A stretch of DNA of 64,000 bases, taken from Curtobacterium sp. L6-1. Its GTDB lineage: Bacteria; Actinomycetota; Actinomycetes; Actinomycetales; Microbacteriaceae. The DNA lies in contig NZ_CP076544.1 of the NCBI RefSeq assembly GCF_018885305.1, forward strand, positions 1,984,001 through 2,048,000, written 5' to 3'. Positions 1 through 64,000 of the stretch are shown here, piece after piece; the first letter of the stretch is position 1, and each line of letters opens with the position of its first letter. Made by a program: the position numbers and the translations under genes. Under the pieces are notes generated by a model, which had not been told where the DNA came from, made no database searches, and worked only from the letters and a program-made list of their open reading frames with translations.

Positions 1-57
1 CTCCTCGATCGGGGCGACGTAGTGCGTCGCCGAGCGGGGTGCGGCGTTACTTGGCAT
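1..57 (-). CDS. ABC transporter permease, OppC/DppC type (5' end only)
   Basis: Only the first 19 codons are inside the window. The ATG (55-57) lies within the last codons of the preceding permease gene, so the two reading frames overlap by 11 nt, as expected for translationally coupled oppB-oppC pairs. The visible N-terminus (MPSNAAPRSATHYVAPIEE) is a soluble cytoplasmic leader ahead of a presumed first membrane helix. The OppC assignment is inference from gene order (substrate-binding protein, permease, this gene); no family motif is visible yet. Confidence 0.6.
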   Translation of the reverse strand, partial: MPSNAAPRSATHYVAPIEE

Positions 58-976
58 AGCGGATCCTCGGGTCCAGGACGGCGTAGAGCAGGTCGACCAG
101 GAGGTTGGCGAGCATGAAGATGATGACCATCACGGCGACGAACGACACGACCGTCGGGCCCTCGCCGAGCGTGACGGCCTTGTAGACCGTCCCACCGACG
201 CCGTTGATGTTGAAGATGCCCTCGGTCACGATCGCGCCGACCATCAGGCTGCCGATGTCGACACCGAGGTAGGTCACCACGGGGATGAGTGAGTTCCGGA
301 AGATGTGCACGCTCACGACACGGCGGCGGGACAGGCCCTTCGCGGTGGCGGTCCGCACGAAGTCGGCGCTCATGTTCTCGGCGACGCTGGCGCGGGTGAG
401 TCGCACGATGTACGCGAACGACACGGTCGCGAGCACGATCGCCGGCAGGACCAGCTCGTTCCACGGCGCCTGACCCGACACCGTCACCCGGAAGAGCCCG
501 AGGTTGATGCCGAAGACGTACTGCAGCACGAAGCCGACGACGAAGGTCGGCACCGAGATGAGCAGCAGCGAGACGACGAGCGCGGTGGCGTCGAACCACT
601 TGCCCTTGCGGAGACCCGCGACGACACCGACGAGGATGCCGGCGACGGCCTCGAACACCAGCGCCAGGAGCGCGAGGCGGGCGGTGATCGGGAACGCCTG
701 GGCGAGCTGCTGGCTGACCGGGAGGCCCGAGTACGTGATCCCGAGGTCGCCGCGGAAGAGACCGCCGACCCAGAGCAGGTACTGGATGATGAACGGCTTG
801 TCCAGGTTGTACTGCGCCCGGAGCTGTTCGATCACCTGCGGCGACGGCTGGCGGTCGCCGAACAGCGCGGCGATCGGGTCGCCGGGCAGCGAGAAGACCA
901 TGAAGTAGATGAGGAACGTGGCCCCGAAGAACACGGGGATGAGTTGCAGGAGGCGCTTGCCGAGGTACCAGAGCAT
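47..976 (-). CDS. ABC transporter permease, OppB/DppB family
   Basis: This 309-aa inner-membrane permease belongs to a peptide or nickel-type ABC importer. It starts MLWYLGKRLLQLIPVFFG, the typical OppB N-terminal helix, and has about six membrane segments with a periplasmic loop containing the family's LPGDP motif. The cytoplasmic EAA-type loop reads TATAKGLSRRRVVSVHIFRN and would dock on the ATPase. The length is normal. It follows the substrate-binding protein gene on the same strand after 231 nt that include a perfect palindrome, and overlaps the next permease gene. The substrate cannot be read from the sequence; oligopeptide is the most common in this family. Confidence 0.93.
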   Translation of the reverse strand: MLWYLGKRLLQLIPVFFGATFLIYFMVFSLPGDPIAALFGDRQPSPQVIEQLRAQYNLDKPFIIQYLLWVGGLFRGDLGITYSGLPVSQQLAQAFPITARLALLALVFEAVAGILVGVVAGLRKGKWFDATALVVSLLLISVPTFVVGFVLQYVFGINLGLFRVTVSGQAPWNELVLPAIVLATVSFAYIVRLTRASVAENMSADFVRTATAKGLSRRRVVSVHIFRNSLIPVVTYLGVDIGSLMVGAIVTEGIFNINGVGGTVYKAVTLGEGPTVVSFVAVMVIIFMLANLLVDLLYAVLDPRIRYAK

Positions 977-1185
977 CAGATCACTGCCTGGTTCGCTGCG
1001 CGCATGTCGTTCAGGTTCATGTCGTGAGGGGTGGACGGTCCGAGGGTCGGCACGGGTGTCCGGTGCGGGCGGCGGCGCCCGCGTTCGTGGGGGAAGGTGT
1101 TGCCGCCGTGGTACGGGGGCTCGAGGACCGTGTGGTCCCCGAACCCCCGTCCGGTTGGCTGCGGGCAGGATACCTGCTCGCGGTG

Positions 1186-1203
1186 GGTCCTCCGCGGAGG
1201 ACC
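1186..1203 (-). terminator. 18-bp perfect palindrome after the binding-protein gene
   Basis: GGTCCTCCG is followed directly by its reverse complement, starting 4 nt after the TAA of the lipoprotein gene. There is no T-tract. A hairpin here, between a binding-protein gene and its permease genes, is the usual arrangement for keeping more binding-protein mRNA than permease mRNA, through partial termination or 3'-end protection. That role is inferred. Confidence 0.5.
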
Positions 1204-1207
1204 GGTG

Positions 1208-2842
1208 TTACTTGGTGACCTCGATGTCGTAGTACAGCGGAACGGAGTCCCAACCGAACTTGACGTTCTTGACGTTGTCCGCAGACCACACGCCAGTCAC
1301 GTTGGAGTACCAGAGCGGGATCTCGGGCAGGTCCTTGAACAGGAGCTCCTGCGCCTGGTCGAAGAACTTGTTGCCCTCTTCCACGGTCGACGCCGAACGG
1401 CCCTTGGCGAGCAGCTCGTTGTACTCGGCCGAGTCGTAGCGCGAGTAGTTGTTGGACGAACCCTCACCCATGGTCGGGCCGAGGAAGTTGTACAGCGACG
1501 GGTAGTCGGCCTGCCAACCGGTGCGGCTTCCGCCCTTGAGCTTGTCGTCCGTCTGCAGCGCGAGCGCCTCGGCGAACGTCGGGACGGCGTTGCCCTCGGC
1601 CTTGATGCCCAGCGTGTTCGAGATCGAGTTGGTGACCGCGGTCACCCACGCCTCGTGTCCACCGTCAGCGTTGTACGTGATGGTGAGCGTGTCGTTGTAC
1701 GGCGAGATCTCGTCGGCCTGGGCCCAGAGCTTCTTGGCCTCGGCCTTGTCGTACTTCAGGACGTCCGAACCCTCGAGGTCGTCCGACCAGCCGTCGATGA
1801 CCGGCGAGGTGAAGTCCTTGGCCGGGGTGCGCGTGCCCTGGAAGATCTTGTCGGTGATCTGCTTGCGGTTGATCGACATCGACACCGCCTCGCGACGGAG
1901 CTTGCCTTCCTCGCCCTTCCAGTGGTCGAGGTAGTAGGGCAGGTAGATCGCCTGGAAGATCGCGGCGGCCTGGTTGACGTTCGAGTCGGGGAAGTCCGAC
2001 TTGTAGGTCGAGAAGGCGGCGTCCGGCACGGCGTCGAGGACGTCGAGGTTGCCACCCTGGGCGTCGGAGTACGCGGTGTCCTGCGTGCTGTAGAACGTGA
2101 TCGTCAGACCACCGTTCTTCGGCTTGCGCTTGCCCTGGTAGTCCTTGTTGGTGACGAGCTTGATGTCCTGGTTGTGGGTCCAGGCGCTCTTGCCGTCGAG
2201 CTTGTACGGGCCGTTGCCGATCGGGTTCTGACCGAAGGCCTTCGGGTCGTCGTAGAACGCCGAGGGAAGCGGCACGAAGGCGTTGTAGCCGAGCGACAGC
2301 GGGAAGTCCGACTGCGCCGACTTCAGCGTGACCGTGAACTCGTCGTCGCCCTTGACCTTGAGGCCGGTGAGCTCGGAGTCCTTGTCGGCGCTGTAGCCCT
2401 CGATGTTCTCGAAGAAGTAGCTCGCGCCCTGCGCGTTCGACTTCTGCGCTGCCCAGTTCCACGCCTTCGTGAAGGACTCGGCGGTGATCTCCTCACCGTT
2501 GGTGAACTTCCACCCGGTGTTGATCGTGATGTCGAAGGTCTTCGAGTCGTCGGTCTCGACGCTCTTGGCGAGCTCCTTGACGGGCTTGCCGTCGGCGTCG
2601 TACGTGAACAGACCATCGAACAGCGACGTGATGATCTTGCCGCCACCGGTCTCGGTGGTGTTCGACGGGATGAGCGGGTTCTGCGGCTCGCTACCGTTCG
2701 TGGTGACGATGCCGTCCGCGTTCGTGGAGCCCGAGCCGGAGCCCGAACCGCTTCCGCCACCGTTGCCGGAGCAGCCGGTCAGGGCGAGTGCTGTGGCCCC
2801 GAGCACGGCGAGGGCAGTGAGCCCAGCGCGCTTCTTGATCAA
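1208..2842 (-). CDS. Peptide ABC transporter substrate-binding lipoprotein (SBP family 5)
   Basis: Extracytoplasmic receptor of the adjacent importer, anchored to the membrane by lipid. I place the start at TTG 2842, because AGGAGGAA ends 4 nt upstream and the result is a compact lipoprotein signal (IKKR, hydrophobic core, lipobox LTGC with Cys24). In-frame starts further upstream would place the ribosome site inside the gene. After the Cys comes a Gly/Ser/Thr linker, then a family 5 binding domain of about 510 aa that includes the characteristic WKFTNGEEITAESF segment. Length (544 aa) is normal. It is first in the operon with its own promoter (2908-2937). Confidence 0.92.
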   Translation of the reverse strand: MIKKRAGLTALAVLGATALALTGCSGNGGGSGSGSGSGSTNADGIVTTNGSEPQNPLIPSNTTETGGGKIITSLFDGLFTYDADGKPVKELAKSVETDDSKTFDITINTGWKFTNGEEITAESFTKAWNWAAQKSNAQGASYFFENIEGYSADKDSELTGLKVKGDDEFTVTLKSAQSDFPLSLGYNAFVPLPSAFYDDPKAFGQNPIGNGPYKLDGKSAWTHNQDIKLVTNKDYQGKRKPKNGGLTITFYSTQDTAYSDAQGGNLDVLDAVPDAAFSTYKSDFPDSNVNQAAAIFQAIYLPYYLDHWKGEEGKLRREAVSMSINRKQITDKIFQGTRTPAKDFTSPVIDGWSDDLEGSDVLKYDKAEAKKLWAQADEISPYNDTLTITYNADGGHEAWVTAVTNSISNTLGIKAEGNAVPTFAEALALQTDDKLKGGSRTGWQADYPSLYNFLGPTMGEGSSNNYSRYDSAEYNELLAKGRSASTVEEGNKFFDQAQELLFKDLPEIPLWYSNVTGVWSADNVKNVKFGWDSVPLYYDIEVTK

Positions 2843-2907
2843 GAGTTCCTCCTGGTGCATGGGACGCGCCGGGCACAGAGGTCCCTCCCGCCGCGTTTGA
2901 CTCCTGA

Positions 2908-2937
2908 ACTGTAGGCAGTGCACGGATGCCCGTCCAA
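2908..2937 (-). promoter_or_regulatory. Candidate sigma-70 promoter of the peptide importer operon
   Basis: Reading the minus strand, TTGGAC (2937-2932) is followed after 18 bp by TACAGT (2913-2908). Initiation near 2900 would give a leader of about 58 nt before the TTG start. Both hexamers are close to consensus for this genome. Confidence 0.6.
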
Positions 2938-2971
2938 ACCCACGGCGCATCGGTTACACGCCTGAAACCAA

Positions 2972-3046
2972 GTTGCAGGATCGTTGCGGCAGTTTGCAAC
3001 ATCCCAGCGTTGAGCCGCTCGCACCAGCCGATCGGTTGCGTTTGCA
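2972..3046. repeat. Cluster of GTTGC/TTTGCA half-sites upstream of the importer operon
   Basis: The unusually AT-containing gap between the importer promoter and the gcvP terminator carries GTTGCA (2972), GTTGCG (2983), GTTTGCAAC (2992-3000), GTTGCG (3035) and TTTGCA (3041). The first three are 10-11 bp apart, one helical turn. They could be operator half-sites, but no regulator gene is next to them. No coding region was found in 2861-3155. Confidence 0.3.
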
Positions 3047-3155
3047 TCGAGCTCCGTGCAGCGTCCAGGTGACGTCCCGGTGAACCACAGGTGTCGGCTG
3101 CAACCGCTTGCACTCGGAGCGCTCCACCCGCTGGTGGGCAGGCGTGCCCGGAACG

Positions 3156-3195
3156 GACGGGAGGCCCGTGGCGGTGTCGCCACGGGCCTCCCGTC
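3156..3195 (-). terminator. Terminator hairpin after gcvP (GGGAGGCCCG family)
   Basis: An 18-bp perfect stem (3156-3173 with 3178-3195) with a GTGT loop begins 15 nt beyond the gcvP stop codon. The arms carry GACGGGAGGCCCG and CGGGCCTCCCGTC, shared with hairpins at 15140, 40121 and 60987. No T-run follows. Confidence 0.75.
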
Positions 3196-3209
3196 GGTGC
3201 GCTGGTCGC

Positions 3210-6149
3210 CTACGCGAACGCCTCGATCGGCGGGCAGGCGCAGACCAGGTTCCGGTCCCCGTACGCCTGGTCGATCCGGCGCACCGGCGGCCAGTACTTG
3301 CGCGCCGCCTGACCGGCCGAGGGGTAGACCGCCTGCTCGCGCGTGTAGGCGTGCTCCCACTCGCCCGCGATGACCGACGAGGCGGTGTGCGGGGCGTTCA
3401 CCAGCGGGTTGTCGTCCGCCGGCCACTCCCCCCGTCCGACCGCGTCCGCCTCGGCACGGATGGCGAGCATCGCGTCGACGAAGCGGTCGAGCTCGGCGAG
3501 GTCCTCGCTCTCGGTCGGCTCGACCATGAGCGTGCCCGCCACGGGGAACGACATGGTCGGTGCGTGGAAGCCGTGGTCGATGAGGCGCTTGGCGACGTCG
3601 TCCACCGTGATCCCCGTGGCCTCGCGCAGCGGCCGGAGGTCGAGGATGCACTCGTGCGCGACCAGGCCGGACTCGCCCGTGTACAGCACCGGGAACGCGT
3701 CACGCAGGCGGGCGGCGAGGTAGTTCGCCCCGAGGACGGCCACCTCGGTCGCCCGGGTGAGCCCCTCGAGGCCCATCATCCGGACGTAGGTCCAGGTGAT
3801 CGGCAGGATGCTCGGGCTGCCGTACGGCGCTGCCGAGACCGGGCCGCCGGCGTGGGCGAGCCGTGCGCCGTCCGCCGCGGCGTCCGCACCGGTGCGACGG
3901 TCGGCCTCCTGCGCCATCGGGTGGCCCGGCAGGAAGGGTGCGAGGTGCCCCTTCGCCGCCACCGGACCGACACCCGGACCGCCGCCGCCGTGCGGGATGC
4001 AGAACGTCTTGTGCAGGTTGAGGTGCGAGACGTCCCCGCCGAAGTCGCCGAACCGGGCGTGCCCGAGGAGCGCGTTGAGGTTCGCGCCGTCGACGTAGAC
4101 CTGACCGCCGGCGTCGTGCACCGCGTCGCAGATCGCCCGGATGTCCTGCTCGTAGACGCCGTGCGTCGACGGGTACGTGATCATCAGCGCCGCGAGCTGC
4201 TCGGCGTGCTGCCTCGTCTTCGCACGGAGGTCGTCGAGGTCGACGTTGCCGTCCTCGTCACAGGCCACCACGACGACGCGCATGCCCGCCAGGACCGCCG
4301 AGGCCGCGTTCGTGCCGTGGGCGCTGGACGGGATGAGGCAGACCGTGCGCGCCTCGTCCCCGCGGGACCTGTGGTACCCGCGGATGGCGAGGAGCCCGGC
4401 GAGCTCACCCTGGCTGCCCGCGTTCGGCTGGACCGACACGGTGTCGTACCCGGTGACCTCGGCGAGCCAGGTCTCGAGGTCGCCGATCATGTCCAGGTAG
4501 CCCTGCACGTCCTCGCGCGGGGCGAAGGGGTGCAGCCGCGCGAACTCCGGCCAGGTCACGGCCGCCATCTCGGTCGCCGCGTTGAGCTTCATCGTGCAGC
4601 TGCCGAGCGGGATCATGCCGCGGTCGAGCGCGTAGTCCTTGTCGGACAGGTGCTTGAGGTACCGCATCATCCGGGTCTCGCTGCGGTGCGCGCTGAACAC
4701 GGGGTGCGTCAGGAACGCGCTCGCGCGCTCGAGGCCGGCCGGGAGGCCCGGAGCCGCGTCGCGGACGGCGGTCTCGGTCGCGGGGACGGTCGCGTCCGTC
4801 GCACCGAGGACGCCGGCGAGGGCGACGAGGTCGTCGGGCGTCGTGGTCTCGTCGACGGACAGCTGGAGCGTGTCCGCGTCGACGAGGTGCAGCAAGTACC
4901 CGGCGTCGTGCGCGGCGGCCACGACGGACCCGGCACGACCGGGGACCCGGAGCGTGACCGTGTCGAAGAAGGCGTCGTGCACGATCTCGGCGCCGGCCGT
5001 CCGGGCGAGGTCGGCGAGCGCCGTGGTGGTCCGTGCCACCCGGTGCGCGATGAACCGCAGCCCCTCGGGGCCGTGGTAGACCGCGTACATCGACGCCATC
5101 ACCGCGAGGAGCACCTGCGCGGTGCAGATGTTGCTCGTCGCCTTCTCGCGCCGGATGTGCTGCTCGCGGGTCTGCAGGCTGAGGCGGTAGGCCATGCTGC
5201 CGTCGGCGTCGAAGGACACCCCGACGAGCCGACCGGGCAGCTGGCGCTCGAGGCCCGCACGGACGGCGAGGTACCCGGCGTGCGGTCCGCCGAAGCCGAG
5301 CGGGACGCCGAAGCGCTGGCTCGTGCCGACGGCGACGTCCGCGCCGAGGTCGCCCGGGCTGGCGAGCAGCGTCATCGCGAGCAGGTCCGCCGCGACGACC
5401 GCGATCCCGCCACCGGCGTGCACGCGCTCGATGGTCGTGCTCGGGTCGACGACGCGGCCGGAGGCACCCGGGTACTGCAGGACGACGCCGAACGCGCCGT
5501 CGAGCTGCTCGTCGGTGGGACCGTCGGCGGCGTCGAAGGTGCGGAGCGCGATGCCGACGGCCTCGGCACGGTGCCCGAGGAGCGCCGCGGTCTGCGGCAG
5601 CAGGTCGGCGTCCACCAGGAACGCGTCGCCCTTCACCTTCGAGGCGCGGCGGGCCAGGAGCATGCCCTCGACGACGGCGGTGCCCTCGTCGAGCATCGAC
5701 GCGCCCGCGGTGGCCATGCCGGTCAGGTCGGAGACCATCGTCTGGAAGTTGATGAGCGCCTCGAGCCGGCCCTGCGAGATCTCGGGCTGGTACGGCGTGT
5801 AGGCCGTGTACCAGCTCGGGTTCTCGAGGACGTTCCGCTGGATGACGGCGGGCGTGTGGGTGTCCGAGTAGCCGAGGCCGATCATCGCGCGACGGACCGT
5901 GTTGCGGCCGGCGACGGCGCGGAGCTCGGCGAGCGCCTCGGTCTCCCCTACCGCGGTGGGCACGGACGAGTGCGCGACCGGGGCGGCGTGGATCGACTCG
6001 GGCACGGCGGCGCGGACGAGGGCGTCGAGCGAGGGCTGCCCGACGACGTCGAGCATCGCCTGCTGGTCGGCGGGCGTGGTGCCGATGTGGCGGTCGGCGA
6101 ACGTGGTCTGCAGGTTCGTCGAGGTGGTGAGGTCCTGGTCCGCGGTCAT
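3210..6149 (-). CDS. gcvP: Glycine dehydrogenase (decarboxylating), P-protein
   Basis: PLP enzyme of the glycine cleavage system: it decarboxylates glycine and passes the aminomethyl group to the lipoyl arm of GcvH. The 979-aa single-chain form begins TFADRHIGT, and the PLP-lysine region [18 protein letters not shown] lies near residue 710. Two homologous halves are visible (an N-terminal half with the LGYSDTHTP segment and a C-terminal half with the lysine). The ATG at 6149 overlaps the gcvH stop as ATGA; an upstream in-frame ATG would run into gcvH and is not preferred. Last gene of gcvT-H-P, with a strong terminator after it. Confidence 0.97.
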
Positions 6150-6523
6150 GCGATCGAGGCCCGGTACGTGTCGTGGTCCATGAGGTCCTCGGGGAACGAC
6201 GTGCCGTCGACCTTGAGCTTGACGAGCCACCCGGCGCCGAACGGGTCCTGGTTGACGGTGTCGGGGGTGGCGACGACGGCGTCGTTGACCTCGACGACCT
6301 CGCCCTCGATCGGGGCGAACAGCTCGCCGACGCTCTTGGTCGACTCGATCTCGCCGAGCTGCTCGCCCGCGGTCGTGGTGGTGCCCACGGCGGGGAGCTC
6401 GACGTAGACCACGTCACCGAGCTGCTCGGCCGCGTGGTCGGTGATGCCGACGGTGACGACGTCGCCCTCGACGAGGATCCACTCGTGGTCCTTGGTGTAC
6501 TGCAGTGCGGTCTGGTCGGTCAT
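6146..6523 (-). CDS. gcvH: Glycine cleavage system H protein
   Basis: Lipoyl carrier of 125 aa that shuttles the aminomethyl group between GcvP, GcvT and lipoamide dehydrogenase. The lipoylated lysine is Lys63 in [13 protein letters not shown], and the N-terminal KDHEW motif is typical. It starts 4 nt after the gcvT stop and overlaps gcvP by 4 nt, so the three genes are tightly coupled. No lipoylation gene is present in this window. Confidence 0.97.
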
Positions 6524-6527
6524 GGGG

Positions 6528-7730
6528 TCAGCCTTTCGCGGCGCGGCGGTAGAAGGGGAGGGCGGTGACGGTTCCGGGGATGGCCGTGCCGCGGACGTCG
6601 ATGTGGAGGACTCGTCCCCCGTCGGCGCAGTCCGGGTCGACGAAGGCCATCGCGACGGGGTGGCCGAGGGTGGGCGACAGGGCGCCGGAGGTGACGGTGC
6701 CGACGACGACCCCGTCCCGCAGCACGTCGTAGCCGGCCCGGGCAGCCCGGCGGCCCTCGGTCACGAGGCCGACGAGCACGCGGGCGTCGGCGGCGGGCTC
6801 GACACCGGCGTCGCCGACGAACGAGCCCGAGGTGGCGACGACGCGACCGAGTCCGGCCTGCGCGGGCCGCACCGATGTGTCGAGTTCGTGGCCGTAGAGG
6901 GGCATGCCCGCCTCGAGGCGCAGGGTGTCGCGCGCCGCGAGGCCCGCGGGGACGACACCGCGTTCGGCACCGGCGTCGAGCAGGGCGTCCCAGATCGCCG
7001 GCGCGGTGTCGGTGTCGCAGTACAGCTCGAAGCCGTCCTCGCCGGTGTAGCCGGTGCGGGCGATGAGGACCTCGCTGCCGTCGAACAGCGCGTGCAGGAC
7101 CCGGTAGTACCGGAGTTCGTCGAGCGGCGTCTCGGGCTGCAGGCGGTCGGCCGTGACGAGGGCGTCGAGCGTGCCCGCGGCGGCCGGGCCCTGGATCGCG
7201 ACGAGCGCGGTCCGGTCGGAGTCGTCCGTGACGAGCACGTCGTACCCGGCGGCGCGCTCCTGCACGGCCTGGACGGCGACGTCCCGGTTGCCGGCGTTCG
7301 CGACGACGAGGAAGACGTCCTCGCCGGTGCGGTAGACCACCAGGTCGTCGAGGATCCCGCCCTCGGGCGTGAGCAGGAGCGAGTACTTCGCCCGGCCGAC
7401 CGGCATCGCGCCGAAGGACCCCGCGAGCGCGGCGTCGAGGAAGGCCACGGCGTCCGGACCCTGCACGCCGATCTCGGCCATGTGCGAGAGGTCGAACACC
7501 CCGGCCGCCCGGCGCACCGCATGGTGCTCGGCGAGGTCGGACGAGTACCGGACCGGCATGCGGTGCCCGGTAAAGTCGGTGAAGGTGGCGCCGGCGGCTT
7601 CGTGCTGCGCCTCGAGCGGCGACGAGCGGAGCGCGGGCGCACTGGCACCAGGCGCGGGCGCACCGGCACCGGGCGTGGGCGCACCGGCGTCGGGTGCTCC
7701 GGGCGCGGGCACGGTGGAGGGATCTGACAT
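6528..7730 (-). CDS. gcvT: Glycine cleavage system T protein (aminomethyltransferase)
   Basis: Transfers the methylene group from aminomethyl-GcvH to tetrahydrofolate, releasing ammonia. The folate-binding GcvT domain starts near residue 35 ([15 protein letters not shown]) with HRMPVRYSS and [16 protein letters not shown] choose ATG 7730, which has GGGAGAA 10 nt upstream; a longer in-frame start at 7799 would lie inside the riboswitch. Residues 1-34 are a low-complexity Ala/Pro/Gly stretch (repeats of APG/GAP) absent from typical GcvT, where the fold begins near residue 5. First gene of the operon, probably controlled by the glycine riboswitch. Confidence 0.95.
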
Positions 7731-7787
7731 GGACGGAGTTCTCCCGGCGTCGGCTGGGCCCGACGACCGTCGTCGGGTGCGGAACTC

Positions 7788-8005
7788 CCCCTCTGTCATG
7801 GGCCTGAGAGTTTCACCGCGGCCCGTGAGGTCCGGCGGCTTTCACCGTGGGCGAGACGGTGCGGCGTGGGATGCGCCCACGTCGATCGCGTCTGCTTTTC
7901 AGAGTGGCCTGCCCGCTGCGGTGTTGGACCTGAGAGATTGGCGGGGAGCTTGCTCCTTCGGTGCCCGGACCAGGTCGTGCAGCGTCTGGTCGGGGGCTCT
8001 CCCGC
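7788..8005 (-). ncRNA. Glycine riboswitch (tandem aptamers) in the gcvT leader
   Basis: Read 5' to 3' on the minus strand, the leader shows GGGAGAGC near 8003, CACCGAAGGAGCAAGCTCC near 7950, and AATCTCTCAGG near 7932: one complete glycine aptamer. A second aptamer follows, from CCACTCTGAAAAGC near 7908 to GTGAAACTCTCAGG near 7805, closing with CATGACAGAGG. The tandem layout with a short linker is the classical form that activates gcv operons when glycine is bound. The gcvT ATG lies about 58 nt downstream. Aptamer edges are approximate. Confidence 0.9.
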
Positions 8006-8040
8006 GGCGGGTGGTCGGCCGTGTCTTCTGTTGTCCGAGG

Positions 8041-8046
8041 AGCATA
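8041..8046 (-). promoter_or_regulatory. Candidate -10 box of the gcv leader transcript
   Basis: TATGCT on the minus strand lies about 36 nt before the first riboswitch helix, a position that suits initiation near 8034. The hexamer about 17 bp upstream (ACATGC) is a poor -35 match. Confidence 0.4.
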
Positions 8047-8123
8047 CCGAGCCCGCGTTACGGGCATGTGTCGCATCCGCCGCCGCGGACACCGCCGGGG
8101 ACGCCGCGGCTGGTCGTTCGACA

Positions 8124-8136
8124 TCACGTAGAGTGA
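8124..8136 (+). promoter_or_regulatory. -10 box and possible operator of the BlaI-family regulator
   Basis: TAGAGT (8129-8134) ends 6 nt before the GTG start, fitting a leaderless transcript. It sits inside a TCAC-N5-GTGA inverted repeat, so a repressor bound here would block the -10 element. BlaI/MecI regulators usually repress themselves from dyads at their own promoters. The assignment of this dyad is inferred. Confidence 0.45.
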
Positions 8137-8140
8137 CATC

Positions 8141-8515
8141 GTGGCAGGACAGCGATCGCGCCCCCGTGGGCAGCTCGAGCAGGCGGTGCTCGAGGCGCTG
8201 TGGACCGCCGACGACGGGCTCACCGCGCGCCAGGTGCTCGACGCCGTCGCCGAACCCCGTCCCGCGCTCACGACGGTCCTCACCGTGCTCGACCGTCTCG
8301 GCCGCAAGGGTGCGGTGGTGCGCGAGGAGCACGCCGACGCCCCGCTGACCTTCCGCGCCACGCACTCCCGCGAGGACCACACCGCGTCCCTCATGTCGAG
8401 CGCGCTGGCCGCGGCCTCCGACCGCGAGGCCGCCCTGCTGCAGTTCACCGGCTCGCTCGCGTCCGGGGACCTCGAGGTCCTGCGCCGCGCGATCGACTCC
8501 CGATCCCGCCCCTGA
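8141..8515 (+). CDS. BlaI/MecI/CopY-family transcriptional repressor
   Basis: This 124-aa winged-helix repressor has the family pattern LEQAVLEALW near the start, then LTARQVLDAV and PALTTVLTVLDRLGRKG (the recognition helix and wing), followed by a short C-terminal dimerisation region. In the family, a BlaR1/M56 metalloprotease cleaves the repressor to induce target genes; such a protease gene follows 13 nt downstream. There is no beta-lactamase gene nearby, so the regulated target is unknown. The GTG start has no Shine-Dalgarno sequence and matches the leaderless pattern. Confidence 0.9.
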   Translation: MAGQRSRPRGQLEQAVLEALWTADDGLTARQVLDAVAEPRPALTTVLTVLDRLGRKGAVVREEHADAPLTFRATHSREDHTASLMSSALAAASDREAALLQFTGSLASGDLEVLRRAIDSRSRP

Positions 8516-8528
8516 CCGGACCGGCTCC

Positions 8529-9266
8529 GTGGTCGTCGCCGGCGCCTGCCTGGTCGTGCTCGCCCTGGCCGTCGTGGTCCTCGCGCCGCGGGTCCTGACG
8601 CGGGCCGGCTGGACGATCGCGCACCCGCGGACCGCGATCGCCGCCTGGCAGGCAGCGGTCGTCGTGGGCGTCGCCAGCTTCGTCGTCGGGACCGCGCTGG
8701 TGGTCCTCGCCGACCGACCGCTCCGCGACCCGTTCGGCATCGACGACTCCCCGAGCCACGGCCTGAACGTCGGGATCGCCGTGCTCGCCGTCGTCGCGTT
8801 CGCCGTCGCCGTCCGCGTCCGCCCGGGCCCGGAGCACGAGGCCGTCCGCGAGGCCATCCGCACCGGGGCGGCCCCGCACCGCGAGGTGGACGGCACGCTG
8901 GTCGCCGTCCTCGAGGCCGACACCGCCCTCGCCTGCGCCGTCCCGGGCCGCACCGGCGGTGTGCTCGTCAGCACCGGCCTGGCCGACCGACTGCGCGCCG
9001 ACGAGCTCGGCGCGGTCGTCGCTCACGAGCGCGCGCACCTCCGGCAGCACCACGCTGCCGTCGTCGGGTTCGCCGAGTCCGTCGAACGGGCCGTCCCGTG
9101 GGTCCCGGGAGCCCGTGCGATGGCGCGGTCGACCCGGGTCCTCGTCGAGTTCGCCGCGGACGACGCCGCCGCGCGCCGGGTCGGCCGCGACGCCCTCCGC
9201 CGGGCGGTGCTCGTGGCGGACGCGACGGGCGCACTCGGCGCGGTCCGCGCCTCCCGGCTGGGCTGA
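8529..9266 (+). CDS. M56-family membrane zinc metalloprotease
   Basis: This 245-aa membrane protein has about three N-terminal helices (residues 1-20, 38-62 and 80-97), then a soluble zinc protease domain with HERAH at residues 166-170 (HExxH). It lacks the large penicillin-sensor domain of BlaR1 and is shorter, like the small M56 proteins paired with BlaI-type repressors in actinobacteria. Together with the upstream repressor it probably forms a proteolytic signalling switch; the signal is unknown. GTG start, directly downstream in the same operon. Confidence 0.85.
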   Translation: MVVAGACLVVLALAVVVLAPRVLTRAGWTIAHPRTAIAAWQAAVVVGVASFVVGTALVVLADRPLRDPFGIDDSPSHGLNVGIAVLAVVAFAVAVRVRPGPEHEAVREAIRTGAAPHREVDGTLVAVLEADTALACAVPGRTGGVLVSTGLADRLRADELGAVVAHERAHLRQHHAAVVGFAESVERAVPWVPGARAMARSTRVLVEFAADDAAARRVGRDALRRAVLVADATGALGAVRASRLG

Positions 9267-9347
9267 CCGCACCCGGGAGGCCCGTGCGGCGTCCGGCTGT
9301 CGGCGCACGGGGCTAGCCTGGTCCGGTCCGCCACCGCGAGGGGAACC

Positions 9348-9829
9348 GTGCAGCCGCTCACCGAATCCGACATCCGATCGTCCTTCGTCAACGCGACGCC
9401 CGACGAACTCGCCCAGCTCCCGATCCCGGGCTGCACGAGACGCTCTGGAACGAACGCGAGTACCTCGGCTGGCGCGACCCGCAGGCCGCCCGCCGTGGCT
9501 ATATGGTGTCCTGGATGGACGGCGAGCCCGTGGGCATCGTCGTCCGCGCCGCGGGTGGGTCGCTCCGCCCGGGCATCGCGGCGATGTGCTCGTTCTGCCA
9601 CTCCCCGCAGCCGGCGACGCAGGTGCGCCTGTTCTCCGCTGCCCGCGGTGGCGAGGCCGGCCGGAACGGCAACACCATCGGCTCGTACATCTGCGAGGAC
9701 CTCGGCTGCTCGATGCTCATCCGCACGGCGCCCCCGCACCTCAACCCGCCGGCGACGATCGCGATGCGGTCCGAGTCGCTGCTCGCCCGCGTGCACTCCT
9801 TCACGGCGGACATCAAGAGCACGGCATGA
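9348..9829 (+). pseudogene. FBP-domain (EF-G-binding type) protein gene with a 1-nt frameshift
   Basis: The frame from GTG 9348 encodes a family-like N-terminus (MQPLTESDIRSSFVNATPDE) and becomes nonsense after LPIPG. From CTG 9431 the next frame continues with LHETLWNEREYLGWRD, then the C-terminal treble-clef zinc finger CSFC...YICEDLGC and the usual FBP ending up to TGA 9829. One missing base in the G-run at 9428-9430 would explain the break; restored, the protein would be 160 aa, the family length. FBP proteins bind EF-G on the ribosome, and some protect against fusidic acid. Either a true mutation or a sequencing error. GAGGGGAACC precedes the start. Confidence 0.8.
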
Positions 9830-10086
9830 CGACCGACCGGTTCGGCTCCGCACGCTGGGCCGTCGTCGAGGAGCTCGGGGACGGTCGGTGGCGGCTCACG
9901 CTGCGCGACGAGGCCGACGACGAGCTCGGGGCGTTCGGCCTGGGCGTCGAGGGCCCGTGGGCCCCGGACGTCGAACCGCACGTGGGGTTCGTGCTCGCGC
10001 AGCTCGGACTGGCACCGACCGGTGCGCGGCCGTGGCGCGTGGACGAGCTCGGCGACCAGCGCGCCCCCGTCCTGCCGCTCGTCTGA
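9826..10086 (+). CDS. Hypothetical protein (86 aa), coupled to the FBP gene
   Basis: Starts with ATGA overlapping the FBP gene stop codon, so it is probably translated by coupling. The product is small, acidic and soluble, with two Trp-containing beta-like stretches (ARWAVVEEL and DGRWRLTLRD) and no Cys, signal or membrane segment. I do not recognise the family. If the upstream frameshift is real, ribosomes leave that frame early and expression of this gene could fall. Confidence 0.6.
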   Translation: MTTDRFGSARWAVVEELGDGRWRLTLRDEADDELGAFGLGVEGPWAPDVEPHVGFVLAQLGLAPTGARPWRVDELGDQRAPVLPLV

Positions 10087-10170
10087 CCGTGGCGGCGCCG
10101 GCGGGCGCCGGAGTTGCGCTGGTGCCGGTGCGCTGCTCGTGCCGGTGCCGGTGCCGCGGTCATCCGGCCG

Positions 10171-11058
10171 TCAGTCGGCTGCGGCGGCGAAGTTGCGGAG
10201 GACCTCGCGGTCGTCGTCGGCGCGCGCGGCCCACACGAGTTCGCTCCGGTACGGGCTGTCCTCGAGCGGCAGGAGCACCACGGTGTCCGGCGCCGCGAGC
10301 GCCGCGCTCTCCGGCAGCACCGTCACCCCCAGCCCGACACCGACCAGGTGCAGGACGGTCGCCCACGTCGTCGCCTCCTGCACGATGACGGGCCGGCGCC
10401 CACCTGCCGCGACCGGCGCGGTGTTCCGCTCGGTGGCCAGGACGCCGGCCTCCGCCGGGAAGAACACGAACGGGTCGTCGAGCAGCTCCGGCCCCCGCAC
10501 GGTCGACCGCTCCGCGAACCGGTGGTCCCGCGGCACCGCGGCGACGAACGGCTCGCTGCGGAACCGGGTGAAACGCACGCCGTCGACCGGGTCCGGGTCC
10601 CGCACGACCGCGAGGTCGAGTTCGCCGCGCTGGACCGCGGCCACGAGGCGTGACGAGAACCCCTCGGTGAGCTCGACCCGGACCGCCGGGTAGCGGGCAC
10701 GGAACCGTTGCACGCGCTCGATCGGCCCGAGCGGCAGCGCCGACACCACGAAGCCGACGTCGAGCCGACCGGCCTCGCCCCGTCCGACCTGCACCGTCTC
10801 GTCGAGGTCCCGCCGGGCCTGCGCCAGGAGCGAGCGCGCACGTCCCTGCAGCACGCGTCCGGCCGGGGTCAGCGCGACGCTCCGCGAGGTCCGGGCGAAC
10901 AGGTCGACGCCGAGGGCGACCTCGATCCGGCGGATGAGCTGCGAGAGGGCCGGCTGCGCGATGCCCAGGTCGGCGGCGGCTCGTCCGAAGTGCAGTTCGT
11001 CGGCGAGCGCCAGGAACGCCCGGAGCTGACGGAGGTCGACCTCGGGAGCACGTTCCAT
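10171..11058 (-). CDS. LysR-family transcriptional regulator
   Basis: This 295-aa protein has the standard N-terminal winged helix-turn-helix (LRQLRAFLALADELHFGRAA, then IAQPALSQLIRRIE near residue 35) and a C-terminal effector-binding domain of about 200 aa. TAGGCT (11070-11065) ends 6 nt before the ATG, so the mRNA is probably leaderless. It is divergent from the GNAT gene, with 69 bp between the two starts; LysR proteins commonly control the divergent neighbour. GTCCGAAC and TATTGGAC around 11079-11097 form an imperfect dyad that could be its site. Effector unknown. Confidence 0.93.
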   Translation of the reverse strand: MERAPEVDLRQLRAFLALADELHFGRAAADLGIAQPALSQLIRRIEVALGVDLFARTSRSVALTPAGRVLQGRARSLLAQARRDLDETVQVGRGEAGRLDVGFVVSALPLGPIERVQRFRARYPAVRVELTEGFSSRLVAAVQRGELDLAVVRDPDPVDGVRFTRFRSEPFVAAVPRDHRFAERSTVRGPELLDDPFVFFPAEAGVLATERNTAPVAAGGRRPVIVQEATTWATVLHLVGVGLGVTVLPESAALAAPDTVVLLPLEDSPYRSELVWAARADDDREVLRNFAAAAD

Positions 11059-11127
11059 GCACGGAGCCTATCGATCCGTCCGAACGAGTATTGGACGCGA
11101 CTGCATCGGCCGTCCGAGGATGGGGCC

Positions 11128-11616
11128 ATGCCCGACACCGAGACCACCGCGGTCGTCATCGACGACATGTCCTCCCCCGCCGACGCGACCGCGTTCCGGC
11201 TGCTCAACGAACGGTGGATCACCACGTTCTTCACACTCGAGGACGAGGACCGCCGGCTCCTCGGCGACCCCGAGCAGCACATCGTCGCTCCCGGCGGTGT
11301 CGTGCTCGTCGCCCGCATCGGCAGCACCGTCGTCGGCTGCGTCGGACTCGCGCCGCACGGCGAGCACGCGTTCGAACTCCTGAAGATGGCCGTCGACCCC
11401 GACCACCAGGGACACGGCACCGGCCGCCGGCTCATCCGCGCGGCGATCGACCGGGCCCGCGACCTCGGTGCCCGCCGGGTCCTGCTCGAGACGAACAGTC
11501 GCCTGACGAGCGCCGTGCACCTGTACGAGACGTCGGGGTTCCGCCACCTGGGCGCCGACGAGCACCCGCCGAGCCCGTACGTGCGGGCGGACGTCGCGAT
11601 GGCGCTCGACCTCTGA
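11128..11616 (+). CDS. GNAT-family N-acetyltransferase
   Basis: This 162-aa protein carries the acetyl-CoA binding loop as HQGHGTGRRLIRAAI near residue 95, preceded by LLKMAVDPDHQG, and ends with the YETSGFRHLG motif common in GNAT enzymes acting on small amines or amino acids. Length and fold are normal. ATG 11128 is preceded 6 nt upstream by GAGGAT, a weak -10, without a clear ribosome site. Divergent to the LysR gene and possibly controlled by it. Substrate not predictable. Confidence 0.88.
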   Translation: MPDTETTAVVIDDMSSPADATAFRLLNERWITTFFTLEDEDRRLLGDPEQHIVAPGGVVLVARIGSTVVGCVGLAPHGEHAFELLKMAVDPDHQGHGTGRRLIRAAIDRARDLGARRVLLETNSRLTSAVHLYETSGFRHLGADEHPPSPYVRADVAMALDL

Positions 11617-11687
11617 CGCCGGCGGGGGCAGGCCGGAGTGCGCACCGGTTGACGAGCCTCCCGGCCGTCCGGCGTACCGTCCGCGAC

Positions 11688-12587
11688 ATGCCCCGCGACC
11701 AGTACGAGTACAGCGACCCGACGACCCGTTACCCGAACACCAGCCCCGAGCCGCAGCAGCAGCCCGAGCCCGGCCTGGAGTCGAAGATGGACCCGAAGCC
11801 GGACCACGGCGAGGACTCCTACCGGGGCACCGGACGCCTCCAGGGCCGCCGCGCACTCATCACCGGCGCCGACTCCGGCATCGGTGCCGCGGTCGCCATC
11901 GCCTACGCACGTGAGGGTGCGGACATCGCCCTCGCCTACCTGCCCGACGAGGAGGAGGACGCGCAGCGCATCGTCGCCCTCGTCGAGGCGGCCGGACGCA
12001 AGGCCGTCACCATCCCCGGCGACCTGACCGCCAAGAACTACCCGGCCGCGCTGGTCGAACGCGCCGTCGCCGAGCTCGGCGGCCTGGACGCCATCGTCAC
12101 CTGCGCCGGCAAGCAGCACTGGCAGGCCGAGGTCACCGACATCCCCGACGACCAGCTCGTCGACACGTTCACGGTGAACGTCCTCTCGCTGTTCCGCCTG
12201 GTGCAGGCCGCGCTCCCCCACCTCGAGCCCGGCTCGACGATCATCACGACCGCGTCGATGGAGGCGTACCAGCCGGCCCCCGACCGGCTGGACTACGCAG
12301 CGTCGAAGGCCGCGATCAACAACTTCTCGAAGGGCCTCGCGCAGTCGCTGATCGGCCGCGGCATCCGCGTCAACGTCGTCGCCCCCGGGCCGACGTGGTC
12401 GGTGCTGCAGGTGTCCGCGGGCGTCGACCCCGAGACGCTGCCGGACTTCGGGTCGAGTGAGTCGCCCATGGGCCGCCCCGGTCAGCCCGCCGAGCTCGCC
12501 CCGGCGTACGTGTTCCTCGCCTCGCACGAGTCGAGCTTCGTCGCCGGCGAGACCCTCAACGTGAACGGCGGCATGGTCACCCCCTGA
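11688..12587 (+). CDS. SDR-family oxidoreductase (general stress protein 39-like)
   Basis: This 299-aa short-chain dehydrogenase has a nucleotide-binding motif TGADSGIG near residue 60 and a catalytic triad Ser190, Tyr203 and Lys207 (YAASK). A hydrophilic N-terminal extension of about 45 aa (rich in Pro, Gln and Asp, with KMDPKPDHGEDSY) is the mark of the GSP39/YdaD/YhxC branch, often linked to stress or stationary phase. The substrate is unknown; the NNFSKGLAQ segment after the active site is typical. TACCGT ends 7 nt before the ATG, suggesting a leaderless transcript. Confidence 0.9.
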   Translation: MPRDQYEYSDPTTRYPNTSPEPQQQPEPGLESKMDPKPDHGEDSYRGTGRLQGRRALITGADSGIGAAVAIAYAREGADIALAYLPDEEEDAQRIVALVEAAGRKAVTIPGDLTAKNYPAALVERAVAELGGLDAIVTCAGKQHWQAEVTDIPDDQLVDTFTVNVLSLFRLVQAALPHLEPGSTIITTASMEAYQPAPDRLDYAASKAAINNFSKGLAQSLIGRGIRVNVVAPGPTWSVLQVSAGVDPETLPDFGSSESPMGRPGQPAELAPAYVFLASHESSFVAGETLNVNGGMVTP

Positions 12588-12626
12588 CCGTGGCCCGTCG
12601 GAGCGGAGCGTTGCTACGCTCACGGC

Positions 12627-12833
12627 ATGGCGACGCACGAGGTCCAGGCCGTCCGTGAACAAGGCATGTGGCAGGTGTTCATCGACGGGTTCCCCGTGAC
12701 CGAGGTCCGTCGCTGGCCCTCGGTCGCGTTCGTGGCCCGCGAGTGGATCTCCCTCACCGACCAGGTCCCCTCGCGGGAGGTCGACCTGCACGTGACCGTG
12801 ATCGGTCGCAACCACTTCGCACCCGTCGCCTGA
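12627..12833 (+). CDS. Hypothetical small protein (68 aa)
   Basis: A compact protein with regular beta-type hydrophobic spacing (MWQVFIDGFPVTEVRRW, then VDLHVTVIGRNHF) and no membrane segment. TACGCT lies 6 nt before the ATG, the leaderless pattern, which supports a real gene. It starts 39 nt after the SDR gene, on the same strand but with its own promoter. Family not recognised. Confidence 0.6.
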   Translation: MATHEVQAVREQGMWQVFIDGFPVTEVRRWPSVAFVAREWISLTDQVPSREVDLHVTVIGRNHFAPVA

Positions 12834-12888
12834 GCCGGAGGCGCGCCCCCGCGTCACGCACCGCGCGTCACGCATGACGCGCCACGCC

Positions 12889-14076
12889 TCACGCGACGTG
12901 CCAGACCACACCCTCCTGCGCGCCCGACGGGTACGCCGCCGCGATCCGGAGCACCGCCTCGCGCAACGTGTCCGGCGAGCACGCCAGGTTGATCCGCGCG
13001 AACCCCCTCCCCTGCACCCCGAACGGCAGGCCGGAGTTGAGCGCCACGTACGCGTGCTCCCGGAGCTGCACGGCGGGGTCGTCGCCGAGGCCGATGCCCC
13101 GGAAGTCGAGCCAGGCGAGGTAGCCCGCGCGGGGCCGCGCGTAGACCACCCCGGGCAGGTGCTCGGCCAGCAGCTTCGCGAGCAACCGGTCGTTGGCGAC
13201 GATGCGGTCCACGACGTCGTCGAGCCACCCGACGGCCAGGCTGAACGCAGCGAGGTTCGCGTGCAGCCCGAGGATGCTCGTCCGACAGGCGACCTCCTCC
13301 CACAGGGTGTCGAGGAGCTCGGCGGTCCGGGCGTCCCCCGCGACGATGACCGAGCACTTCACGCCGGCGAGGTTCCACCCCTTGCTCGCGCTCGTCACGC
13401 AGACGCTGCGCGCCCCGAGGGGCTCGGCGATGCTCGCGAACGGCGTGAACTGCACGCCCGGGTGCGTCAGCGGGGCGTGGATCTCGTCGCTGATGACGAG
13501 GACGTCGTACCGGGCGGCCAGCTCCGCGAGCGCGACGAGGTCCGCCCGGTCGTGCACGAGCCCGATCGGGTTGTGCGGGTTGCAGAGCAGGAACACGCGC
13601 ACCCCGTCGGCGAACGCCCGCTCGAGGCCGTCGAGGTCGAGCCGGTACACGCCCCACTGCTCGCGGATCGGCACCTCCTCGACCTGACATCGGGCCTCCT
13701 CGACGAGCTCGAAGAACGGCGGGTAGACCGGCGGCGTGATCGCGACGCGGCCACCGTCGGGCAGAGCGAGCCGGAGCGTCTCGACGATGCCGACGCTGAC
13801 GTCCGTCGCCAGGTACACGCGCTCGGGGTCGACCTCCCAGCCCCAGCGGTCGCGGGCGAAGTCGGCGAACGCCGGGGCGAGCGGCCCGGGTCCGTCCAGG
13901 TAGCCGAGGTCCGACTGCTGCACCCGCTCGACGAGCGCCTGCCGGATCTCGGGCGCGACCTCGTGGTCCATCTCGGCGACGAACAGGGGCAGGACCTCGG
14001 GCGCGTACCGCGTCCACTTGATGCTGGTCCGGACACCGCGGAGCGTGCCGACCGGGTCCTGCGCGTCGCTCACCAT
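12889..14076 (-). CDS. MalY/PatB-type PLP aminotransferase (C-S lyase)
   Basis: This 395-aa fold-type I PLP enzyme has PLFVAEMDHEVAPEI near the start, LLCNPHNPIG in the middle, ISDEIHAPLTH, and the PLP lysine Lys232 in SASKGWNLAGVKCS. These motifs define the MalY/PatB group, which cleaves cystathionine-like C-S bonds to give homocysteine or thiols. I take ATG 14076; another ATG at 14088 is possible. Longer frames upstream are low-complexity and unlikely. Convergent with the small upstream gene; no methionine genes are next to it. Confidence 0.92.
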   Translation of the reverse strand: MVSDAQDPVGTLRGVRTSIKWTRYAPEVLPLFVAEMDHEVAPEIRQALVERVQQSDLGYLDGPGPLAPAFADFARDRWGWEVDPERVYLATDVSVGIVETLRLALPDGGRVAITPPVYPPFFELVEEARCQVEEVPIREQWGVYRLDLDGLERAFADGVRVFLLCNPHNPIGLVHDRADLVALAELAARYDVLVISDEIHAPLTHPGVQFTPFASIAEPLGARSVCVTSASKGWNLAGVKCSVIVAGDARTAELLDTLWEEVACRTSILGLHANLAAFSLAVGWLDDVVDRIVANDRLLAKLLAEHLPGVVYARPRAGYLAWLDFRGIGLGDDPAVQLREHAYVALNSGLPFGVQGRGFARINLACSPDTLREAVLRIAAAYPSGAQEGVVWHVA

Positions 14077-14336
14077 GTGTCCCAGCATGCCTCCGCCGGG
14101 AGGCCCGGTGCGAGTCCCCACGTCATCCGGCGTCGTCTGCGCCCCGCCGCCGGCGCCGTCCGCCGGCGTCCGTCCGCTCGTCACCCCGGACCGTTCGTGC
14201 TGAGCGACACCGTTCGGGCCGCCGCCCGCGACGCGTGTCGCGCAGCGCGAACGCTCCGCAGCGCATCGCCCGGCGCGCATCGACCGCCGCGCATCCAAGG
14301 CGGACGACGGCGCACGGCACGCCTACTGTCGGCGAC

Positions 14337-15113
14337 ATGACGACGAACACCGCCGAGAAGGCGACGACCCTGCAGTCCCTGCACGAAGCTCCCGAGATCC
14401 TCCGCGTGGTGAACGTGTGGGACGCGATCAGTGCGAAGACCGTCGCGGCCCTGCCCGAGACCCGGGCGATCGCCACCGCCGGCCATTCGATCGCGGCGTC
14501 CTACGGGTACGAGGACGGCGGCATGCCCCTCGAGCTCGCCCTCGCCGGCGCGAAGACCGTCGTGGACGCAGTCGACCTGCCCGTCACCGCGGACCTCGAC
14601 GACGGCTACGAGGACCCGGCCGAGACCATCCGCCGCGCGATCGGCCTGGGCATCGTCGGCGCGAACGTCGAGGACCGTCTTCGCCCCTTCGACGAGTCGG
14701 TCTCCCGCGTCGCCGCGATCATGAAGGCCGCCGAGCAGGAGGGCGTCGCCTTCCAGCTCAACGCCCGCACCGACGCGATCGCGAAGGGTGGCGACCGGCC
14801 GATCCAGGAGAGCATCGCCGACGCCATCGCACGCGGCAAGGCCTTCCTCGACGCGGGCGCCCCGCTCGTGTTCGTCCCGGGCGGCCACCAGCGCGAGGTC
14901 GTCGAGCAGCTCGTCGAGGGCCTTGGCCGCGGCAAGCTCAGCGTCATCGGGCTGCCCGGCGCCCTCCCCGCCACCGCGTATGAGGCGCTCGGCGTCGCAC
15001 GCATCTCGTACGGGCCGCTCACGCAGCGCGTGGCGCTCCGTGCGCTCCGCGACCTCGCGACGGACCTCTACGACGGCGGCGTCGTGCCCGAGGACACCCC
15101 GGTCCTCAACTGA
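14337..15113 (+). CDS. Isocitrate lyase/PEP mutase superfamily enzyme
   Basis: This 258-aa TIM-barrel protein belongs to the PEP mutase/2-methylisocitrate lyase superfamily. Key segments are VVNVWDAISAKTVAAL, TADLDDGYEDP (metal-binding acidic loop), GANVEDR and QLNARTDAI. It lacks the CGH cysteine signature of true isocitrate lyases, so lyase, hydrolase or mutase activity on an oxaloacetate-like compound is possible and not decided. TACTGT ends 7 nt before the ATG (leaderless pattern). Followed by two hairpins before the convergent amidase gene. Confidence 0.88.
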   Translation: MTTNTAEKATTLQSLHEAPEILRVVNVWDAISAKTVAALPETRAIATAGHSIAASYGYEDGGMPLELALAGAKTVVDAVDLPVTADLDDGYEDPAETIRRAIGLGIVGANVEDRLRPFDESVSRVAAIMKAAEQEGVAFQLNARTDAIAKGGDRPIQESIADAIARGKAFLDAGAPLVFVPGGHQREVVEQLVEGLGRGKLSVIGLPGALPATAYEALGVARISYGPLTQRVALRALRDLATDLYDGGVVPEDTPVLN

Positions 15114-15115
15114 CG

Positions 15116-15137
15116 GTCGCGGCTGCGGAGCCGCGAC
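15116..15137 (+). terminator. Short hairpin just after the PEP mutase-family gene
   Basis: GTCGCGGCT and AGCCGCGAC form a 9-bp perfect stem with a GCGG loop, 3 nt after the stop codon. No T-run follows. Confidence 0.55.
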
Positions 15138-15139
15138 GA

Positions 15140-15249
15140 GACGGACGGGAGGCCCGACACCAGCTGGTGTCTGGGCCCCCACCGGCCGGTGCCGGACCGA
15201 CGCGCCAGCGGCGGGCCGGCCGTGACCGGTGGGGAGCCTCCCGTCCGTC
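15140..15249. terminator. Branched bidirectional terminator (GGGAGGCCCG family variant)
   Basis: The outer arms GACGGACGGGAGGC (15140-15153) and GCCTCCCGTCCGTC (15236-15249) are perfect complements but enclose 82 nt. Inside lie a palindrome GACACCAGCTGGTGTC and further GC-rich arms, so the predicted fold is branched. It sits between two convergent genes. The same outer arms close the simple hairpins at 40121 and 60987. Confidence 0.65.
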
Positions 15250-15276
15250 AGTCGGTCGCGTCAGCGACCGGCGTGC

Positions 15277-17115
15277 TCACCCGAGCGCCGGGTACAGCGC
15301 CGGGCTGGTGCGGGCGTGCGTCGCCTGCTCGAACCCGTAGCCGAGACCGATGACGGCGCCCTCGTCGTAGGAGCGGCCGAGGAACTCCAGGTTCACGCCC
15401 GCCCCGGTGATCGTGGCGTCCGCCGCGGTGGCCTGTCCCATCGGGACGGTCACGGCCGGCATGCCGGTGTTCGGGCTGAGCCGCATGTTCGTGCCCTGCG
15501 TGCCGTACGGCGTGCCCGACGGGTAGACGAGCGCGTCGAGGTCCTGCGCGTCCATCATCCCGGTGACGACCTGCTTGCCGGTCGCGATCTGCGTCGTGTG
15601 CGAGCCCTCCGGACCCGCCCAGGCCTGGTACTGCGCCTCGGTGATCGCGTTCCGCTGCTGGTACGTACCCTTCCGGCTCGGCACGTACTTCCCCGAGTCG
15701 AGGATGCCCTGCAGCGAGCGCGCGGCGACGTCCGGGTCGAGGTGCTTCGCCACGTACTGGTCCAGGTCGTGCTTGAACTCGTTCGTGCTGCCGCTGCCCT
15801 CGCTGAGGACCCGGTCGAACTCGGGCGTCGCGGTGATCGGCACGACGGTCGCGCCCTGGGCCTCGAGGGTCGCCCGGGCCTCGGCGAAGAGCCGCGCGGT
15901 GGTTCGGTTCGTCCCCACCATCGAGGTGACGTAGCCGATCCGCTTGCCCTGCAGGGCCGTCGGGTCGAGGAACTGCGTGTACGAGGTCGAGACCTTGCCG
16001 GTCTGCCCCTGCGTGACGGGGTCGGCGGCGTCGACACCGGTGACGGCGTCGAGTGCCACGGCGGCGTCGGTCACCGAGCGGGCGATCGGCCCGCCGGTGT
16101 CCTGCGAGAGCGCGAGCGGGATGATGCCGTCACGGCTCGTCAGGCCGACCGTCGGGCGGATACCGACGAGTTGGTTGTACGACGACGGGATGCGGATGGA
16201 CCCGCCCGTGTCGGTGCCGAACCCGATGCCCGCCAGGTTGGCCGAGATGGCCGCACCGGTGCCGCCGCTGGACCCGCCGGCGGTCTGGCTCGTGACGTAC
16301 GGGCTGGCGACGAGGAGCGACGAGCCCGTCGGCTGGTTCGACGAGAACTCGGAGACGAAGCCGTAGGCGAACTCGTCGAGGCTCGCCTTCGCGAGGACGA
16401 CCGCCCCGGCCTTCCGCAGACCCGTCACCATCGCCGCGTCGGTCGTGGTCTGGTTGTCGTCCCAGCAGCCGCAGCCGCCGGTGGTCGGCATGTCCTTCGT
16501 GTCGTAGTTGTCCTTGAGCGCGATCGGGACGCCGAGGAGCATGCTCGTCATCCCGTTCGCGGCACGCTCGGCATCAGCGGCCTCCGCAGCGGCGATCGCC
16601 CCGGCGTTGGTCGTGACGATCGAGTTGAGCGGACGTCCGCCCGTCCCGGTGTCCGTGGTGGTCCGGTCGTACGCGGCGATGCGGTCGAGGTAGTCCTGCG
16701 TGATCTCGGCCGAGGTCGTGACCCCGGCGTTCATCGCGGCCTGCATGTCGAGGGTGGAGGCCTCGACGAGCGTGAACGGTCCGTCGTCGTAGATCATCCG
16801 CTGCGACAGACCGGCGACGTCCGTGAGCGTGATCGTCCCGTCACTGTCGGTGTCGGCGGCCGAGACCGCCGACCAGTCCGCGTCGGCGGTGGTGGCGCCG
16901 AGGTGGTCGGACAGGACGGTGAGGTCTGCGCGGGTGATCTGGTGGTCGCCGGTCAGGTCGAGCGCCGTGTAGTACGGGGCGAGCATGGCCGCGGGGCTGG
17001 CGTCGACCACGGCCGGTGCAGCGTTGGCGGCGAGCGAAGGGGTCGCGACGACGGCGGTGCCGACGAGGGCCAGGAGCGCGGCTCCGGCGACGGTGGTGCG
17101 ACGGCGGCGGGTCAC
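15277..17115 (-). CDS. Secreted amidase with an N-terminal dockerin-like domain
   Basis: A 612-aa amidase-signature enzyme. I choose GTG 17115, preceded by GGAGGAA; it gives a signal peptide (RRRR, hydrophobic core, cleavage near residue 32). Residues 53-64 and 88-99 are two calcium-loop repeats (DLTGDHQITRAD and DTDSDGTITLTD) in dockerin type I spacing. The amidase domain follows with catalytic Lys201, cis-Ser282 (GGSSGG) and nucleophile Ser306 (TDTGGSIRIP). Such enzymes hydrolyse amide bonds; the substrate here is unknown. An ATG at 17181 overlaps the upstream stop (ATGA) and is an alternative. Next to a cohesin-like surface protein, its probable docking partner. Confidence 0.9.
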   Translation of the reverse strand: MTRRRRTTVAGAALLALVGTAVVATPSLAANAAPAVVDASPAAMLAPYYTALDLTGDHQITRADLTVLSDHLGATTADADWSAVSAADTDSDGTITLTDVAGLSQRMIYDDGPFTLVEASTLDMQAAMNAGVTTSAEITQDYLDRIAAYDRTTTDTGTGGRPLNSIVTTNAGAIAAAEAADAERAANGMTSMLLGVPIALKDNYDTKDMPTTGGCGCWDDNQTTTDAAMVTGLRKAGAVVLAKASLDEFAYGFVSEFSSNQPTGSSLLVASPYVTSQTAGGSSGGTGAAISANLAGIGFGTDTGGSIRIPSSYNQLVGIRPTVGLTSRDGIIPLALSQDTGGPIARSVTDAAVALDAVTGVDAADPVTQGQTGKVSTSYTQFLDPTALQGKRIGYVTSMVGTNRTTARLFAEARATLEAQGATVVPITATPEFDRVLSEGSGSTNEFKHDLDQYVAKHLDPDVAARSLQGILDSGKYVPSRKGTYQQRNAITEAQYQAWAGPEGSHTTQIATGKQVVTGMMDAQDLDALVYPSGTPYGTQGTNMRLSPNTGMPAVTVPMGQATAADATITGAGVNLEFLGRSYDEGAVIGLGYGFEQATHARTSPALYPALG

Positions 17116-17177
17116 GGGGGTTCCTCCGGGGGTTCGGGTCGAGGTGGCGTCGGTCGCCTGGGTGCGGCCCGCGGCGG

Positions 17178-18005
17178 TCATCGCGCGTCCTCCGCACCGG
17201 CGGCACGGGAGGCACGGCGACGGGCCACGACGAGGCCGGCGCCGGCGAGGAGCAGGGCGACGCTGGCGGCGACCCACGGTGCGAGGTCGGCGCCGGTCCA
17301 CGCGAGGGCACCACCGGCGGGTGCCGCCGAGGTGTCGGTCACCGGGTCCACGGACCCACCGGCGCCCGTTCCGGTCCCGGTCCCGGTGCCGCCGGTCCCG
17401 CCCGGGACAGTGCTCGGCGTCGCGGTCGGCGCAGCCGTGGGCGTGCTGGGAGGGCCGGCGGTCGGCGTCGGGCTCGGCGTCGGGACCGCGGCGATCGTCA
17501 CGGTCGTCGAGGCCGGGTCGGTCAGGGTGGTGGTGCTGCCGTCGGTGGCGACCAGGGTGACGCTCGTGACGGCGAGGTCGACCGTGGCGGGGCTCGTCGC
17601 GGTCAGCTCGACCGATGCGGCGAGGTCACCGGACACTGCGGGCGAGGTGCCGAGGCGGGTGTGCAGGAGCGTGACGGTGTCGCCGTCCTGCTCGACCGAG
17701 TCGAACCCGCCGTCCGGGCCGGTCGCGCTGCCGTCCACGACCTCGACGGCGTCGGCGTCCGCCGCGATCTCGATCTGGTAGGCGAAGACATCGGTCGTGT
17801 CGGGCAGGGTCAGGGCGACGTCGACCGTGTCGCCGACCGTCACGGAGGCCGGTGCGGTGATCGTGGCCGTCGTGGCGATCGGTGCCGCTGCGGCCGGTGA
17901 CGCGGCGAGGACGGCGAGTCCGACGCCTCCCGCGGTGACGAGGGCCGTGCGGAGTGTGGTCAGGCGGGTGGTCGGGCGGGAGCGGAGCCGAGTGCGGTGC
18001 TGCAT
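17178..18005 (-). CDS. Cohesin-like domain protein with LAxTG sortase signal
   Basis: This 275-aa protein has an N-terminal signal peptide ending near residue 41 (AAAAP), one cohesin-like beta-sandwich domain (about 45-155, with VTVGDTVDVALTL and FAYQIEIAADADAVEVV), then a Thr/Pro linker and a Gly/Thr linker. The C-terminus is a wall-sorting signal: LAWTG at 234-238, a hydrophobic helix, and a RRR-containing tail. LAxTG is the motif used by class E sortases of actinobacteria. The start ATG 18005 has AAGGAC upstream. Its stop is 62 nt before the amidase GTG start. Inference: it displays the dockerin-bearing amidase on the cell surface. No sortase gene is in the window. Confidence 0.82.
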   Translation of the reverse strand: MQHRTRLRSRPTTRLTTLRTALVTAGGVGLAVLAASPAAAAPIATTATITAPASVTVGDTVDVALTLPDTTDVFAYQIEIAADADAVEVVDGSATGPDGGFDSVEQDGDTVTLLHTRLGTSPAVSGDLAASVELTATSPATVDLAVTSVTLVATDGSTTTLTDPASTTVTIAAVPTPSPTPTAGPPSTPTAAPTATPSTVPGGTGGTGTGTGTGAGGSVDPVTDTSAAPAGGALAWTGADLAPWVAASVALLLAGAGLVVARRRASRAAGAEDAR

Positions 18006-18149
18006 CCGTGCGGGTCCTTCGTCGGGGTTCGGGCTGAACGCTTGCTCAGTGCTCGAACCGTAACGACGGGGTGTTTCGCGCTCGGGCCCGATCGGTTTCC
18101 CACGTGTTACGCCTTCCGAGCGGGCCGTCGCTGCCACTAGCGTGCGGTC

Positions 18150-18773
18150 ATGCCACTCGACGTCGACGCCCTGTTGACCCCGCCGACGAACACCGCCGCG
18201 CGGGCGCTCGACGTCGTCCGGACGTGGTCGTCACCGGCCCTCGTGCACCACTGCCTCCGTTCCTGGGTGTGGGCGACGCTGCTCGCGCCCACGATCGACC
18301 TCGAGCCGGACGCGGAGTTGCTGTTCGTGGCGACGATGCTCCACGACCTCGGGGTCGCCCCGCACTTCGACGCGGTCACCGTCCCGTTCGAGGTCGCCGG
18401 CGGAGCAGTGGGCAGCGTCTTCGCCACGGGCGCTGGGTGGCCCGTCGCGCGCGCGACCCGCGTCGCCGAGGTGATCGAGCGGCACATGTGGCTGTCGGTC
18501 GACCCGACGAGGGACGTCGAGGGGCACCTGCTCGAGGTCGCGACGTCCCTCGACGTGTCCGGCGTCGGGATGGAGCGTTGGGACGAGGACGACCTCCGCG
18601 CCGTGACCGCGGCGCTCCCCCGGCAGGGCTTCTTCGACGCATTCGACGGCCTCGTGACGGACCAGGCCGGGCGGAAGCCGGACTCCGCGGCTGCACGCTT
18701 GCACCGCTCCGGGAACGTGCGACTCGGAGGCGAGCGTTGGGCGGGCCTCCTGGCCGGCGGGACCGGAAACTGA
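18150..18773 (+). CDS. HD-domain hydrolase
   Basis: This 207-aa protein has an HD phosphohydrolase fold: His33-His34 on the first helix and His65-Asp66 in TMLHDLG, followed by a further helix with ERHMW. Related small HD proteins include cyanamide hydratase-like enzymes, and the VHHCLRSW segment resembles that group; the reaction is not proven. TAGCGT ends 6 nt before the ATG, the leaderless pattern. Divergent from the cohesin-like gene. Confidence 0.82.
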   Translation: MPLDVDALLTPPTNTAARALDVVRTWSSPALVHHCLRSWVWATLLAPTIDLEPDAELLFVATMLHDLGVAPHFDAVTVPFEVAGGAVGSVFATGAGWPVARATRVAEVIERHMWLSVDPTRDVEGHLLEVATSLDVSGVGMERWDEDDLRAVTAALPRQGFFDAFDGLVTDQAGRKPDSAAARLHRSGNVRLGGERWAGLLAGGTGN

Positions 18774-18782
18774 CGGCGCGAC

Positions 18783-18811
18783 TGGACAGACGGACGACTG
18801 CGGAGTAGTGT
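18783..18811 (+). promoter_or_regulatory. Candidate promoter for the 95-aa orphan gene
   Basis: TGGACA (18783-18788) and TAGTGT (18806-18811) with a 17-bp spacer, right after the HD-domain gene. Initiation near 18818 would leave a 5' leader of about 209 nt. Confidence 0.55.
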
Positions 18812-18817
18812 CCTCAT

Positions 18818-19026
18818 TTGGTGCATTGCAGCGAACCCATCTGACTCGCGCACACCGACCGTCTCGAACCGATCCCCCTGGGTCGCATTCCAGCGAGACC
18901 AACGCTCCCCGACTGGCGAGCATGCACGTCGAATGTCGACGTGCGCGTCCGCGCTCCTGCGGCCGACGAGACCATGGAGTCCGTCCGGCCCCGCGCGACG
19001 CCGAACGACTGAAGAAAGACAGCACC
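18818..19026 (+). promoter_or_regulatory. Long structured 5' leader of the 95-aa orphan gene
   Basis: No coding region was found in this stretch. It contains a perfect 9-bp hairpin GCACGTCGA / TCGACGTGC with a 3-nt loop (18924-18944) and ends with GAAGAAAGACAGCACC before the ATG. The length and structure suggest cis regulation, but no known riboswitch signature was recognised. Confidence 0.4.
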
Positions 19027-19314
19027 ATGACCACGAACGAACACACCATCATCACCGGGACCGCCATCGCGGCGCCCACCGTCTCCCCCGACCGCATCGC
19101 CGAGTTCCCCGTGCGTGAGGACCGCTCGCAGCGCGAGTACCTCGTGCGCATGCCGGCCGACGACCTCGGGCTGTTCCTGACGCCCGGCGTCCGCGTCGCC
19201 GTCGACGGCGAAGCGGGCTGGGTCGTCCCGGGCCGCTCCTGGCGCGGCGAGGCCAGCCGGACCATCCTCCAGGCGCGCGCCGTGCGTGCGCCGGAGCTGG
19301 CGCTGGCGGCCTGA
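19027..19314 (+). CDS. Hypothetical protein (95 aa) with a long leader
   Basis: Starts MTTNEHTIITGTAIAAP and continues with VREDRSQREYLVRMP and VRVAVDGEAGWVVPGRSW. The regular beta strands suggest a small barrel, and the AxVRVAVDGEAG pattern is loosely like an OB fold; this is weak. No signal or membrane segment. GAAAGAC 7 nt upstream may be the ribosome site. Followed by a strong terminator. Confidence 0.65.
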   Translation: MTTNEHTIITGTAIAAPTVSPDRIAEFPVREDRSQREYLVRMPADDLGLFLTPGVRVAVDGEAGWVVPGRSWRGEASRTILQARAVRAPELALAA

Positions 19315-19341
19315 CGCCCGCTCGGGTTCGATCGGACCCGT

Positions 19342-19381
19342 ACGACGAGACGCCGTCCCTTCCGGGGCGGCGTCTCGTCGT
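19342..19381. terminator. Bidirectional terminator hairpin
   Basis: ACGACGAGACGCCG and CGGCGTCTCGTCGT form a 14-bp perfect outer stem with further pairing inside around a TTCC loop. It sits between two convergent small genes. Confidence 0.75.
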
Positions 19382-19475
19382 GGTCGTGGTGGCCTCCGAC
19401 GGACGCTCGCGAGCGTTCGCCGGTGGGCCTCCCGACCGCGTGGCTGGTCGAGCCTACGGCTGGTCGACCGCGCGG

Positions 19476-19808
19476 TCAGTCGTCCTCGGAGGCGCCGAGG
19501 AACGGAGTCCGGCCGTCCGCGTTGACCGGCTCCCGGTCGCCGCACCGTGCCGCCGCGTCGCGGAGACGACGGATGAACGCCGGGTCCTCCGGTTCGAGTT
19601 CGTCGTCCGGCGCCTCCCGGAGGAGCAGTTCGCTCGACGGACCGATGAGCATCCGGGTGCGTTCGAGTGCTCCGTCGTCCCCGACCGAGGGCACCGCGAC
19701 CGTGTCGGTCCTGGTGTTCGCCCCGAGCACGGCGGCGTAGTCCGCGACCGCGTCGGCGATCAGGTCCCCCGTGAGGACGTCCGTGCCGTCGTAGTGGATG
19801 TACTTCAC
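19476..19808 (-). CDS. Hypothetical protein (110 aa)
   Basis: GTG 19808 has GGGAGG 7 nt upstream, a clear start; the frame further upstream is Arg/Ser-rich and unlikely to be translated. The product begins MKYIHYDGTDVLTGDLIADAV, is acidic, and ends in a flexible tail (GASEDD). The first 45 residues look like a small alpha/beta domain. No family recognised. It may bind nucleotides or proteins, but nothing in the sequence shows this. Confidence 0.65.
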   Translation of the reverse strand: MKYIHYDGTDVLTGDLIADAVADYAAVLGANTRTDTVAVPSVGDDGALERTRMLIGPSSELLLREAPDDELEPEDPAFIRRLRDAAARCGDREPVNADGRTPFLGASEDD

Positions 19809-19934
19809 GATGTGCCCTCCCTGGTCCCCACGGTAGGCACCGGGGTTCCGGGAGCGGCACAGGGTGGGTCGGCGAGCGCGGGGACTGGACATCAGCGACC
19901 TACCGGACGTCGCCGACCGCGACACGTCAGCGCT

Positions 19935-20109
19935 TCAGAGCAGCTCGGCCTTCGGGTAGAGGACCCACGGCCGGCACCCGACTCCGGTCAGTGCTCCTCC
20001 GCCACCCGCTCGACCACTTCGTGGTCAGCAGGCGCACGCCGGACATCCGGGCGACGAGGTCGACCCCGGTCTCCACGTGTCCGTTCTCCCAACGAGCGTC
20101 GTAGCGGTA
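19935..20109 (-). pseudogene. Possible remnant of a small gene with two frameshifts
   Basis: Three protein-like pieces follow each other in different minus-strand frames: RYDARWENGHVETGVDLVAR, then DHEVVERVAEEH, then CRPWVLYPKAELL up to a TGA at 19937-19935. Each looks like normal coding sequence, and two single-base changes would join them into one protein of about 60 aa. No start codon is visible. I do not know the parent family. Confidence 0.35.
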
Positions 20110-20180
20110 CTCCCGTTACGACCGTCGGAGCCAGCGCGACGGTGATCTGCCGCCTGCCGCTCGCCGCCCGCCTCCTGGCA

Positions 20181-20555
20181 TCACGCCGTCGGGGGGTCAA
20201 GGCCGGCAGCGCCGCCCAGGACTTCCTCGTCCGTGGCCGTGCCGCCGAACGGGTACTGCACCCAGTGCTCCCGGTCGCCCGACTCGAACAGCTCGACGGC
20301 TCGGGACCGGCAGTGCTGCTCGTCGTTCCGGGAACCGCTGGGGGCGATGCCGAGCGCGTCGCGCAGTCCCGCAGTGTCCACCACGAACGAGGTTCCTGCG
20401 CCGCTCGACACCTCCCACGTGGTGACGCCGGCGGTGAACAGGAACCGGCGCTCCGGTCGTCCTGCGACGCGGAAGTACCGCGTGCCCAGTGGGCCCGGCT
20501 CCGGAGCTGCTGGGGGTCCTGCTGCGTCCTCGCCCTGCATCTCGCGGTGATCCAT
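20181..20555 (-). CDS. Hypothetical protein (124 aa)
   Basis: Composition is balanced (several Trp, Phe and Tyr residues), with strand-rich stretches FLFTAGVTTWEVSSG and EHWVQYPFGG, so it is probably real. The N-terminal 25 residues are flexible and acidic. GAGGGAC upstream of ATG 20555 may be the ribosome site. No signal peptide, membrane segment or recognised motif. It lies in the least gene-dense part of the window; 20556-20754 holds no supported gene. Confidence 0.5.
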   Translation of the reverse strand: MDHREMQGEDAAGPPAAPEPGPLGTRYFRVAGRPERRFLFTAGVTTWEVSSGAGTSFVVDTAGLRDALGIAPSGSRNDEQHCRSRAVELFESGDREHWVQYPFGGTATDEEVLGGAAGLDPPTA

Positions 20556-20754
20556 CCGTCCCTCGTTCGCCCGGAGCTGTGCCCGCTCGTCGACCGACGT
20601 GGGCAGGTGGTCCTCTGCCGGATCGTGGACCCGGGACGGTAGCGCCTGTTGCTTCCCCGGGCCGGGTTTCCGACCCGCTGCGCATCGCGCACGACGGGTC
20701 CACCGTACCCACCGGTGGCGACGAGCACCACGGGAACGGGCAGGACAACGGACC

Positions 20755-21828
20755 TCAGTTGTTGAAGCGGAACTCCACCACGTCGCCGTCCTGCATGACG
20801 TAGTCCTTGCCCTCGATGCGGGCCTTCCCCTGCGCGCGGGCCTCGGCGATGGAGCCGGTCGCGACGAGGTCGTCGAACGAGATGACCTCGGCCTTGATGA
20901 AGCCCTTCTCGAAGTCCGTGTGGATGACGCCCGCGGCCTGGGGAGCCTTCCACCCCTTGCCGATCGTCCACGCGCGGGACTCCTTTGGACCGGCGGTCAG
21001 GTACGTCTGCAGCCCGAGCGTCTCGAACCCGATGCGGGCGAGCTGGTCGAGGCCGGACTCCGTCTGGCCGGTGGACTCGAGGAGCTCCGCGGCGTCCGCC
21101 GGGTCGAGGTCGATGAGCTCGGACTCCACCTGGGCGTCGAGGAACACCGCGTTCGCCGGGGCGACGAGTGCAGCGAGCTCGGCCTTGCGGGCCTCGTCGG
21201 TCAGGATGGCCTCGTCGACGTTGAACACGAAGATGAAGGGCTTGGCGCTGAGCAGCCCGAGCTCCTTGATCGGCTCGAGGTCGACCGTGCTCGCGGAGAG
21301 CAGGACGCCCTTCTCGAGCTCGGCCTTCGCGGCGTTCGCCGCCTCGAGGACGGCGGGCTCGGCCTGCTTCAGCTTGAGCATCTTCTCGTACCGCGGGAGC
21401 GCCTTGTCGATGGTCTCCATGTCGGCGAGGATCAGCTCGGTGTTGATGACCTCGAGGTCGTCCTTCGGGGAGACCTTGTTCGCCACGTGCACGACGTCGT
21501 CGTCGGTGAAGCCGCGGACGACCTGCGCGATGGCGTCGGCCTCGCGGATGTTGGCGAGGAACTTGTTGCCGAGCCCCTCACCCTCGCTCGCGCCCTTGAC
21601 GATGCCGGCGATGTCGACGAACGACACCGGCGCGGGCACGGTCTTCTCGGAGTGGAACAGCTCCGCCAGCTGGTCGAGCCGCGGATCGGGCAGGTTCACC
21701 ACGCCGACGTTCGGCTCGATCGTCGCGAACGGGTAGTTCGCCGCGAGCACCTGGTTCTTCGTCAGGGCGTTGAACAGGGTCGACTTGCCGACGTTGGGGA
21801 GACCGACGATTCCGATGGTGAGAGCCAC
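20755..21828 (-). CDS. ychF: Ribosome-binding ATPase YchF (Obg-like)
   Basis: This 357-aa P-loop protein has G1 motif GLPNVGKST (residues 9-17), Switch region NYPFATIEPNVG, G3 DIAGIVKGAS and the atypical G4 NVDE (instead of NKxD) that lets YchF bind ATP. A coiled-coil insert (EKMLKLKQAEP) and a C-terminal TGS domain (FNNN end, GDVVEFRF) complete the family pattern. It binds ribosomes and is linked to stress and translation control. The GTG start follows TAGGCT by 8 nt, nearly leaderless. Confidence 0.97.
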   Translation of the reverse strand: MALTIGIVGLPNVGKSTLFNALTKNQVLAANYPFATIEPNVGVVNLPDPRLDQLAELFHSEKTVPAPVSFVDIAGIVKGASEGEGLGNKFLANIREADAIAQVVRGFTDDDVVHVANKVSPKDDLEVINTELILADMETIDKALPRYEKMLKLKQAEPAVLEAANAAKAELEKGVLLSASTVDLEPIKELGLLSAKPFIFVFNVDEAILTDEARKAELAALVAPANAVFLDAQVESELIDLDPADAAELLESTGQTESGLDQLARIGFETLGLQTYLTAGPKESRAWTIGKGWKAPQAAGVIHTDFEKGFIKAEVISFDDLVATGSIAEARAQGKARIEGKDYVMQDGDVVEFRFNN

Positions 21829-21982
21829 GGGAGCACAGCCTACCGGCGGCAGCCCGCCGGAGCCGACCCGCGCCTCCAGGCCGCTGCTCAGCCGCCGCCC
21901 GAGGCGGGGCCCTGGTGATCAGCGAGACGACCGTGCTCACGAGCCCGCGGGACCCGGCGAGCACCCCACGGCGGTCGCGACG

Positions 21983-22555
21983 CTACTGCCGCCGGCCCCC
22001 GCCGACGAGGTCGGCGACCCGCGCGGAGACGGCCTCCAGCACCTCGGCCTGGAGGCGCTGGGACCGGCGCCAGTCACCGGTCACCTCGAGCGCGTGGCCG
22101 GCACCGTCGACGGTCCGGAGGCGCGCCCGCGTCCCCGGGACACGGTCCGGGCGCCACATCGGATCGGCCGACCCGCCGACGGCCAGGTGGGTGTCATCGG
22201 CTGCGGCGAGCGCGTCGCGGACCGCGTCCTCGGTGAGCACCGGAGTGAGCCAGATGCCCGGGATGCCCTCGGCGACCGCCCACGGGAGTGCGGAGCACCC
22301 GAAGGACTTGGCGACCACGAGGTCCGGGCGACGTCCGGCGAGCGCCGACCCGACGTGTCCGAGGACGAAGCCGACCGGGTCTGCGTGGCCCGCCTCGTCG
22401 ACCGTCCACCGTGGCGCGACGACCGTGCAGCCGGCCTGTCGGGCGATCGCGTCCGTCCACCAGAGCAGTGGCGCCTGCTGCCCGTAGCCCACACCGGCGA
22501 GCACGAGGACGAGGGGGCTGCGCTCGGGTCCGCTCTCCATCGTCCGAGTCTGCAT
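21983..22555 (-). CDS. Alpha/beta hydrolase-like protein
   Basis: A 190-aa alpha/beta-hydrolase fold: PLVLVLAGVGYG (oxyanion strand), nucleophile elbow AKSFGCSALP (KSFGC, Ser within G-x-S-x-G-like geometry), PVLTEDAVRDAL, VGGSADPMW (Asp) and VDGAGHALE (His). It is smaller than most lipases and resembles dienelactone-hydrolase-like or YdeN-like proteins. The start is unclear: ATG 22555, or ATG 22540 with CAGACT 6 nt upstream. Substrate unknown. Divergent from the exonuclease gene. Confidence 0.75.
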   Translation of the reverse strand: MQTRTMESGPERSPLVLVLAGVGYGQQAPLLWWTDAIARQAGCTVVAPRWTVDEAGHADPVGFVLGHVGSALAGRRPDLVVAKSFGCSALPWAVAEGIPGIWLTPVLTEDAVRDALAAADDTHLAVGGSADPMWRPDRVPGTRARLRTVDGAGHALEVTGDWRRSQRLQAEVLEAVSARVADLVGGGRRQ

Positions 22556-22627
22556 CGAACCGGTGTCGGACGCACCACGCCGGACGCGATTCCGGTGATG
22601 TCGGTTCCCCGTGCGACGATCGGGGGC

Positions 22628-23263
22628 GTGTTGAACTTCACCGCGATCGACTTCGAGACCGCGAACAACTCGCCCGCCAGCGCGTGTTCGGTCGGACTCG
22701 TGAAGGTGCGCGGCGGCCGTGTCGTCGAGCGGGCCTCCTGGTTCATCCGACCGCCGGCCGGGCACGATGCGTTCCTCGAGTGGAACACCCGCATCCACGG
22801 GATCGTCGAGACGGACGTCACGCACGCGAAGTCGTGGGAGCAGCAGTACCCGGACCTGGTCGCGTTCGCCGACGGGGACGTGCTCGTCGCCCACAACGCC
22901 CGCTTCGACATGGGCGTCATCGCCGGAGGGTGCGCGGCGACGGGCATCGAGATCGGCGAGCACCACTCGATGTGCTCGCTGCAGGTGGCCCGGAAGACGT
23001 ACACGCTCGACTCCTACCGACTGCCCGTCGCGGCGCAGGCTGCGGGCTTCTCCGGGTTCCAGCACCACGACGCCGCAGCCGATGCCGAGGCCTGCGCGGC
23101 GATCGTCGTGCATGCGGCGGGGTTCCACGGCGTCCCGACGGTCGAGGCCCTCGGCGCGGTGACCCGGGTGACGATCAACCCCGTCCGCGCGCGGGTCGAG
23201 AAGCCGAGGTCGGCGACACCGCAGCCGCGCCTGTCACGTCGGCCGATGGTGTTCTCGGACTGA
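22628..23263 (+). CDS. DnaQ-like 3'-5' exonuclease
   Basis: A 211-aa DEDD-family exonuclease. Motif Exo I is FTAIDFETAN (Asp8, Glu10), Exo II HNARFDMGV, and Exo III HHDAAADAEA. This form, often annotated as DNA polymerase III epsilon-like, trims 3' ends in repair or RNA processing; it lacks the polymerase-binding region of the true epsilon subunit. The GTG start is 7 nt after GACGAT, a weak -10. After residue 165 there is a basic tail (RARVEKPRS) of unknown role. Confidence 0.88.
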   Translation: MLNFTAIDFETANNSPASACSVGLVKVRGGRVVERASWFIRPPAGHDAFLEWNTRIHGIVETDVTHAKSWEQQYPDLVAFADGDVLVAHNARFDMGVIAGGCAATGIEIGEHHSMCSLQVARKTYTLDSYRLPVAAQAAGFSGFQHHDAAADAEACAAIVVHAAGFHGVPTVEALGAVTRVTINPVRARVEKPRSATPQPRLSRRPMVFSD

Positions 23264-23359
23264 GGCCCGCGGCGCTCCGCCCGTCTGCGGGCCGGCGTCC
23301 GTCGCCGCGTCGGTCCGGCCGGGAGGCGCGCTGTCGGTGGCCCCTGCCAGGGTCGCGTC

Positions 23360-24619
23360 ATGCAGATCCTCGCCCTGGTCATCGGCCTCGTCCTCGGTGC
23401 CCTCGTCGGTGCCGTCGTCGCGTGGTCGCTCGCGAAGTCCCGCGCCGGTGTCGACGCGGCGGTTGCCCACGCGACGGCGGACGCCCTCCGCGCACAGCTC
23501 GAGGAGTCCCGGCACGACGCCGACGACCGACTCGACGCGCAGGACACGCAGTACCGCCGCCAGGTCGACTCGCTCGAACGCCGGGCAGCGGAGCTGGAGC
23601 ACCTCGTGCAGCGGTTGCACGGGGCGGAGTCCGCACGGGCGCAGGACGAGTCGAAGGTGCTCACGGCCCTGAGCCCGGTCGCCGACACGCTGCAGGTGAT
23701 GCGCGAGAAGATCGCCGAGCTCGAGCGCTCCCGGAGCGAGCAGTACGGCGCACTCTCGGCACAGCTCCGGTCGGCCGCCGAGTCCGAGGAACGCCTGCGC
23801 GCGACGGCCGAGACGCTCGCCGGCGCCCTGTCGTCGAACAGCACCCGCGGCGTCTGGGGCGAGACGCAGTTGCGGAACGTCGTCGAGGCCGCCGGGCTGC
23901 TCGAACGGGTCGACTTCGACGTCCAGTCCTCGGTGACCACCTCGGCCGGCGCCGCCCGACCGGACATGATCGTGCACCTGCCCGGCGGGAAGTCCATCGC
24001 CGTCGATGCCAAGGTGCCCTTCGCCGCCTACCTGCAGGCGTCCGAGATCCCCGCGAGCGCCATCGGGGCCGAGGCCGCCCGCCGCGACGACCTCATGGCG
24101 CAGCACGTCAAGGCACTCCGGGCCCACGTCGACGCCCTCGCCGCGCGGGAGTACTGGTCCGGCTACGATGCCTCGCCCGAGCTGACCGTGGCGTTCATCC
24201 CCTCCGAGTCCCTCATCGCGAGCGCGCTGGCGGCGGACCCGGGGCTGCTCGACCACGCGTTCCGGAAGCGCGTCGCCCTGGCCTCGCCGGTGACGCTGTG
24301 GTCGGTGCTCAAGACGGTGGCGTTCTCGTGGCAGCAGGACGTCGTCACGCAGGAGGCCCGTGAGCTCTTCCGGGTCTCCCGCGAGCTGCACGGACGCCTG
24401 TCGACGATGGCGACGCACGTGGACAAGCTCGGCCGGTCGATCCGGGGCAGCGTCGTCGACTACAACCGCTTCGTGGGGTCGCTCGAGCGGCAGGTGCTCC
24501 CGAGCGCCCGGCGGCTGTCGCTGCTCGACGAGTCGAAGGTCATCGCGGACCCGGCGTCGATCGAGGACGAGCCGCGACTGCTCACGGCGCCGGAGCTCGT
24601 CGCGGCGACCGAGGACTGA
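23360..24619 (+). CDS. rmuC: DNA recombination protein RmuC
   Basis: A 419-aa protein with an N-terminal membrane anchor (MQILALVIGLVLGALVGAVV), a coiled coil (about 35-150, EESRHDADDRLDAQ) and the RmuC nuclease-like domain (RGVWGETQLRNVVEAAGLL; DMIVHLPGGKSIAVDAKVP; FIPSESLI). RmuC limits rearrangements at inverted repeats; the nuclease assignment comes from family fold similarity. It is followed by a terminator and the convergent glpX. Confidence 0.95.
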   Translation: MQILALVIGLVLGALVGAVVAWSLAKSRAGVDAAVAHATADALRAQLEESRHDADDRLDAQDTQYRRQVDSLERRAAELEHLVQRLHGAESARAQDESKVLTALSPVADTLQVMREKIAELERSRSEQYGALSAQLRSAAESEERLRATAETLAGALSSNSTRGVWGETQLRNVVEAAGLLERVDFDVQSSVTTSAGAARPDMIVHLPGGKSIAVDAKVPFAAYLQASEIPASAIGAEAARRDDLMAQHVKALRAHVDALAAREYWSGYDASPELTVAFIPSESLIASALAADPGLLDHAFRKRVALASPVTLWSVLKTVAFSWQQDVVTQEARELFRVSRELHGRLSTMATHVDKLGRSIRGSVVDYNRFVGSLERQVLPSARRLSLLDESKVIADPASIEDEPRLLTAPELVAATED

Positions 24620-24686
24620 CCGCGGCGCGTGCCGCGCGACGGTGGCGCGGACCGCACCGGGTCCGCGGTCCGCGGTGGTCCTGGAC

Positions 24687-24739
24687 GACGAGAACCCGCT
24701 CGCACCACGGGGCGTCCGTGGTCTGAGCGGGTTCTCGTC
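24687..24739. terminator. Bidirectional terminator between rmuC and glpX
   Basis: A 15-bp perfect outer stem (GACGAGAACCCGCTC with its complement at 24725-24739) encloses a second small hairpin CCACGG/CCGTGG. No T-run. Confidence 0.7.
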
Positions 24740-24777
24740 GAGCGGCGCCGATCGGCGCAGGCGTCAACGCGTGGGGA

Positions 24778-25767
24778 TCAGAACCACTTCTCGGCGCGGT
24801 GGTCGGCCTGGATGCGGCGGATCGTGTTCGAGCGGGACCGCAGCACGAGCGAGTCGGTGTGGATGACCCCGCGCGAGCGGCGGACACCGTCCACCAGGAC
24901 GCCGTCGGTGACACCGGTCGCGACGAAGAACGTGTTGTCGCCCGTGACCAGGTCGTCCTGGTCGAGGACCTTGTCGAGGTCGTGCCCGGCGGCGATGGCG
25001 CGCTCGCGCTCCTCGTCGTCCTTCGGCTGGAGCTTGCCCAGGATCACGCCGTCGAGCGCCTTGATCGCGCACGCCGTGATGATGCCCTCCGGGGTGCCAC
25101 CCACGCCGACGCACATGTCGATGTTCGACCCGGGCAGCGCGGCCGCGATGCCACCGGCCACGTCACCGTCGAGCAGCAGCCGCGTGCCGGCACCCGTGGC
25201 ACGGATCTGGCGGATGAGCTCGTCGTGACGAGGACGATCGAGCACGGCGACGACCATGTCCTCGAGGTCCTTGCCCTTCGCCTTCGCGAGCGCACGGATG
25301 TTCTCGCCGATCGGCTTCTCGAGGTCGAGGACCCCGCGGCCCTCGGGCCCGGCGGCGATCTTGTCCATGTAGAACACGGCCGACGGGTCGTACATCGACC
25401 CGCGGTCGGACACGGCCATGACCGAGATGGCGTTCTGGCGGCCGGCGGCGGTCAGCGAGGTGCCGTCGATCGGGTCCACCGCGATGTCGCAGGCCGGGCC
25501 GTGCCCGTTGCCGACGTGCTCGCCGTTGTAGAGCATCGGGGCGTTGTCCTTCTCGCCCTCGCCGATGACGACCACGCCGTCGAAGTTGACCGTGCCGAGG
25601 AACTTGCGCATCGCGTCGACCGCGGCGCCGTCGGCGAGGTTCTTCTCACCACGACCCACCCACGGCTGGGCACGGATCGCGGCGGCCTCCGTCGCACGCA
25701 CGAGCTCGAGCGCCAGGTTGCGGTCGGGCTGGAGGAACAGGGAGCCGGTCTCAGTGGTGGGAGTCAC
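24778..25767 (-). CDS. glpX: Fructose-1,6-bisphosphatase class II
   Basis: The 329-aa GlpX enzyme of gluconeogenesis, the only FBPase type in most actinobacteria. Metal and substrate motifs are [26 protein letters not shown] and DGDVAGGI. The GTG start is 7 nt after TAGGCT (leaderless pattern). It lies back-to-back with fbaA, 154 bp apart, so the two opposing sugar-phosphate steps share one promoter region. It ends with ADHRAEKWF near a terminator. Confidence 0.97.
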
Positions 25768-25921
25768 AGCCCCGAGCCTACCGAGCCGCGCCCCTCCGCC
25801 CTCCCCGCGCGGACGGATGTGCAGGACGCCACTCCTCCACAGGTGGCGTCACACCCACCCCGCGCCAACCCCGTCCTGACTAGCATCGGCGAGGACATCA
25901 CCGAAGTCGAAGGAGATCCCA

Positions 25922-26950
25922 GTGCCCATCGCAACGCCGGAACAGTACGCCGAGATGATCGACCGCGCGAAGGCCGGGAAGTTCGCGTACCCCGCGGTCA
26001 ACGTGTCGTCGTCCCAGACCATCAACGCGGTCCTGCAGGGCCTGACCGAAGCCGGGTCGGACGGGATCATCCAGGTCACCACCGGCGGGGCGGACTACTT
26101 CGCCGGGCAGACCGTCAAGAACCGCGCCGCCGGGGCCCTCGCCATGGCGGCGTTCGCGCACGAGGTCGCGAAGAACTACCCGATCACGGTCGCGCTCCAC
26201 ACCGACCACTGCCCGAAGGACGCCCTCGACGGCTTCGTCCTCCCGCTCATCGCCGCGAGCGAGGAAGAGGTCCGTCAGGGTCGCAACCCGATCTTCCAGT
26301 CGCACATGTGGGACGGGTCGGCCGTGCCCCTCGACGAGAACATCGAGATCGCGAAGACCATGATCGAGAAGACGCGCAACATCAACGCGATCCTCGAGGT
26401 CGAGATCGGTGTCGTCGGCGGCGAAGAGGACGGCGTGCAGCACGAGGGTACGAACGACGCCCTGTACACGACCGCGAACGACGTCGAGCGTGTCGTCGAG
26501 GCACTCGGCATGGGCGACCAGGGGCGGTGGATCGCGGCCCTGACCTTCGGCAACGTGCACGGCGTGTACAAGCCGGGCAACGTGAAGCTCCGTCCCGAGC
26601 TCCTCGGCGAGATCCAGGACGCCATCGCGCAGAAGCACGGCACCGGCCAGAACCCGCTCGACCTCGTCTTCCACGGGGGCTCCGGCTCGACCGACGACGA
26701 GATCCACGAAGCCGTCCGCAACGGTGTCATCAAGATGAACATCGACACGGACACGCAGTACGCGTTCACCCGGTCGATCGCGGGTTCGATGTTCTCCAAC
26801 TACGAAGGCGTCCTGAAGATCGACGGCGAGGTCGGCAACAAGAAGCAGTACGACCCGCGTGCCTGGGGCAAGGTCGCCGAGTCCGCCATGGCGGCGCGCG
26901 TCGTCGAGGCGACGAAGGTCCTCGGCTCCGCGGGGCAGTCCCAGAGCTGA
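25922..26950 (+). CDS. fbaA: Fructose-bisphosphate aldolase class II
   Basis: A 342-aa zinc aldolase of glycolysis and gluconeogenesis: it splits fructose 1,6-bisphosphate into DHAP and glyceraldehyde 3-phosphate. Zinc and catalytic residues appear in HTDHCPKDAL, LEVEIGVVGGEEDG and FHGGSGSTDDEI. The start is GTG 25922 with GAAGGAGATC upstream. TAGCAT at 25880-25885 could be a -10, giving a short leader. Strong terminator after it. Confidence 0.97.
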   Translation: MPIATPEQYAEMIDRAKAGKFAYPAVNVSSSQTINAVLQGLTEAGSDGIIQVTTGGADYFAGQTVKNRAAGALAMAAFAHEVAKNYPITVALHTDHCPKDALDGFVLPLIAASEEEVRQGRNPIFQSHMWDGSAVPLDENIEIAKTMIEKTRNINAILEVEIGVVGGEEDGVQHEGTNDALYTTANDVERVVEALGMGDQGRWIAALTFGNVHGVYKPGNVKLRPELLGEIQDAIAQKHGTGQNPLDLVFHGGSGSTDDEIHEAVRNGVIKMNIDTDTQYAFTRSIAGSMFSNYEGVLKIDGEVGNKKQYDPRAWGKVAESAMAARVVEATKVLGSAGQSQS

Positions 26951-26981
26951 CCGGTCCGACACACCCGGTACCTTCCGGGAG

Positions 26982-27016
26982 GCACGGGGGCGCGTCCGAC
27001 GGACGCGCCCCCGTGC
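26982..27016 (+). terminator. Terminator after fbaA
   Basis: GCACGGGGGCGCGTCC and its complement form a 16-bp perfect stem with a 3-nt loop (GAC), about 31 nt after the stop codon. No T-run. Confidence 0.8.
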
Positions 27017-27076
27017 GCCGCCGTGGCGGGTGTGGCCCCGAAGCCCGACGCGCGGGGACCGTGCCACGATGGACGG

Positions 27077-28336
27077 ATGACCGTCGACGCCATCACCAGC
27101 GAGTTCGCCCACTTCGTCACGGAGTCGCCGACCGCGTTCCACGCCGCCTCGGTCGCCCGTGACCGGCTCGTGGCAGCGGGCTTCACGGACCTCGACGAGA
27201 CCGCCGTCTGGCCGACCGAGCCCGGCGCGTACGTCGTGGTCCGCGACGGGGCCGTCATCGCGTGGCGTCTGCCCGAGGGCGCGACCGCGACCACCCCGTT
27301 CCGCATCCTCGGCGCGCACACCGACTCCCCCGGCTTCCGGGTCAAGCCGAACCCGTCCGTCCGCGTCGGCGGGTGGGAGCAGCTCAACGTCGAGGTCTAC
27401 GGCGGCCCGATCCTCTCGACGTGGTTCGACCGCGACCTCCGCATCGCCGGTCGTGTCGTGCACCGCGACGGACAGGTGTCGCTCTTCGACACCGGGCACG
27501 CGGTCGCGCGCATCCCGAACCTCGCGATCCACCTCGACCGCGGCGCCAACGACGGCCCCGCGATCGACAAGCAGCGGCACACGCTGCCCGTCGTCGGCAC
27601 GGACGGTACCGCTGGCGGGACGGACGCCGTCGAGTGGTTGCGCTCGCGCCTCGGCGAGACCGCCGTCTCGTGGGACCTCTTCCTCGCGGACGCGCAGGCC
27701 CCGGCGCGGATCGGCATCGAGCAGGACTTCCTGGCGTCGGCGCGGATGGACAACCTGACGAGCGTGCACGCCGGACTCCGCGGACTCCTCGCGGCCTCGG
27801 GCGACGGCGACCACATCCCGGTGTTCGCCGCGTTCGACCACGAGGAGATCGGTTCGTCGTCGCCCTCGGGCGCCGGTGGCCCGTTCCTCGAGGACGTCCT
27901 CGCCCGCGTGCAGGAGGGCCTCGGTGCGTCGCGGTCCGAGAGCGCCCGCGCGTTCCGTGCCTCGTGGCTGCTGTCGAGCGACGCCGGACACCTGGTGCAC
28001 CCCAACCACTCCGAGAAGCACGACCCGACGAACCGGCCGCGTCCGGGCGCCGGACCCCTGCTGAAGATCAGCGCGAACCAGCGGTACATGACCGAGGCGA
28101 AGGGCACCGCGGTGTTCGCCGCCGCGTGCGAGAGCGCGGGCGTCGCGTACCAGCCGTTCGTCAACGTCAACACGATCCCCGGTGGATCGACCATCGGCCC
28201 GATCGCGGCGACGCGGCTCGGCATCCCGACGATCGACATCGGCGTCGGGCTGCTGTCGATGCACTCGGCCCGGGAGCTCGTGCACGTCGACGACCTCGCC
28301 GCGCTGCACGCCGTGGTCGCCGCCTTCCTGGCCTGA
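27077..28336 (+). CDS. M18-family aminopeptidase
   Basis: A 419-aa cobalt/zinc aminopeptidase of the aspartyl aminopeptidase family. Metal-binding segments are GAHTDSPGFRVKPNP, FAAFDHEEIGS (catalytic EE) and VGLLSMHSARELVH. It removes N-terminal residues from peptides in the cytosol, with acidic residues favoured in some members. The ATG 27077 has CACGAT 6 nt upstream, a weak -10, and no strong ribosome site. Length is normal. Confidence 0.93.
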   Translation: MTVDAITSEFAHFVTESPTAFHAASVARDRLVAAGFTDLDETAVWPTEPGAYVVVRDGAVIAWRLPEGATATTPFRILGAHTDSPGFRVKPNPSVRVGGWEQLNVEVYGGPILSTWFDRDLRIAGRVVHRDGQVSLFDTGHAVARIPNLAIHLDRGANDGPAIDKQRHTLPVVGTDGTAGGTDAVEWLRSRLGETAVSWDLFLADAQAPARIGIEQDFLASARMDNLTSVHAGLRGLLAASGDGDHIPVFAAFDHEEIGSSSPSGAGGPFLEDVLARVQEGLGASRSESARAFRASWLLSSDAGHLVHPNHSEKHDPTNRPRPGAGPLLKISANQRYMTEAKGTAVFAAACESAGVAYQPFVNVNTIPGGSTIGPIAATRLGIPTIDIGVGLLSMHSARELVHVDDLAALHAVVAAFLA

Positions 28337-28552
28337 CGGTCGGGCTCGGACCGGCCCGCCCGACGATCAGGCACGCCCGATCGGACGGGCCCGCTCGATC
28401 GAACGCGCCGGGGCGCCCCCGGACGCCTCCCCCGTCAGCGCTGGCCCCCGGCGTCGCCGGCGTCCACCACAGACGCGTCACCGAGCAGGCCGAAGACCGA
28501 CGTGGTCGACGCCGAGCTGCCTCCGGCGGTCAGCGGAGCGGCCCGGGTCGTC

Positions 28553-29386
28553 CTAGCCGGCGGCGTGCTGCATGAGGGCGCTGACGAAGCCGCCGTCCTG
28601 GAACACGACCACGACGAACACGATCGTGCTGAACACGGTCGCCACCGCTCCCCCGAGCAGCGGCACCCAGAACGTCCGCTTCGCCGCGCGCAGCCGCACG
28701 ACCGACCACCAGAGCGTGAGCGCGTAGACCACGAGCATGCCCACGGCGCTGACCATCGCGGCACCGTTCAGCGAGCCCGGGTCCTGCAGCGCGGTGTAGT
28801 TCGTCTCGAGGGTCTGCCGGACAGCGGACGCGACGGAGCTGATCGACAGCGACTGCACGACGCTCACCAGGCCCATCGCCAGCAGCACGAACGTCAACAG
28901 CACGTCGACCGGCGAGGCGCCGAGCCGTCGGACCGGAGCACCTGCCCCGTCGGTCCGCCCTCCCGGTCGGTGCGACGCGTCCGCGCGGTCAGCGGAGGTC
29001 GGCCGGACAGCAGTGTCGGGACGGTCGCCGGTCGAGCGTGTCCGGTCCTCGGGACCCCGACGTCGGCCGCCGCGGTCGGCGCCCGTGGTCGGACCGGAGG
29101 CGGCCGCTCGCTCGCGGTCGAGTCGTTCCTGCCGCTCCTGTTCGACGAGCACCGGGTTCACCCACCCCTCGGGGGCGTACTCGCCGTACTGCGGCGCGGG
29201 ACGCCCACCGGGCGTGCCGCCCTGGGCGGGACCGGTGGGCTGGGCGTCTGCGGAGTCGGCGGACGGGGCGGGGGTGATCCGGGCCTCCTGGCCGTCGACG
29301 GCGGTGGCATCGCGGTGGGGGACGCCGTGCCAGCCGTCGGCCTGCTCGCGCGTCCGCGCGTCCGTCTGGTCCTGCCGGCCGGTCAC
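28553..29386 (-). CDS. Membrane protein of unknown function (possibly DUF6264)
   Basis: GTG 29386 overlaps the ispH stop as GTGA, so it is coupled to ispH. The 277-aa product has a 165-aa disordered N-terminus rich in Pro, Gly, Arg and Asp (with [12 protein letters not shown]), then three or four membrane helices: [17 protein letters not shown], a middle one near LWWSVVRL, and a last one near [11 protein letters not shown]. Proteins of this shape next to ispH occur in Microbacteriaceae; the DUF number is from memory. Function unknown. Confidence 0.7.
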
Positions 29387-30447
29387 CGGGTCCGCCCGCC
29401 GAGCGGACGCGTCGGCTTGCCGGCCGCGTCGGTGCGCAGTTCGCGCGGGAGCGAGAACATCAGGTCCTCGTGGGCGGTCACGACCTCCTCGACCGAGCCG
29501 TACCCGGCGTCGGCGAGCTGGTCCAGAACCTCTGCAACCAGGACCTCCGGCACGGAGGCGCCACTCGTCACGCCGACGGTGGCGACGCCGTCGAGCCACT
29601 CCTGGCGGATCTCCTCGGCGTAGTCGACACGGTGGGCGTCCTTCGCGCCGTACTCCAGCGCGACGTCCACGAGCCGGACGCTGTTCGACGAGTTCGCGGA
29701 CCCGACCACGATCACCAGGTCGGCGGCGGGCGCGACCTTCTTGACGGCGACCTGGCGGTTCTGGGTGGCGTAGCAGATGTCGTCCGAGGGCGGGTTCTCG
29801 ATCGAGGGGTACTTCTCGCGCAGGAGTCGGACCGTCTCCATGGTCTCGTCCACGCTCAGGGTGGTCTGCGAGAGCCAGACGAGGTTGTCCGGGTCGGGGA
29901 CCTCGAGCGCGGCGACGTCGGCCGGTCCGTTCACCAGGATCGTCCGCTCGGGGGCGTGGCCCATGGTGCCCTCGACCTCTTCGTGACCGGCGTGCCCGAT
30001 GAGGATGATGGTGCGCTCCGCCTTCGCGAAGCGGGTCGCTTCACGGTGCACCTTGGTGACGAGCGGGCAGGTGGCGTCGATGGCGTGCAGGTCGCGGTCC
30101 GCGGCGCCCGCGACGACGGCCGGTGAGACACCGTGGGCGCTGAAGACGACGTGCGAGCCGCGGGGGACCTCGGCGACGTCGTCGACGAAGACCGCGCCGC
30201 GCTGCTCGAGCGTGGAGACGACGTGGACGTTGTGGACGATCTGCTTGCGGACGTACACGGGCTCGCCGTACTGCTCGAGCGCCTTCTCGACCGCGACCAC
30301 CGCACGGTCCACCCCGGCGCAGTACCCGCGCGGGGCGGCGAGCAGGACGCGCTTGGTCCCGTCGACGGGCACGTCCCGCAGACGCCCACGGGCAGCGGGG
30401 ACCCGCGGCGGGGCGAGCGGGACCGAGTGGCCGTTGGTGATCGTCAC
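29383..30447 (-). CDS. ispH: 4-hydroxy-3-methylbut-2-enyl diphosphate reductase
   Basis: Last step of the MEP pathway, giving IPP and DMAPP. The three Fe-S cysteines lie in [21 protein letters not shown] and [10 protein letters not shown], and FSAHGVSP provides the active-site His. 354 aa with a short N-terminal tail of about 25 aa before the fold. GTG 30447 is 7 nt after TATCAT, the leaderless pattern. The gene is divergent from xseA and followed by a coupled membrane protein gene. Confidence 0.96.
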
Positions 30448-30570
30448 GTCCCCGATGATAGGTGAGGGGGTCCCGCGCAGCCTGGGCACGGACGAGGCCG
30501 TGGAGAACCCCGGACCACCGGGATGTCACCGGTGTCCGGCAGCATGACGAGCACGACCGGGAGGAGCACG

Positions 30571-31890
30571 ATGGCGATCGAACAGGGGCCACCCACGGCA
30601 GAGGACCCGTGGCCGGTCGCGCTGCTCGGCGCGAAGCTCCGCGACTGGATCGACCGGCTCGGCGTCGCCTGGGTCGAGGGTGAGATCACGCAGTGGAACG
30701 TCGCCGGCGGCAACGTCTACGGCAAGCTCAAGGACGTCGACGTCGACGCGACGGTGTCCTTCTCCATCTGGTCGAGCGTGCGCTCCCGGGTGCCGGCCGA
30801 CCTCAAGCAGGGTGCCCGCGTGGTCGCCGCGGTGAAGCCGAACTACTGGGTCAAGGGCGGCTCGCTCACCATGCAGGTGGTCGAGATGAAGCACGTCGGG
30901 CTCGGTGACCTGCTCGAACGGCTCGAACGGCTCCGGCGGGCCCTCGCCGAGGAGGGCCTGTTCGACCCGTCGCGCAAGAGGCGCCTGCCATTCCTCCCGC
31001 ACCGGATCGGCCTGGTCACCGGCAAGGACTCCGACGCCGAGAAGGACGTCAAGCGGAACGCCCAGCTGCGGTGGCCCCAGGTCGAGTTCCGCACCGTGCA
31101 CACCGCCGTCCAGGGCGACCGTGCCGTGGCCGAGGTCACGGCGGCGATCCAGGAACTCGACGCCGACCCCGAGGTCGACGTGATCATCGTCGCCCGCGGT
31201 GGTGGCGACTTCCAGAACCTCCTCGGCTTCAGCGACGAAGGGCTCGTCCGGGCCGCCGCCGCGGCGACGACCCCCATCGTGTCGGCCATCGGGCACGAAG
31301 CCGACCGGCCGATCCTCGACGAGGTCGCCGACCTCCGCGCCTCCACGCCGACGGACGCGGCCAAGCGGGTCGTCCCGGACGTCGCCGAGGAGCTCGCGAA
31401 CGTCCGTCAGGCCCGCGCGCGGCTCGGCCTGCGGCTCTCGCACACCCTCTCGGTCGAGGCCGACCGGATCGCCGCGCTGCGGTCCCGACCCGCGCTCGCC
31501 TCCACCGCCTGGCTCGTCGACTCCCGCGCCGAGGAGGTCGCCCGCGACCTCTCGCGCGCCCGTGAACTCCTGGACCGGCGCATCGAGCGCTCCCACTCCG
31601 AGGTCGGCCACCTGACCGGACGGCTCCGGGCGCTCTCGCCGCGCGACACGCTCCGGCGCGGGTACGCCATCGTCCAGACGAGCAGCGGTTCGGTCGTGCG
31701 CGGGACGGACGACCTCGACGGCGCGACGCCGGTGCACGTGACGCTCGGCACGGGGACGGCGGTCGGGACGCTCGAGGCGGACGGCCCGGGGCCGGACGGC
31801 TCCGGCCCGCGCGGCTCAGGGACCGACGGTCCCCGGTCGGACGGATCCGGAGCCGACGCGTCGGGTCCGGCCGGGTCGGGCTCGGCCTGA
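30571..31890 (+). CDS. xseA: Exodeoxyribonuclease VII large subunit
   Basis: A 439-aa subunit with an N-terminal OB fold (VAWVEGEITQWNVAGGNVYG), catalytic domain (RIGLVTGKDSDAEKD; DVIIVARGGGDFQNL; ATTPIVSAIGHEAD) and coiled coil (residues about 265-365). With XseB it degrades single-stranded DNA in repair. Start ATG 30571 has GGGAGGAG 5 nt upstream. The last 38 residues are a low-complexity tail of Gly, Ser, Pro and Asp after the normal end of the family. Confidence 0.96.
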   Translation: MAIEQGPPTAEDPWPVALLGAKLRDWIDRLGVAWVEGEITQWNVAGGNVYGKLKDVDVDATVSFSIWSSVRSRVPADLKQGARVVAAVKPNYWVKGGSLTMQVVEMKHVGLGDLLERLERLRRALAEEGLFDPSRKRRLPFLPHRIGLVTGKDSDAEKDVKRNAQLRWPQVEFRTVHTAVQGDRAVAEVTAAIQELDADPEVDVIIVARGGGDFQNLLGFSDEGLVRAAAAATTPIVSAIGHEADRPILDEVADLRASTPTDAAKRVVPDVAEELANVRQARARLGLRLSHTLSVEADRIAALRSRPALASTAWLVDSRAEEVARDLSRARELLDRRIERSHSEVGHLTGRLRALSPRDTLRRGYAIVQTSSGSVVRGTDDLDGATPVHVTLGTGTAVGTLEADGPGPDGSGPRGSGTDGPRSDGSGADASGPAGSGSA

Positions 31891-31989
31891 TCCAGGAGGC
31901 CCGTCCCCCGCTCTGCGCGGACGGCGCGGTCCTCCACAGCCTGCGTCGGGCAGCGGAACCGTCGGTGGCGGCTCGGTAGGATCGTCAGC

Positions 31990-32253
31990 GTGTCTTCCGA
32001 GCAGCAGTCCGAGCAGTCCGACGTCCGCTCGCTGAGCTATGAAGCGGCGCGGGACGAACTCGTCCGCGTCGTCTCCGAACTCGAGCAGGGGTCGGCGACC
32101 CTCGAGCGTTCCCTGGGTCTGTGGGAGCGCGGCGAAGCCCTCGCGGCGCGGTGTGAAGAGTGGCTCGTCGGCGCGCGGGCACGGCTCGACGCAGCGCGGG
32201 CGGCGACCGAGGACGGCGCTGCCGACCAGGCGGCACCCGGTGACGAACGATGA
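31990..32253 (+). CDS. xseB: Exodeoxyribonuclease VII small subunit
   Basis: The 87-aa partner of XseA: SYEAARDELVRVVSELEQGS is the family helix, followed by LGLWERGEALAARCEEWL. TAGGAT ends 7 nt before the GTG start, so it seems to have its own leaderless promoter even though it is 99 nt after xseA. It overlaps the next gene by ATGA. Confidence 0.94.
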   Translation: MSSEQQSEQSDVRSLSYEAARDELVRVVSELEQGSATLERSLGLWERGEALAARCEEWLVGARARLDAARAATEDGAADQAAPGDER

Positions 32254-32888
32254 GCGACCCGGAGACCGGACGCCCGATCGTCGCCGAGCTCGGACGTCCC
32301 GAGACGCCCGAGGAGACCTGGGCCCGCAAGGACACCGCACGGCGCGCTCGTCGTGAGCACCAGACGGCGTTCAACCTCGTGCTGGCGCTCATCGCCTCGC
32401 TCGGCATCGTGCTGTTCCTGGTCGCGGTCGTCGTGCGTCCCGACCAGTCGATCGACCGCGCGGTGGACTACCGCCAGGTCGCCGAACAGGCGGACGTCTC
32501 CGGCGCCACGCTCCTCGTGCCCTCGCTGCCGTCCGCGTACACGTCGAACCACGCCGAGTACCAGTCGGGGTCGTCCCGCGGGGTCGCCGTCTGGACGATC
32601 GGGCTCCTGACGCCGGACGACCAGTACATCGGCATGCACCAGGGCATCGACGCCAACGCGACGTGGGTCGCCGACCAGCTCGAGCAGAAGCCGGCCACGG
32701 GCTCCCGGACGATCGACGGCACGAAGTGGACCGTGTACGACCGCCGCGACGAAGGCAAGGACGCGGGCAACAACACCTACGCCCTCGTGACCACGTCCGG
32801 ACGCGACACCGTGGTCCTCGCCGGCACCGCCGACGACCGCTCCTTCCGCACCGTCGCGACCGCCGTGGGCAAGCAACTCAGCGAGTGA
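32250..32888 (+). CDS. DUF4245 domain protein (membrane-anchored)
   Basis: A 212-aa protein with a cytoplasmic N-terminus (35 aa, charged), one membrane helix (FNLVLALIASLGIVLFLVA) and an external DUF4245 domain (RAVDYRQVAEQAD; TGSRTIDGTKWTVYD). The family is actinobacterial and lies near xse and fum genes; function unknown. ATGA overlap with xseB suggests coupled translation. Confidence 0.88.
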   Translation: MSDPETGRPIVAELGRPETPEETWARKDTARRARREHQTAFNLVLALIASLGIVLFLVAVVVRPDQSIDRAVDYRQVAEQADVSGATLLVPSLPSAYTSNHAEYQSGSSRGVAVWTIGLLTPDDQYIGMHQGIDANATWVADQLEQKPATGSRTIDGTKWTVYDRRDEGKDAGNNTYALVTTSGRDTVVLAGTADDRSFRTVATAVGKQLSE

Positions 32889-33003
32889 CGCCGACGGCCC
32901 GCGGCCGCTCCGCCGAGCACGACGACCACGATCCCGACCAGCGCCACCGCCACGACCGCGACACCCTGATCCGAGAACCCGAACGCCCGAGGAACCACAC
33001 ACG

Positions 33004-33618
33004 ATGACCGACCGCGCAGCATCCACCCCCGCCGACGCCCTCCGAATCCTGGTCGACGGCAACGCCCGCTTCGCCGCGGACAAGCGCCGCACCGGGCGGA
33101 TCGACCCCGAACGACGCTCGGAACTGCAGGGCTCGCAGGCCCCGTTCGCGACCGTCCTCGGCTGCTCGGACTCGCGGGTGCCGTTCGAGCACGTGTTCGA
33201 CGCCGGGATCGGTGACGTCTTCGCGATCCGCAACGCGGGCCAGATCGTCGACGACGTCGTGCTCGGGTCGATCGAGTTCGCCGTCGTGGCGCTCGGCACC
33301 CCGCTCGTCGTCGTCCTCCGTCACACCAAGTGCGGTGCCGTCGCCGCCGCCCGCTCGGGTGAGCCCGTCCCCGCGCCGCACCTGCAGTCCCTCGTCGACG
33401 CGATCGCCCCGAGCGTCGAGCGTGTCCGCGCCACCGACCCCGACGTCGAGCAGGAGTCGGTCGGCGCCGCGCACCTCGAGTCGACGCTGAAGGCGATCCT
33501 GGACCGTTCGGGCGCCGTGTCCGACGCCATCGCGGAGGGTAGGTTGGCCGTGGTCGGCGCGACCTACGACCTCACCACGGGAGAGGTCTCGATCGACACC
33601 GTCGTCGGTCAGGCCTGA
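33004..33618 (+). CDS. Beta-class carbonic anhydrase
   Basis: A 204-aa zinc enzyme converting CO2 to bicarbonate. The zinc ligands and active-site Asp lie in [14 protein letters not shown] and [30 protein letters not shown] is typical. Ribosome site GAGGAACC is 9 nt before ATG 33004. It may supply bicarbonate to biosynthetic carboxylases; no other inorganic-carbon genes are nearby. Confidence 0.95.
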
Positions 33619-33622
33619 TCCT

Positions 33623-33668
33623 CCGGTGCTGCGTCGCCCGTGGTCCGCCACGGGCGACGCAGCACCGG
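33623..33668 (+). terminator. Terminator after the carbonic anhydrase gene
   Basis: A 21-bp perfect stem, CCGGTGCTGCGTCGCCCGTG with its complement, around a TCCG loop, 4 nt after the stop. The loop is UNCG-type in the RNA, which adds stability. Confidence 0.8.
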
Positions 33669-33779
33669 GAGCACCGCCCGACGACGACCCCGCTCCGGCA
33701 GCGACGACCAGCCGGACGGCCACCGACACCGCCGCGACCGCGACCCGGTGTGAGCACCACGAGGAAGGACCACGACGAC

Positions 33780-35192
33780 GTGACCGACACCACCACCCCC
33801 GCTGACGGCGAGTTCCGCACCGAGCACGACACGATGGGCGAGGTGCGGGTCCCCGCGTCGGCCCTCTACCGTGCGCAGACGCAGCGGGCCGTGGAGAACT
33901 TCCCGATCTCGGGCACCGGCCTCGAGTCGGCGCAGATCGTGGCCCTCGCCCGGATCAAGCGGGCCGCCGCCCTCGTGAACGGCCGCCTGGGCATCCTCGA
34001 CGACTCGATCGCGCAGGCCATCGCGCAAGCGGCGGACTCGGTGATCGGCGGTGCGCACCACGAGCACTTCCCGGTCGACGTGTACCAGACGGGCAGCGGC
34101 ACCTCGTCGAACATGAACATGAACGAGGTCCTCGCCACCCTGGCGTCCCGCGTCGCCGACGCCGAGGTCCACCCGAACGACCACGTGAACGCGTCGCAGT
34201 CCTCGAACGACGTGTTCCCCACCTCGGTGCACGTCGCCGTGACGGACGCCCTGATCCGGTCGCTCGTGCCGGCGCTCGAGCACCTGGCCGAGTCCCTCGA
34301 GCGCAAGGCCACCGAGTGGTCCGGCGCCGTGAAGTCCGGTCGGACGCACCTCATGGACGCGACGCCGGTCACCCTCGGGCAGGAGTTCGGCGGCTACGCG
34401 CGCCAGGTCCGCCTGGGCATCGAGCGGGTGCAGGCGACCCTTCCCCGCGTCGCCGAGGTACCGCTCGGGGGCACCGCGGTCGGCACGGGAATCAACACGC
34501 CGAAGGGCTTCCCGCAGCAGGTGATCGCCCAGCTCGCCGAGGACACCGGCCTGCCGATCACCGAGGCGCTCGACCACTTCGAGGCCCAGGGTGCACGCGA
34601 CGCCCTCGTCGAGGCCTCCGGCGCGCTCAAGGTCATCGCCGTGAGCCTCACGAAGATCAACAACGACCTGCGCTGGATGGGCTCCGGTCCGAACACGGGT
34701 CTGGGCGAGCTGCACATCCCCGACCTCCAGCCGGGTTCCTCGATCATGCCCGGCAAGGTGAACCCGGTCATCCCGGAGGCCACGCTCATGGTCGCCGCGC
34801 GGGTCATCGGCAACGACGCCACGGTCTCGTGGGCCGGCGCGTCCGGGTCGTTCGAGCTCAACGTCGCGATCCCGGTGATGGGCACGGCGCTGCTCGAGTC
34901 GATCCGGCTCCTCGCGAACAGCTCGCGGGTGCTCGCCGACAAGACCGTCGACGGACTGCAGGCGAACCTCGAGCGGGCGCGGGCGTTCGCCGAGTCGTCG
35001 CCGTCGATCGTGACACCGCTCAACCGCGTCATCGGGTACGAAGCGGCGGCGAAGGTCGCGAAGTACGCCGTCGCCGAGGGGCTCACGGTCCGCGAGGCCG
35101 TCGTCGCCCTCGGTCACGTCGAGCGCGGCGAGGTCACCGAGGATCAGCTCGACAGCGCCCTCGACGTCCTGAGCATGACGCGCCCCAACTGA
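33780..35192 (+). CDS. fumC: Fumarate hydratase class II
   Basis: The oxygen-stable fumarase of the TCA cycle, 470 aa. The signature [16 protein letters not shown] is present, with [19 protein letters not shown] substrate loop ([12 protein letters not shown]) and [12 protein letters not shown] prefer GTG 33780 (AGGAAGGA 10 nt upstream) to GTG 33750, which has no ribosome site. Convergent with the phoH gene. Confidence 0.97.
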
Positions 35193-35226
35193 CGGACGTG
35201 TGCTGCCCGACACGGCTCTCGCGCCC

Positions 35227-35266
35227 AGCGACACTCCTCGCGCTCGCGAGCGCGAGGAGTGTCGCT
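35227..35266. terminator. 40-bp perfect palindrome between fumC and phoH
   Basis: AGCGACACTCCTCGCGCTCG followed at once by its exact reverse complement. Just downstream, 35286-35329 forms another hairpin made only of G and C plus one TCT loop. Both lie between convergent genes and could stop transcription from either side. Confidence 0.7.
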
Positions 35267-35323
35267 CAGACCGAGTCTCGGCACCGGCCGGCCGGCCCGG
35301 TCTGGCCGGGCGGCCCGGCCGGC

Positions 35324-36706
35324 CTACCCGAGGTCGGGCGAGTCGAGCATCTCGGTCACGAGCGCCGCGATCGCCGAGCGCTCCGACCGCGTCAGCGTCA
35401 CGTGGGCGAACAGCGGGTGCCCCTTGAGCCGCTCGATCACGGACGCGACCCCGTCGTGCCGGCCGACCCGCAGGTTGTCCCGCTGCGCCACGTCGTGGGT
35501 CAGGACGACGCGCGAGTTCTGCCCGATCCGGGACAGCATCGTGAGCAGGACGTTGCGTTCGAGGGACTGCGCCTCGTCGACGATGACGAACGCGTCGTGC
35601 AGGGAGCGCCCGCGGATGTGCGTGAGCGGCAGGACCTCGAGCATGCCGCGCTCGACGACCTCGTCCAGGACGTTGTCCGACACCAGCGCACCGAGGGTGT
35701 CGAACACGGCCTGCGCCCAGGGGTTCATCTTCTCGGAGGCGTCCCCGGGCAGGAATCCGAGCTCCTGCCCGCCGACGGCGTAGAGCGGCCGGAACACCAT
35801 GATCTTCTTGTGCTGCTGCCGCTCGAGCACGGCCTCGAGGCCGGCGCACAGCGCGAGGGCGGACTTGCCTGTCCCGGCGCTGCCGCCGAGCGAGACGATG
35901 CCGATCTCCGGGTCGAGCAGCGCGTCGATCGCGAGGCGCTGTTCGGCGGAGCGGCCGCGGAGGCCGAAGACCTCGCGGTCGCCGCGCACGAGGGACACCG
36001 ATCCGGCGGTGTGCACGCGGCCGAGCGCCGAGCCCCGCTCGGAGTGGATGACGACGCCGGTGTTGACCGGGACGCCGGCGAGGTCGGCGGTGCGGATCTC
36101 CTCGGTCTCGTAGAGGGCGGCGACCTGGTCCCCGGAGACCTGCAGGGTCGTGATGCCCGTGTACCCGGTGTCGACGGCGAGCTCGGCGCGGTACTCCTGG
36201 GCCGCGAGGCCGATCGACGCCGCCTTGACCCGGAGCGGCAGGTCCTTCGAGACGACGACCACGTCGAGGCCGTCGTTCGCCAGGTTCGACGCGACCGCGA
36301 GGATGCGTGAGTCGTTGTCGCCGAGCTGCAGACCGGAGGGCAGGACGGACTGGTTCGAGTGGTTCAGCTCGACGCGCAGGGACCCGCCGTCGCCGACCGC
36401 CACGGGGAAGTCCAGCCGCTCGTGCTCGACCCGCAGTTCGTCGAGGATCCGGAGTGCCTGACGCGCGAAGTACCCGATCTCGGGGTCGTTGCGCTTCGAC
36501 TCGAGCTCGCTGACGACCACGACGGGCAGGACGACCGCGTGCTCGTCGAACCGGAACAGGGCGCGCGGATCGCTGAGCAGCACGGAGGTGTCCAGCACGT
36601 AGGTGCGCTGGGCGACCGGCGTGGACGAGTCCGCGGCCCGGCTGCCGGCAGTGGCGTGCTGCGGCGAGGTGGACGACGTTCCGCGAGAGACGTTCTGAGA
36701 GGTCAC
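35324..36706 (-). CDS. phoH: PhoH-like protein with N-terminal PIN domain
   Basis: A 460-aa two-domain protein. Residues about 35-160 form a PIN ribonuclease domain ([45 protein letters not shown]). The C-terminal half is a PhoH ATPase with Walker [11 protein letters not shown] and Walker [13 protein letters not shown]-PhoH proteins are RNA helicase/nucleases in mycobacteria. GTG 36706 has GGAG 5 nt upstream; GTG 36712 is in frame but overlaps that site. The 30-aa Ser/Thr-rich N-terminus looks disordered. Confidence 0.94.
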
Positions 36707-36968
36707 GACCACTCCATCCCCGGGCCGCGCTCGGCCCGGTCATGTCCTTCGACGCGGCCACTGGAGCGGTCCCGGAGCACCGACCGTGGCCGCTCCGACC
36801 GGGCGCGTTGCCCGATGTCGCCAAGCTACGTCCGGCCCCCGACGGGCCGACACCGACACGCTGACCGAGCGGTTACGGTCGCGTGACGGCTCCCTGAACG
36901 CGCGAGGCGCGCTCCGCGCGGGCCGGGAGGCCCGCCACCGGCCCGCCACGCGCCTCCCGCCCGTGGGC

Positions 36969-37179
36969 GGCCCCGCGCTGCGCCCCGCCACGAACACTGC
37001 GCCCCGTCGGAACGGGGCGCGACCCGCGTAGCGGGGCGCGGCGTGCCGCGACGTGCGCAGCGCAGCGGGCGCGCCACGCCGCGCGGGCCGCGACGTGCGC
37101 AGCGCGCGGCCCCGCGCTGCGCCCTGCCACGAACACCGCGCCCCGTCGGAACGGGGCGCGACCCGCGTAGCGGGGCGCG
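36969..37179. repeat. Two copies of a 72-bp repeat in the phoH/aminotransferase gap
   Basis: Copy 1 is 36969-37041 and copy 2 is 37108-37179; they differ at two positions and are offset by 139 bp. Each copy contains GCGCCCCGT/ACGGGGCGC, a 9-bp stem with a CGGA loop. CGACGTGCGCAGC occurs three times nearby (from about 37050, 37091 and 37179). The whole interval 36713-37244 holds no gene: its 5' part has the promoter region of phoH and a GGGAGGCCCG half-site, the rest is this repeat cluster. Confidence 0.75.
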
Positions 37180-37185
37180 ACGTGC

Positions 37186-37232
37186 GCAGCACGCAGCACG
37201 CAGCGCAGCGCAGCGCGCAGCGCAGCGCAGCG
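37186..37232. repeat. Short tandem repeat of CGCAG
   Basis: Units of CGCAG, interrupted by ACGCAG and GCGCAG variants, continue to about 12 nt before the end of the aminotransferase gene. Length could vary by slippage. Confidence 0.65.
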
Positions 37233-37244
37233 CGAGCCGCTCCG

Positions 37245-38357
37245 CTACGGCATCGTGGCGTACGAGACGCAGGCGTCGCGGAACATGCCGAGCGTCTCGT
37301 CCGTCGTGGACGCGAACGCCGAGACCCGCACCTCGCCGAGACGCGCCGTCGCGGTGACGCCGTGGTTGTGCAGCGCGGCGCTGAGTGCGGTGAGCCGTCC
37401 CTGCGCGGGACGGAGCACGACGATGCCGGCTCGCTCCCGAGGGTCCCGGCTCGAGGTGACGGCCAGGCCGAACTCGTCCGCGATCGCCGTGATCCGCTCG
37501 ACCCGGTCGGCGACGCGCGCCTGCACCGTGCCGACCCCGACGGCCGTGAGGCGTTCGAGCGAGACGGCGAGGCGGGCCTGGGCGACGGGGTCGATCCGCG
37601 TCATCGTGAAGGCCGCGGCCCCCGGGCGGACGCTGGGCACCTCGGTCGGCCAGCCCGTCGTGCCGTGTGGTCCGGAGAGCGCCGGCTTGATGCGCTCGAG
37701 CGCCCGGTCGCTGAACGACACGAACCCGGTGCCCCACCCGGCGTGCAGCCACTTCTGGCCGCCGGTGGCGACGACGTCCGCCACCTCGTACGGGGCGTCC
37801 ACGACGCCGAAGCCCTGGATGGCGTCGACGATGAGCAGGCGGTCGCCGATGACCTCGCGCACGGCGGCCAGGTCGACGAGGTAACCGGTGCGCCAGTCGA
37901 CGAGCGACAGCGCGACCGCGGTGACGTCGTCGGTCAGGCGCTCGCGGATGCGGTCCGCCGTGAGCCACCCGGCACCGGACTCGATGACGACGGGCTGCAC
38001 CCGCCCGCCGGTGGCCGAGGCGGCGCTGGCCAGGGCGAGCGGCAGCGACGGGTACTCGTCGGCGGCGACGAGGACCCCGCCGGTCAGACCGAAGGCGGTG
38101 TGCAGGAGACCGGGCGTGGTGGCGGTCTGCGAGACGACCTGGTCCTCGCGCCGGCGGACGAGGCGGGCGGCGACGGCGCGGACCCGGGCGTCCTGCTCGT
38201 CCAGCGTCTCCACGGCGCCGAAGCGCATGCGCTCCTGGATGTGTCCGAGGACGCGCTGTTCCTCGAGGACGGCGGTCTGCACGGGGCCGAAGGCCGCGTG
38301 GTCGAGGTAGCCGGGCTCCTCGGCGAAGCCGGCGACGTACTCGTCGATCGTGGTCAC
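37245..38357 (-). CDS. Class V aminotransferase (cysteine desulfurase-like)
   Basis: A 370-aa PLP enzyme of the class V group (isopenicillin N epimerase/NifS-like). YLDHAAFGPVQ begins the fold, LLIVDAIQGFGVVD holds the PLP-binding Asp, and GGQKWLHAGWGTGF the PLP lysine. It lacks the catalytic Cys loop of typical desulfurases, so it may be a kynureninase-like or epimerase-like enzyme. GTG 38357 has AGAGGTG upstream. The gene end borders the repeat cluster. Confidence 0.88.
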   Translation of the reverse strand: MTTIDEYVAGFAEEPGYLDHAAFGPVQTAVLEEQRVLGHIQERMRFGAVETLDEQDARVRAVAARLVRRREDQVVSQTATTPGLLHTAFGLTGGVLVAADEYPSLPLALASAASATGGRVQPVVIESGAGWLTADRIRERLTDDVTAVALSLVDWRTGYLVDLAAVREVIGDRLLIVDAIQGFGVVDAPYEVADVVATGGQKWLHAGWGTGFVSFSDRALERIKPALSGPHGTTGWPTEVPSVRPGAAAFTMTRIDPVAQARLAVSLERLTAVGVGTVQARVADRVERITAIADEFGLAVTSSRDPRERAGIVVLRPAQGRLTALSAALHNHGVTATARLGEVRVSAFASTTDETLGMFRDACVSYATMP

Positions 38358-38485
38358 GGGGGTGCACCTCTCAGTGGGCAGAACCCTGTGAGCCTACTGG
38401 GACCGGAAGAAGCGGTCGAATGCAGTCCGCGGAACGCCAGACCTGCTGCCCAGTCCTGACGGGGCCTCAGCTCCTGTACGGCTGC

Positions 38486-39271
38486 TCAGCCGCCGAACCG
38501 ACGGGACCGCAGCCCGAAGTCACGGACCGCGCGGAGGAAGTCGACCTCGCGCAGGTCCGGGTAGAAGGCCTCGACGAAGTAGAACTCGCTGTGCGCGCTC
38601 TGCCAGAGCAGGAAGTCCGACAGCCGCTGCTCCCCCGACGTGCGGATCATGAGGTCCGGGTCCGGCTGCCCCTGCGTGTACAGGTGGTCGCCGATGAGCT
38701 CGGGGGTGAGGACCTCGGCCAGGGTGTCGAGCGTGCCGCCGCCCTCGCCGTGCGTCCGGACGATGCTCCGCATGGCGTCCGCGATCTCCCGCCGGCCGCC
38801 GTAGCCCACCGCCAGGTTGATGTGCAGCCCGGTGTGGTCCGCCGTGCGCTCCTCAGCCTCCTGCAGGGCCGACACGAGCTCCGGGGGCAGGCCGTCGTTG
38901 GAACCGACGTGCTGCACCCGCCACGTGCGGTGCTGCGACAGGCTGCGGGCCAGGTCACCGATGATCCCGACGAGCTGCTCGAGCTCCTCGCCACCTCGGC
39001 CGGTCAGGTTGTCGGCCGACAACAGGTAGAGCGTGACGACCTGGATGTCGAGGTCCTCGCACCAGGTCAGGAACTCGGGGATCTTCGCCGCGCCGGCTCG
39101 GTGACCGTGCGCCGCGGTCTCGAGGCCGAGCTGCCGCGCCCACCGCCGGTTCCCGTCGACGATCATCGCCACGTGCCGGGGCTTCTGCGCACCCTCGATC
39201 TCCCGACGGATGCGCTTCTGGTACGCGCGGTAGAGGATCCCGCGTCCCGCCCATCCCAGCTTGCCCGTCAC
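38486..39271 (-). CDS. uppS: Isoprenyl (polyprenyl diphosphate) synthase, cis type
   Basis: A 261-aa cis-prenyltransferase building the lipid carrier for cell wall synthesis. MIVDGNRRWAR holds the catalytic Asp, with AVGYGGRREIADA and LMIRTSGEQRLSDF downstream. I choose GTG 39271: TACAGT ends 6 nt upstream, a leaderless start; TTG 39289 in frame is the alternative. Divergent from trhA, as in mycobacteria where uppS and hlyIII are neighbours. Confidence 0.95.
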   Translation of the reverse strand: MTGKLGWAGRGILYRAYQKRIRREIEGAQKPRHVAMIVDGNRRWARQLGLETAAHGHRAGAAKIPEFLTWCEDLDIQVVTLYLLSADNLTGRGGEELEQLVGIIGDLARSLSQHRTWRVQHVGSNDGLPPELVSALQEAEERTADHTGLHINLAVGYGGRREIADAMRSIVRTHGEGGGTLDTLAEVLTPELIGDHLYTQGQPDPDLMIRTSGEQRLSDFLLWQSAHSEFYFVEAFYPDLREVDFLRAVRDFGLRSRRFGG

Positions 39272-39346
39272 GCGTCGACTGTAGTGCAACCGCCCCTCGG
39301 GAGGACTCCCAGCCGCCGTGCCGTCCCCGGGTCGTAGCGTCGGGGC

Positions 39347-40054
39347 ATGCAGTCAGACCAGGAGGCGCCCGCCCTCCCCCACGTGCCCTTCTCGGAGGAG
39401 GCCGCGACCAGCCCCGACGCCCCGCGGCCGGCCTGGCGCGGGTGGATACACGCCGGCACGTTCCCGTTCGCCGTCGCGATGGGCATCGTGCTCATCTGCC
39501 TGGCGGCCACGCCCGCTGCGAAGGCGGCGAGCGCCGTCTTCATGGCGACCTCGATGGTCATGTTCGGTGTCTCGGCGACCTACCACCGGTTCCCGTGGGG
39601 CCCCGTCGTGAAGCGCGTGCTGAAGCGCATCGACCACACGAACATCTTCCTGCTCATCGCCGGCACGTACACGCCGGTGGCCGTCTGCGCGCTGCCGCAC
39701 ACGCTCATGGTGATCGTCCTGTGGGTGATGTGGACCGGCGCCCTGCTCGGTGTCGCGTTCCGCGTCTTCTGGATCAACGCCCCGCGCTGGCTGTACGTCC
39801 CGCTCTACCTGGCGCTCGGTTGCGCGGCGTTCCTGATCCTGCCGCAACTGTTCTCGGCGAGTGTCCCGATGACGGTGCTCGTCCTCGCCGGCGGCGTCGC
39901 GTACATCCTCGGCGCCGCGGTCTACGGCTTCAAGCGTCCCGACCCGTCGCCGACCTTCTTCGGCTTCCACGAGGTCTTCCACGCCCTCACGGTCGTCGCG
40001 TTCGCCGCACAGTGGGCGGGCATCCTCGTCGTCGCCCTCGACCCGGTGCGCTGA
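39347..40054 (+). CDS. trhA: Hemolysin III/TrhA family membrane protein
   Basis: A 235-aa protein with seven membrane helices and PAQR-family residues: SATYHRFPW, DHTNIFLLIAGTYTP and GFHEVFHALTVVAF, which place Ser/His/Asp as a presumed metal site. Bacterial members affect membrane fluidity or lipid metabolism; a haemolytic role is not shown. TAGCGT ends 6 nt before the ATG. Convergent with the downstream small gene across a 40-bp palindrome. Confidence 0.94.
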   Translation: MQSDQEAPALPHVPFSEEAATSPDAPRPAWRGWIHAGTFPFAVAMGIVLICLAATPAAKAASAVFMATSMVMFGVSATYHRFPWGPVVKRVLKRIDHTNIFLLIAGTYTPVAVCALPHTLMVIVLWVMWTGALLGVAFRVFWINAPRWLYVPLYLALGCAAFLILPQLFSASVPMTVLVLAGGVAYILGAAVYGFKRPDPSPTFFGFHEVFHALTVVAFAAQWAGILVVALDPVR

Positions 40055-40120
40055 CGCCGCACGTCGGGCCACCGCGGCCACCGGGACGCGTCCCGGGGCG
40101 GCAGACGCTCCCACAGAACC

Positions 40121-40160
40121 GACGGGAGGCCCGTCACCAGCTGGTGACGGGCCTCCCGTC
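40121..40160. terminator. 40-bp perfect palindrome terminator (GGGAGGCCCG family)
   Basis: GACGGGAGGCCCGTCACCAG followed by its exact reverse complement, between convergent trhA and the small mca-linked gene. Confidence 0.8.
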
Positions 40161-40177
40161 CGTTCCGTGCCCGGCCG

Positions 40178-40528
40178 TCAGCCGCGTTCGGTGTCGTCCC
40201 CGACGTCGGCCCGGCCGTCCTCGGCCGCCCGCCGCGACGGCTCGTCGGTGACCGGTGCACCTGCGGTCGGTCCGTCTGCGGCGGGAGCGCCTTCGGCCGG
40301 TGCGTCTGCACGGTCCCCGGCGACCTCGGCCTCGAGGCGCTCGCGCACCTCGGCCCGGTACCGCGTCCGTCGGATGCGCCGGGTCATGTCGACCACGAGC
40401 AGGATCGTCACGACGGCGACGAGCGCGATGGCGACGAAGCCGGCGACGCCCGGGGTGACGTCCACGTCGGGGACGCCGCTCGGGCTCGGGCTGGGGGTGG
40501 CGGCCAGTACCGCGGCGATGGTGCTCAC
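40178..40528 (-). CDS. Small membrane protein downstream of mca
   Basis: 116 aa; GTG 40528 overlaps the mca stop as GTGA. One membrane helix (GFVAIALVAVVTILLVVDMT) follows a short Pro/Ser external segment and precedes a basic stretch (RRIRRTRYRAEVRERLE) and an acidic, disordered tail. A small membrane protein in the same place next to mca is known in mycobacteria (Rv1083). Function unknown; a link to mycothiol is only from position. Confidence 0.8.
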   Translation of the reverse strand: MSTIAAVLAATPSPSPSGVPDVDVTPGVAGFVAIALVAVVTILLVVDMTRRIRRTRYRAEVRERLEAEVAGDRADAPAEGAPAADGPTAGAPVTDEPSRRAAEDGRADVGDDTERG

Positions 40529-41415
40529 GCGTGTGCGTCCTCTTCGGATGGGATCCCTGCGAACAGGTCGGACTCGGGGAGCTCGGTGGGCACACGGGCC
40601 TCGACGAGCTGGTAGTCCTCGGTCGGCCAGACCTCGGCGAGCAGGTCGTTCGGCCAGTAGAAGAACGGGCTGTCCGGCGGCACCTGGCTGGCGTGCGCCC
40701 GGAGTGCGGCGTCCCGCGCGTCGAAGTACTCGTGCACGTCGACGTGCGTCGTGGCGAGGTCGGGTCGGTCCGCGAACCGGGCGACCCACTCCCCGAGCTG
40801 CTCGACGAGCGGGCTCTCCGGGTCGCGCTCGCGCAGGGCGTCGTAGAAGGCCGAGAAGCGCCGGGGGTTCATCGTCCGCTCGTAGTACAGCTTCGACACC
40901 GACCAGGCGGGTCCGGCCTGGGGGAACTGCTCCGGGTCGGCTGCGGCGTGCCACGCTGCGACCGAGACCTCGTGCGTCCGGATGTGGTCGGGGTGCGGGT
41001 AGCCGCCGTTCTCGTCGTAGGTGACGAGGACGTGCGGCCGGAAGCGCCGGACGACCCGGACGAGCGCCTCGGTGCTGAACGGGAGCGGCACCGTCGCGAA
41101 GGTCCCCGGACGGACGGTCTCGCCCTGCTCCGTGTCGGGCAGCCCGGAGTCGTGGTAGCCGAGCCACAGGTGCTCGATGCCCAGGGCTGCCTGTGCCGCG
41201 GCCATCTCGGTCCGGCGGAACCCGGCCATGTCGCGGTGCGCCCGGGCCTTCGCGGCGTCCGGCAGCTGCTCGTTGAGGATGTCCCCGGCCTCGCCACCCG
41301 TGCACGAGACGACGAGGACCTCGGCGCCGTCGGCCACGTACTTCGCCGAGGTGGCCGCTCCCTTGCTCGACTCGTCGTCGGGGTGGGCGTGCACGGCCAG
41401 CAGGCGATGGGGCAC
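40525..41415 (-). CDS. mca: Mycothiol S-conjugate amidase
   Basis: A 296-aa zinc amidase of the LmbE family that cleaves mycothiol conjugates of toxins so the mercapturic acid can leave the cell. Zinc and catalytic residues are in VHAHPDDESSKGA and YDENGGYPHPDHIRTHE. The SSKG lysine separates Mca from MshB. The GTG start has AGGAGGAA 5 nt upstream. Divergent from DUF4307-greA, an actinobacterial gene order. Confidence 0.95.
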   Translation of the reverse strand: MPHRLLAVHAHPDDESSKGAATSAKYVADGAEVLVVSCTGGEAGDILNEQLPDAAKARAHRDMAGFRRTEMAAAQAALGIEHLWLGYHDSGLPDTEQGETVRPGTFATVPLPFSTEALVRVVRRFRPHVLVTYDENGGYPHPDHIRTHEVSVAAWHAAADPEQFPQAGPAWSVSKLYYERTMNPRRFSAFYDALRERDPESPLVEQLGEWVARFADRPDLATTHVDVHEYFDARDAALRAHASQVPPDSPFFYWPNDLLAEVWPTEDYQLVEARVPTELPESDLFAGIPSEEDAHA

Positions 41416-41578
41416 GGCGTTCCTCCTGGGCTCAGGGACACGGGGAGACCGGCGCGGAGCCGGTCTGCGGGACGACCGACGCTGGGGCGGCCGACACGGG
41501 TGCCGGACGGGCGCGGGCGTGCACGTGCCACACCGGTCGCGGGTGGCGCACGGCGAGCGTGAACTACCCTGGGATCAG

Positions 41579-41584
41579 GATAAT
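41579..41584 (+). promoter_or_regulatory. Near-consensus -10 box of the DUF4307 gene
   Basis: GATAAT, unusual in a GC-rich region. Initiation near 41591 would be downstream of the only in-frame GTG (41543), which bears on the choice of start codon. No clear -35. Confidence 0.5.
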
Positions 41585-41602
41585 CACCCCGGGAGCCCCG
41601 AA

Positions 41603-42079
41603 CTGTCCGATCAGCACCACACCCCAGCAGGCGCGGCCGCAGCAGCCGGTCCCGCGGCGCTCGACGACCGGGCGGCGCCCGACGCGCAGGCCGCGCTCGA
41701 CGCGCGATACGGCCGGAACGCGGACACCCGCCGTCGCGGGAAGCTGCTGGCCGTCGTCATCGCCGTCGCGATCGCGGTCGTCTTCGCCGTCTGGGTGATC
41801 TGGGCGGGCCCCGGCCAGACCGACCACGGGCTGGACACCGACGACGTCGGGTACGAGGTCGTGTCGGACCACAGCGTCGTCGTGCACACCCAGGTCGCCG
41901 TCGACCCGGGCACCACCGTCGAGTGCGCGGTGCAGGCGCTGGACAAGTCGTACACGATCGTCGGGTGGCGGGTCGTGACCCTGCCGGCCGAAGAGCAGCG
42001 CAGCCGGTCGATCTCGACGCCCGTGAACACCACGACCCGCGCCGTCACCGGGTTGATCCACTCGTGCTGGGTTCCCTAG
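41603..42079 (+). CDS. DUF4307 membrane protein, probable CTG start
   Basis: A protein of about 158 aa: an Ala/Gln-rich cytoplasmic part, one helix (LLAVVIAVAIAVVFAVWVIW) and an external DUF4307 domain (DVGYEVVSDHSVVVHTQV; ITVGWRVVTLP-like VGWRVVTLP). The family lies between mca and greA in actinobacteria; function unknown. No ATG, GTG or TTG fits: CTG 41603 has GGGAG 7 nt upstream and gives the SDQHH start, while the only upstream GTG (41543) precedes the likely transcription start. A GTG start would make 178 aa. Confidence 0.78.
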   Translation: MSDQHHTPAGAAAAAGPAALDDRAAPDAQAALDARYGRNADTRRRGKLLAVVIAVAIAVVFAVWVIWAGPGQTDHGLDTDDVGYEVVSDHSVVVHTQVAVDPGTTVECAVQALDKSYTIVGWRVVTLPAEEQRSRSISTPVNTTTRAVTGLIHSCWVP

Positions 42080-42098
42080 ACTGCTCGGAATCACGATT

Positions 42099-42130
42099 CG
42101 AGACCGGCCGCCGGCCGGTCTCGATTCTTT
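42099..42130 (+). terminator. Rho-independent terminator before greA
   Basis: CGAGACCGGCC, a 3-nt loop, and GGCCGGTCTCG, followed by ATTCTTTT. This is the only hairpin here with a clear T-tract. It separates the DUF4307 gene from greA. Confidence 0.9.
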
Positions 42131-42181
42131 TGCGCCACACGCCGTGACCGGTCTCGACCGTCACGGCCGAAGGGAAACGAC

Positions 42182-42670
42182 ATGAGCAACGACACGCAGG
42201 GCACCTGGCTGACCCAGGAGGCGTTCGACCGTCTCACCGCCGAGCTCGAGCAGCTCACCGGCCCGGCCCGCATCGAGATCGCGAGCCGCATCGAAGCCGC
42301 TCGTGAAGAGGGCGACCTCAAGGAGAACGGTGGCTACCACGCCGCCAAGGACGAGCAGGGCAAGATCGAGGCCCGCATCCGCTCCCTGACGGAGCTCCTC
42401 AAGCACGCCACCGTGACCGAGGCCGAGTTCGACGGCACCGTCGAGCCGGGCACCGTCGTCACCGCCACGATCGCCGGCGACCCGTCGACCTTCCTCGTCG
42501 GCAACCGCGAGATCGTCGCCGAGGGCTCGGACCTCACCGTCTACAGCCCGGTCAGCCCGGTCGGTGCCGCGATCGTCGGCCTCCGCGCCGGTGACTCGAC
42601 GACGTACACGGCACCGAACGGCAAGGAGATCGCCGTCGAGGTGACGAAGGTCGAGCGCTACGAGCCGTAG
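42182..42670 (+). CDS. greA: Transcription elongation factor GreA
   Basis: A 162-aa factor that rescues backtracked RNA polymerase. N-terminal coiled coil with the acidic tip (AREEGDLKENGGYHAAKDEQ) and a C-terminal FKBP-like domain. The ribosome site AAGGGAAA is 4 nt before ATG. The last codons and the stop are part of a 31-bp tandem duplication. Divergent placement from the following minus-strand genes. Confidence 0.96.
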   Translation: MSNDTQGTWLTQEAFDRLTAELEQLTGPARIEIASRIEAAREEGDLKENGGYHAAKDEQGKIEARIRSLTELLKHATVTEAEFDGTVEPGTVVTATIAGDPSTFLVGNREIVAEGSDLTVYSPVSPVGAAIVGLRAGDSTTYTAPNGKEIAVEVTKVERYEP

Positions 42671-42711
42671 CGCCAGCCGGGTCGAGCGCTCCGAGCCGTA
42701 GCGCCAGCCGG
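42650..42711. repeat. 31-bp tandem duplication spanning the greA stop codon
   Basis: Unit 1 (42650-42680) contains the last greA codons and the TAG stop; unit 2 (42681-42711) follows with one mismatch, and 8 nt of a third unit. The second copy is outside the gene. Confidence 0.85.
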
Positions 42712-42764
42712 GTCGAGCCAGGCCGCACCGGCCGGGCCGCACCGGCCGCACCGGCCCCGCCCGG

Positions 42765-43265
42765 TCAGCGTGCCGGCAGCGCGTTCCAGACGTGTGCCCA
42801 GGCCGCCTCGAACGCCACGGCGTCCACCCCGCCGGCCCGCAGGGCGTCCTCGTAGGCCGTGAGCGCGTCGACGGAGGCCGCGAACAGGTCCACGTCACCG
42901 TGCACCTCCGGCCGGCCGTTGCCGTGGAACGTCGTGACGGTGAGCTGCCGGACGAGCGGACGCAGCCGCCGGGTCGCGCGCAGCAGCAGGACGTGCACCA
43001 GCGCGTACAGGCCCAGCCCGACGGCCGCGCCGGCAGCCGGTGCGGACTGCGCCGCGACGGTCACCGCGCCGGCGAGCACCAGTCCGACGAACGGCCAGAC
43101 CCGCACTGCCCGGAGCAGCATCCCCTCGCGCCGGTCCGTTCCGGGAGCGTGCACGACGAGCGTCCGGGTCGCCCACATCGTGCGACCGACCGGGCGGACG
43201 TCGAGCCGACCCCAGCGGTGCGGGCCGTCGACGATCCTGGTGCGCACCGTGCCGACGAGGGTCAT
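42765..43265 (-). CDS. Hypothetical membrane protein (166 aa)
   Basis: ATG 43265 overlaps the stop of the upstream gene (ATGA). The product has two membrane helices (near VWPFVGLVLAGAVTVAAQ and AVGLGLYALVHVLLL), with a beta-like N-terminal part (RTRIVDGPHRWGRLDVRP) and a C-terminal helical domain (FAASVDALTAYEDALRAGG). I do not recognise the family. The operon with the next gene suggests a shared role. Confidence 0.7.
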   Translation of the reverse strand: MTLVGTVRTRIVDGPHRWGRLDVRPVGRTMWATRTLVVHAPGTDRREGMLLRAVRVWPFVGLVLAGAVTVAAQSAPAAGAAVGLGLYALVHVLLLRATRRLRPLVRQLTVTTFHGNGRPEVHGDVDLFAASVDALTAYEDALRAGGVDAVAFEAAWAHVWNALPAR

Positions 43266-43756
43266 CGCGTCGCCCCGGACAGCGGGACGGCCGCCACGAC
43301 CTCGCGGTGGGTCAGCGCCCGGCGGCACGGGAAGCACACCAGGTCGCCGACCCGCACGTCACCCGGCACGACGACCGCGTCGCTCCCCACCCGGGCGGCG
43401 GTGCGCGGCGCCGTGGTCCGTCGGCCGATGAGCCGTGCCTCGTCGAGGACGGCGCAGTCGGGCAGCACGGCGTCGAGCTCCAGCGCGATGCCCGCCGGCG
43501 TGCGCTCGACGGCCGTCACCGCGGCGACCGCGACGCTCATCGCCCGCGGTGTCCAGTCGCGGGGCCGGTAGCGGGGCGGTGCCTCCTCGGCCGTGTGCAC
43601 GCACGGGGTGCCGGCGACCTCGGCGAGGCGGGACATCGACACCGCGCTGACCCGGAGGTCGTCGGTCGTGGGCTCGGTGTGCGCCGGCCAGGCGGTCGCG
43701 TCGAGGGGGTCGGGGATCGAGGCGCGGAGCGACGGGAGGATCGCGGTGAGGGTCAT
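43262..43756 (-). CDS. Hypothetical protein (164 aa)
   Basis: First gene of a two-gene operon with the membrane protein above. ATG 43756 has GAGG 9 nt upstream; ATG 43771 is in frame too. The product is soluble, with two Cys (TPCVHTAEEAP and VCFPCRRAL); the CFPC pair could bind a metal or thiols. The middle part (AMSVAVAAVTAVERTPAGI) is beta-rich. No family recognised. Confidence 0.6.
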   Translation of the reverse strand: MTLTAILPSLRASIPDPLDATAWPAHTEPTTDDLRVSAVSMSRLAEVAGTPCVHTAEEAPPRYRPRDWTPRAMSVAVAAVTAVERTPAGIALELDAVLPDCAVLDEARLIGRRTTAPRTAARVGSDAVVVPGDVRVGDLVCFPCRRALTHREVVAAVPLSGATR

Positions 43757-43872
43757 GCGGACGAGCCTCACGCCGTGGTCGGCGCTGCGCGACGGTCCTC
43801 ACGGGTCGCTGACGGCGGGGACCGCGATCCGTGCGCGGCGCTGATGCACCGGCCGGGAGGCCCGTGGCGCGC

Positions 43873-43990
43873 CCGGTACGGCGGGTGCGTCCGGCGGGGG
43901 CGGTGCGTCCGGTGCGTCTTGCGGGCACGGTGCGTCCGGCGGGCGCGTCAGACGCGTGCGGCGGGCGCGTCTGGCGCGTCCGGCGGCCCG
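43873..43990. repeat. GCGTCC-rich low-complexity gap
   Basis: Imperfect repeats of TGCGTCCGGCGGG and close variants fill the gap between the operon above and the ilvA end. A GGGAGGCCCG half-site lies just before it (43853). No gene. Confidence 0.45.
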
Positions 43991-43994
43991 CCGG

Positions 43995-45239
43995 TCAGTG
44001 CGTGAGCTGCTCCGGGCGGAAGCCGGCCTCCTGCAGGCGTGCCATGACCTCGTCCGCGTGGTCCGGGCCCCGCGCCTCGATCGAGAGGTCGAGCGCGACC
44101 TCGTTGATGACGACGCCCTGGCCGTGCCGGGTGTGCAGGACCTCGACGACGTTCGCACCGGCGTCCGAGATGATCTGCGAGACGCGGGCGAGCTGCCCCG
44201 GGCGGTCGGGCAGCATGATCCGGATGCCGATGTAGCGCGAGGCGGCCACGAGACCGCGCGTGATGATCCGCTCCATCATGAGCGGGTCGATGTTCCCCCC
44301 GCTGAGGAGCACGACCGTCCGGCCCGTGTCGTGCACGGCACCGGCCATGATCGCGGCGACGCCGACGGCTCCCGCGGCCTCGACCACGAGCTTGGCCCGT
44401 TCGAGCAGCACCAGGAGCGCACGGGCGACGTCGTCGTCCGACACCGTCACGATCTCGTCGACCAGGTCACGGATGATCGGGAAGTTCATGTCGCCCGGGC
44501 GGGCGACCGCGATGCCGTCCGCGATCGTCGGCGAGGTCGTGATCGTCACCGGCTCGCCCGCCGAGATGGACGACGGGTAGGCGGCGGCGTTCTCGGCCTG
44601 CACACCGATGATCCGGATGTCCCGGCCGAGGCGTTCGGCCATGCCCTTCACGGCGATCGCGATGCCGGAGATGACGCCGCCGCCGCCGATCGGCACGACG
44701 ACGGTGTCGACGTCGGGCACCTGGTCGACGATCTCGAGCCCGAGCGTGCCCTGGCCGGCGATCACGGCGGGGTGGTCGAACGGCGGGATGAAGACCGCAC
44801 CGGTCCGGGTGGCGAAGTCCTTCGCGGCGGACAGCGCCTCCTCGACAGAGTGGCCGCGCAGGACGACGTCCGCGCCGTACCGCCGGGTGGCCTGCAGCTT
44901 GGGCAGCGCGACGCCGACCGGGGTGAAGATCGTCGCCGGGATGCCGAGCTCACGGGCCGCGAACGCCACCCCCTGCGCGTGGTTGCCGGCGCTCGCGGCG
45001 ACGACACCGGCCTGGCGCTGCTCGGCGGTCAGGGTCGACAGCCGGTTGTAGGCGCCGCGGACCTTGTACGCGCCGGTGCGCTGCAGGTTCTCGCACTTCA
45101 GGTGCACCGGGGAGCCGAGCAGGCCCTCGAGGAACTTCGACGTCTCCATCGGCGTCACCCGGGCCACACCGGCGATCGTCTCGCGAGCTGCCTCGATGTC
45201 GGCGAGCGTCGGGATCGGGGGTGCGGTCGTGTCGGTCAC
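43995..45239 (-). CDS. ilvA: Threonine ammonia-lyase (biosynthetic type, with ACT domain)
   Basis: A 414-aa PLP enzyme making 2-oxobutanoate from threonine for isoleucine synthesis. The PLP lysine lies in RTGAYKVRGAYNRL, the glycine loop in VVPIGGGGVISG, and LLSGGNIDP contacts the cofactor. A C-terminal ACT domain (GIRIMLPDRPGQLARVSQI) allows feedback control; one ACT domain, as in the shorter form. GTG 45239 is 6 nt after GATGAT, a weak -10. Confidence 0.92.
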   Translation of the reverse strand: MTDTTAPPIPTLADIEAARETIAGVARVTPMETSKFLEGLLGSPVHLKCENLQRTGAYKVRGAYNRLSTLTAEQRQAGVVAASAGNHAQGVAFAARELGIPATIFTPVGVALPKLQATRRYGADVVLRGHSVEEALSAAKDFATRTGAVFIPPFDHPAVIAGQGTLGLEIVDQVPDVDTVVVPIGGGGVISGIAIAVKGMAERLGRDIRIIGVQAENAAAYPSSISAGEPVTITTSPTIADGIAVARPGDMNFPIIRDLVDEIVTVSDDDVARALLVLLERAKLVVEAAGAVGVAAIMAGAVHDTGRTVVLLSGGNIDPLMMERIITRGLVAASRYIGIRIMLPDRPGQLARVSQIISDAGANVVEVLHTRHGQGVVINEVALDLSIEARGPDHADEVMARLQEAGFRPEQLTH

Positions 45240-45285
45240 CGTCCCATCATCGTCGGTCACCGGTCGCTCTGCTGCCACGTGACGC

Positions 45286-46539
45286 TCAGTTCGTGCTCGC
45301 GGTCCCGGGCTCCGCGGACGGCTGGTCGTCGCTGCCCGGAGCCGGGACCTCGTCGCCCACCTGGTGACGCCGTCGTCGGAGCTGGATCCTGCCGTGCTGT
45401 CCGCGCTTGGGGGTGGCCTCGAGCACGTGGTCCGAGTCGAGCCCGCGCCACCGTCCGCTCGCGATGGTCGTGACCATGGCGTTCAGGGTGGCGATGAGCG
45501 GCACGGCGAAGAACGCGCCCGCGATGCCGGCCAGCCCGGAGGCCGCGGTGACACCGAGCACGACGGCGAGGGGGTGCACCTTCACCGCGTTGCCCATCAC
45601 GAGCGGCTGGAGGATGTGCCCCTCGATCTGCTGCACGAGCAGCACGACGCCGAGGACGAGCACGGCGGCGAGCGGGCCGTTGAAGATGAGCGCGACGAAC
45701 ACCGCCAGGAAGCCGGTCACGATCGCACCGACGACGGGGATGAAAGCGCCGAGGAAGACGATCGCGGCGATCGGGATGACGAGGGGCATGCCGCCGAAGA
45801 ACAGGCCGACGATGAACGCGCCGAGGCCGATGCCGACCGCGTCGACGAACGCGACGAAGATCTGCACGCGGATGAAGCTCGTCAGCGTGATCCAGCCCGC
45901 GACGCCCGCACCGTCGACGGTGGCCCGGGCCTTGCGCGGGAAGAGCCGCACGGTCCAGCGCCAGACGTTCTTGCCGTCGATGAGCAGGAAGATCGTGGTG
46001 AACAGGATGATGAAGAGCGCCTCGAACACGTGCGTCGCGCTCGATCCGGCACTCGCGACGCCCGACAGGATCGTGCCGGAGTTGTCCTGCACCCACTTCG
46101 TCGCCTCGTCGAGCCAGGTGTTGACGTCTCGCTGAGAGATCCCGAATCCGGAGTTGAGCACGAACTCGCGCACGTTGCCGTACTGGGACACCGTGCGGTC
46201 CCGCAGCGAGGGGTACGAGGCGATGATCTGGTCGATGACGAGCCAGAGCAGACCCGCCACCGCGGCCAGTCCGCCGAGCAGGCTGAGCACGACGGCGAGC
46301 CACTTCGGGACGTGGTGCCGCTGGAGCCAGTTCGAGACCGGCACGAGCAGCGCGGAGATCACGATGCCGATGAGGAAGGGGATGAGGATGTCGCTGAACA
46401 CCGTCATCAGCCAGACGAACAGCGCGATGACGCCCGCGACGACGAGCACCCGCCACGAGAACGCCCCCGCGATCCGCATGCCGAGCGGTACCGAGTCCTC
46501 GACCACCGGGTCGGGATGAGTCTTCTTGCCCCAAGCCAT
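45286..46539 (-). CDS. AI-2E family transporter
   Basis: A 417-aa membrane protein with about eight helices in the PerM/AI-2E exporter family: FLIGIVISALLVPVSNWLQR near the start, FIRVQIFVAFVDAVGIGLGA, and PLVIPIAAIVFLGAFIPVVGA, GHILQPLVMG near the end. Substrates in this family are mostly unknown (autoinducer-2, Na+/H+ in some). The ATG 46539 has TACAGT 6 nt upstream, the leaderless pattern. The 50-aa C-terminal tail is basic and Pro/Ser-rich. Confidence 0.92.
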   Translation of the reverse strand: MAWGKKTHPDPVVEDSVPLGMRIAGAFSWRVLVVAGVIALFVWLMTVFSDILIPFLIGIVISALLVPVSNWLQRHHVPKWLAVVLSLLGGLAAVAGLLWLVIDQIIASYPSLRDRTVSQYGNVREFVLNSGFGISQRDVNTWLDEATKWVQDNSGTILSGVASAGSSATHVFEALFIILFTTIFLLIDGKNVWRWTVRLFPRKARATVDGAGVAGWITLTSFIRVQIFVAFVDAVGIGLGAFIVGLFFGGMPLVIPIAAIVFLGAFIPVVGAIVTGFLAVFVALIFNGPLAAVLVLGVVLLVQQIEGHILQPLVMGNAVKVHPLAVVLGVTAASGLAGIAGAFFAVPLIATLNAMVTTIASGRWRGLDSDHVLEATPKRGQHGRIQLRRRRHQVGDEVPAPGSDDQPSAEPGTASTN

Positions 46540-46632
46540 GCGGCAACTGTATCCACGGCCCGCCGGGCAGGTGCCGGGGGCGGCATGTGTCCTGCTCCGT
46601 CCGCTGTCGGTTGCGCTCGGTAGCGTTCCGGC

Positions 46633-47865
46633 ATGGTCAGGACCGCGCTCTCCGCCGCCGAGGCACGCCGTGTCGCCCTCGCCGCCCAGGGCTTCGGCCG
46701 TCCGCGCACCGACCCCGTGCCCGCCCGCGCCGTGTCCGCCGGCGCCGCGCGGCTCGGCCTGCTGCAGATCGACTCCGTCAACGTCTTCGAGCGCAGCCAC
46801 TACCTGCCCCTGTTCGCCCGGCTCGGCGCCTACGACAAGGGCGCCCTCGACCGGTTGACGCTGACGCAGCGCAGCCCCTGGATCGAGTACTGGGCGCACG
46901 AGGCGGCCTTCGTCCCGCGTGACGACCTGCGCCTGTTCCGCTGGCGGATGGACGCGTACCGCGAGCGCGACGCCACGAACCCGACCCGGGTCGCCGGCGT
47001 CGAGCGGACCGCCCGGGTGCGCGACGAGCTCCTCGCGGTGCTCGCCGCCGAGGGCCCGATGCCGGCGAGCGCGGTCGAGCACGAGTCGAACGTCCGGCGC
47101 GGTCCCTGGTGGGGGTGGAGCGACGTCAAGCAGGGGCTCGAGCAGCTCTTCCGCTGGGGTGACGTCGTGAGCGCCGGCCGCTCCGGCTTCGAGCGCGTCT
47201 ACGCCCTGCCCGACCAGGTGCTGCCGGCGGGGTACTTCGCGACCGCCCCCGACCGTGCCGACGCCGTCCGCGAGCTCGTGCGTCGGTCCGCCCGGGCGAT
47301 CGGCGTCGGCACCCGGGCCGACCTGGCGGACCACCACCGGCTGCGCGCCGACGACACCGCCGCCGCCGTCGCCGACCTGCAGGACGCCGGGGAACTCGTC
47401 CCGGTCACGGTCGAGGGGTGGCGGGACCGCGCCTGGATGCACGTCGACGCTCGGGTCCCCCGGCGCGTCGACGCCGACGCCGTGCTCAGCCCGTTCGACC
47501 CGGTGGTCTGGTTCCGACCGCGGGCGGAGCGCCTGTTCGGCTTCCACTACCGGATCGAGATCTACACGCCCGCGCCGAAGCGGGTGTTCGGGTACTACGT
47601 GCTGCCGGTGCTGCAGGACGAGGCGCTCGTCGGCCGCATCGACCTGAAGAACGACCGGCAGCGGGGCGTGCTGCACGTCCGTACCGCGTGGCACGAGCCC
47701 GGTGCCCGCATCGACGCCGAGCGGCTAGCCGCGCTCCTCCGTCGGACCGCGGCGTGGCAGGGCCTGGGCGACGTCGAGGTCACCGACCGCGGGTCAGCGG
47801 CGCGGGACGTGGCAGCTGCGCTCGGCGTCCGGGCGATCGACCCCGCTGCCTTGCCCGTCGACTAG
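46633..47865 (+). CDS. YcaQ/AlkZ-type DNA glycosylase (winged helix, HTH_42)
   Basis: A 410-aa protein of the family that opens interstrand crosslinks. It has the catalytic Q-x-D motif at Gln45-Asp47 (LLQIDSVNVFERSHY), then tandem winged-helix domains and a beta-barrel end (FGFHYRIEIYTPAPKRVFG). TAGCGT ends 6 nt before the ATG. It overlaps the end of the convergent lemA by 4 bp. Substrate spectrum is inferred from the family. Confidence 0.9.
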   Translation: MVRTALSAAEARRVALAAQGFGRPRTDPVPARAVSAGAARLGLLQIDSVNVFERSHYLPLFARLGAYDKGALDRLTLTQRSPWIEYWAHEAAFVPRDDLRLFRWRMDAYRERDATNPTRVAGVERTARVRDELLAVLAAEGPMPASAVEHESNVRRGPWWGWSDVKQGLEQLFRWGDVVSAGRSGFERVYALPDQVLPAGYFATAPDRADAVRELVRRSARAIGVGTRADLADHHRLRADDTAAAVADLQDAGELVPVTVEGWRDRAWMHVDARVPRRVDADAVLSPFDPVVWFRPRAERLFGFHYRIEIYTPAPKRVFGYYVLPVLQDEALVGRIDLKNDRQRGVLHVRTAWHEPGARIDAERLAALLRRTAAWQGLGDVEVTDRGSAARDVAAALGVRAIDPAALPVD

Positions 47866-48443
47866 AACTGGACGCGCGGCGGTTCGGCGATCGCGGCCGG
47901 CTCCGCGGTCTCGAAGAACGGTGCCGGGCCGACGCCACGACGCTTCGCGAACGTCGACGTGGGGAACTGGCGCACCTTGGTGTTGAGTTCGCGCACGCCG
48001 CCGTTGTAGTGCCGTCGCGCGGACTGGATCTTGTCCTCGGTGGACACGAGTTCGGACTGCAGCTGGAGGAAGGCCTGGCTCGACTGGAGCTGCGGGTACC
48101 CCTCGGCCACTTTGAACACGCCCTTGAGCGCCTTCTGCATGTGGCCCTCTGCGGTCGACGCGGCGACGGCGTCCCGTGCCCCGAGCGTCTCGGCCCGGGC
48201 GTCGGTCACGGCCGTGAGGACGGACTGCTCGTGCGTGGCGTGGCCCTGCACGGTGTCGACGATCGTCGGGATGAGCGCCGCGCGCTGCTGCAGCTGCTCG
48301 GCGATCTCGGACCAGGCGGCGTCCACCCGGCCCTGCAGCGCCACGAGGGACTTGTGACTGACCCAGAGCCAGATCCCGATCACCACGAGGATGACGACCA
48401 CCACGCCGATCACGATGAGGGTCGTGACGAGTCCGGTGTCCAT
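47862..48443 (-). CDS. lemA: LemA family protein
   Basis: A 193-aa protein with an N-terminal membrane helix (LVTTLIVIGVVVVILVVIGI) and a long helical LemA domain (ALQGRVDAAWSEIAEQLQQR; RRHYNGGVRELNTKVRQFP). Often next to TPM/membrane protease genes; here it is divergent from a large Ig-like membrane protein. Function of LemA in bacteria is unclear. Stop codons of lemA and the glycosylase overlap. Confidence 0.92.
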   Translation of the reverse strand: MDTGLVTTLIVIGVVVVILVVIGIWLWVSHKSLVALQGRVDAAWSEIAEQLQQRAALIPTIVDTVQGHATHEQSVLTAVTDARAETLGARDAVAASTAEGHMQKALKGVFKVAEGYPQLQSSQAFLQLQSELVSTEDKIQSARRHYNGGVRELNTKVRQFPTSTFAKRRGVGPAPFFETAEPAAIAEPPRVQF

Positions 48444-48668
48444 GCGGGGGTACTCCTTTGCGCGTCGGGTCGCGGTGCCTGCCGGACCCCAGCGGTCTGC
48501 TGGTCGGACCGGGAGAGGTCCGGATCGATCCTACCGAGCGAGTCGAGGGGCCCTCGTTCGTCAGTGATCTTCACGGCCGATTCCCGAGTGGCACACACCG
48601 GGCTCGCCGACGCCGTCCGGCACGGGGGTCGTTCCGCGCCGATCGGGCCGGTTCCTCCGCGCGGGGTG

Positions 48669-48697
48669 TTGACCCGGACGCCCGGATCACGTGGGAT
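48669..48697 (+). promoter_or_regulatory. Candidate promoter of the Ig-like membrane protein
   Basis: TTGACC (48669-48674), 17 bp, TGGGAT (48692-48697). Initiation about 7 nt later would fall on ATG 48705, giving a leaderless mRNA. Nothing else was seen in 48444-48668. Confidence 0.5.
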
Positions 48698-48704
48698 GGA
48701 AGGG

Positions 48705-51137
48705 ATGGACACGGCAGGGGACGACGTGGCGCACCGGGACGACAGGGGTGACGTCCGGCGTCGCCGACCCCGCCGACCGGCCGCACGCCGGCCCGCCGCG
48801 CGCCAGCCTGCCGCACACCGACCGGTCCCACACCGACCAGCCGCACGCCGCACCGGGCGCCTGCTCGCCGCCGCCCTCGGCCTCGTCCTCCTGCCGCTCG
48901 GTGCGCTCCCTGCCGTCGCCGCGACCACGACGTTGCCGGGAGCGGGTTCGCCGACCGCCCCTGCGGCGACGCAGCCGCCCGTCTACGCGAACCCGGTGCC
49001 CGCTCCCGCGGCCCCGAGCCCGACGCCGAGCCGCGCGCCGACGCCGCCGACGACCGGGACGCCCACCCCGCCGACGATCGCCGACCCCGGCGACATCACC
49101 ACCGACCTCGGTCGCTTCTCGGGTCGCGCCACCCCTGGCCACGGCGTCCGCGTCGCCGACCCGGCCGTCCCCTCCGCGTCGGTGTGCCGGACGACGACCC
49201 GCCCCGACGGGAGGTGGTCCTGCGTCGGCACCGTGCACTCCGGGCCCGCGCAGGTCTTCACCGTGCTCGACACGACGTCCTCGTCGCTGCCGGGTGCCGA
49301 CGCCGCCCCCTCCGACGTCATCGTGCCGCCGACGGTGGACACCGGGCAGCCGACGACCGGTGCCGTGACGGGGACCGGCCGAGCGGGTGCGACGGTGACC
49401 GTGGCACGTGCCGGCACCACCGCGGTGCGGACCGCGACGGTCGGCCCGACCGGGACCTGGCACGTGGGGTGGGGCGTCGGTCCCGGCGCTCTCGCGAACG
49501 GCGCCGTGACGGTCACCGCGACCCAGACCGCGAGCACGGCGGACGGGTACCGCTCGGACCTGCGGAGCGCGACGTCCGCGCCCCGGACCATCACCATCGA
49601 CCGCACCGCCCCGGCAGCGCCGCGCATCCTGACGCCGTCGGCCGGCGACGAGACCACTGCGCAGCCGGTCCGGATCGCGGGCACCGCCGAGGTGGGCACC
49701 ATCGTCACGGCCTACGTCGACGACGTCGCCGTGTGCCGGTCCGAGGTCAGCGCTGGCGGTTCCTGGTCCTGCCGGGTCGCCGACGTCCTCCGTGCCGGCA
49801 GTCACCGCGTCGCAGCGGGCGCGCAGGACCTCGCCGGCAACACCTCGCGCCCCTCGACGGCCGTCGTCGTCCGGGTCCCCGGTGGCCCGACGGCGACCGG
49901 GTCCCGCGCGCCCGGCAGCTCGTCGGAGCCGTCCGCCGGTACCGGTTCGACCTCCGGCGTCGGCCCGACCGCTGGGAACGACGCGGGACGGCCCGGCGGC
50001 TCCGGCACCGGGCGCGGTGGGAGTACCGACGGCCCGACCGGCGGCGGCGCGAGCGGCCCCGCCGGGACGGGCACGCCGGACTCCGACGACCCCACGTCCG
50101 CCGGCGCGCTGCCGAGCGGCGGCGTGGGCGGCGGCGGGCACCCGGACTGGTCCGGCCCGGCCGGTGACTGGACGGTCGCGACGGGCTACGACCGCGCCGT
50201 GCCCACCATCCAGTCCTCGTTCTCCTGGCGCACCCTGGCGATCGCCACCGGGGTCGCGCTGGCGTTCCTCCTGCTCGTCGCCGGGCCGGTCCGGGTGCTC
50301 GCCGGAGCCGTCCGCGGTCGCCTGCCGAGCCGCGCCTCCCGGTTCACCGGTCGGAACCGGCCGCGGTCCGAGCGCACGCGGGGCGACGAGGCCCTGCCCG
50401 TCTGGGGCTCGGTCGCCGTCGCGGTCACGCTCGCCGGCGTGCTCGCCCTCCTCGGGACCGGCATCGCCCTCGAGGCGCGGTACGTCCGCCTCGCGCTCGG
50501 GGTGCTCGCCGGCGTCGGCGTCCTGACGGCCGGCGTGGTCCTCGCCACCCGCTGGGCCGCGGGGACGGACCGCCACACGGTCACCTACCGGGTGTCCCCC
50601 TGGCTGGTCCTCGCCGCCGTCGTCGCCAGCGGGCTCACCCGCACGCTCGACCTCTCCCCCGCGCTCGTGGTCGGTGTGCTCCTGGTCCCGGTCGGCCGGA
50701 CCGACGTGGACACCGCCGCCGTGCGGATCGGTGTCGGTCTCGCGGCGTGCGCACGGAGCGCGACCTGGCGGTCGGTCACCCTGCTCGTCCTCGCGAGCGC
50801 CGGCTGGGTGCTGCACAGCGTCGTCCCGGGCTCGGGCTTCGTCGGGTCGCTCGTCTCGGAGTTCGCGAGCACCCTGTGCGTCGGCGGCCTCGGGTCGCTC
50901 GTCGTCACGCTGCTGCCGCTCCGCGGATCGGCGGGCGCCGCGCTCGCGTCCGTCTCCCGGTCCCGCTACGCGGGGCTCGCCGCGGTCGCCGTCGGGCTGG
51001 CGGCGGCGGTCTACTCCGGGCCGACGGGCACCCACGTGCCGGTCGCGGCCATGACGGCCGGGGTCGCCGTCGTCGTCGCCGCTGCGGTCGGCGTGTGGTC
51101 CTGGTCGCGCTTCCGCGGTCCGGCACTGCCCTCCTGA
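48705..51137 (+). CDS. Large membrane protein with external Ig-like repeats
   Basis: An 810-aa protein of unknown function. A basic Arg/Pro/Ala region (residues about 15-50) ends in a signal-like helix (LLAAALGLVLLPLGALPAVA). Outside come a Pro/Thr linker and three bacterial Ig-like modules: GRFSGRATPGHGVRV, GAVTGTGRAGATVTV and PVRIAGTAEVGTIVTAYVDD. A Gly/Ser/Thr-rich linker of about 100 aa leads to roughly eight to ten membrane helices (from TLAIATGVALAFLLLVAGP to the end). Two Cys pairs (one in the first Ig module, one in the third) could form disulfides. ATG 48705 chosen from the promoter; ATG 48696 also in frame. Confidence 0.8.
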   Translation: MDTAGDDVAHRDDRGDVRRRRPRRPAARRPAARQPAAHRPVPHRPAARRTGRLLAAALGLVLLPLGALPAVAATTTLPGAGSPTAPAATQPPVYANPVPAPAAPSPTPSRAPTPPTTGTPTPPTIADPGDITTDLGRFSGRATPGHGVRVADPAVPSASVCRTTTRPDGRWSCVGTVHSGPAQVFTVLDTTSSSLPGADAAPSDVIVPPTVDTGQPTTGAVTGTGRAGATVTVARAGTTAVRTATVGPTGTWHVGWGVGPGALANGAVTVTATQTASTADGYRSDLRSATSAPRTITIDRTAPAAPRILTPSAGDETTAQPVRIAGTAEVGTIVTAYVDDVAVCRSEVSAGGSWSCRVADVLRAGSHRVAAGAQDLAGNTSRPSTAVVVRVPGGPTATGSRAPGSSSEPSAGTGSTSGVGPTAGNDAGRPGGSGTGRGGSTDGPTGGGASGPAGTGTPDSDDPTSAGALPSGGVGGGGHPDWSGPAGDWTVATGYDRAVPTIQSSFSWRTLAIATGVALAFLLLVAGPVRVLAGAVRGRLPSRASRFTGRNRPRSERTRGDEALPVWGSVAVAVTLAGVLALLGTGIALEARYVRLALGVLAGVGVLTAGVVLATRWAAGTDRHTVTYRVSPWLVLAAVVASGLTRTLDLSPALVVGVLLVPVGRTDVDTAAVRIGVGLAACARSATWRSVTLLVLASAGWVLHSVVPGSGFVGSLVSEFASTLCVGGLGSLVVTLLPLRGSAGAALASVSRSRYAGLAAVAVGLAAAVYSGPTGTHVPVAAMTAGVAVVVAAAVGVWSWSRFRGPALPS

Positions 51138-51240
51138 CCCGGGCGTCCCCCCACGGAGGCGCGGGTCCGACCCCGCGTCCCGCACCTGGGTAGGCTCTCC
51201 GCCGCCGTCCGGCCGGGAGGCCCGCCACCCGTCCCGCAGG

Positions 51241-51295
51241 CAGCCGTCAGCGGTCAGCCGCCAGCCGTCAGCCGTCAGCCGTCAGCCGTCAGCCC
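51241..51295. repeat. Heptanucleotide tandem array
   Basis: About seven to eight copies of CAGCCGT, the last four identical. It lies between the convergent Ig-like and ThrE genes, in no gene. Such arrays change length by slippage. Confidence 0.85.
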
Positions 51296-51361
51296 GGCGG
51301 CTGCACGACGGACGCGCAGCGCGCCTCCCCCGCGGGTCGCACCGGGACGACGGGACGATCG

Positions 51362-52684
51362 TCAGTGTGACGGAGCGTTCCGGGCGAACAGACCGGGCAG
51401 CAGCCCGCCGATCTTGGTGCCGACGCACAGACTGACGAAGGTCGCGAGCGGCGTCGCGAGCGCGGCTGCGTCGAACGTGGCCACGGCGACCAATCCGACG
51501 GTGCCCGGCACCAGCAGCAGGAACGCCGGGCGGAACGACACCGTCGCCGGGATGACGGGCACGATGCGCTCGAGCACCCGGGTCCCGACGAACAGCAGGG
51601 CGGCCGCCAGGCCGGTCGCGACGACGCTCCCGCTGAACGGGGTCAGCCACGACACGACCGCGTACGCGGTGAGCATGACGAGGACGGACGCGGCGGTGAG
51701 CCGGCAGCCCGAGCCGAACACGAGGCTGATGCCGGTCGCGAGCACCACGACGGCGAGCCACGACGCCCAGAGGGCGGGGACGGCCTCCCACCCGGGGCGG
51801 TCGGTGCCGATGCCCGCGACCTCGCCCACCAGGGCGGCGGAGGTCGGGTCGATGCGCAGCCCGGTGACCGTGCTCCCGGCGGCGATGCCCGCGGCCATGA
51901 AGCCCAGCATGATGAGGCCCTGCATGAGCCGCGCCGACCCGGTCACGATGTCCGCGGCGGTGAGCTCCAGCAGCGCGTTCGTGATGAGGGCCCCGGGCAC
52001 GAACACGGCGACCGGCGCGCACACCGCGTAGAGCGGGACGTGGTCGAAGCCCGTGCCGGCGGCGACGAGACCGACCACGGCCGTGGAGCAGAAGGCGGCC
52101 AGGAAGGGCACGACGGCGACGGCCTCGCGGAACCGTCGCAGGAGCAGCCCGATCACGCCGACGAGCGCGCCGACGACGAGGGCGAGGAGCACGGCCCACC
52201 ACGGGCAGCGGAAGACGACGGCGAGCCCGGCGGAGGTCAGGGCATTGCCGAGCACCCACGGCAACGGAGCCGGCGGACGGGTGCCCTGCCGGATGCTGCG
52301 GGCCCGCGCGGGGATCTCGGCGAGGGCGATCGCACCCCGCTCGAGCCCGAGGACCAGGCGGTTCGCCCGGGCGGACTGGCGGAACGAGAGCTCGATGCCC
52401 TCGGCGTTCACGATCGTGGCGGCACCGGTCGCGGTCTCGCTGACGATGACGAGCGCGGGCAGCACCCCGATCGCCAGCCCGTCGCCGACACCGGCGGCGT
52501 CACGGGTCTTCTCGAGGGCGGACCGGACGTCGGTGACGGAGCTGCCGGCGTCGAGCAGGAGGGCACCGAGCGTGCCGAGCAGCATGCCGACGGGGACCGT
52601 CTCGCCGTCGATGACCTCGACGTGGGCCTCGGGGCGCCGGAGGGCGTCCCGGAGGTTCGTCAGCGCACTCCCGATCCCGACCAC
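51362..52684 (-). CDS. ThrE-type threonine/serine exporter
   Basis: A 440-aa single-chain exporter. The N-terminal DUF1212 domain (about 1-150, VPVGMLLGTLGALLLDAG; ATGAATIVNAEG) is followed by about ten membrane helices, including the DUF3815-like end (GFDHVPLYAVCAPVAVFVPG; SFRPAFLLLVPGTVG). GTG 52684 has TACGCT 6 nt upstream, the leaderless pattern; the frame stays open upstream but would run through the tRNA gene. Exports Thr/Ser in Corynebacterium; here inferred. Confidence 0.93.
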   Translation of the reverse strand: MVGIGSALTNLRDALRRPEAHVEVIDGETVPVGMLLGTLGALLLDAGSSVTDVRSALEKTRDAAGVGDGLAIGVLPALVIVSETATGAATIVNAEGIELSFRQSARANRLVLGLERGAIALAEIPARARSIRQGTRPPAPLPWVLGNALTSAGLAVVFRCPWWAVLLALVVGALVGVIGLLLRRFREAVAVVPFLAAFCSTAVVGLVAAGTGFDHVPLYAVCAPVAVFVPGALITNALLELTAADIVTGSARLMQGLIMLGFMAAGIAAGSTVTGLRIDPTSAALVGEVAGIGTDRPGWEAVPALWASWLAVVVLATGISLVFGSGCRLTAASVLVMLTAYAVVSWLTPFSGSVVATGLAAALLFVGTRVLERIVPVIPATVSFRPAFLLLVPGTVGLVAVATFDAAALATPLATFVSLCVGTKIGGLLPGLFARNAPSH

Positions 52685-52764
52685 CAGGTCAGCGTAACGA
52701 GTCGCGGGAGCCCTGCTCGGCACAGCCTCACGGACAGGGGCTGGCGCTTGCGCTGGCCGATCCG

Positions 52765-52838
52765 TACCCCCGGTGGGACTCGAACCCACAACTCGACGAT
52801 TTTAAGTCGCATGCCTCTACCGATTGGGCCACGGGGGC
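52765..52838 (-). tRNA. tRNA with anticodon UAA (tRNA-Leu, short variable arm)
   Basis: 74 nt. Acceptor GCCCCCG pairs with CGGGGGT (G1-U72 wobble), discriminator A73, no encoded CCA. Anticodon loop CTTAAAA gives UAA, reading UUA. T arm GTGGG-TTCGAGT-CCCAC is perfect. The anticodon stem is weak: 27-43 is a U-C mismatch and 28-42 a G-U wobble. The variable region is only 5 nt (GAGTT), whereas leucine tRNAs usually have a long arm. Confidence 0.85.
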
Positions 52839-52931
52839 GCACGACCGCGGGCGGTCGGGCCGCAACAGCCTACCGACGCGAGCGGGCGGCCACCCACCGG
52901 GTGACCGCCCGCTCGACTGCGTGCGTGCTGC

Positions 52932-54404
52932 TTACTCGGTCTTCGCCGACTCGCCGGCGCCCACGGGCTCGGCTTCCTTCGACACGTCCTCCGCCGGGGT
53001 GGCGTAGGCGGGACCGGCGGCACCGGCGGGCTGGCCCTCGGCCGGGGACTCGGCGTCGGGAGCCGCCTCGACGGCCGGCTTCGGCCGCGAGGCCCACGCC
53101 TCGAACGCCGCGCGCGGGGTCTCACGGTCGTCGAGCGACGCGATGTCACGGCCGAGGAAGAACGCGCCGACCCAGTCGCCGACGACGCGGATCTTGCGCT
53201 CCCACGACGGCATGGCCAGGCCGTGGTAGCCGCGGTGGGCACCCCAGGCGAGGAAGCCCTTCATCGCGAACTTGCCGGACTGGAAGACACCGATGCCGAG
53301 GCCGAGGCCCGCGACGGCGCCCAGGTTCTCGTGCTTGTAGTCGACGGTCGCTTCGCCACGGATCGTCGCGACGAGGTTCTTCGCGAGCTGCTTGGCCTGA
53401 CGGACGGCGTGCTGGGCGTTCGGGACGCACATGCCGCCGACGCCGCCACCCGTGAGGTCCGGGACGGCCGCGACGTCACCGCAGGCCCAGGCGTCGGCGA
53501 TGACGGTGCCCTCGTCGACAATCCGCAGGTCGGGCTGCACGGTGATGCGGCCGCGGGACTCGAGCGGGAAGTCGGTGCCCTTGACCATCGGGTTCGCCAT
53601 GACGCCGGCGGTCCAGATGATGAGGTCGGACTCGATGGTCTCGATCGACTCGTCCTTGGCCTTGAGCTGGCAGACGCCACCGACCGCCGAGGCGAGCTGC
53701 GTCTCGAGGTGCACCGTGGCACCGCGCTCGGCGAGGTTCTTGAGCACCCAGTGCGACGTCTCGAGGGAGACCTCGGGCATGATGCGGCCCATCGCCTCGA
53801 CCAGGTGGAAGTGCGTGTCCTCGAAGGCGATCTGCGGGTAGCTGCTCAGCAGGTCCGAGACGAAGGAGCGGAGCTCGGCGAACACCTCGATGCCGGCGAA
53901 GCCACCGCCGACGACGACGACCGTGAGCAGACGCTGGCGCTCGGGGCCGGCCGGGAGGTTGGCCGCCTTGGCGAAGTTCGTGAGGATCTTGTCGCGGATC
54001 GCGGCGGCCTCTTCGATGGTCTTGAGGCCGATGGCCTCGTCCGCGACGCCCGGGATCGGGAACGTGCGGGAGACGGCGCCGGCGGTCATGACGATCTGGT
54101 CGTAGGACTCCTCCCACGCTGCACCGACCTCGGGCGTGATCGTCGCGGTCTTGTTCGCGTGGTCGACCTTGGTGACCTTCGCGGTGACGACGCGCGTCGA
54201 CTTGAGGTGGCGGCGGTGCGAGACCACGGCGTGACGCGGCTCGATCGAACCGGCGGCGACCTCGGGGAGGAACGGCTGGTACGTCATGTACGGCAGCGGG
54301 TCCACCATGAGGACCTCGGCTTCGCCCTGGCGAAGGTGCTTCTCGAGCTTCCATGCGGTGTAGAAGCCGGCGTAACCGCCGCCGACGACGAGGATCTTGG
54401 GCAC
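52932..54404 (-). CDS. ndh: Type II NADH dehydrogenase
   Basis: A 490-aa membrane-associated flavoprotein passing electrons from NADH to menaquinone without pumping protons. Two Rossmann motifs: VVGGGYAGFYTAW for FAD (near residue 8) and VVVVGGGFAGIEVFAEL for NADH (near 170). ADAWACGDVAAVPD is the second FAD site. The C-terminal membrane-binding region (FLAWGAHRGYHGLAMP) is followed by a 60-aa Ala/Pro/Glu tail. GTG 54404 has AAGGAGATC 8 nt upstream. Confidence 0.95.
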   Translation of the reverse strand: MPKILVVGGGYAGFYTAWKLEKHLRQGEAEVLMVDPLPYMTYQPFLPEVAAGSIEPRHAVVSHRRHLKSTRVVTAKVTKVDHANKTATITPEVGAAWEESYDQIVMTAGAVSRTFPIPGVADEAIGLKTIEEAAAIRDKILTNFAKAANLPAGPERQRLLTVVVVGGGFAGIEVFAELRSFVSDLLSSYPQIAFEDTHFHLVEAMGRIMPEVSLETSHWVLKNLAERGATVHLETQLASAVGGVCQLKAKDESIETIESDLIIWTAGVMANPMVKGTDFPLESRGRITVQPDLRIVDEGTVIADAWACGDVAAVPDLTGGGVGGMCVPNAQHAVRQAKQLAKNLVATIRGEATVDYKHENLGAVAGLGLGIGVFQSGKFAMKGFLAWGAHRGYHGLAMPSWERKIRVVGDWVGAFFLGRDIASLDDRETPRAAFEAWASRPKPAVEAAPDAESPAEGQPAGAAGPAYATPAEDVSKEAEPVGAGESAKTE

Positions 54405-54450
54405 GGGGGATGATCTCCTTGGGCTGGTTGAGCTGCTGCTGGGCGGCTGG

Positions 54451-54999
54451 TCAGGACTCGCCGCCACCCACCCCGACTCCGGCGTCTGCGTCCTCATCAT
54501 ATGCCCGGCATACGCACCGGGACGGCGACCAGTCCGCGCGCTCGAGCGCGAGGTCACCGATGGGGTTGACGCCGGGTCCGGCGGCGAGGGCGTGGCCGAC
54601 GAGCGCGTGCAGGCACTTGACACGGGTCGGCATGCCGCCCGCGCTGATGCCCGCGATCTCCTCGACGTGCTCGATCGACTCACGGTCGTCGAGGTACGCC
54701 TGGTGGGCGGCGCGGTACTGCGCGGCGGTGTCCGGGTCCTCGAGGAGGGCGGCGAGCTCGGGCATCACCTGGTTCGCCTCGAGGGTGCTGACGGCCGCGG
54801 TGGCAGCCGGGTGGCACAGGTAGTACAGCGTCGGGAACGGGGTGCCGTTGCCGAGGCGGGGCTTCGTGGACACGACCGTCGGGTTGCCGCACACGCAGCG
54901 GGCGGCGATGCCGATGACGTCACGTGCGGGGCGGCCGAGCTGGGCCGACACCACCTGGACGTCGTGATCGGTCGGCGGGTCGAACGGAGGTGTCGTCAC
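54451..54999 (-). CDS. DUF501 protein
   Basis: A 182-aa protein of the actinobacterial DUF501 family: VVSAQLGRPARDVIGIAARC, CGNPTVVSTKPRL and FPTLYYLCHPAATAAVS, with several conserved Cys and His (CVCG, LCHP, KCLHAL, RCVC). Function unknown. In actinobacteria it follows a divIC/ftsB-like gene, as here. The GTG start has TAGGCT 9 nt upstream. The last 15 residues are acidic and Gly-rich. Confidence 0.92.
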   Translation of the reverse strand: MTTPPFDPPTDHDVQVVSAQLGRPARDVIGIAARCVCGNPTVVSTKPRLGNGTPFPTLYYLCHPAATAAVSTLEANQVMPELAALLEDPDTAAQYRAAHQAYLDDRESIEHVEEIAGISAGGMPTRVKCLHALVGHALAAGPGVNPIGDLALERADWSPSRCVCRAYDEDADAGVGVGGGES

Positions 55000-55034
55000 G
55001 GGGACGTGAGCCTACCGGACTCCGCGTGCCGCCC

Positions 55035-55610
55035 CTACTTCGCGGTCGCGCCGCTGTCCGACCCGGCGCCGGAGCCGGTGCCCGAGCCACTGCCCGACCC
55101 GCTCCCCCGGCGGTCGAGCTCGTCGCTCGTCGCGTCCGACAACCCGGACTCGAGGACGGACGAGAGCATCGACTGCACCCAGTCGACCTTCGGCGTCTGC
55201 ACCGACGAACTGACCGGCGTCCCGGACTCCGTCCGCGGCTTCGGCGTCGGCGAGGTCCCGTCCTGCGCGCCCATCACGAGGTAGCTCTCCTCGCCCGGGT
55301 ACACGTAGAGCAGCCGGTCGCGGGCCTGGGCCTCGATGTAGGCCGGGTCGTCCCAACGCGCCACGTCGTGCTTCTTCTGCGCGACGTCGGACTTCTGCGC
55401 CGCGACCTGCCGCTGCATGTCGGAGATCTGCTCCTGCTGCTGCACGAGGGTGCGGAGCGACGGGGCAAGCACCACGACGAAGAGCACGATGATCGCGAGC
55501 ATGAGCAGGCTGAAGCCGGAGAAGTGCAGCGACCGGTACCAGGGCTGCGCCGACCCGCCCTCGGGCATCGCCACGGGGACGCGGCGGACGCGGGGCTTCT
55601 GGCTGGGCAC
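55035..55610 (-). CDS. FtsB/DivIC-like septum formation protein
   Basis: A 191-aa single-pass protein: basic cytoplasmic N-terminus, one helix (FSLLMLAIIVLFVVVLAPSL), an outer coiled coil (QQQEQISDMQRQVAAQKSDV) and the family segment DDPAYIEAQARDRLLYVYPG. It takes part in the divisome with FtsQ and FtsL. The 35-aa end is Gly/Ser/Thr-rich. TATCGT ends 6 nt before the GTG start. Between eno and DUF501, as in other actinobacteria. Confidence 0.93.
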   Translation of the reverse strand: MPSQKPRVRRVPVAMPEGGSAQPWYRSLHFSGFSLLMLAIIVLFVVVLAPSLRTLVQQQEQISDMQRQVAAQKSDVAQKKHDVARWDDPAYIEAQARDRLLYVYPGEESYLVMGAQDGTSPTPKPRTESGTPVSSSVQTPKVDWVQSMLSSVLESGLSDATSDELDRRGSGSGSGSGTGSGAGSDSGATAK

Positions 55611-55748
55611 GGAACGACGATAACGCGGCCGCGGGGGCTCGGCAGCCCGCCGCGCGCGCGTTGCGCACCCTCTCAGCGAGCCGGCCGGACGGGAGGCCCG
55701 GGGGCGCGCCTCCCGGTCGGCTCACCGCCGCCTCGTCCGCGGGAGGCC

Positions 55749-55786
55749 GCCCCGCCGTCGGGACGGCGCCCCGCTGTCGGGACGGC
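55749..55786. repeat. Two tandem 19-bp repeats downstream of eno
   Basis: GCCCCGCCGTCGGGACGGC and a copy with one mismatch (CCGCTG for CCGCCG). The gap 55620-55820 also holds a GGGAGGCCCG-type imperfect hairpin (55687-55720) and no gene. Confidence 0.55.
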
Positions 55787-55820
55787 GGCGCCGCACGGCG
55801 GCGAGGAGTCGGGCGGGAAC

Positions 55821-55858
55821 GACGAAACGCCGCCCTCCCGGAGGAGGACGGCGTCTCG
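55821..55858 (-). terminator. Terminator after eno
   Basis: Reading the minus strand: ACGCCGTCCTCC, short loop, GGGAGGGCGGCGT, then TTCGTC. It starts about 11 nt after the eno stop. Confidence 0.75.
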
Positions 55859-55868
55859 GTGGGACTGG

Positions 55869-57194
<1,326 letters not shown>

Positions 57195-57248
57195 CTAGCG
57201 AGGCCGGTCGTGCTCGACCCCGGGCTGTGGATGACCGGGAGGCGTCCG

Positions 57249-58493
57249 TCAGACGAGCGGACGGAACTCGACGCCCTCGAGCGTCTCGGTGTCGGCGCCC
57301 ACGGTGGCGAACGCGCCGAACCCCTGCTCGACCAGACCGGCGAGCAGGTTCTTCATGTTCTTCGTGCGCTTCTCGAGGCGGACGCGGTGGTGCGTCGCGA
57401 GCGCCTCGGTCTTCAGCGCGGCGAGGCGGACGGGGTCGACGTCCTTGTCGTGGACCAGGACGACCGCGTCGACCGCTTCCGAGGTGGGCAGCGTCACGAG
57501 GTCGACGAGTCGCTCGAAGCCGAGGGAGAACCCGACCGCGGGGACGTCCTGCCCGAGGAAGCGTCCGATCATGCCGTCGTAGCGCCCGCCGCCGCCGAGG
57601 CTGTAGCCGAAGTCCGGGTGCGCGACCTCGAAGATCGTGCCGGTGTAGTAGCCCATCCCGCGGACGAGCGTCGGGTCGAAGCGGAGGTCGACACCGGGCA
57701 GCGCCGTACGCAGCCGCTCGAGGTCCGCGAAGGCGTCGGTGTCGAGCCAGTCGGCCCCGCGCACGCTCTCCCAGTCGGCGTGCTCGAGCGCCCGGATGGT
57801 GTCGGCGGTGGTCGCGGCGTCGAGGTCGAGCGTCTCGCCGAGCTCCGCCGCGACGCCCTCCGCCCCGATCTTGTCGAGCTTGTCGACCGTGATGAGCGCG
57901 CGGTCCGCCGCTGCCTGGTCGGTGACGCCCCACGACGCCAGGAGCGCCAGGAGGATGCGTCGGTCGTTGATGCGGATCGAGGTGCCGGTGATGCCGAGGG
58001 CGTCGAGGGCGGCCGTCGTCGCGCGGACGAGCTCGATCTCGGCGAGCTGCCCGGGCTCCCCGAGGATGTCGATGTCGCACTGCACGAACTGGCGGTAGCG
58101 GCCCTTCTGCGGACGCTCGGCTCGCCAGACCGGCGCGATCTGCACCGCTCGGAAGACGCTCGGCAACTCGGCGCGGTGCGAGGCGTAGAAGCGGGCCAGC
58201 GGCACCGTCAGGTCGAAGCGCAGCCCGAGGTCGGCGAGGTCGAGCGGGGCCTCGGCGGTGCGCAGGTCGTCGGTGGTGAGACCACGGCGCATGACGGCGA
58301 ACGCGAGCTTCTCGTTGTCGCCGCCGAGTCCGGAGTGCAGCCTGGCGGCGTCCTCGACCACCGGCGTCTCGATCTCGTCGAACCCGTGCCGCGTGTACAC
58401 ACCGCGGATGACGCCGAGCACGTGCTCCCGTCGGGCCTTGTCCGCGGGGAGGTGGTCACGCATGCCTCGAGGGGCCGTCACGGTCGTCGCCAT
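57249..58493 (-). CDS. hisS: Histidyl-tRNA synthetase
   Basis: A 414-aa class II synthetase. Motif 1 HGFDEIETPVVED, motif 2 VWRAERPQKGRYRQF, the histidine motif GMGYYTGTIFEV and motif 3 PAVGFSLGFERL are all present; the anticodon-binding domain is C-terminal. GAGAAT lies 7 nt before the ATG, a weak -10. Divergent from the RNA candidate promoter. Confidence 0.96.
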   Translation of the reverse strand: MATTVTAPRGMRDHLPADKARREHVLGVIRGVYTRHGFDEIETPVVEDAARLHSGLGGDNEKLAFAVMRRGLTTDDLRTAEAPLDLADLGLRFDLTVPLARFYASHRAELPSVFRAVQIAPVWRAERPQKGRYRQFVQCDIDILGEPGQLAEIELVRATTAALDALGITGTSIRINDRRILLALLASWGVTDQAAADRALITVDKLDKIGAEGVAAELGETLDLDAATTADTIRALEHADWESVRGADWLDTDAFADLERLRTALPGVDLRFDPTLVRGMGYYTGTIFEVAHPDFGYSLGGGGRYDGMIGRFLGQDVPAVGFSLGFERLVDLVTLPTSEAVDAVVLVHDKDVDPVRLAALKTEALATHHRVRLEKRTKNMKNLLAGLVEQGFGAFATVGADTETLEGVEFRPLV

Positions 58494-58524
58494 GGGGTCG
58501 ATTCTCGCAGAGCACGGGCGTCGC

Positions 58525-58553
58525 TTGCAGCAGCGGGTGTCCGCTGATATGCT
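58525..58553 (+). promoter_or_regulatory. Strong promoter of the hisS-mazG intergenic RNA
   Basis: TTGCAG (58525-58530), exactly 17 bp, TATGCT (58548-58553). This is the best match to a sigma-70 promoter I found in the window, and it points away from hisS to a region without a gene on its strand. Confidence 0.75.
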
Positions 58554-58559
58554 TCATCC

Positions 58560-58726
58560 AGAACCTCGGCAGGGTACGTGCCTGATCCACGTGCCAGCCG
58601 TCAGCGGGGGCGATGTGCTGCAAACGCCCACGCGGTTCGAGCGGGCTCCCCTGACGACGTTGCTCCCTGGTGACGTCTTCTCCCGCTCGCGGGCGTCCTC
58701 CTTTTTCGGGTTAGGAGGACGCCCGC
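58560..58726 (+). ncRNA. Candidate small RNA between hisS and mazG
   Basis: A stretch of about 167 nt from the promoter above to a 13-bp terminator hairpin. It can fold: CGTCA-GC-GGGG (about 58607-58617) pairs with CCCCTGACG (about 58649-58657), enclosing GGGCG/CGCCC around ATGTGCTGCAAA and a second small arm. An open frame crosses it but has no ribosome site and unlikely composition. It is not SRP RNA, tmRNA, RNase P RNA or a known leader that I can recognise. The end overlaps the 3' end of mazG on the other strand. Confidence 0.6.
58689..58726. terminator. Shared terminator of the small RNA and mazG
   Basis: GCGGGCGTCCTCC and its exact complement (58714-58726) around a 12-nt loop. The mazG stop codon lies in the loop and its last codons form one arm. 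On the plus strand the loop begins TTTTT. Confidence 0.75.
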
Positions 58727-59619
58727 TTCTCCGTCTCCCGAGCGTCGCGAGCAGAGTCGGACGAGCCGGCTCGAACCGCCGCGTCAGCCGCGCTCTCGCC
58801 CGCGAGCGTTCCCCCGGTCGACGCTCCGCCCGCGAGCGTTCCCCCGGTCGACGCTCCGCCCGCGAGCGTTCCCCCGGTCGACGCTCCGCCCTCGATCTCC
58901 CGCCCCGCCACCTCCAGCATCGCCACCGCAGCCCGGAGACTCGCGATCGGGTCGATCCCCTCCTCGTGCGCCACCGCCACCTCGGCCAGCATCCCGGCAC
59001 CCCAGGCCGCGTCGACCCGGCTGTCCGACGGGGACCCGCCGACCGCAGCGGCCGTCCCGTCACCGGACGCCTCGACATCGGCACCGAAGCCGGCGTCGAG
59101 GCCGACCCGGTCGAGCACGGTCCCGTCGGTCACCGAGGCCACGGCGGCATGCAGGTCGCCGCGCTCCTCGAGCCGTTCGAGCAGCTTCACGGCACGCTCC
59201 AGCGGCGGCATCGCACGCGGCACGCCCGTGAACGCGCTCGTGCGTCCGGACTTCTCGGCCGCCTTCGCCGCACGCCACACCCGGATGACGTCCTCGACGG
59301 TGTGCGCCTCCTCGTCCCCGAACACGTGGGGGTGTCGGCGCTGCATCTTCTGGCGGACGGTGTCGGCCACGTCGTCGAGGTCGAACCGCCCCTCGCGCGC
59401 GGCGATCCCGGCGTGCAACACGACCTGGTACAGCACGTCGCCGAGTTCCTCGCGGAGCTCGTCGGTGTCGTCGCCGTCGATCGCGTCGACGAGTTCGTAC
59501 GTCTCCTCGACCGCGTACCGGGCGAGGCTGGCGTGGGTCTGCTCGCGGTTCCAGACGCACCCGTGCTCGGGGTCGAGCAGGCGGTCCACGACGGCGACGA
59601 GTTCGGCAACGGAGGTCAT
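58711..59619 (-). CDS. mazG: MazG-type nucleoside triphosphate pyrophosphohydrolase
   Basis: A 302-aa protein whose first 140 residues are the MazG fold (CVWNREQTHASLARYAVEET; EELGDVLYQVVLHAGIA with the EExxD metal motif). It hydrolyses NTPs and oxidised dNTPs. After residue 200 the sequence is low-complexity, with three identical decapeptides GGASTGGTLA coded by 30-bp tandem repeats. ATG 59619. Neighbours (eno, mfd) match other actinobacteria. Confidence 0.93.
   Translation of the reverse strand: MTSVAELVAVVDRLLDPEHGCVWNREQTHASLARYAVEETYELVDAIDGDDTDELREELGDVLYQVVLHAGIAAREGRFDLDDVADTVRQKMQRRHPHVFGDEEAHTVEDVIRVWRAAKAAEKSGRTSAFTGVPRAMPPLERAVKLLERLEERGDLHAAVASVTDGTVLDRVGLDAGFGADVEASGDGTAAAVGGSPSDSRVDAAWGAGMLAEVAVAHEEGIDPIASLRAAVAMLEVAGREIEGGASTGGTLAGGASTGGTLAGGASTGGTLAGESAADAAVRAGSSDSARDARETEKRASS
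58801..58890. repeat. Three perfect 30-bp tandem repeats inside mazG
   Basis: 58801-58830, 58831-58860 and 58861-58890 are identical. The unit length is a multiple of three, so copy-number change keeps the reading frame and alters only the linker length. Confidence 0.95.
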
Positions 59620-59762
59620 GGGGCCATGCTGCCACCCGCGGCTCCGCGTGGATCAGTCGCGCAGGTGCTCCCGGTAGGCTGGTGCTCGGTGTGTCGGGAA
59701 GTCTGGTCGACGGTCCGTTCCCCGTACCCGGTCACGACCGGGACCCGACCACCCGGAGTCAC

Positions 59763-60941
59763 ATGCCCTCCTTCCTCCGTTCGCCCCGCTTCAGCGCGAT
59801 CGCCCTCCTCTCCGCCGCCGTCCTCGGCCTCGTCGTGGCGAACACCGCGCTCGGCCCCGGCCTCGAGCGCGGCCTGGACTGGCACACGCCCTGGGGTGCG
59901 ATCGGGCTCGACCTCTCGATCGCGCACTGGGTCAGCGACGGCCTGCTCGCGGTGTTCTTCCTGCTGGTCGCCATCGAGCTGAAGCACGAACTCGTCGCCG
60001 GTGAGCTCGCGAACCCGAAGACGGCGGTGGTGCCCGCCATCGCAGCGGTCGGGGGCGTCGTCGTGCCCGCGCTCGTCTACCTCGCGGTCACGGCGGGCAC
60101 CCCGTACGGGCACGGCTGGCCGATCCCCACCGCGACCGACATCGCCTTCGCGCTCGGGGTCCTGGCCATGTTCGGCCGCGGGCTGCCCTCGACCATCCGG
60201 GTGTTCCTGCTCGCCCTCGCCGTGCTCGACGACCTGATCGCCATCGTCATCATCGCCGTGGTCTTCGCGCACGGAACGGACTTCCTCGCCCTCGGTGGCG
60301 CGTCGGTCCTGGTCCTCGTGTTCGCGGTCCTCGGTCGACGTCTCCGGCCGGGCAGCGCGGCGCAGCCGTTCCTCGTCGTCGCGATGGTCCTCGTCGGGCT
60401 CGTCACCTGGTGGCTCGTGTACCACTCGGGCGTGCACGCGACGATCGCCGGCGTGGCCCTGGGACTCGCCCTCCCCCGCCGTCCGGGTGGGACCCTGCAC
60501 GAGCACGTCGAGCCGTGGTCGAACGCGATCGTGCTCCCCGTCTTCGCCTTCGTCTCGGCTGCTGTGGTGATCCCGGCGGTCGGCATCACCGAACTGTCCC
60601 CGACGTTCTGGGGCGTCGTCCTCGCGCTCCCGGTCGGCAAGGTGATCGGCATCACGCTCTTCGGCACGATCGCCGGCCGGCTGTTCCGTGGGCCGGGCCG
60701 CTCGACCCTGTCGTTCGGCTCGGTGGTGACCGTCGGTGTCCTCGGCGGTATCGGCTTCACGGTGTCGCTGCTCATGAACGAGCTTGCGTTCGCGGCGAAC
60801 GAGGAGATCGTCGACGAGGGTGTCCTCGCCGTGCTCGTCGGCTCCGGCATCGCCATGGTGGCGTCCGCGGTCCTCGTCTCGGTGCGGGCCCGCCGGTACC
60901 GGCAGCGCCGGGAGCTGTCCGAGGCCGAGGCCACCGAGTAG
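59763..60941 (+). CDS. nhaA: Na+/H+ antiporter NhaA
   Basis: A 392-aa antiporter with about 12 helices. Ion-binding Asp pair in VLDDLIAIVIIA, TATDIAFALG (the crossing helix) and GIGFTVSLLMNELAF near the end. It removes Na+ in exchange for protons and helps with pH and salt. ATG 59763; TAGGCT near 59675 may be a -10, giving a leader of about 80 nt. No regulator next to it. Confidence 0.95.
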   Translation: MPSFLRSPRFSAIALLSAAVLGLVVANTALGPGLERGLDWHTPWGAIGLDLSIAHWVSDGLLAVFFLLVAIELKHELVAGELANPKTAVVPAIAAVGGVVVPALVYLAVTAGTPYGHGWPIPTATDIAFALGVLAMFGRGLPSTIRVFLLALAVLDDLIAIVIIAVVFAHGTDFLALGGASVLVLVFAVLGRRLRPGSAAQPFLVVAMVLVGLVTWWLVYHSGVHATIAGVALGLALPRRPGGTLHEHVEPWSNAIVLPVFAFVSAAVVIPAVGITELSPTFWGVVLALPVGKVIGITLFGTIAGRLFRGPGRSTLSFGSVVTVGVLGGIGFTVSLLMNELAFAANEEIVDEGVLAVLVGSGIAMVASAVLVSVRARRYRQRRELSEAEATE

Positions 60942-60986
60942 CGGGCGCATCGCGTAGCGGCGGCACCGCGCACCAGCGCGGCAGAC

Positions 60987-61034
60987 GACGGACGGGAGGC
61001 CCGTGGCGGATCCGCCACGGGCCTCCCGTCCGTC
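60987..61034. terminator. 48-bp perfect palindrome terminator (GGGAGGCCCG family)
   Basis: The two 24-nt arms are exact complements with no loop bases; each contains GACGGACGGGAGGCCCGTGG or its complement. It lies between convergent nhaA and mfd. Confidence 0.85.
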
Positions 61035-61054
61035 CGGTGGTCACCGGACCACGA

Positions 61055-64000
61055 TCAGGCCGCCGACGCCTCCGCGCGGGCGGGCGCCCCGTAGACCGCG
61101 GTGAGGATGCTCTCCACCCAGCTGATGAGGGCGTCGTCCGGGAGGGTCTCGCCGTGCGGCTTCGGCACCGGGATGCTCGCCGCGTCCTGCTGCGGGAACC
61201 AGCGCGCGCCCGCGAACATGCGCTTGAGCCGGACCTGCGCCGAGTCGGCGAGTTCCTTGCCGGCGACGCGGAGGTTCGAGCCCATCACGACGACGTCGGA
61301 CAGTCCGACCTGCTGCGCCATGCGGCGGAGACGCGAGACCTCGATGAGCGTGAGCACGGCCTGCGGCGGGGTGCCGTAGCGGTCGGTGAGCTCGTCGAGG
61401 ACCATGTCGATCGCCTCGGGCTGCGCCGCCGGGGCCGAGGCCGCCGACAGCTTCTGGTACGCCTCGAGCCGCAGACGCTCGGACTCGACGTAGTCCTCCG
61501 GGATGTGCGCGTCGACCGGGATCTCGAGCCGGAGCTCGGTCTGCCCCTCGGCCACGTCCCCGCGGAACTGCGACACGGCCTCGCCGATCATCCGGAGGTA
61601 CAGGTCGAACCCGACGCCCGCGATGTGACCGGACTGCTCGCCGCCGAGCAGGTTGCCCGCACCGCGGATCTCGAGGTCCTTCATCGCGACCTGCATGCCG
61701 GCGCCGAGCTCGTTGTTCGCGGCGATCGTCTCGAGGCGGTCCTGCGCGGTCTCGGACAGCGGCTTCTCGGCGTCGTAGAGGAAGTACGCGTACCCGCGCT
61801 CCCGGCCACGACCGACACGACCGCGGAGCTGGTGCAGCTGCGACAGGCCGTACTTGTCGGCCTTGTCGATGATCAGCGTGTTCGCGTTCGCGATGTCCAA
61901 CCCGGTCTCGATGATGGTCGTCGACACCAGGACGTCGAAGCGGCGCTCCCAGAAGTCGACCATGACCTGCTCGAGCGCCTGCTCGCCCATCTGCCCGTGG
62001 GCGACGGCGATGCGGGCGTCCGGCACGATCTCGGCCAGGTGCGAGGCGACCGACTGGATGTCCTTGACGCGGTTGTGCACGTAGAACACCTGGCCCTCGC
62101 GGAGCATCTCGCGCTTGATCGCCGCCGCGACCTGCAGGTCGGACTGCGGTCCGACGAAGGTCAGGATGGGGTGGCGGTCCTCCGGCGGGGTCGCCAGGGT
62201 GGACATCTCGCGGATCCCGGTCACCGCCATCTCGAGCGAGCGCGGGATCGGCGTCGCGGACATCGCCAGGACGTCGACGTTCGTCTTGAGCTTCTTGAGC
62301 TGGTCCTTGTGCTCGACACCGAAGCGCTGCTCCTCGTCGATGATGACGAGTCCGACGTCCTTGAACTGAACGCTCTGCGACAGGATCCGGTGCGTGCCGA
62401 TGACGATGTCGACGGTGCCGTCGGCCAGGCCCGCGACCGTCTCCTTCGTCTCCTTCTCGGTCTGGAAGCGGCTCAGGGCACGCAGGTTGACCGGGAACCC
62501 GGCGAAGCGCTCCTGGAACGTCTCCATGTGCTGGCGGACGAGCAGCGTCGTCGGCACCAGGACCGCGACCTGCTTGCCGTCCTGCACGGCCTTGAACGCG
62601 GCACGGATCGCGACCTCGGTCTTGCCGTAGCCGACGTCGCCGGAGAGCAGCCGGTCCATCGGGATCGGGCTCTCCATGTCGCGCTTGATCTCGTCGATGG
62701 TGGTCAACTGGTCGGCGGTCTCGGCGAACGGGAACGCCTCTTCCAGCTCACGCTGCCACGGGGTGTCCGGCCCGAACGCGTGCCCCTTCGACGCCATGCG
62801 GGCGGAGTAGAGCTTCACGAGGTCGACCGCGATGTCACGGACCGCCTTGCGCGCCTTCGACTTCGCCGCCGACCAGTCCGACCCGCCCATCTTCGACAGG
62901 GTCGGGTTCTCGCCGCCGACGTAGCGGGACAGCTGGTCGAGCTGGTCGGTCGGGACGAAGAGCTTGTCGCCGGGGTAGTTCCGCTTCGAGGGCGCGTACT
63001 CGAGCACCAGGTACTCGCGCTGCTGCTTGACGGCGTTGCGGCCGCCGCTGGAGACCTCGCGGCTGACGAGCTCCACGAACTTGCCGATGCCGTGGGTGGC
63101 GTGCACGACGACGTCACCGGTCTTGAGCTGCAGCGGGTCGACGACGTTCTTGCGGCGGCTGGCGAGCTTCTTCACCGTCCGGGCGCCCTGCTGGACGCTG
63201 CGACCGTAGAACTCGGCCTCGCTGAGGAGCGCGATGCGCGGGTCGGCGACCGCGAAGCCGTGCTCGACGCTGGCGGTCGTCACGATGGCGACACCCGGTT
63301 CGGGAGGCCCGTCCAGCGCCCCGGCGCGTGCGGCCACCCCGGCGTCGGCCAGGACCTGCACGGCACGCTCGACGAGTCCCTGGCCCTGCGCCGTGACGAC
63401 GACGGCCCACTGGTCGTCGGTGAGCGCCTTGACGTGCGCGACCGCGCCGTCGGCACTGCCGGCGAAGCTCGGGATCGCCTCACCCGGGACGCGGACGTAC
63501 TCCCCCGCCTCGGCCACCGCATCGGCGTCGGTCAGCGGTTCGTCGGCACCGGAGTCGAAGGGCGACACCGTCCACCAGGTGCGCTGCCCGCGGGTGTTCC
63601 TGAGTTGCTGCACCGTCATGAAGTTGCCGGCGTCGAGGTCGATCGGCGCCTGCGCCCCGGCGACCGCGGCGCTCCACGCGGCCTGCAGGAACTCCTGGTT
63701 CGTCTCGGCCAGGCTGTGCGCACGGCCGCTGACCCGCTCGGGTGAGAACACGGCGATCGTCGCGGCCTCGGGCAGGTAGCTGGTGACCGGGACGAGCTTG
63801 CGGACGAGCGCGGGTGCGAGGGACTCCATGCCCTCGACCGGGATGCCCTCGGACACTTTCGCGAGCATCTGCGACAGGTTCGGGAACTCGTGCAGCATCT
63901 CGCGCGCCCGCTGCTTGACGTCCTCGCTGAGGAGCAGTTCGCGCGACGCCGTGAGCTCGACCGCGTCGAGGTCGTCGTCGGTGGAGCGCTGGTCGGCGAC
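61055..64000 (-). CDS. mfd: Transcription-repair coupling factor Mfd (5' end outside the window)
   Basis: 982 codons are visible and the frame is open to the window end (ADQRSTDDDLDAVELTASRE before MLHEFPNL). It displaces RNA polymerase stalled at lesions and recruits UvrA. Visible parts: the polymerase-interacting domain (GDVVVHATHGIGKFVEL), the helicase core with GDVGYGKTEVA (Walker A) and DEEQRFGVEHK, the translocase region (LRGRVGRGRERGYAYF) and the C-terminal domain. The UvrA-binding N-terminus is mostly missing. Confidence 0.97.
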   Translation of the reverse strand, partial: VADQRSTDDDLDAVELTASRELLLSEDVKQRAREMLHEFPNLSQMLAKVSEGIPVEGMESLAPALVRKLVPVTSYLPEAATIAVFSPERVSGRAHSLAETNQEFLQAAWSAAVAGAQAPIDLDAGNFMTVQQLRNTRGQRTWWTVSPFDSGADEPLTDADAVAEAGEYVRVPGEAIPSFAGSADGAVAHVKALTDDQWAVVVTAQGQGLVERAVQVLADAGVAARAGALDGPPEPGVAIVTTASVEHGFAVADPRIALLSEAEFYGRSVQQGARTVKKLASRRKNVVDPLQLKTGDVVVHATHGIGKFVELVSREVSSGGRNAVKQQREYLVLEYAPSKRNYPGDKLFVPTDQLDQLSRYVGGENPTLSKMGGSDWSAAKSKARKAVRDIAVDLVKLYSARMASKGHAFGPDTPWQRELEEAFPFAETADQLTTIDEIKRDMESPIPMDRLLSGDVGYGKTEVAIRAAFKAVQDGKQVAVLVPTTLLVRQHMETFQERFAGFPVNLRALSRFQTEKETKETVAGLADGTVDIVIGTHRILSQSVQFKDVGLVIIDEEQRFGVEHKDQLKKLKTNVDVLAMSATPIPRSLEMAVTGIREMSTLATPPEDRHPILTFVGPQSDLQVAAAIKREMLREGQVFYVHNRVKDIQSVASHLAEIVPDARIAVAHGQMGEQALEQVMVDFWERRFDVLVSTTIIETGLDIANANTLIIDKADKYGLSQLHQLRGRVGRGRERGYAYFLYDAEKPLSETAQDRLETIAANNELGAGMQVAMKDLEIRGAGNLLGGEQSGHIAGVGFDLYLRMIGEAVSQFRGDVAEGQTELRLEIPVDAHIPEDYVESERLRLEAYQKLSAASAPAAQPEAIDMVLDELTDRYGTPPQAVLTLIEVSRLRRMAQQVGLSDVVVMGSNLRVAGKELADSAQVRLKRMFAGARWFPQQDAASIPVPKPHGETLPDDALISWVESILTAVYGAPARAEASAA

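Follow-up and report, generated by a model that had tools for sequence, protein, structure and literature searches.

A putative cohesin-dockerin tether for a single secreted amidase in Curtobacterium

A cohesin gene and a dockerin-amidase gene

Here we describe two adjacent genes on the reverse strand of a 64,000-nucleotide stretch of Curtobacterium sp. L6-1 DNA (contig NZ_CP076544.1, positions 1,984,001 to 2,048,000; hereafter the window), the features of which are collected in Table 1. Gene 1, read from an ATG at 18005 to a stop codon at 17178-17180, encodes a protein that matches the cohesin model PF00963 at 26.7 bits (cut-off 24.1; 28.7 bits in the genome-wide profile search) and the NCBIfam LAVTG anchor domain NF058582 at 28.3 bits (cut-off 27). 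Its C-terminus carries the pattern of a class E sortase signal, with LAxTG, a hydrophobic helix and a basic tail; LAxTG is given as the signal of this sortase class in PMC5148588. We infer that the gene 1 product becomes covalently linked to peptidoglycan. The initial annotation had proposed a search for srtE elsewhere in the genome, and a class E sortase gene is indeed present (L004; NF033747 228.6 bits, cut-off 160).

The product of gene 2 begins with a signal peptide and matches PF00404 (Dockerin_1) at 24.7 bits, over a cut-off of 22.9; an alternative start, the ATG at 17181, overlaps the stop codon of the cohesin gene and would give a protein of 634 aa. Both calcium loops follow the type I dockerin pattern, with D, N or T at positions 1, 3 and 5 and D at position 12. 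Among 211 distinct modules, the commonest residues at positions 1/3/5/12 of loop 1 are D/T/D/D (96/91/95/100%), and D occupies the same positions of loop 2 in 100/93/91/100%. The sequences of the two genes and their profile matches bear out the initial description of the locus as a secreted cohesin-like protein ending in LAWTG, a helix and a basic tail, adjoined by a secreted amidase with two dockerin calcium loops.

The three motifs of the amidase domain (KDN, GGSSGG and DTGGSIR) contain the catalytic residues of the amidase-signature family, namely Lys, cis-Ser and Ser, and the nearest PDB entry to this domain is peptide amidase (5ac3/1m21, E 3.5e-70). The indoleacetamide hydrolase model scored 209.7, far under its cut-off of 532. 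Gene 2 would encode an enzyme that resembles peptide amidase and hydrolyses amides outside the cell. Its most likely, if tentative, activity is the deamidation of peptides or of other small amides in the surroundings of the cell; amides of the cell's own peptidoglycan are the next candidate substrate. A promoter scan found none, and the one terminator-like site, on the opposite strand, lies within chance expectation.

Table 1. Features of the two-gene locus, in window coordinates
Feature	Position	Strand	Basis
Gene 1, cohesin protein with LAWTG wall-sorting signal, 275 aa	17178..18005	-	ORF; PF00963; orthologues in 22/66 genus genomes
Gene 1 signal peptide (end approximate)	17883..18005	-	Basic start, hydrophobic core, AAA cleavage region
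Gene 1 cohesin domain	17499..17870	-	PF00963 genome match converted to window coordinates
HTRLGTSP	17640..17663	-	End of strand 6 and 6-7 loop; peak conservation within this cohesin group
Gene 1 Thr/Pro/Gly linker, low-complexity	17307..17498	-	Sequence
LAWTG sorting motif, residues 234-238 of gene 1 product	17292..17306	-	Sequence
Gene 1 hydrophobic helix and basic tail, ARRRASRAAGAEDAR	17181..17291	-	Sequence; NCBIfam NF058582
Gene 2 ribosome-binding site GGAGG, 7 nt 5' of GTG 17115	17123..17127	-	Sequence
Gene 2, secreted dockerin-amidase, 612 aa	15277..17115	-	ORF, domain matches
Gene 2 dockerin module	16798..16959	-	PF00404 genome match converted to window coordinates
Calcium loop 1, DLTGDHQITRAD	16924..16959	-	Sequence
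Calcium loop 2, DTDSDGTITLTD	16819..16854	-	Sequence
Gene 2 amidase-signature domain	15415..16707	-	PF01425 257.5 bits, cut-off 27, E 3.5e-76
Amidase motifs KDN 16507-16515, GGSSGG 16261-16278, DTGGSIR 16192-16212	16192..16515	-	Motif positions

The cohesin fold and the calcium module

The profile match to cohesin, named in the initial annotation as a check, is joined by a structural one. An AlphaFold2 model of window positions 17475-17897 (pLDDT 93.7, pTM 0.86) gives the gene 1 domain a predicted cohesin beta-sandwich (jelly-roll) fold, and in a Foldseek search of the PDB with this model ranks 1-25 were all cohesins (best E 3.1e-8). Among the cohesins of the PDB, the X82 cohesin of Clostridium perfringens comes nearest, whether a single sequence or the fold is compared. 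Strands 5-6-3-8 form the dockerin-binding sheet of known cohesins. In this group their conservation (2.23 bits) exceeds that of the opposite sheet (1.58 bits), a difference as large arising in 62 of 20,000 permutations.

The calcium module is open to another interpretation. Its nearest PDB sequences, among the best 60 of 191 rows, are calmodulins and calmodulin-based constructs, with no dockerin among them. On this reading the module would stabilise the amidase in the manner of an EF-hand, and gene 1 would encode a distinct surface protein serving the same pathway, such as one that binds substrate, with no cohesin-dockerin bond between the two. We regard this as very unlikely. EF-hand models stayed below their cut-offs against gene 2, and because Dockerin_1 alone passes among the calcium-loop models we keep the EF-hand reading as a rival only. 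EF-hands usually have Glu at loop position 12, where the 211 distinct modules carry Asp in loop 1 and loop 2 alike (a rounded 100%). Furthermore, the profile and fold of gene 1 match true cohesins, and cohesin and dockerin modules co-occur and are fused in relatives, as described below.

Distribution, co-inheritance and natural fusions

Within the genus, both genes occur in the same 22 of 66 genomes and neither in the remaining 44, counting amidases at 78-100% identity and cohesins at E<=6.1e-62. Looser searches reach further: at E<=1e-30 an amidase is matched in all 66 genomes, in 44 of them only via another amidase of about 33-43% identity, and at E<=0.001 the cohesin search matches 53 of 66, of which 31 do so only at E>=1.8e-8 and were set aside, these matches falling mostly in the linker and tail region of other proteins. 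Comparison of flanking genes indicates that in Curtobacterium the pair is gained or lost as one 2.9-kb cassette, the distance between the flanking genes being 2866-3039 bp in 12 genomes with the pair and 80-179 bp in 17 of 18 without it.

Across the order, both genes are found in the same 20 of 396 genomes (cohesin E<=1e-28, dockerin-amidase E<=1e-35), adjacent in 18, fused in one and split across two contigs in one. Several weaker matches were set aside at this level: a cohesin-profile match in G560 (E 4.8e-5) with no partner; matches in eight genomes (E 6e-10 to 9e-9) that span only positions 65-111 of profile A2, from the linker into the beginning of the amidase, and leave out the calcium loops; in G373, a second match (A2 positions 14-110, E 1.8e-11), to another amidase in which no calcium loops were seen; and a second match in G526, covering A2 positions 73-111. 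In the family, four genomes pass the cut-off of only one of the Pfam domains (G021, G098, G160 and G210), and profiles A1 and A2 find both genes in all four. The pair is also present, under the Pfam cut-offs, in G132 and G185; in G056 the amidase lies at a contig start and no cohesin was seen. In some other lineages (G351, G531, G572 and G149) the two genes stand in the opposite order and are still linked. Co-inheritance of adjacent genes is also expected from plain linkage within one lineage, and genomes are non-independent samples. A single-gene artefact was dismissed, as both genes have orthologues of the same architecture in many genomes.

Of 80 named loci, 69 show the cohesin and amidase genes as neighbours on the same strand, and the remainder comprise two with both in one frame, seven cut by contig ends and two truncated. 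An L[APS]x[TS]G motif stands at the C-terminus of 65 of the 69 separate cohesin proteins of these adjacent pairs; no sorting signal was seen at the Isoptericola locus L211 (on the same contig as G351). In the seven cut loci (L198, L200, L227, L237, L240, L244 and L248) the amidase match begins 65-437 bases from the contig end. The two truncated loci each show a 5'-truncated amidase and no cohesin within the locus, L232 keeping one calcium loop and L264 lacking the dockerin. In L207 (Demequina) the cohesin frame stops inside the domain (columns 1-82 of 135), in the manner of a frameshift. L185 is a clear cohesin/dockerin-amidase fusion in one frame, and L223 is probably two genes with a frameshift, to judge from an out-of-frame tail between the cohesin and the amidase signal peptide.

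Fusion is frequent among the 116 listed relatives of the fused protein: 66 combine cohesin and amidase, and in 62 of these both calcium loops are covered as well (not in the other four), placing cohesin, both dockerin loops and amidase in a single chain, with the cohesin C-terminal in 46 and N-terminal in 16. L[AP]x[TS]G is absent from the final 60 residues of 60 of the 62 (some records may be cut at contig ends), so anchoring of this kind is not universal in the family. In Microcella-type ORFs a sorting signal is located between the cohesin and the dockerin-amidase. Taken together, the co-inheritance, the cassette-like presence and absence and the natural fusions indicate that the two genes are one functional unit.

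The abundance of single chains (62 of 116), 60 of them free of a C-terminal L[AP]x[TS]G, would also suit a cohesin-dockerin couple that acts as a clasp, a structural part of this amidase subfamily that makes the enzyme stable or active, whether in cis or in trans, with the sorting signal secondary. The sorting motif in 65 of 69 separate cohesin proteins is, however, hard to explain if anchoring is incidental, and AlphaFold2 left the clasp open in a natural fusion fragment; we consider this alternative unlikely. The fragment in question, the cohesin and dockerin of L185 (244 aa, 87 rows), was modelled as two good domains (pLDDT 86.7, pTM 0.59), and because its pTM is only 0.59 docking within it is unsupported. 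The dockerin part, which is the relative's module and not that of the window, shows the succession of loop-helix, linker helix and loop-helix with high pLDDT (helices at 185-193, 204-210 and 220-228). VIA-align listed mostly cohesins for this model; superpositions on 4fl4_L (205 residues, rmsd 18) and 3kcp_A (200 residues, rmsd 20), two chains that each combine a cohesin with an X-dockerin, are uninformative on orientation.

Probable surface tethering and known cohesin systems

Judging from the sequences, the two genes quite likely form a minimal surface-tethering system, in which the amidase is held at the wall by a cohesin-dockerin bond. Both products would be exported; the class E sortase would cut LAWTG between T and G and link the cohesin protein to peptidoglycan; the amidase would fold outside the cell, its dockerin taking up calcium; and the dockerin would plug 1:1 into the cohesin, with the conserved 5-6-3-8 face as the probable contact surface, keeping the bound enzyme at the wall and preventing its loss by diffusion. 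Wall tethering, as first proposed for this locus, fits the split form of the system and does not extend to every family member, given the 60 single chains described above.

In the 3.40-Mb single-contig Curtobacterium genome, gene 1 is the only cohesin and gene 2 the only dockerin over cut-off. That each is the sole one of its kind in the genome, together with the conservation of the pair in other genera, makes the pairing more than chance. The genome-wide profile search, with one cohesin and one dockerin over cut-off, revealed no multi-cohesin scaffoldin, and this is therefore not a cellulosome, which amends the one-enzyme, cellulosome-like plan envisaged at the outset. The same counts, a single dockerin in the genome and a single cohesin in the anchor protein, argue against a scaffold for several partners, in which the anchored cohesin takes other dockerin proteins or the dockerin-amidases chain head to tail. 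Fusions with both modules could polymerise in such a manner, and we nevertheless find this possibility highly improbable.

The tether is probably real and widespread, a one-enzyme cohesin-dockerin device outside polysaccharide degradation. A broader proposal, plausible and still somewhat doubtful, is that a single subfamily of extracellular amidases in Actinomycetota and Bacillota has long used the bond as a general device unconnected with polysaccharide breakdown, both in cis (with the cohesin ahead of the dockerin or behind the amidase) and in trans (with the cohesin on a sortase-anchored protein). The Curtobacterium pair might then be viewed as a split protein held together and on the wall, and Microcella-type ORFs as polyproteins that mature into two halves.

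Cohesins and dockerins are known mainly from the multi-enzyme polysaccharide-degrading complexes of anaerobes. If our reading is true, actinobacteria of soil and plants would have the smallest working version of this plan, with one socket and one enzyme, dozens of natural cognate pairs and fusions would be available for specificity studies, and the system would offer simple enzyme display in high-GC Gram-positive bacteria; the pair likewise gives class E sortases a further client that can be tested. Full-text searches, with most subscription papers outside their reach, found no paper on a dockerin-bearing amidase or on this cohesin/amidase pair. In public records, individual proteins already bear names such as 'cohesin domain-containing' or 'amidase family protein'.

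ScaE of Ruminococcus flavefaciens has a single cohesin. It is attached covalently to the wall by a sortase, as is predicted for the gene 1 product, and takes dockerin-bearing partners; it differs in using LPXTG and in holding a large many-part cellulosome (PMC12484212), where the actinobacterium Curtobacterium has one cohesin, one amidase and LAWTG. The predicted sortase-anchored (LPxTG) cohesin cSca5 of the Limousia mucinolysome shares a cellulosome-like plan turned to a new substrate, and the mucinolysome is a multi-enzyme system of gut anaerobes, in contrast to the one enzyme of soil and plant actinobacteria (PMC12997984). The C. perfringens NagJ/GH84C X82 cohesin (PDB 2jh2, 2w1n, 2ozn), which belongs to cohesin/dockerin complexes of glycosidases, is, like that of Curtobacterium, single and non-cellulosomal; according to PMC12997984, all five cohesin proteins of one C. 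perfringens strain have a glycoside hydrolase domain. In Curtobacterium, by contrast, the cohesin stands alone on a wall anchor and its partner is an amidase. The cohesin of Archaeoglobus fulgidus, for which we know of no sortase anchor or amidase, is likewise found outside cellulose degradation and differs in being archaeal (PDB 2xdh). For the enzyme, the peptide amidase Pam (PDB 1m21, 1m22, 5ac3) is the nearest solved relative across the whole amidase domain, its chains (503-514 aa) matching residues 112-605 of the gene 2 product, the amidase part only, with the dockerin part unmatched. For the anchor, Streptomyces chaplins combine LAxTG with a class E sortase as in Curtobacterium; their role is in aerial hypha formation (PMC5148588), whereas the Curtobacterium cargo would be an enzyme socket.

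Architecture and fold of the two modules

The initial annotation described a cohesin-like protein ending in LAWTG, a helix and a basic tail, encoded beside a secreted amidase with a dockerin, and the layout of both genes agrees with it. Gene 1 exceeds the Pfam cut-off for cohesin (26.7 bits against 24.1), and gene 2 those for Dockerin_1 (24.7 against 22.9) and Amidase (257.5 against 27); the nearest solved relative of its amidase is a peptide amidase (E 3.5e-70). An alternative start of gene 2, ATG 17181, overlaps the gene 1 stop.

The pair and its flanking genes in the window (flank names assigned by sequence type)
Feature	Position	Strand	Description
Gene 1	18005-17178	minus	275 aa; signal peptide, cohesin, Thr/Pro/Gly linker, LAWTG, hydrophobic helix, basic tail
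Gene 2	start GTG 17115, GGAGG ahead of it	minus	signal peptide, dockerin, amidase
Flanking gene 1	14337-15110	plus	isocitrate lyase/PEP mutase-like
Flanking gene 2	18150-18770	plus	HD-type

As the cohesin and dockerin scores lie just above their cut-offs, both modules were given further checks. AF2 predicts the cohesin domain (53 sequences) with pLDDT 93.7 and pTM 0.86, and Foldseek ranks 1-25 against the PDB are all cohesins, led by C. perfringens cohesin 2jh2 (E 3.1e-8) and including 2vo8 (TM 0.74/0.77). The closest PDB chains to the single sequence are C. perfringens NagJ cohesins (E 0.005); a ten-sequence profile matches these at ~1e-6 and places the type II cohesin dyad 3l8q first (3e-7). 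Across 211 distinct relatives, positions 1, 3, 5 and 12 of both dockerin loops show their predominant residue in 91-100%, a conservation due in part to how these relatives were selected, as they were gathered with a dockerin profile. In the AF2 model of a relative's natural fusion, the predicted fold of this module is loop-helix, short helix, loop-helix. Calmodulins appear among the matches listed when the calcium module is searched against PDB sequences, which counts against the dockerin assignment.

Co-inheritance of the pair

The amidase has an orthologue in 22 of the 66 genus genomes (78-100% identity) and the cohesin in the identical 22 (53-100%, E<=6.1e-62), while 44 have neither gene. 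Across the order, cohesin profile A1 (E<=1e-28) and dockerin-plus-linker profile A2 (E<=1e-35) pick out the same 20 of 396 genomes, with the genes adjacent in 18, fused in one (G495) and split over two contigs in one (G688). Identical sets would arise by chance with probabilities of 5e-18 (genus) and 4e-34 (order) if genomes were independent, which they are not, so these figures serve as a rough guide. In a family sample of 249, cohesin passes the cut-off in 11 genomes, dockerin in 13 and both in 10; in the four with one domain over the cut-off, searching the loci with A1 and A2 recovers both genes. Small frames of 221-311 aa in five genomes of genus g8 (G007, G090, G153, G203, G248; loci L017-L021, L023, L024) give partial, sub-cut-off cohesin matches (E 0.002-0.005), and these genomes contain no dockerin match at E<=0.01; the frames are a different group.

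In 12 of the 22 genomes with the pair, namely those where the two flanks neighbour each other on one contig, 2866-3039 bp separate them. The flanks also neighbour each other in 18 of the 44 genomes without it, at 80-179 bp in 17. The pair is gained or lost as a single piece. In the eighteenth, G308, the flanks instead enclose a gene (L265) for a large protein that resembles surface proteins carrying cell-wall-binding repeats, which makes this site a possible hotspot of surface genes.

Gene order and natural fusions

Genome contigs were scanned with a fusion alignment (A5), and 80 of 98 confirmed loci were kept. A separate same-strand cohesin gene lies beside the dockerin-amidase in 69 of the 80 (68 upstream, 1 downstream), although the cohesin within the query possibly favoured such loci. 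Two loci have both genes in one frame: L185 is clearly a true fusion, and L223 probably a frameshift. Seven stop at a contig end beside the amidase start (L198, L200, L227, L237, L240, L244, L248), where assemblies may break just before the amidase because of the cohesin gene's low-complexity linker, and in two the amidase is truncated. Within their final 60 residues, 65 of the 69 separate cohesin proteins carry L[APS]x[TS]G; those of L228 and L255 finish with LGATG and LTATG, respectively, plus helix and basic tail, and no sorting motif was found there in L207, whose frame breaks off, or L211. In L211 (Isoptericola sp. AK164, G351 contig) the order is reversed, with the amidase first.

Genera represented include Microbacterium, Cellulosimicrobium, Cellulomonas, Curtobacterium, Leifsonia, Herbiconiux, Frigoribacterium, Mycetocola, Georgenia and Oerskovia. 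The pair is present in Cellulomonas telluris, C. phragmiteti and C. avistercoris; a 2013 genome paper describes dockerins and cohesins as absent from its set of cellulomonads (PMC3544764). Near-actinobacterial versions also occur in records under the names Stenotrophomonas maltophilia P13 (L240), Neobacillus citreus (P0037, P0105) and Sphingomonas sp. LR61 (P0014), which are possibly mislabelled or contaminated.

The G495 fusion (L171:201-2984) runs, in one chain, from signal peptide through dockerin, amidase and cohesin to LAVTG, helix and basic tail. At E<=1e-40 a search with it matched 4,926 proteins; the listing covered 120, 116 of them new. Among these new relatives in the matches listed, our own profiles assign 46 as dockerin-amidase-cohesin, 16 as cohesin-dockerin-amidase, 50 as dockerin-amidase alone and 4 as cohesin plus amidase with the calcium loops not both covered. 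Since P0259, one of the 50, exceeds the Pfam cohesin cut-off, 62 fusions is a lower bound. L[AP]x[TS]G occurs in the final 60 residues of only two of the 62 (P0185, P0194). Sources include Nocardioides, a Bifidobacteriaceae MAG, Microcella, Microbacterium hominis and Paenibacillus. P0242, P0259 and P0261 each have, in a single chain, a cohesin directly before dockerin and amidase. For P0242 and P0261, both named Paenibacillus, the cohesin is assigned by profile A1 (E 2e-8 and 6e-8), and P0242 has no Pfam cohesin match at E<=0.01; P0259, 73% identical to P0242, has such a match. These sequences suggest that the trio may extend to Bacillota. P0208 (Microcella daejeonensis) and P0217 are single ORFs with cohesin, sorting signal (LSATG / LSVTG), basic tail, putative second signal peptide and dockerin-amidase, possibly a polyprotein maturing into a two-part system. 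Altered order and repeated fusion argue that function, not chance neighbourhood, keeps cohesin and dockerin-amidase linked.

Proposed surface anchoring and docking

The genome, a single contig of 3,402,814 bases, has one cohesin and one dockerin over cut-off, with a second, partial dockerin match below it (E 0.28). The class E sortase gene sought elsewhere in it is present: of two sortase-domain genes, L004 scores 228.6 bits against a class E cut-off of 160, and L005 falls below it at 65.5. L005 (C1:245932-246183) lacks the TLTACHP-type stretch of L004, which we take to be the place of the active-site Cys, and is possibly an inactive sortase-like protein. LAXTG is the motif used by class E sortases (PMC5148588).

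We infer that both products would be exported, the cohesin protein anchored by sortase E, and the amidase docked through a calcium-dependent dockerin contact. The most conserved cohesin residues include GGF, H-T-R-L-G-x-S-P and Tyr40, on strands 3, 5 and 6 and adjoining loops. Sheet 5-6-3-8, the dockerin-binding face of known cohesin complexes, averages 2.23 bits against 1.58 in the other sheet, a difference reached in 62 of 20,000 residue permutations, a test in which adjacent residues are not independent. Counting against binding, AF2 gave no confident docking of the modules in the relative's natural cohesin-dockerin fusion (pTM 0.59).

The component parts are ordinary, each already annotated singly in databases; no description of the system was found in the literature searched. 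Like ScaE, the sortase-anchored cohesin protein of Ruminococcus flavefaciens, it has a cohesin with a predicted sortase anchor; unlike ScaE, it has an amidase as its one enzyme, an anchor of class E, an actinobacterial distribution and single-chain relatives that appear to reach Bacillota.
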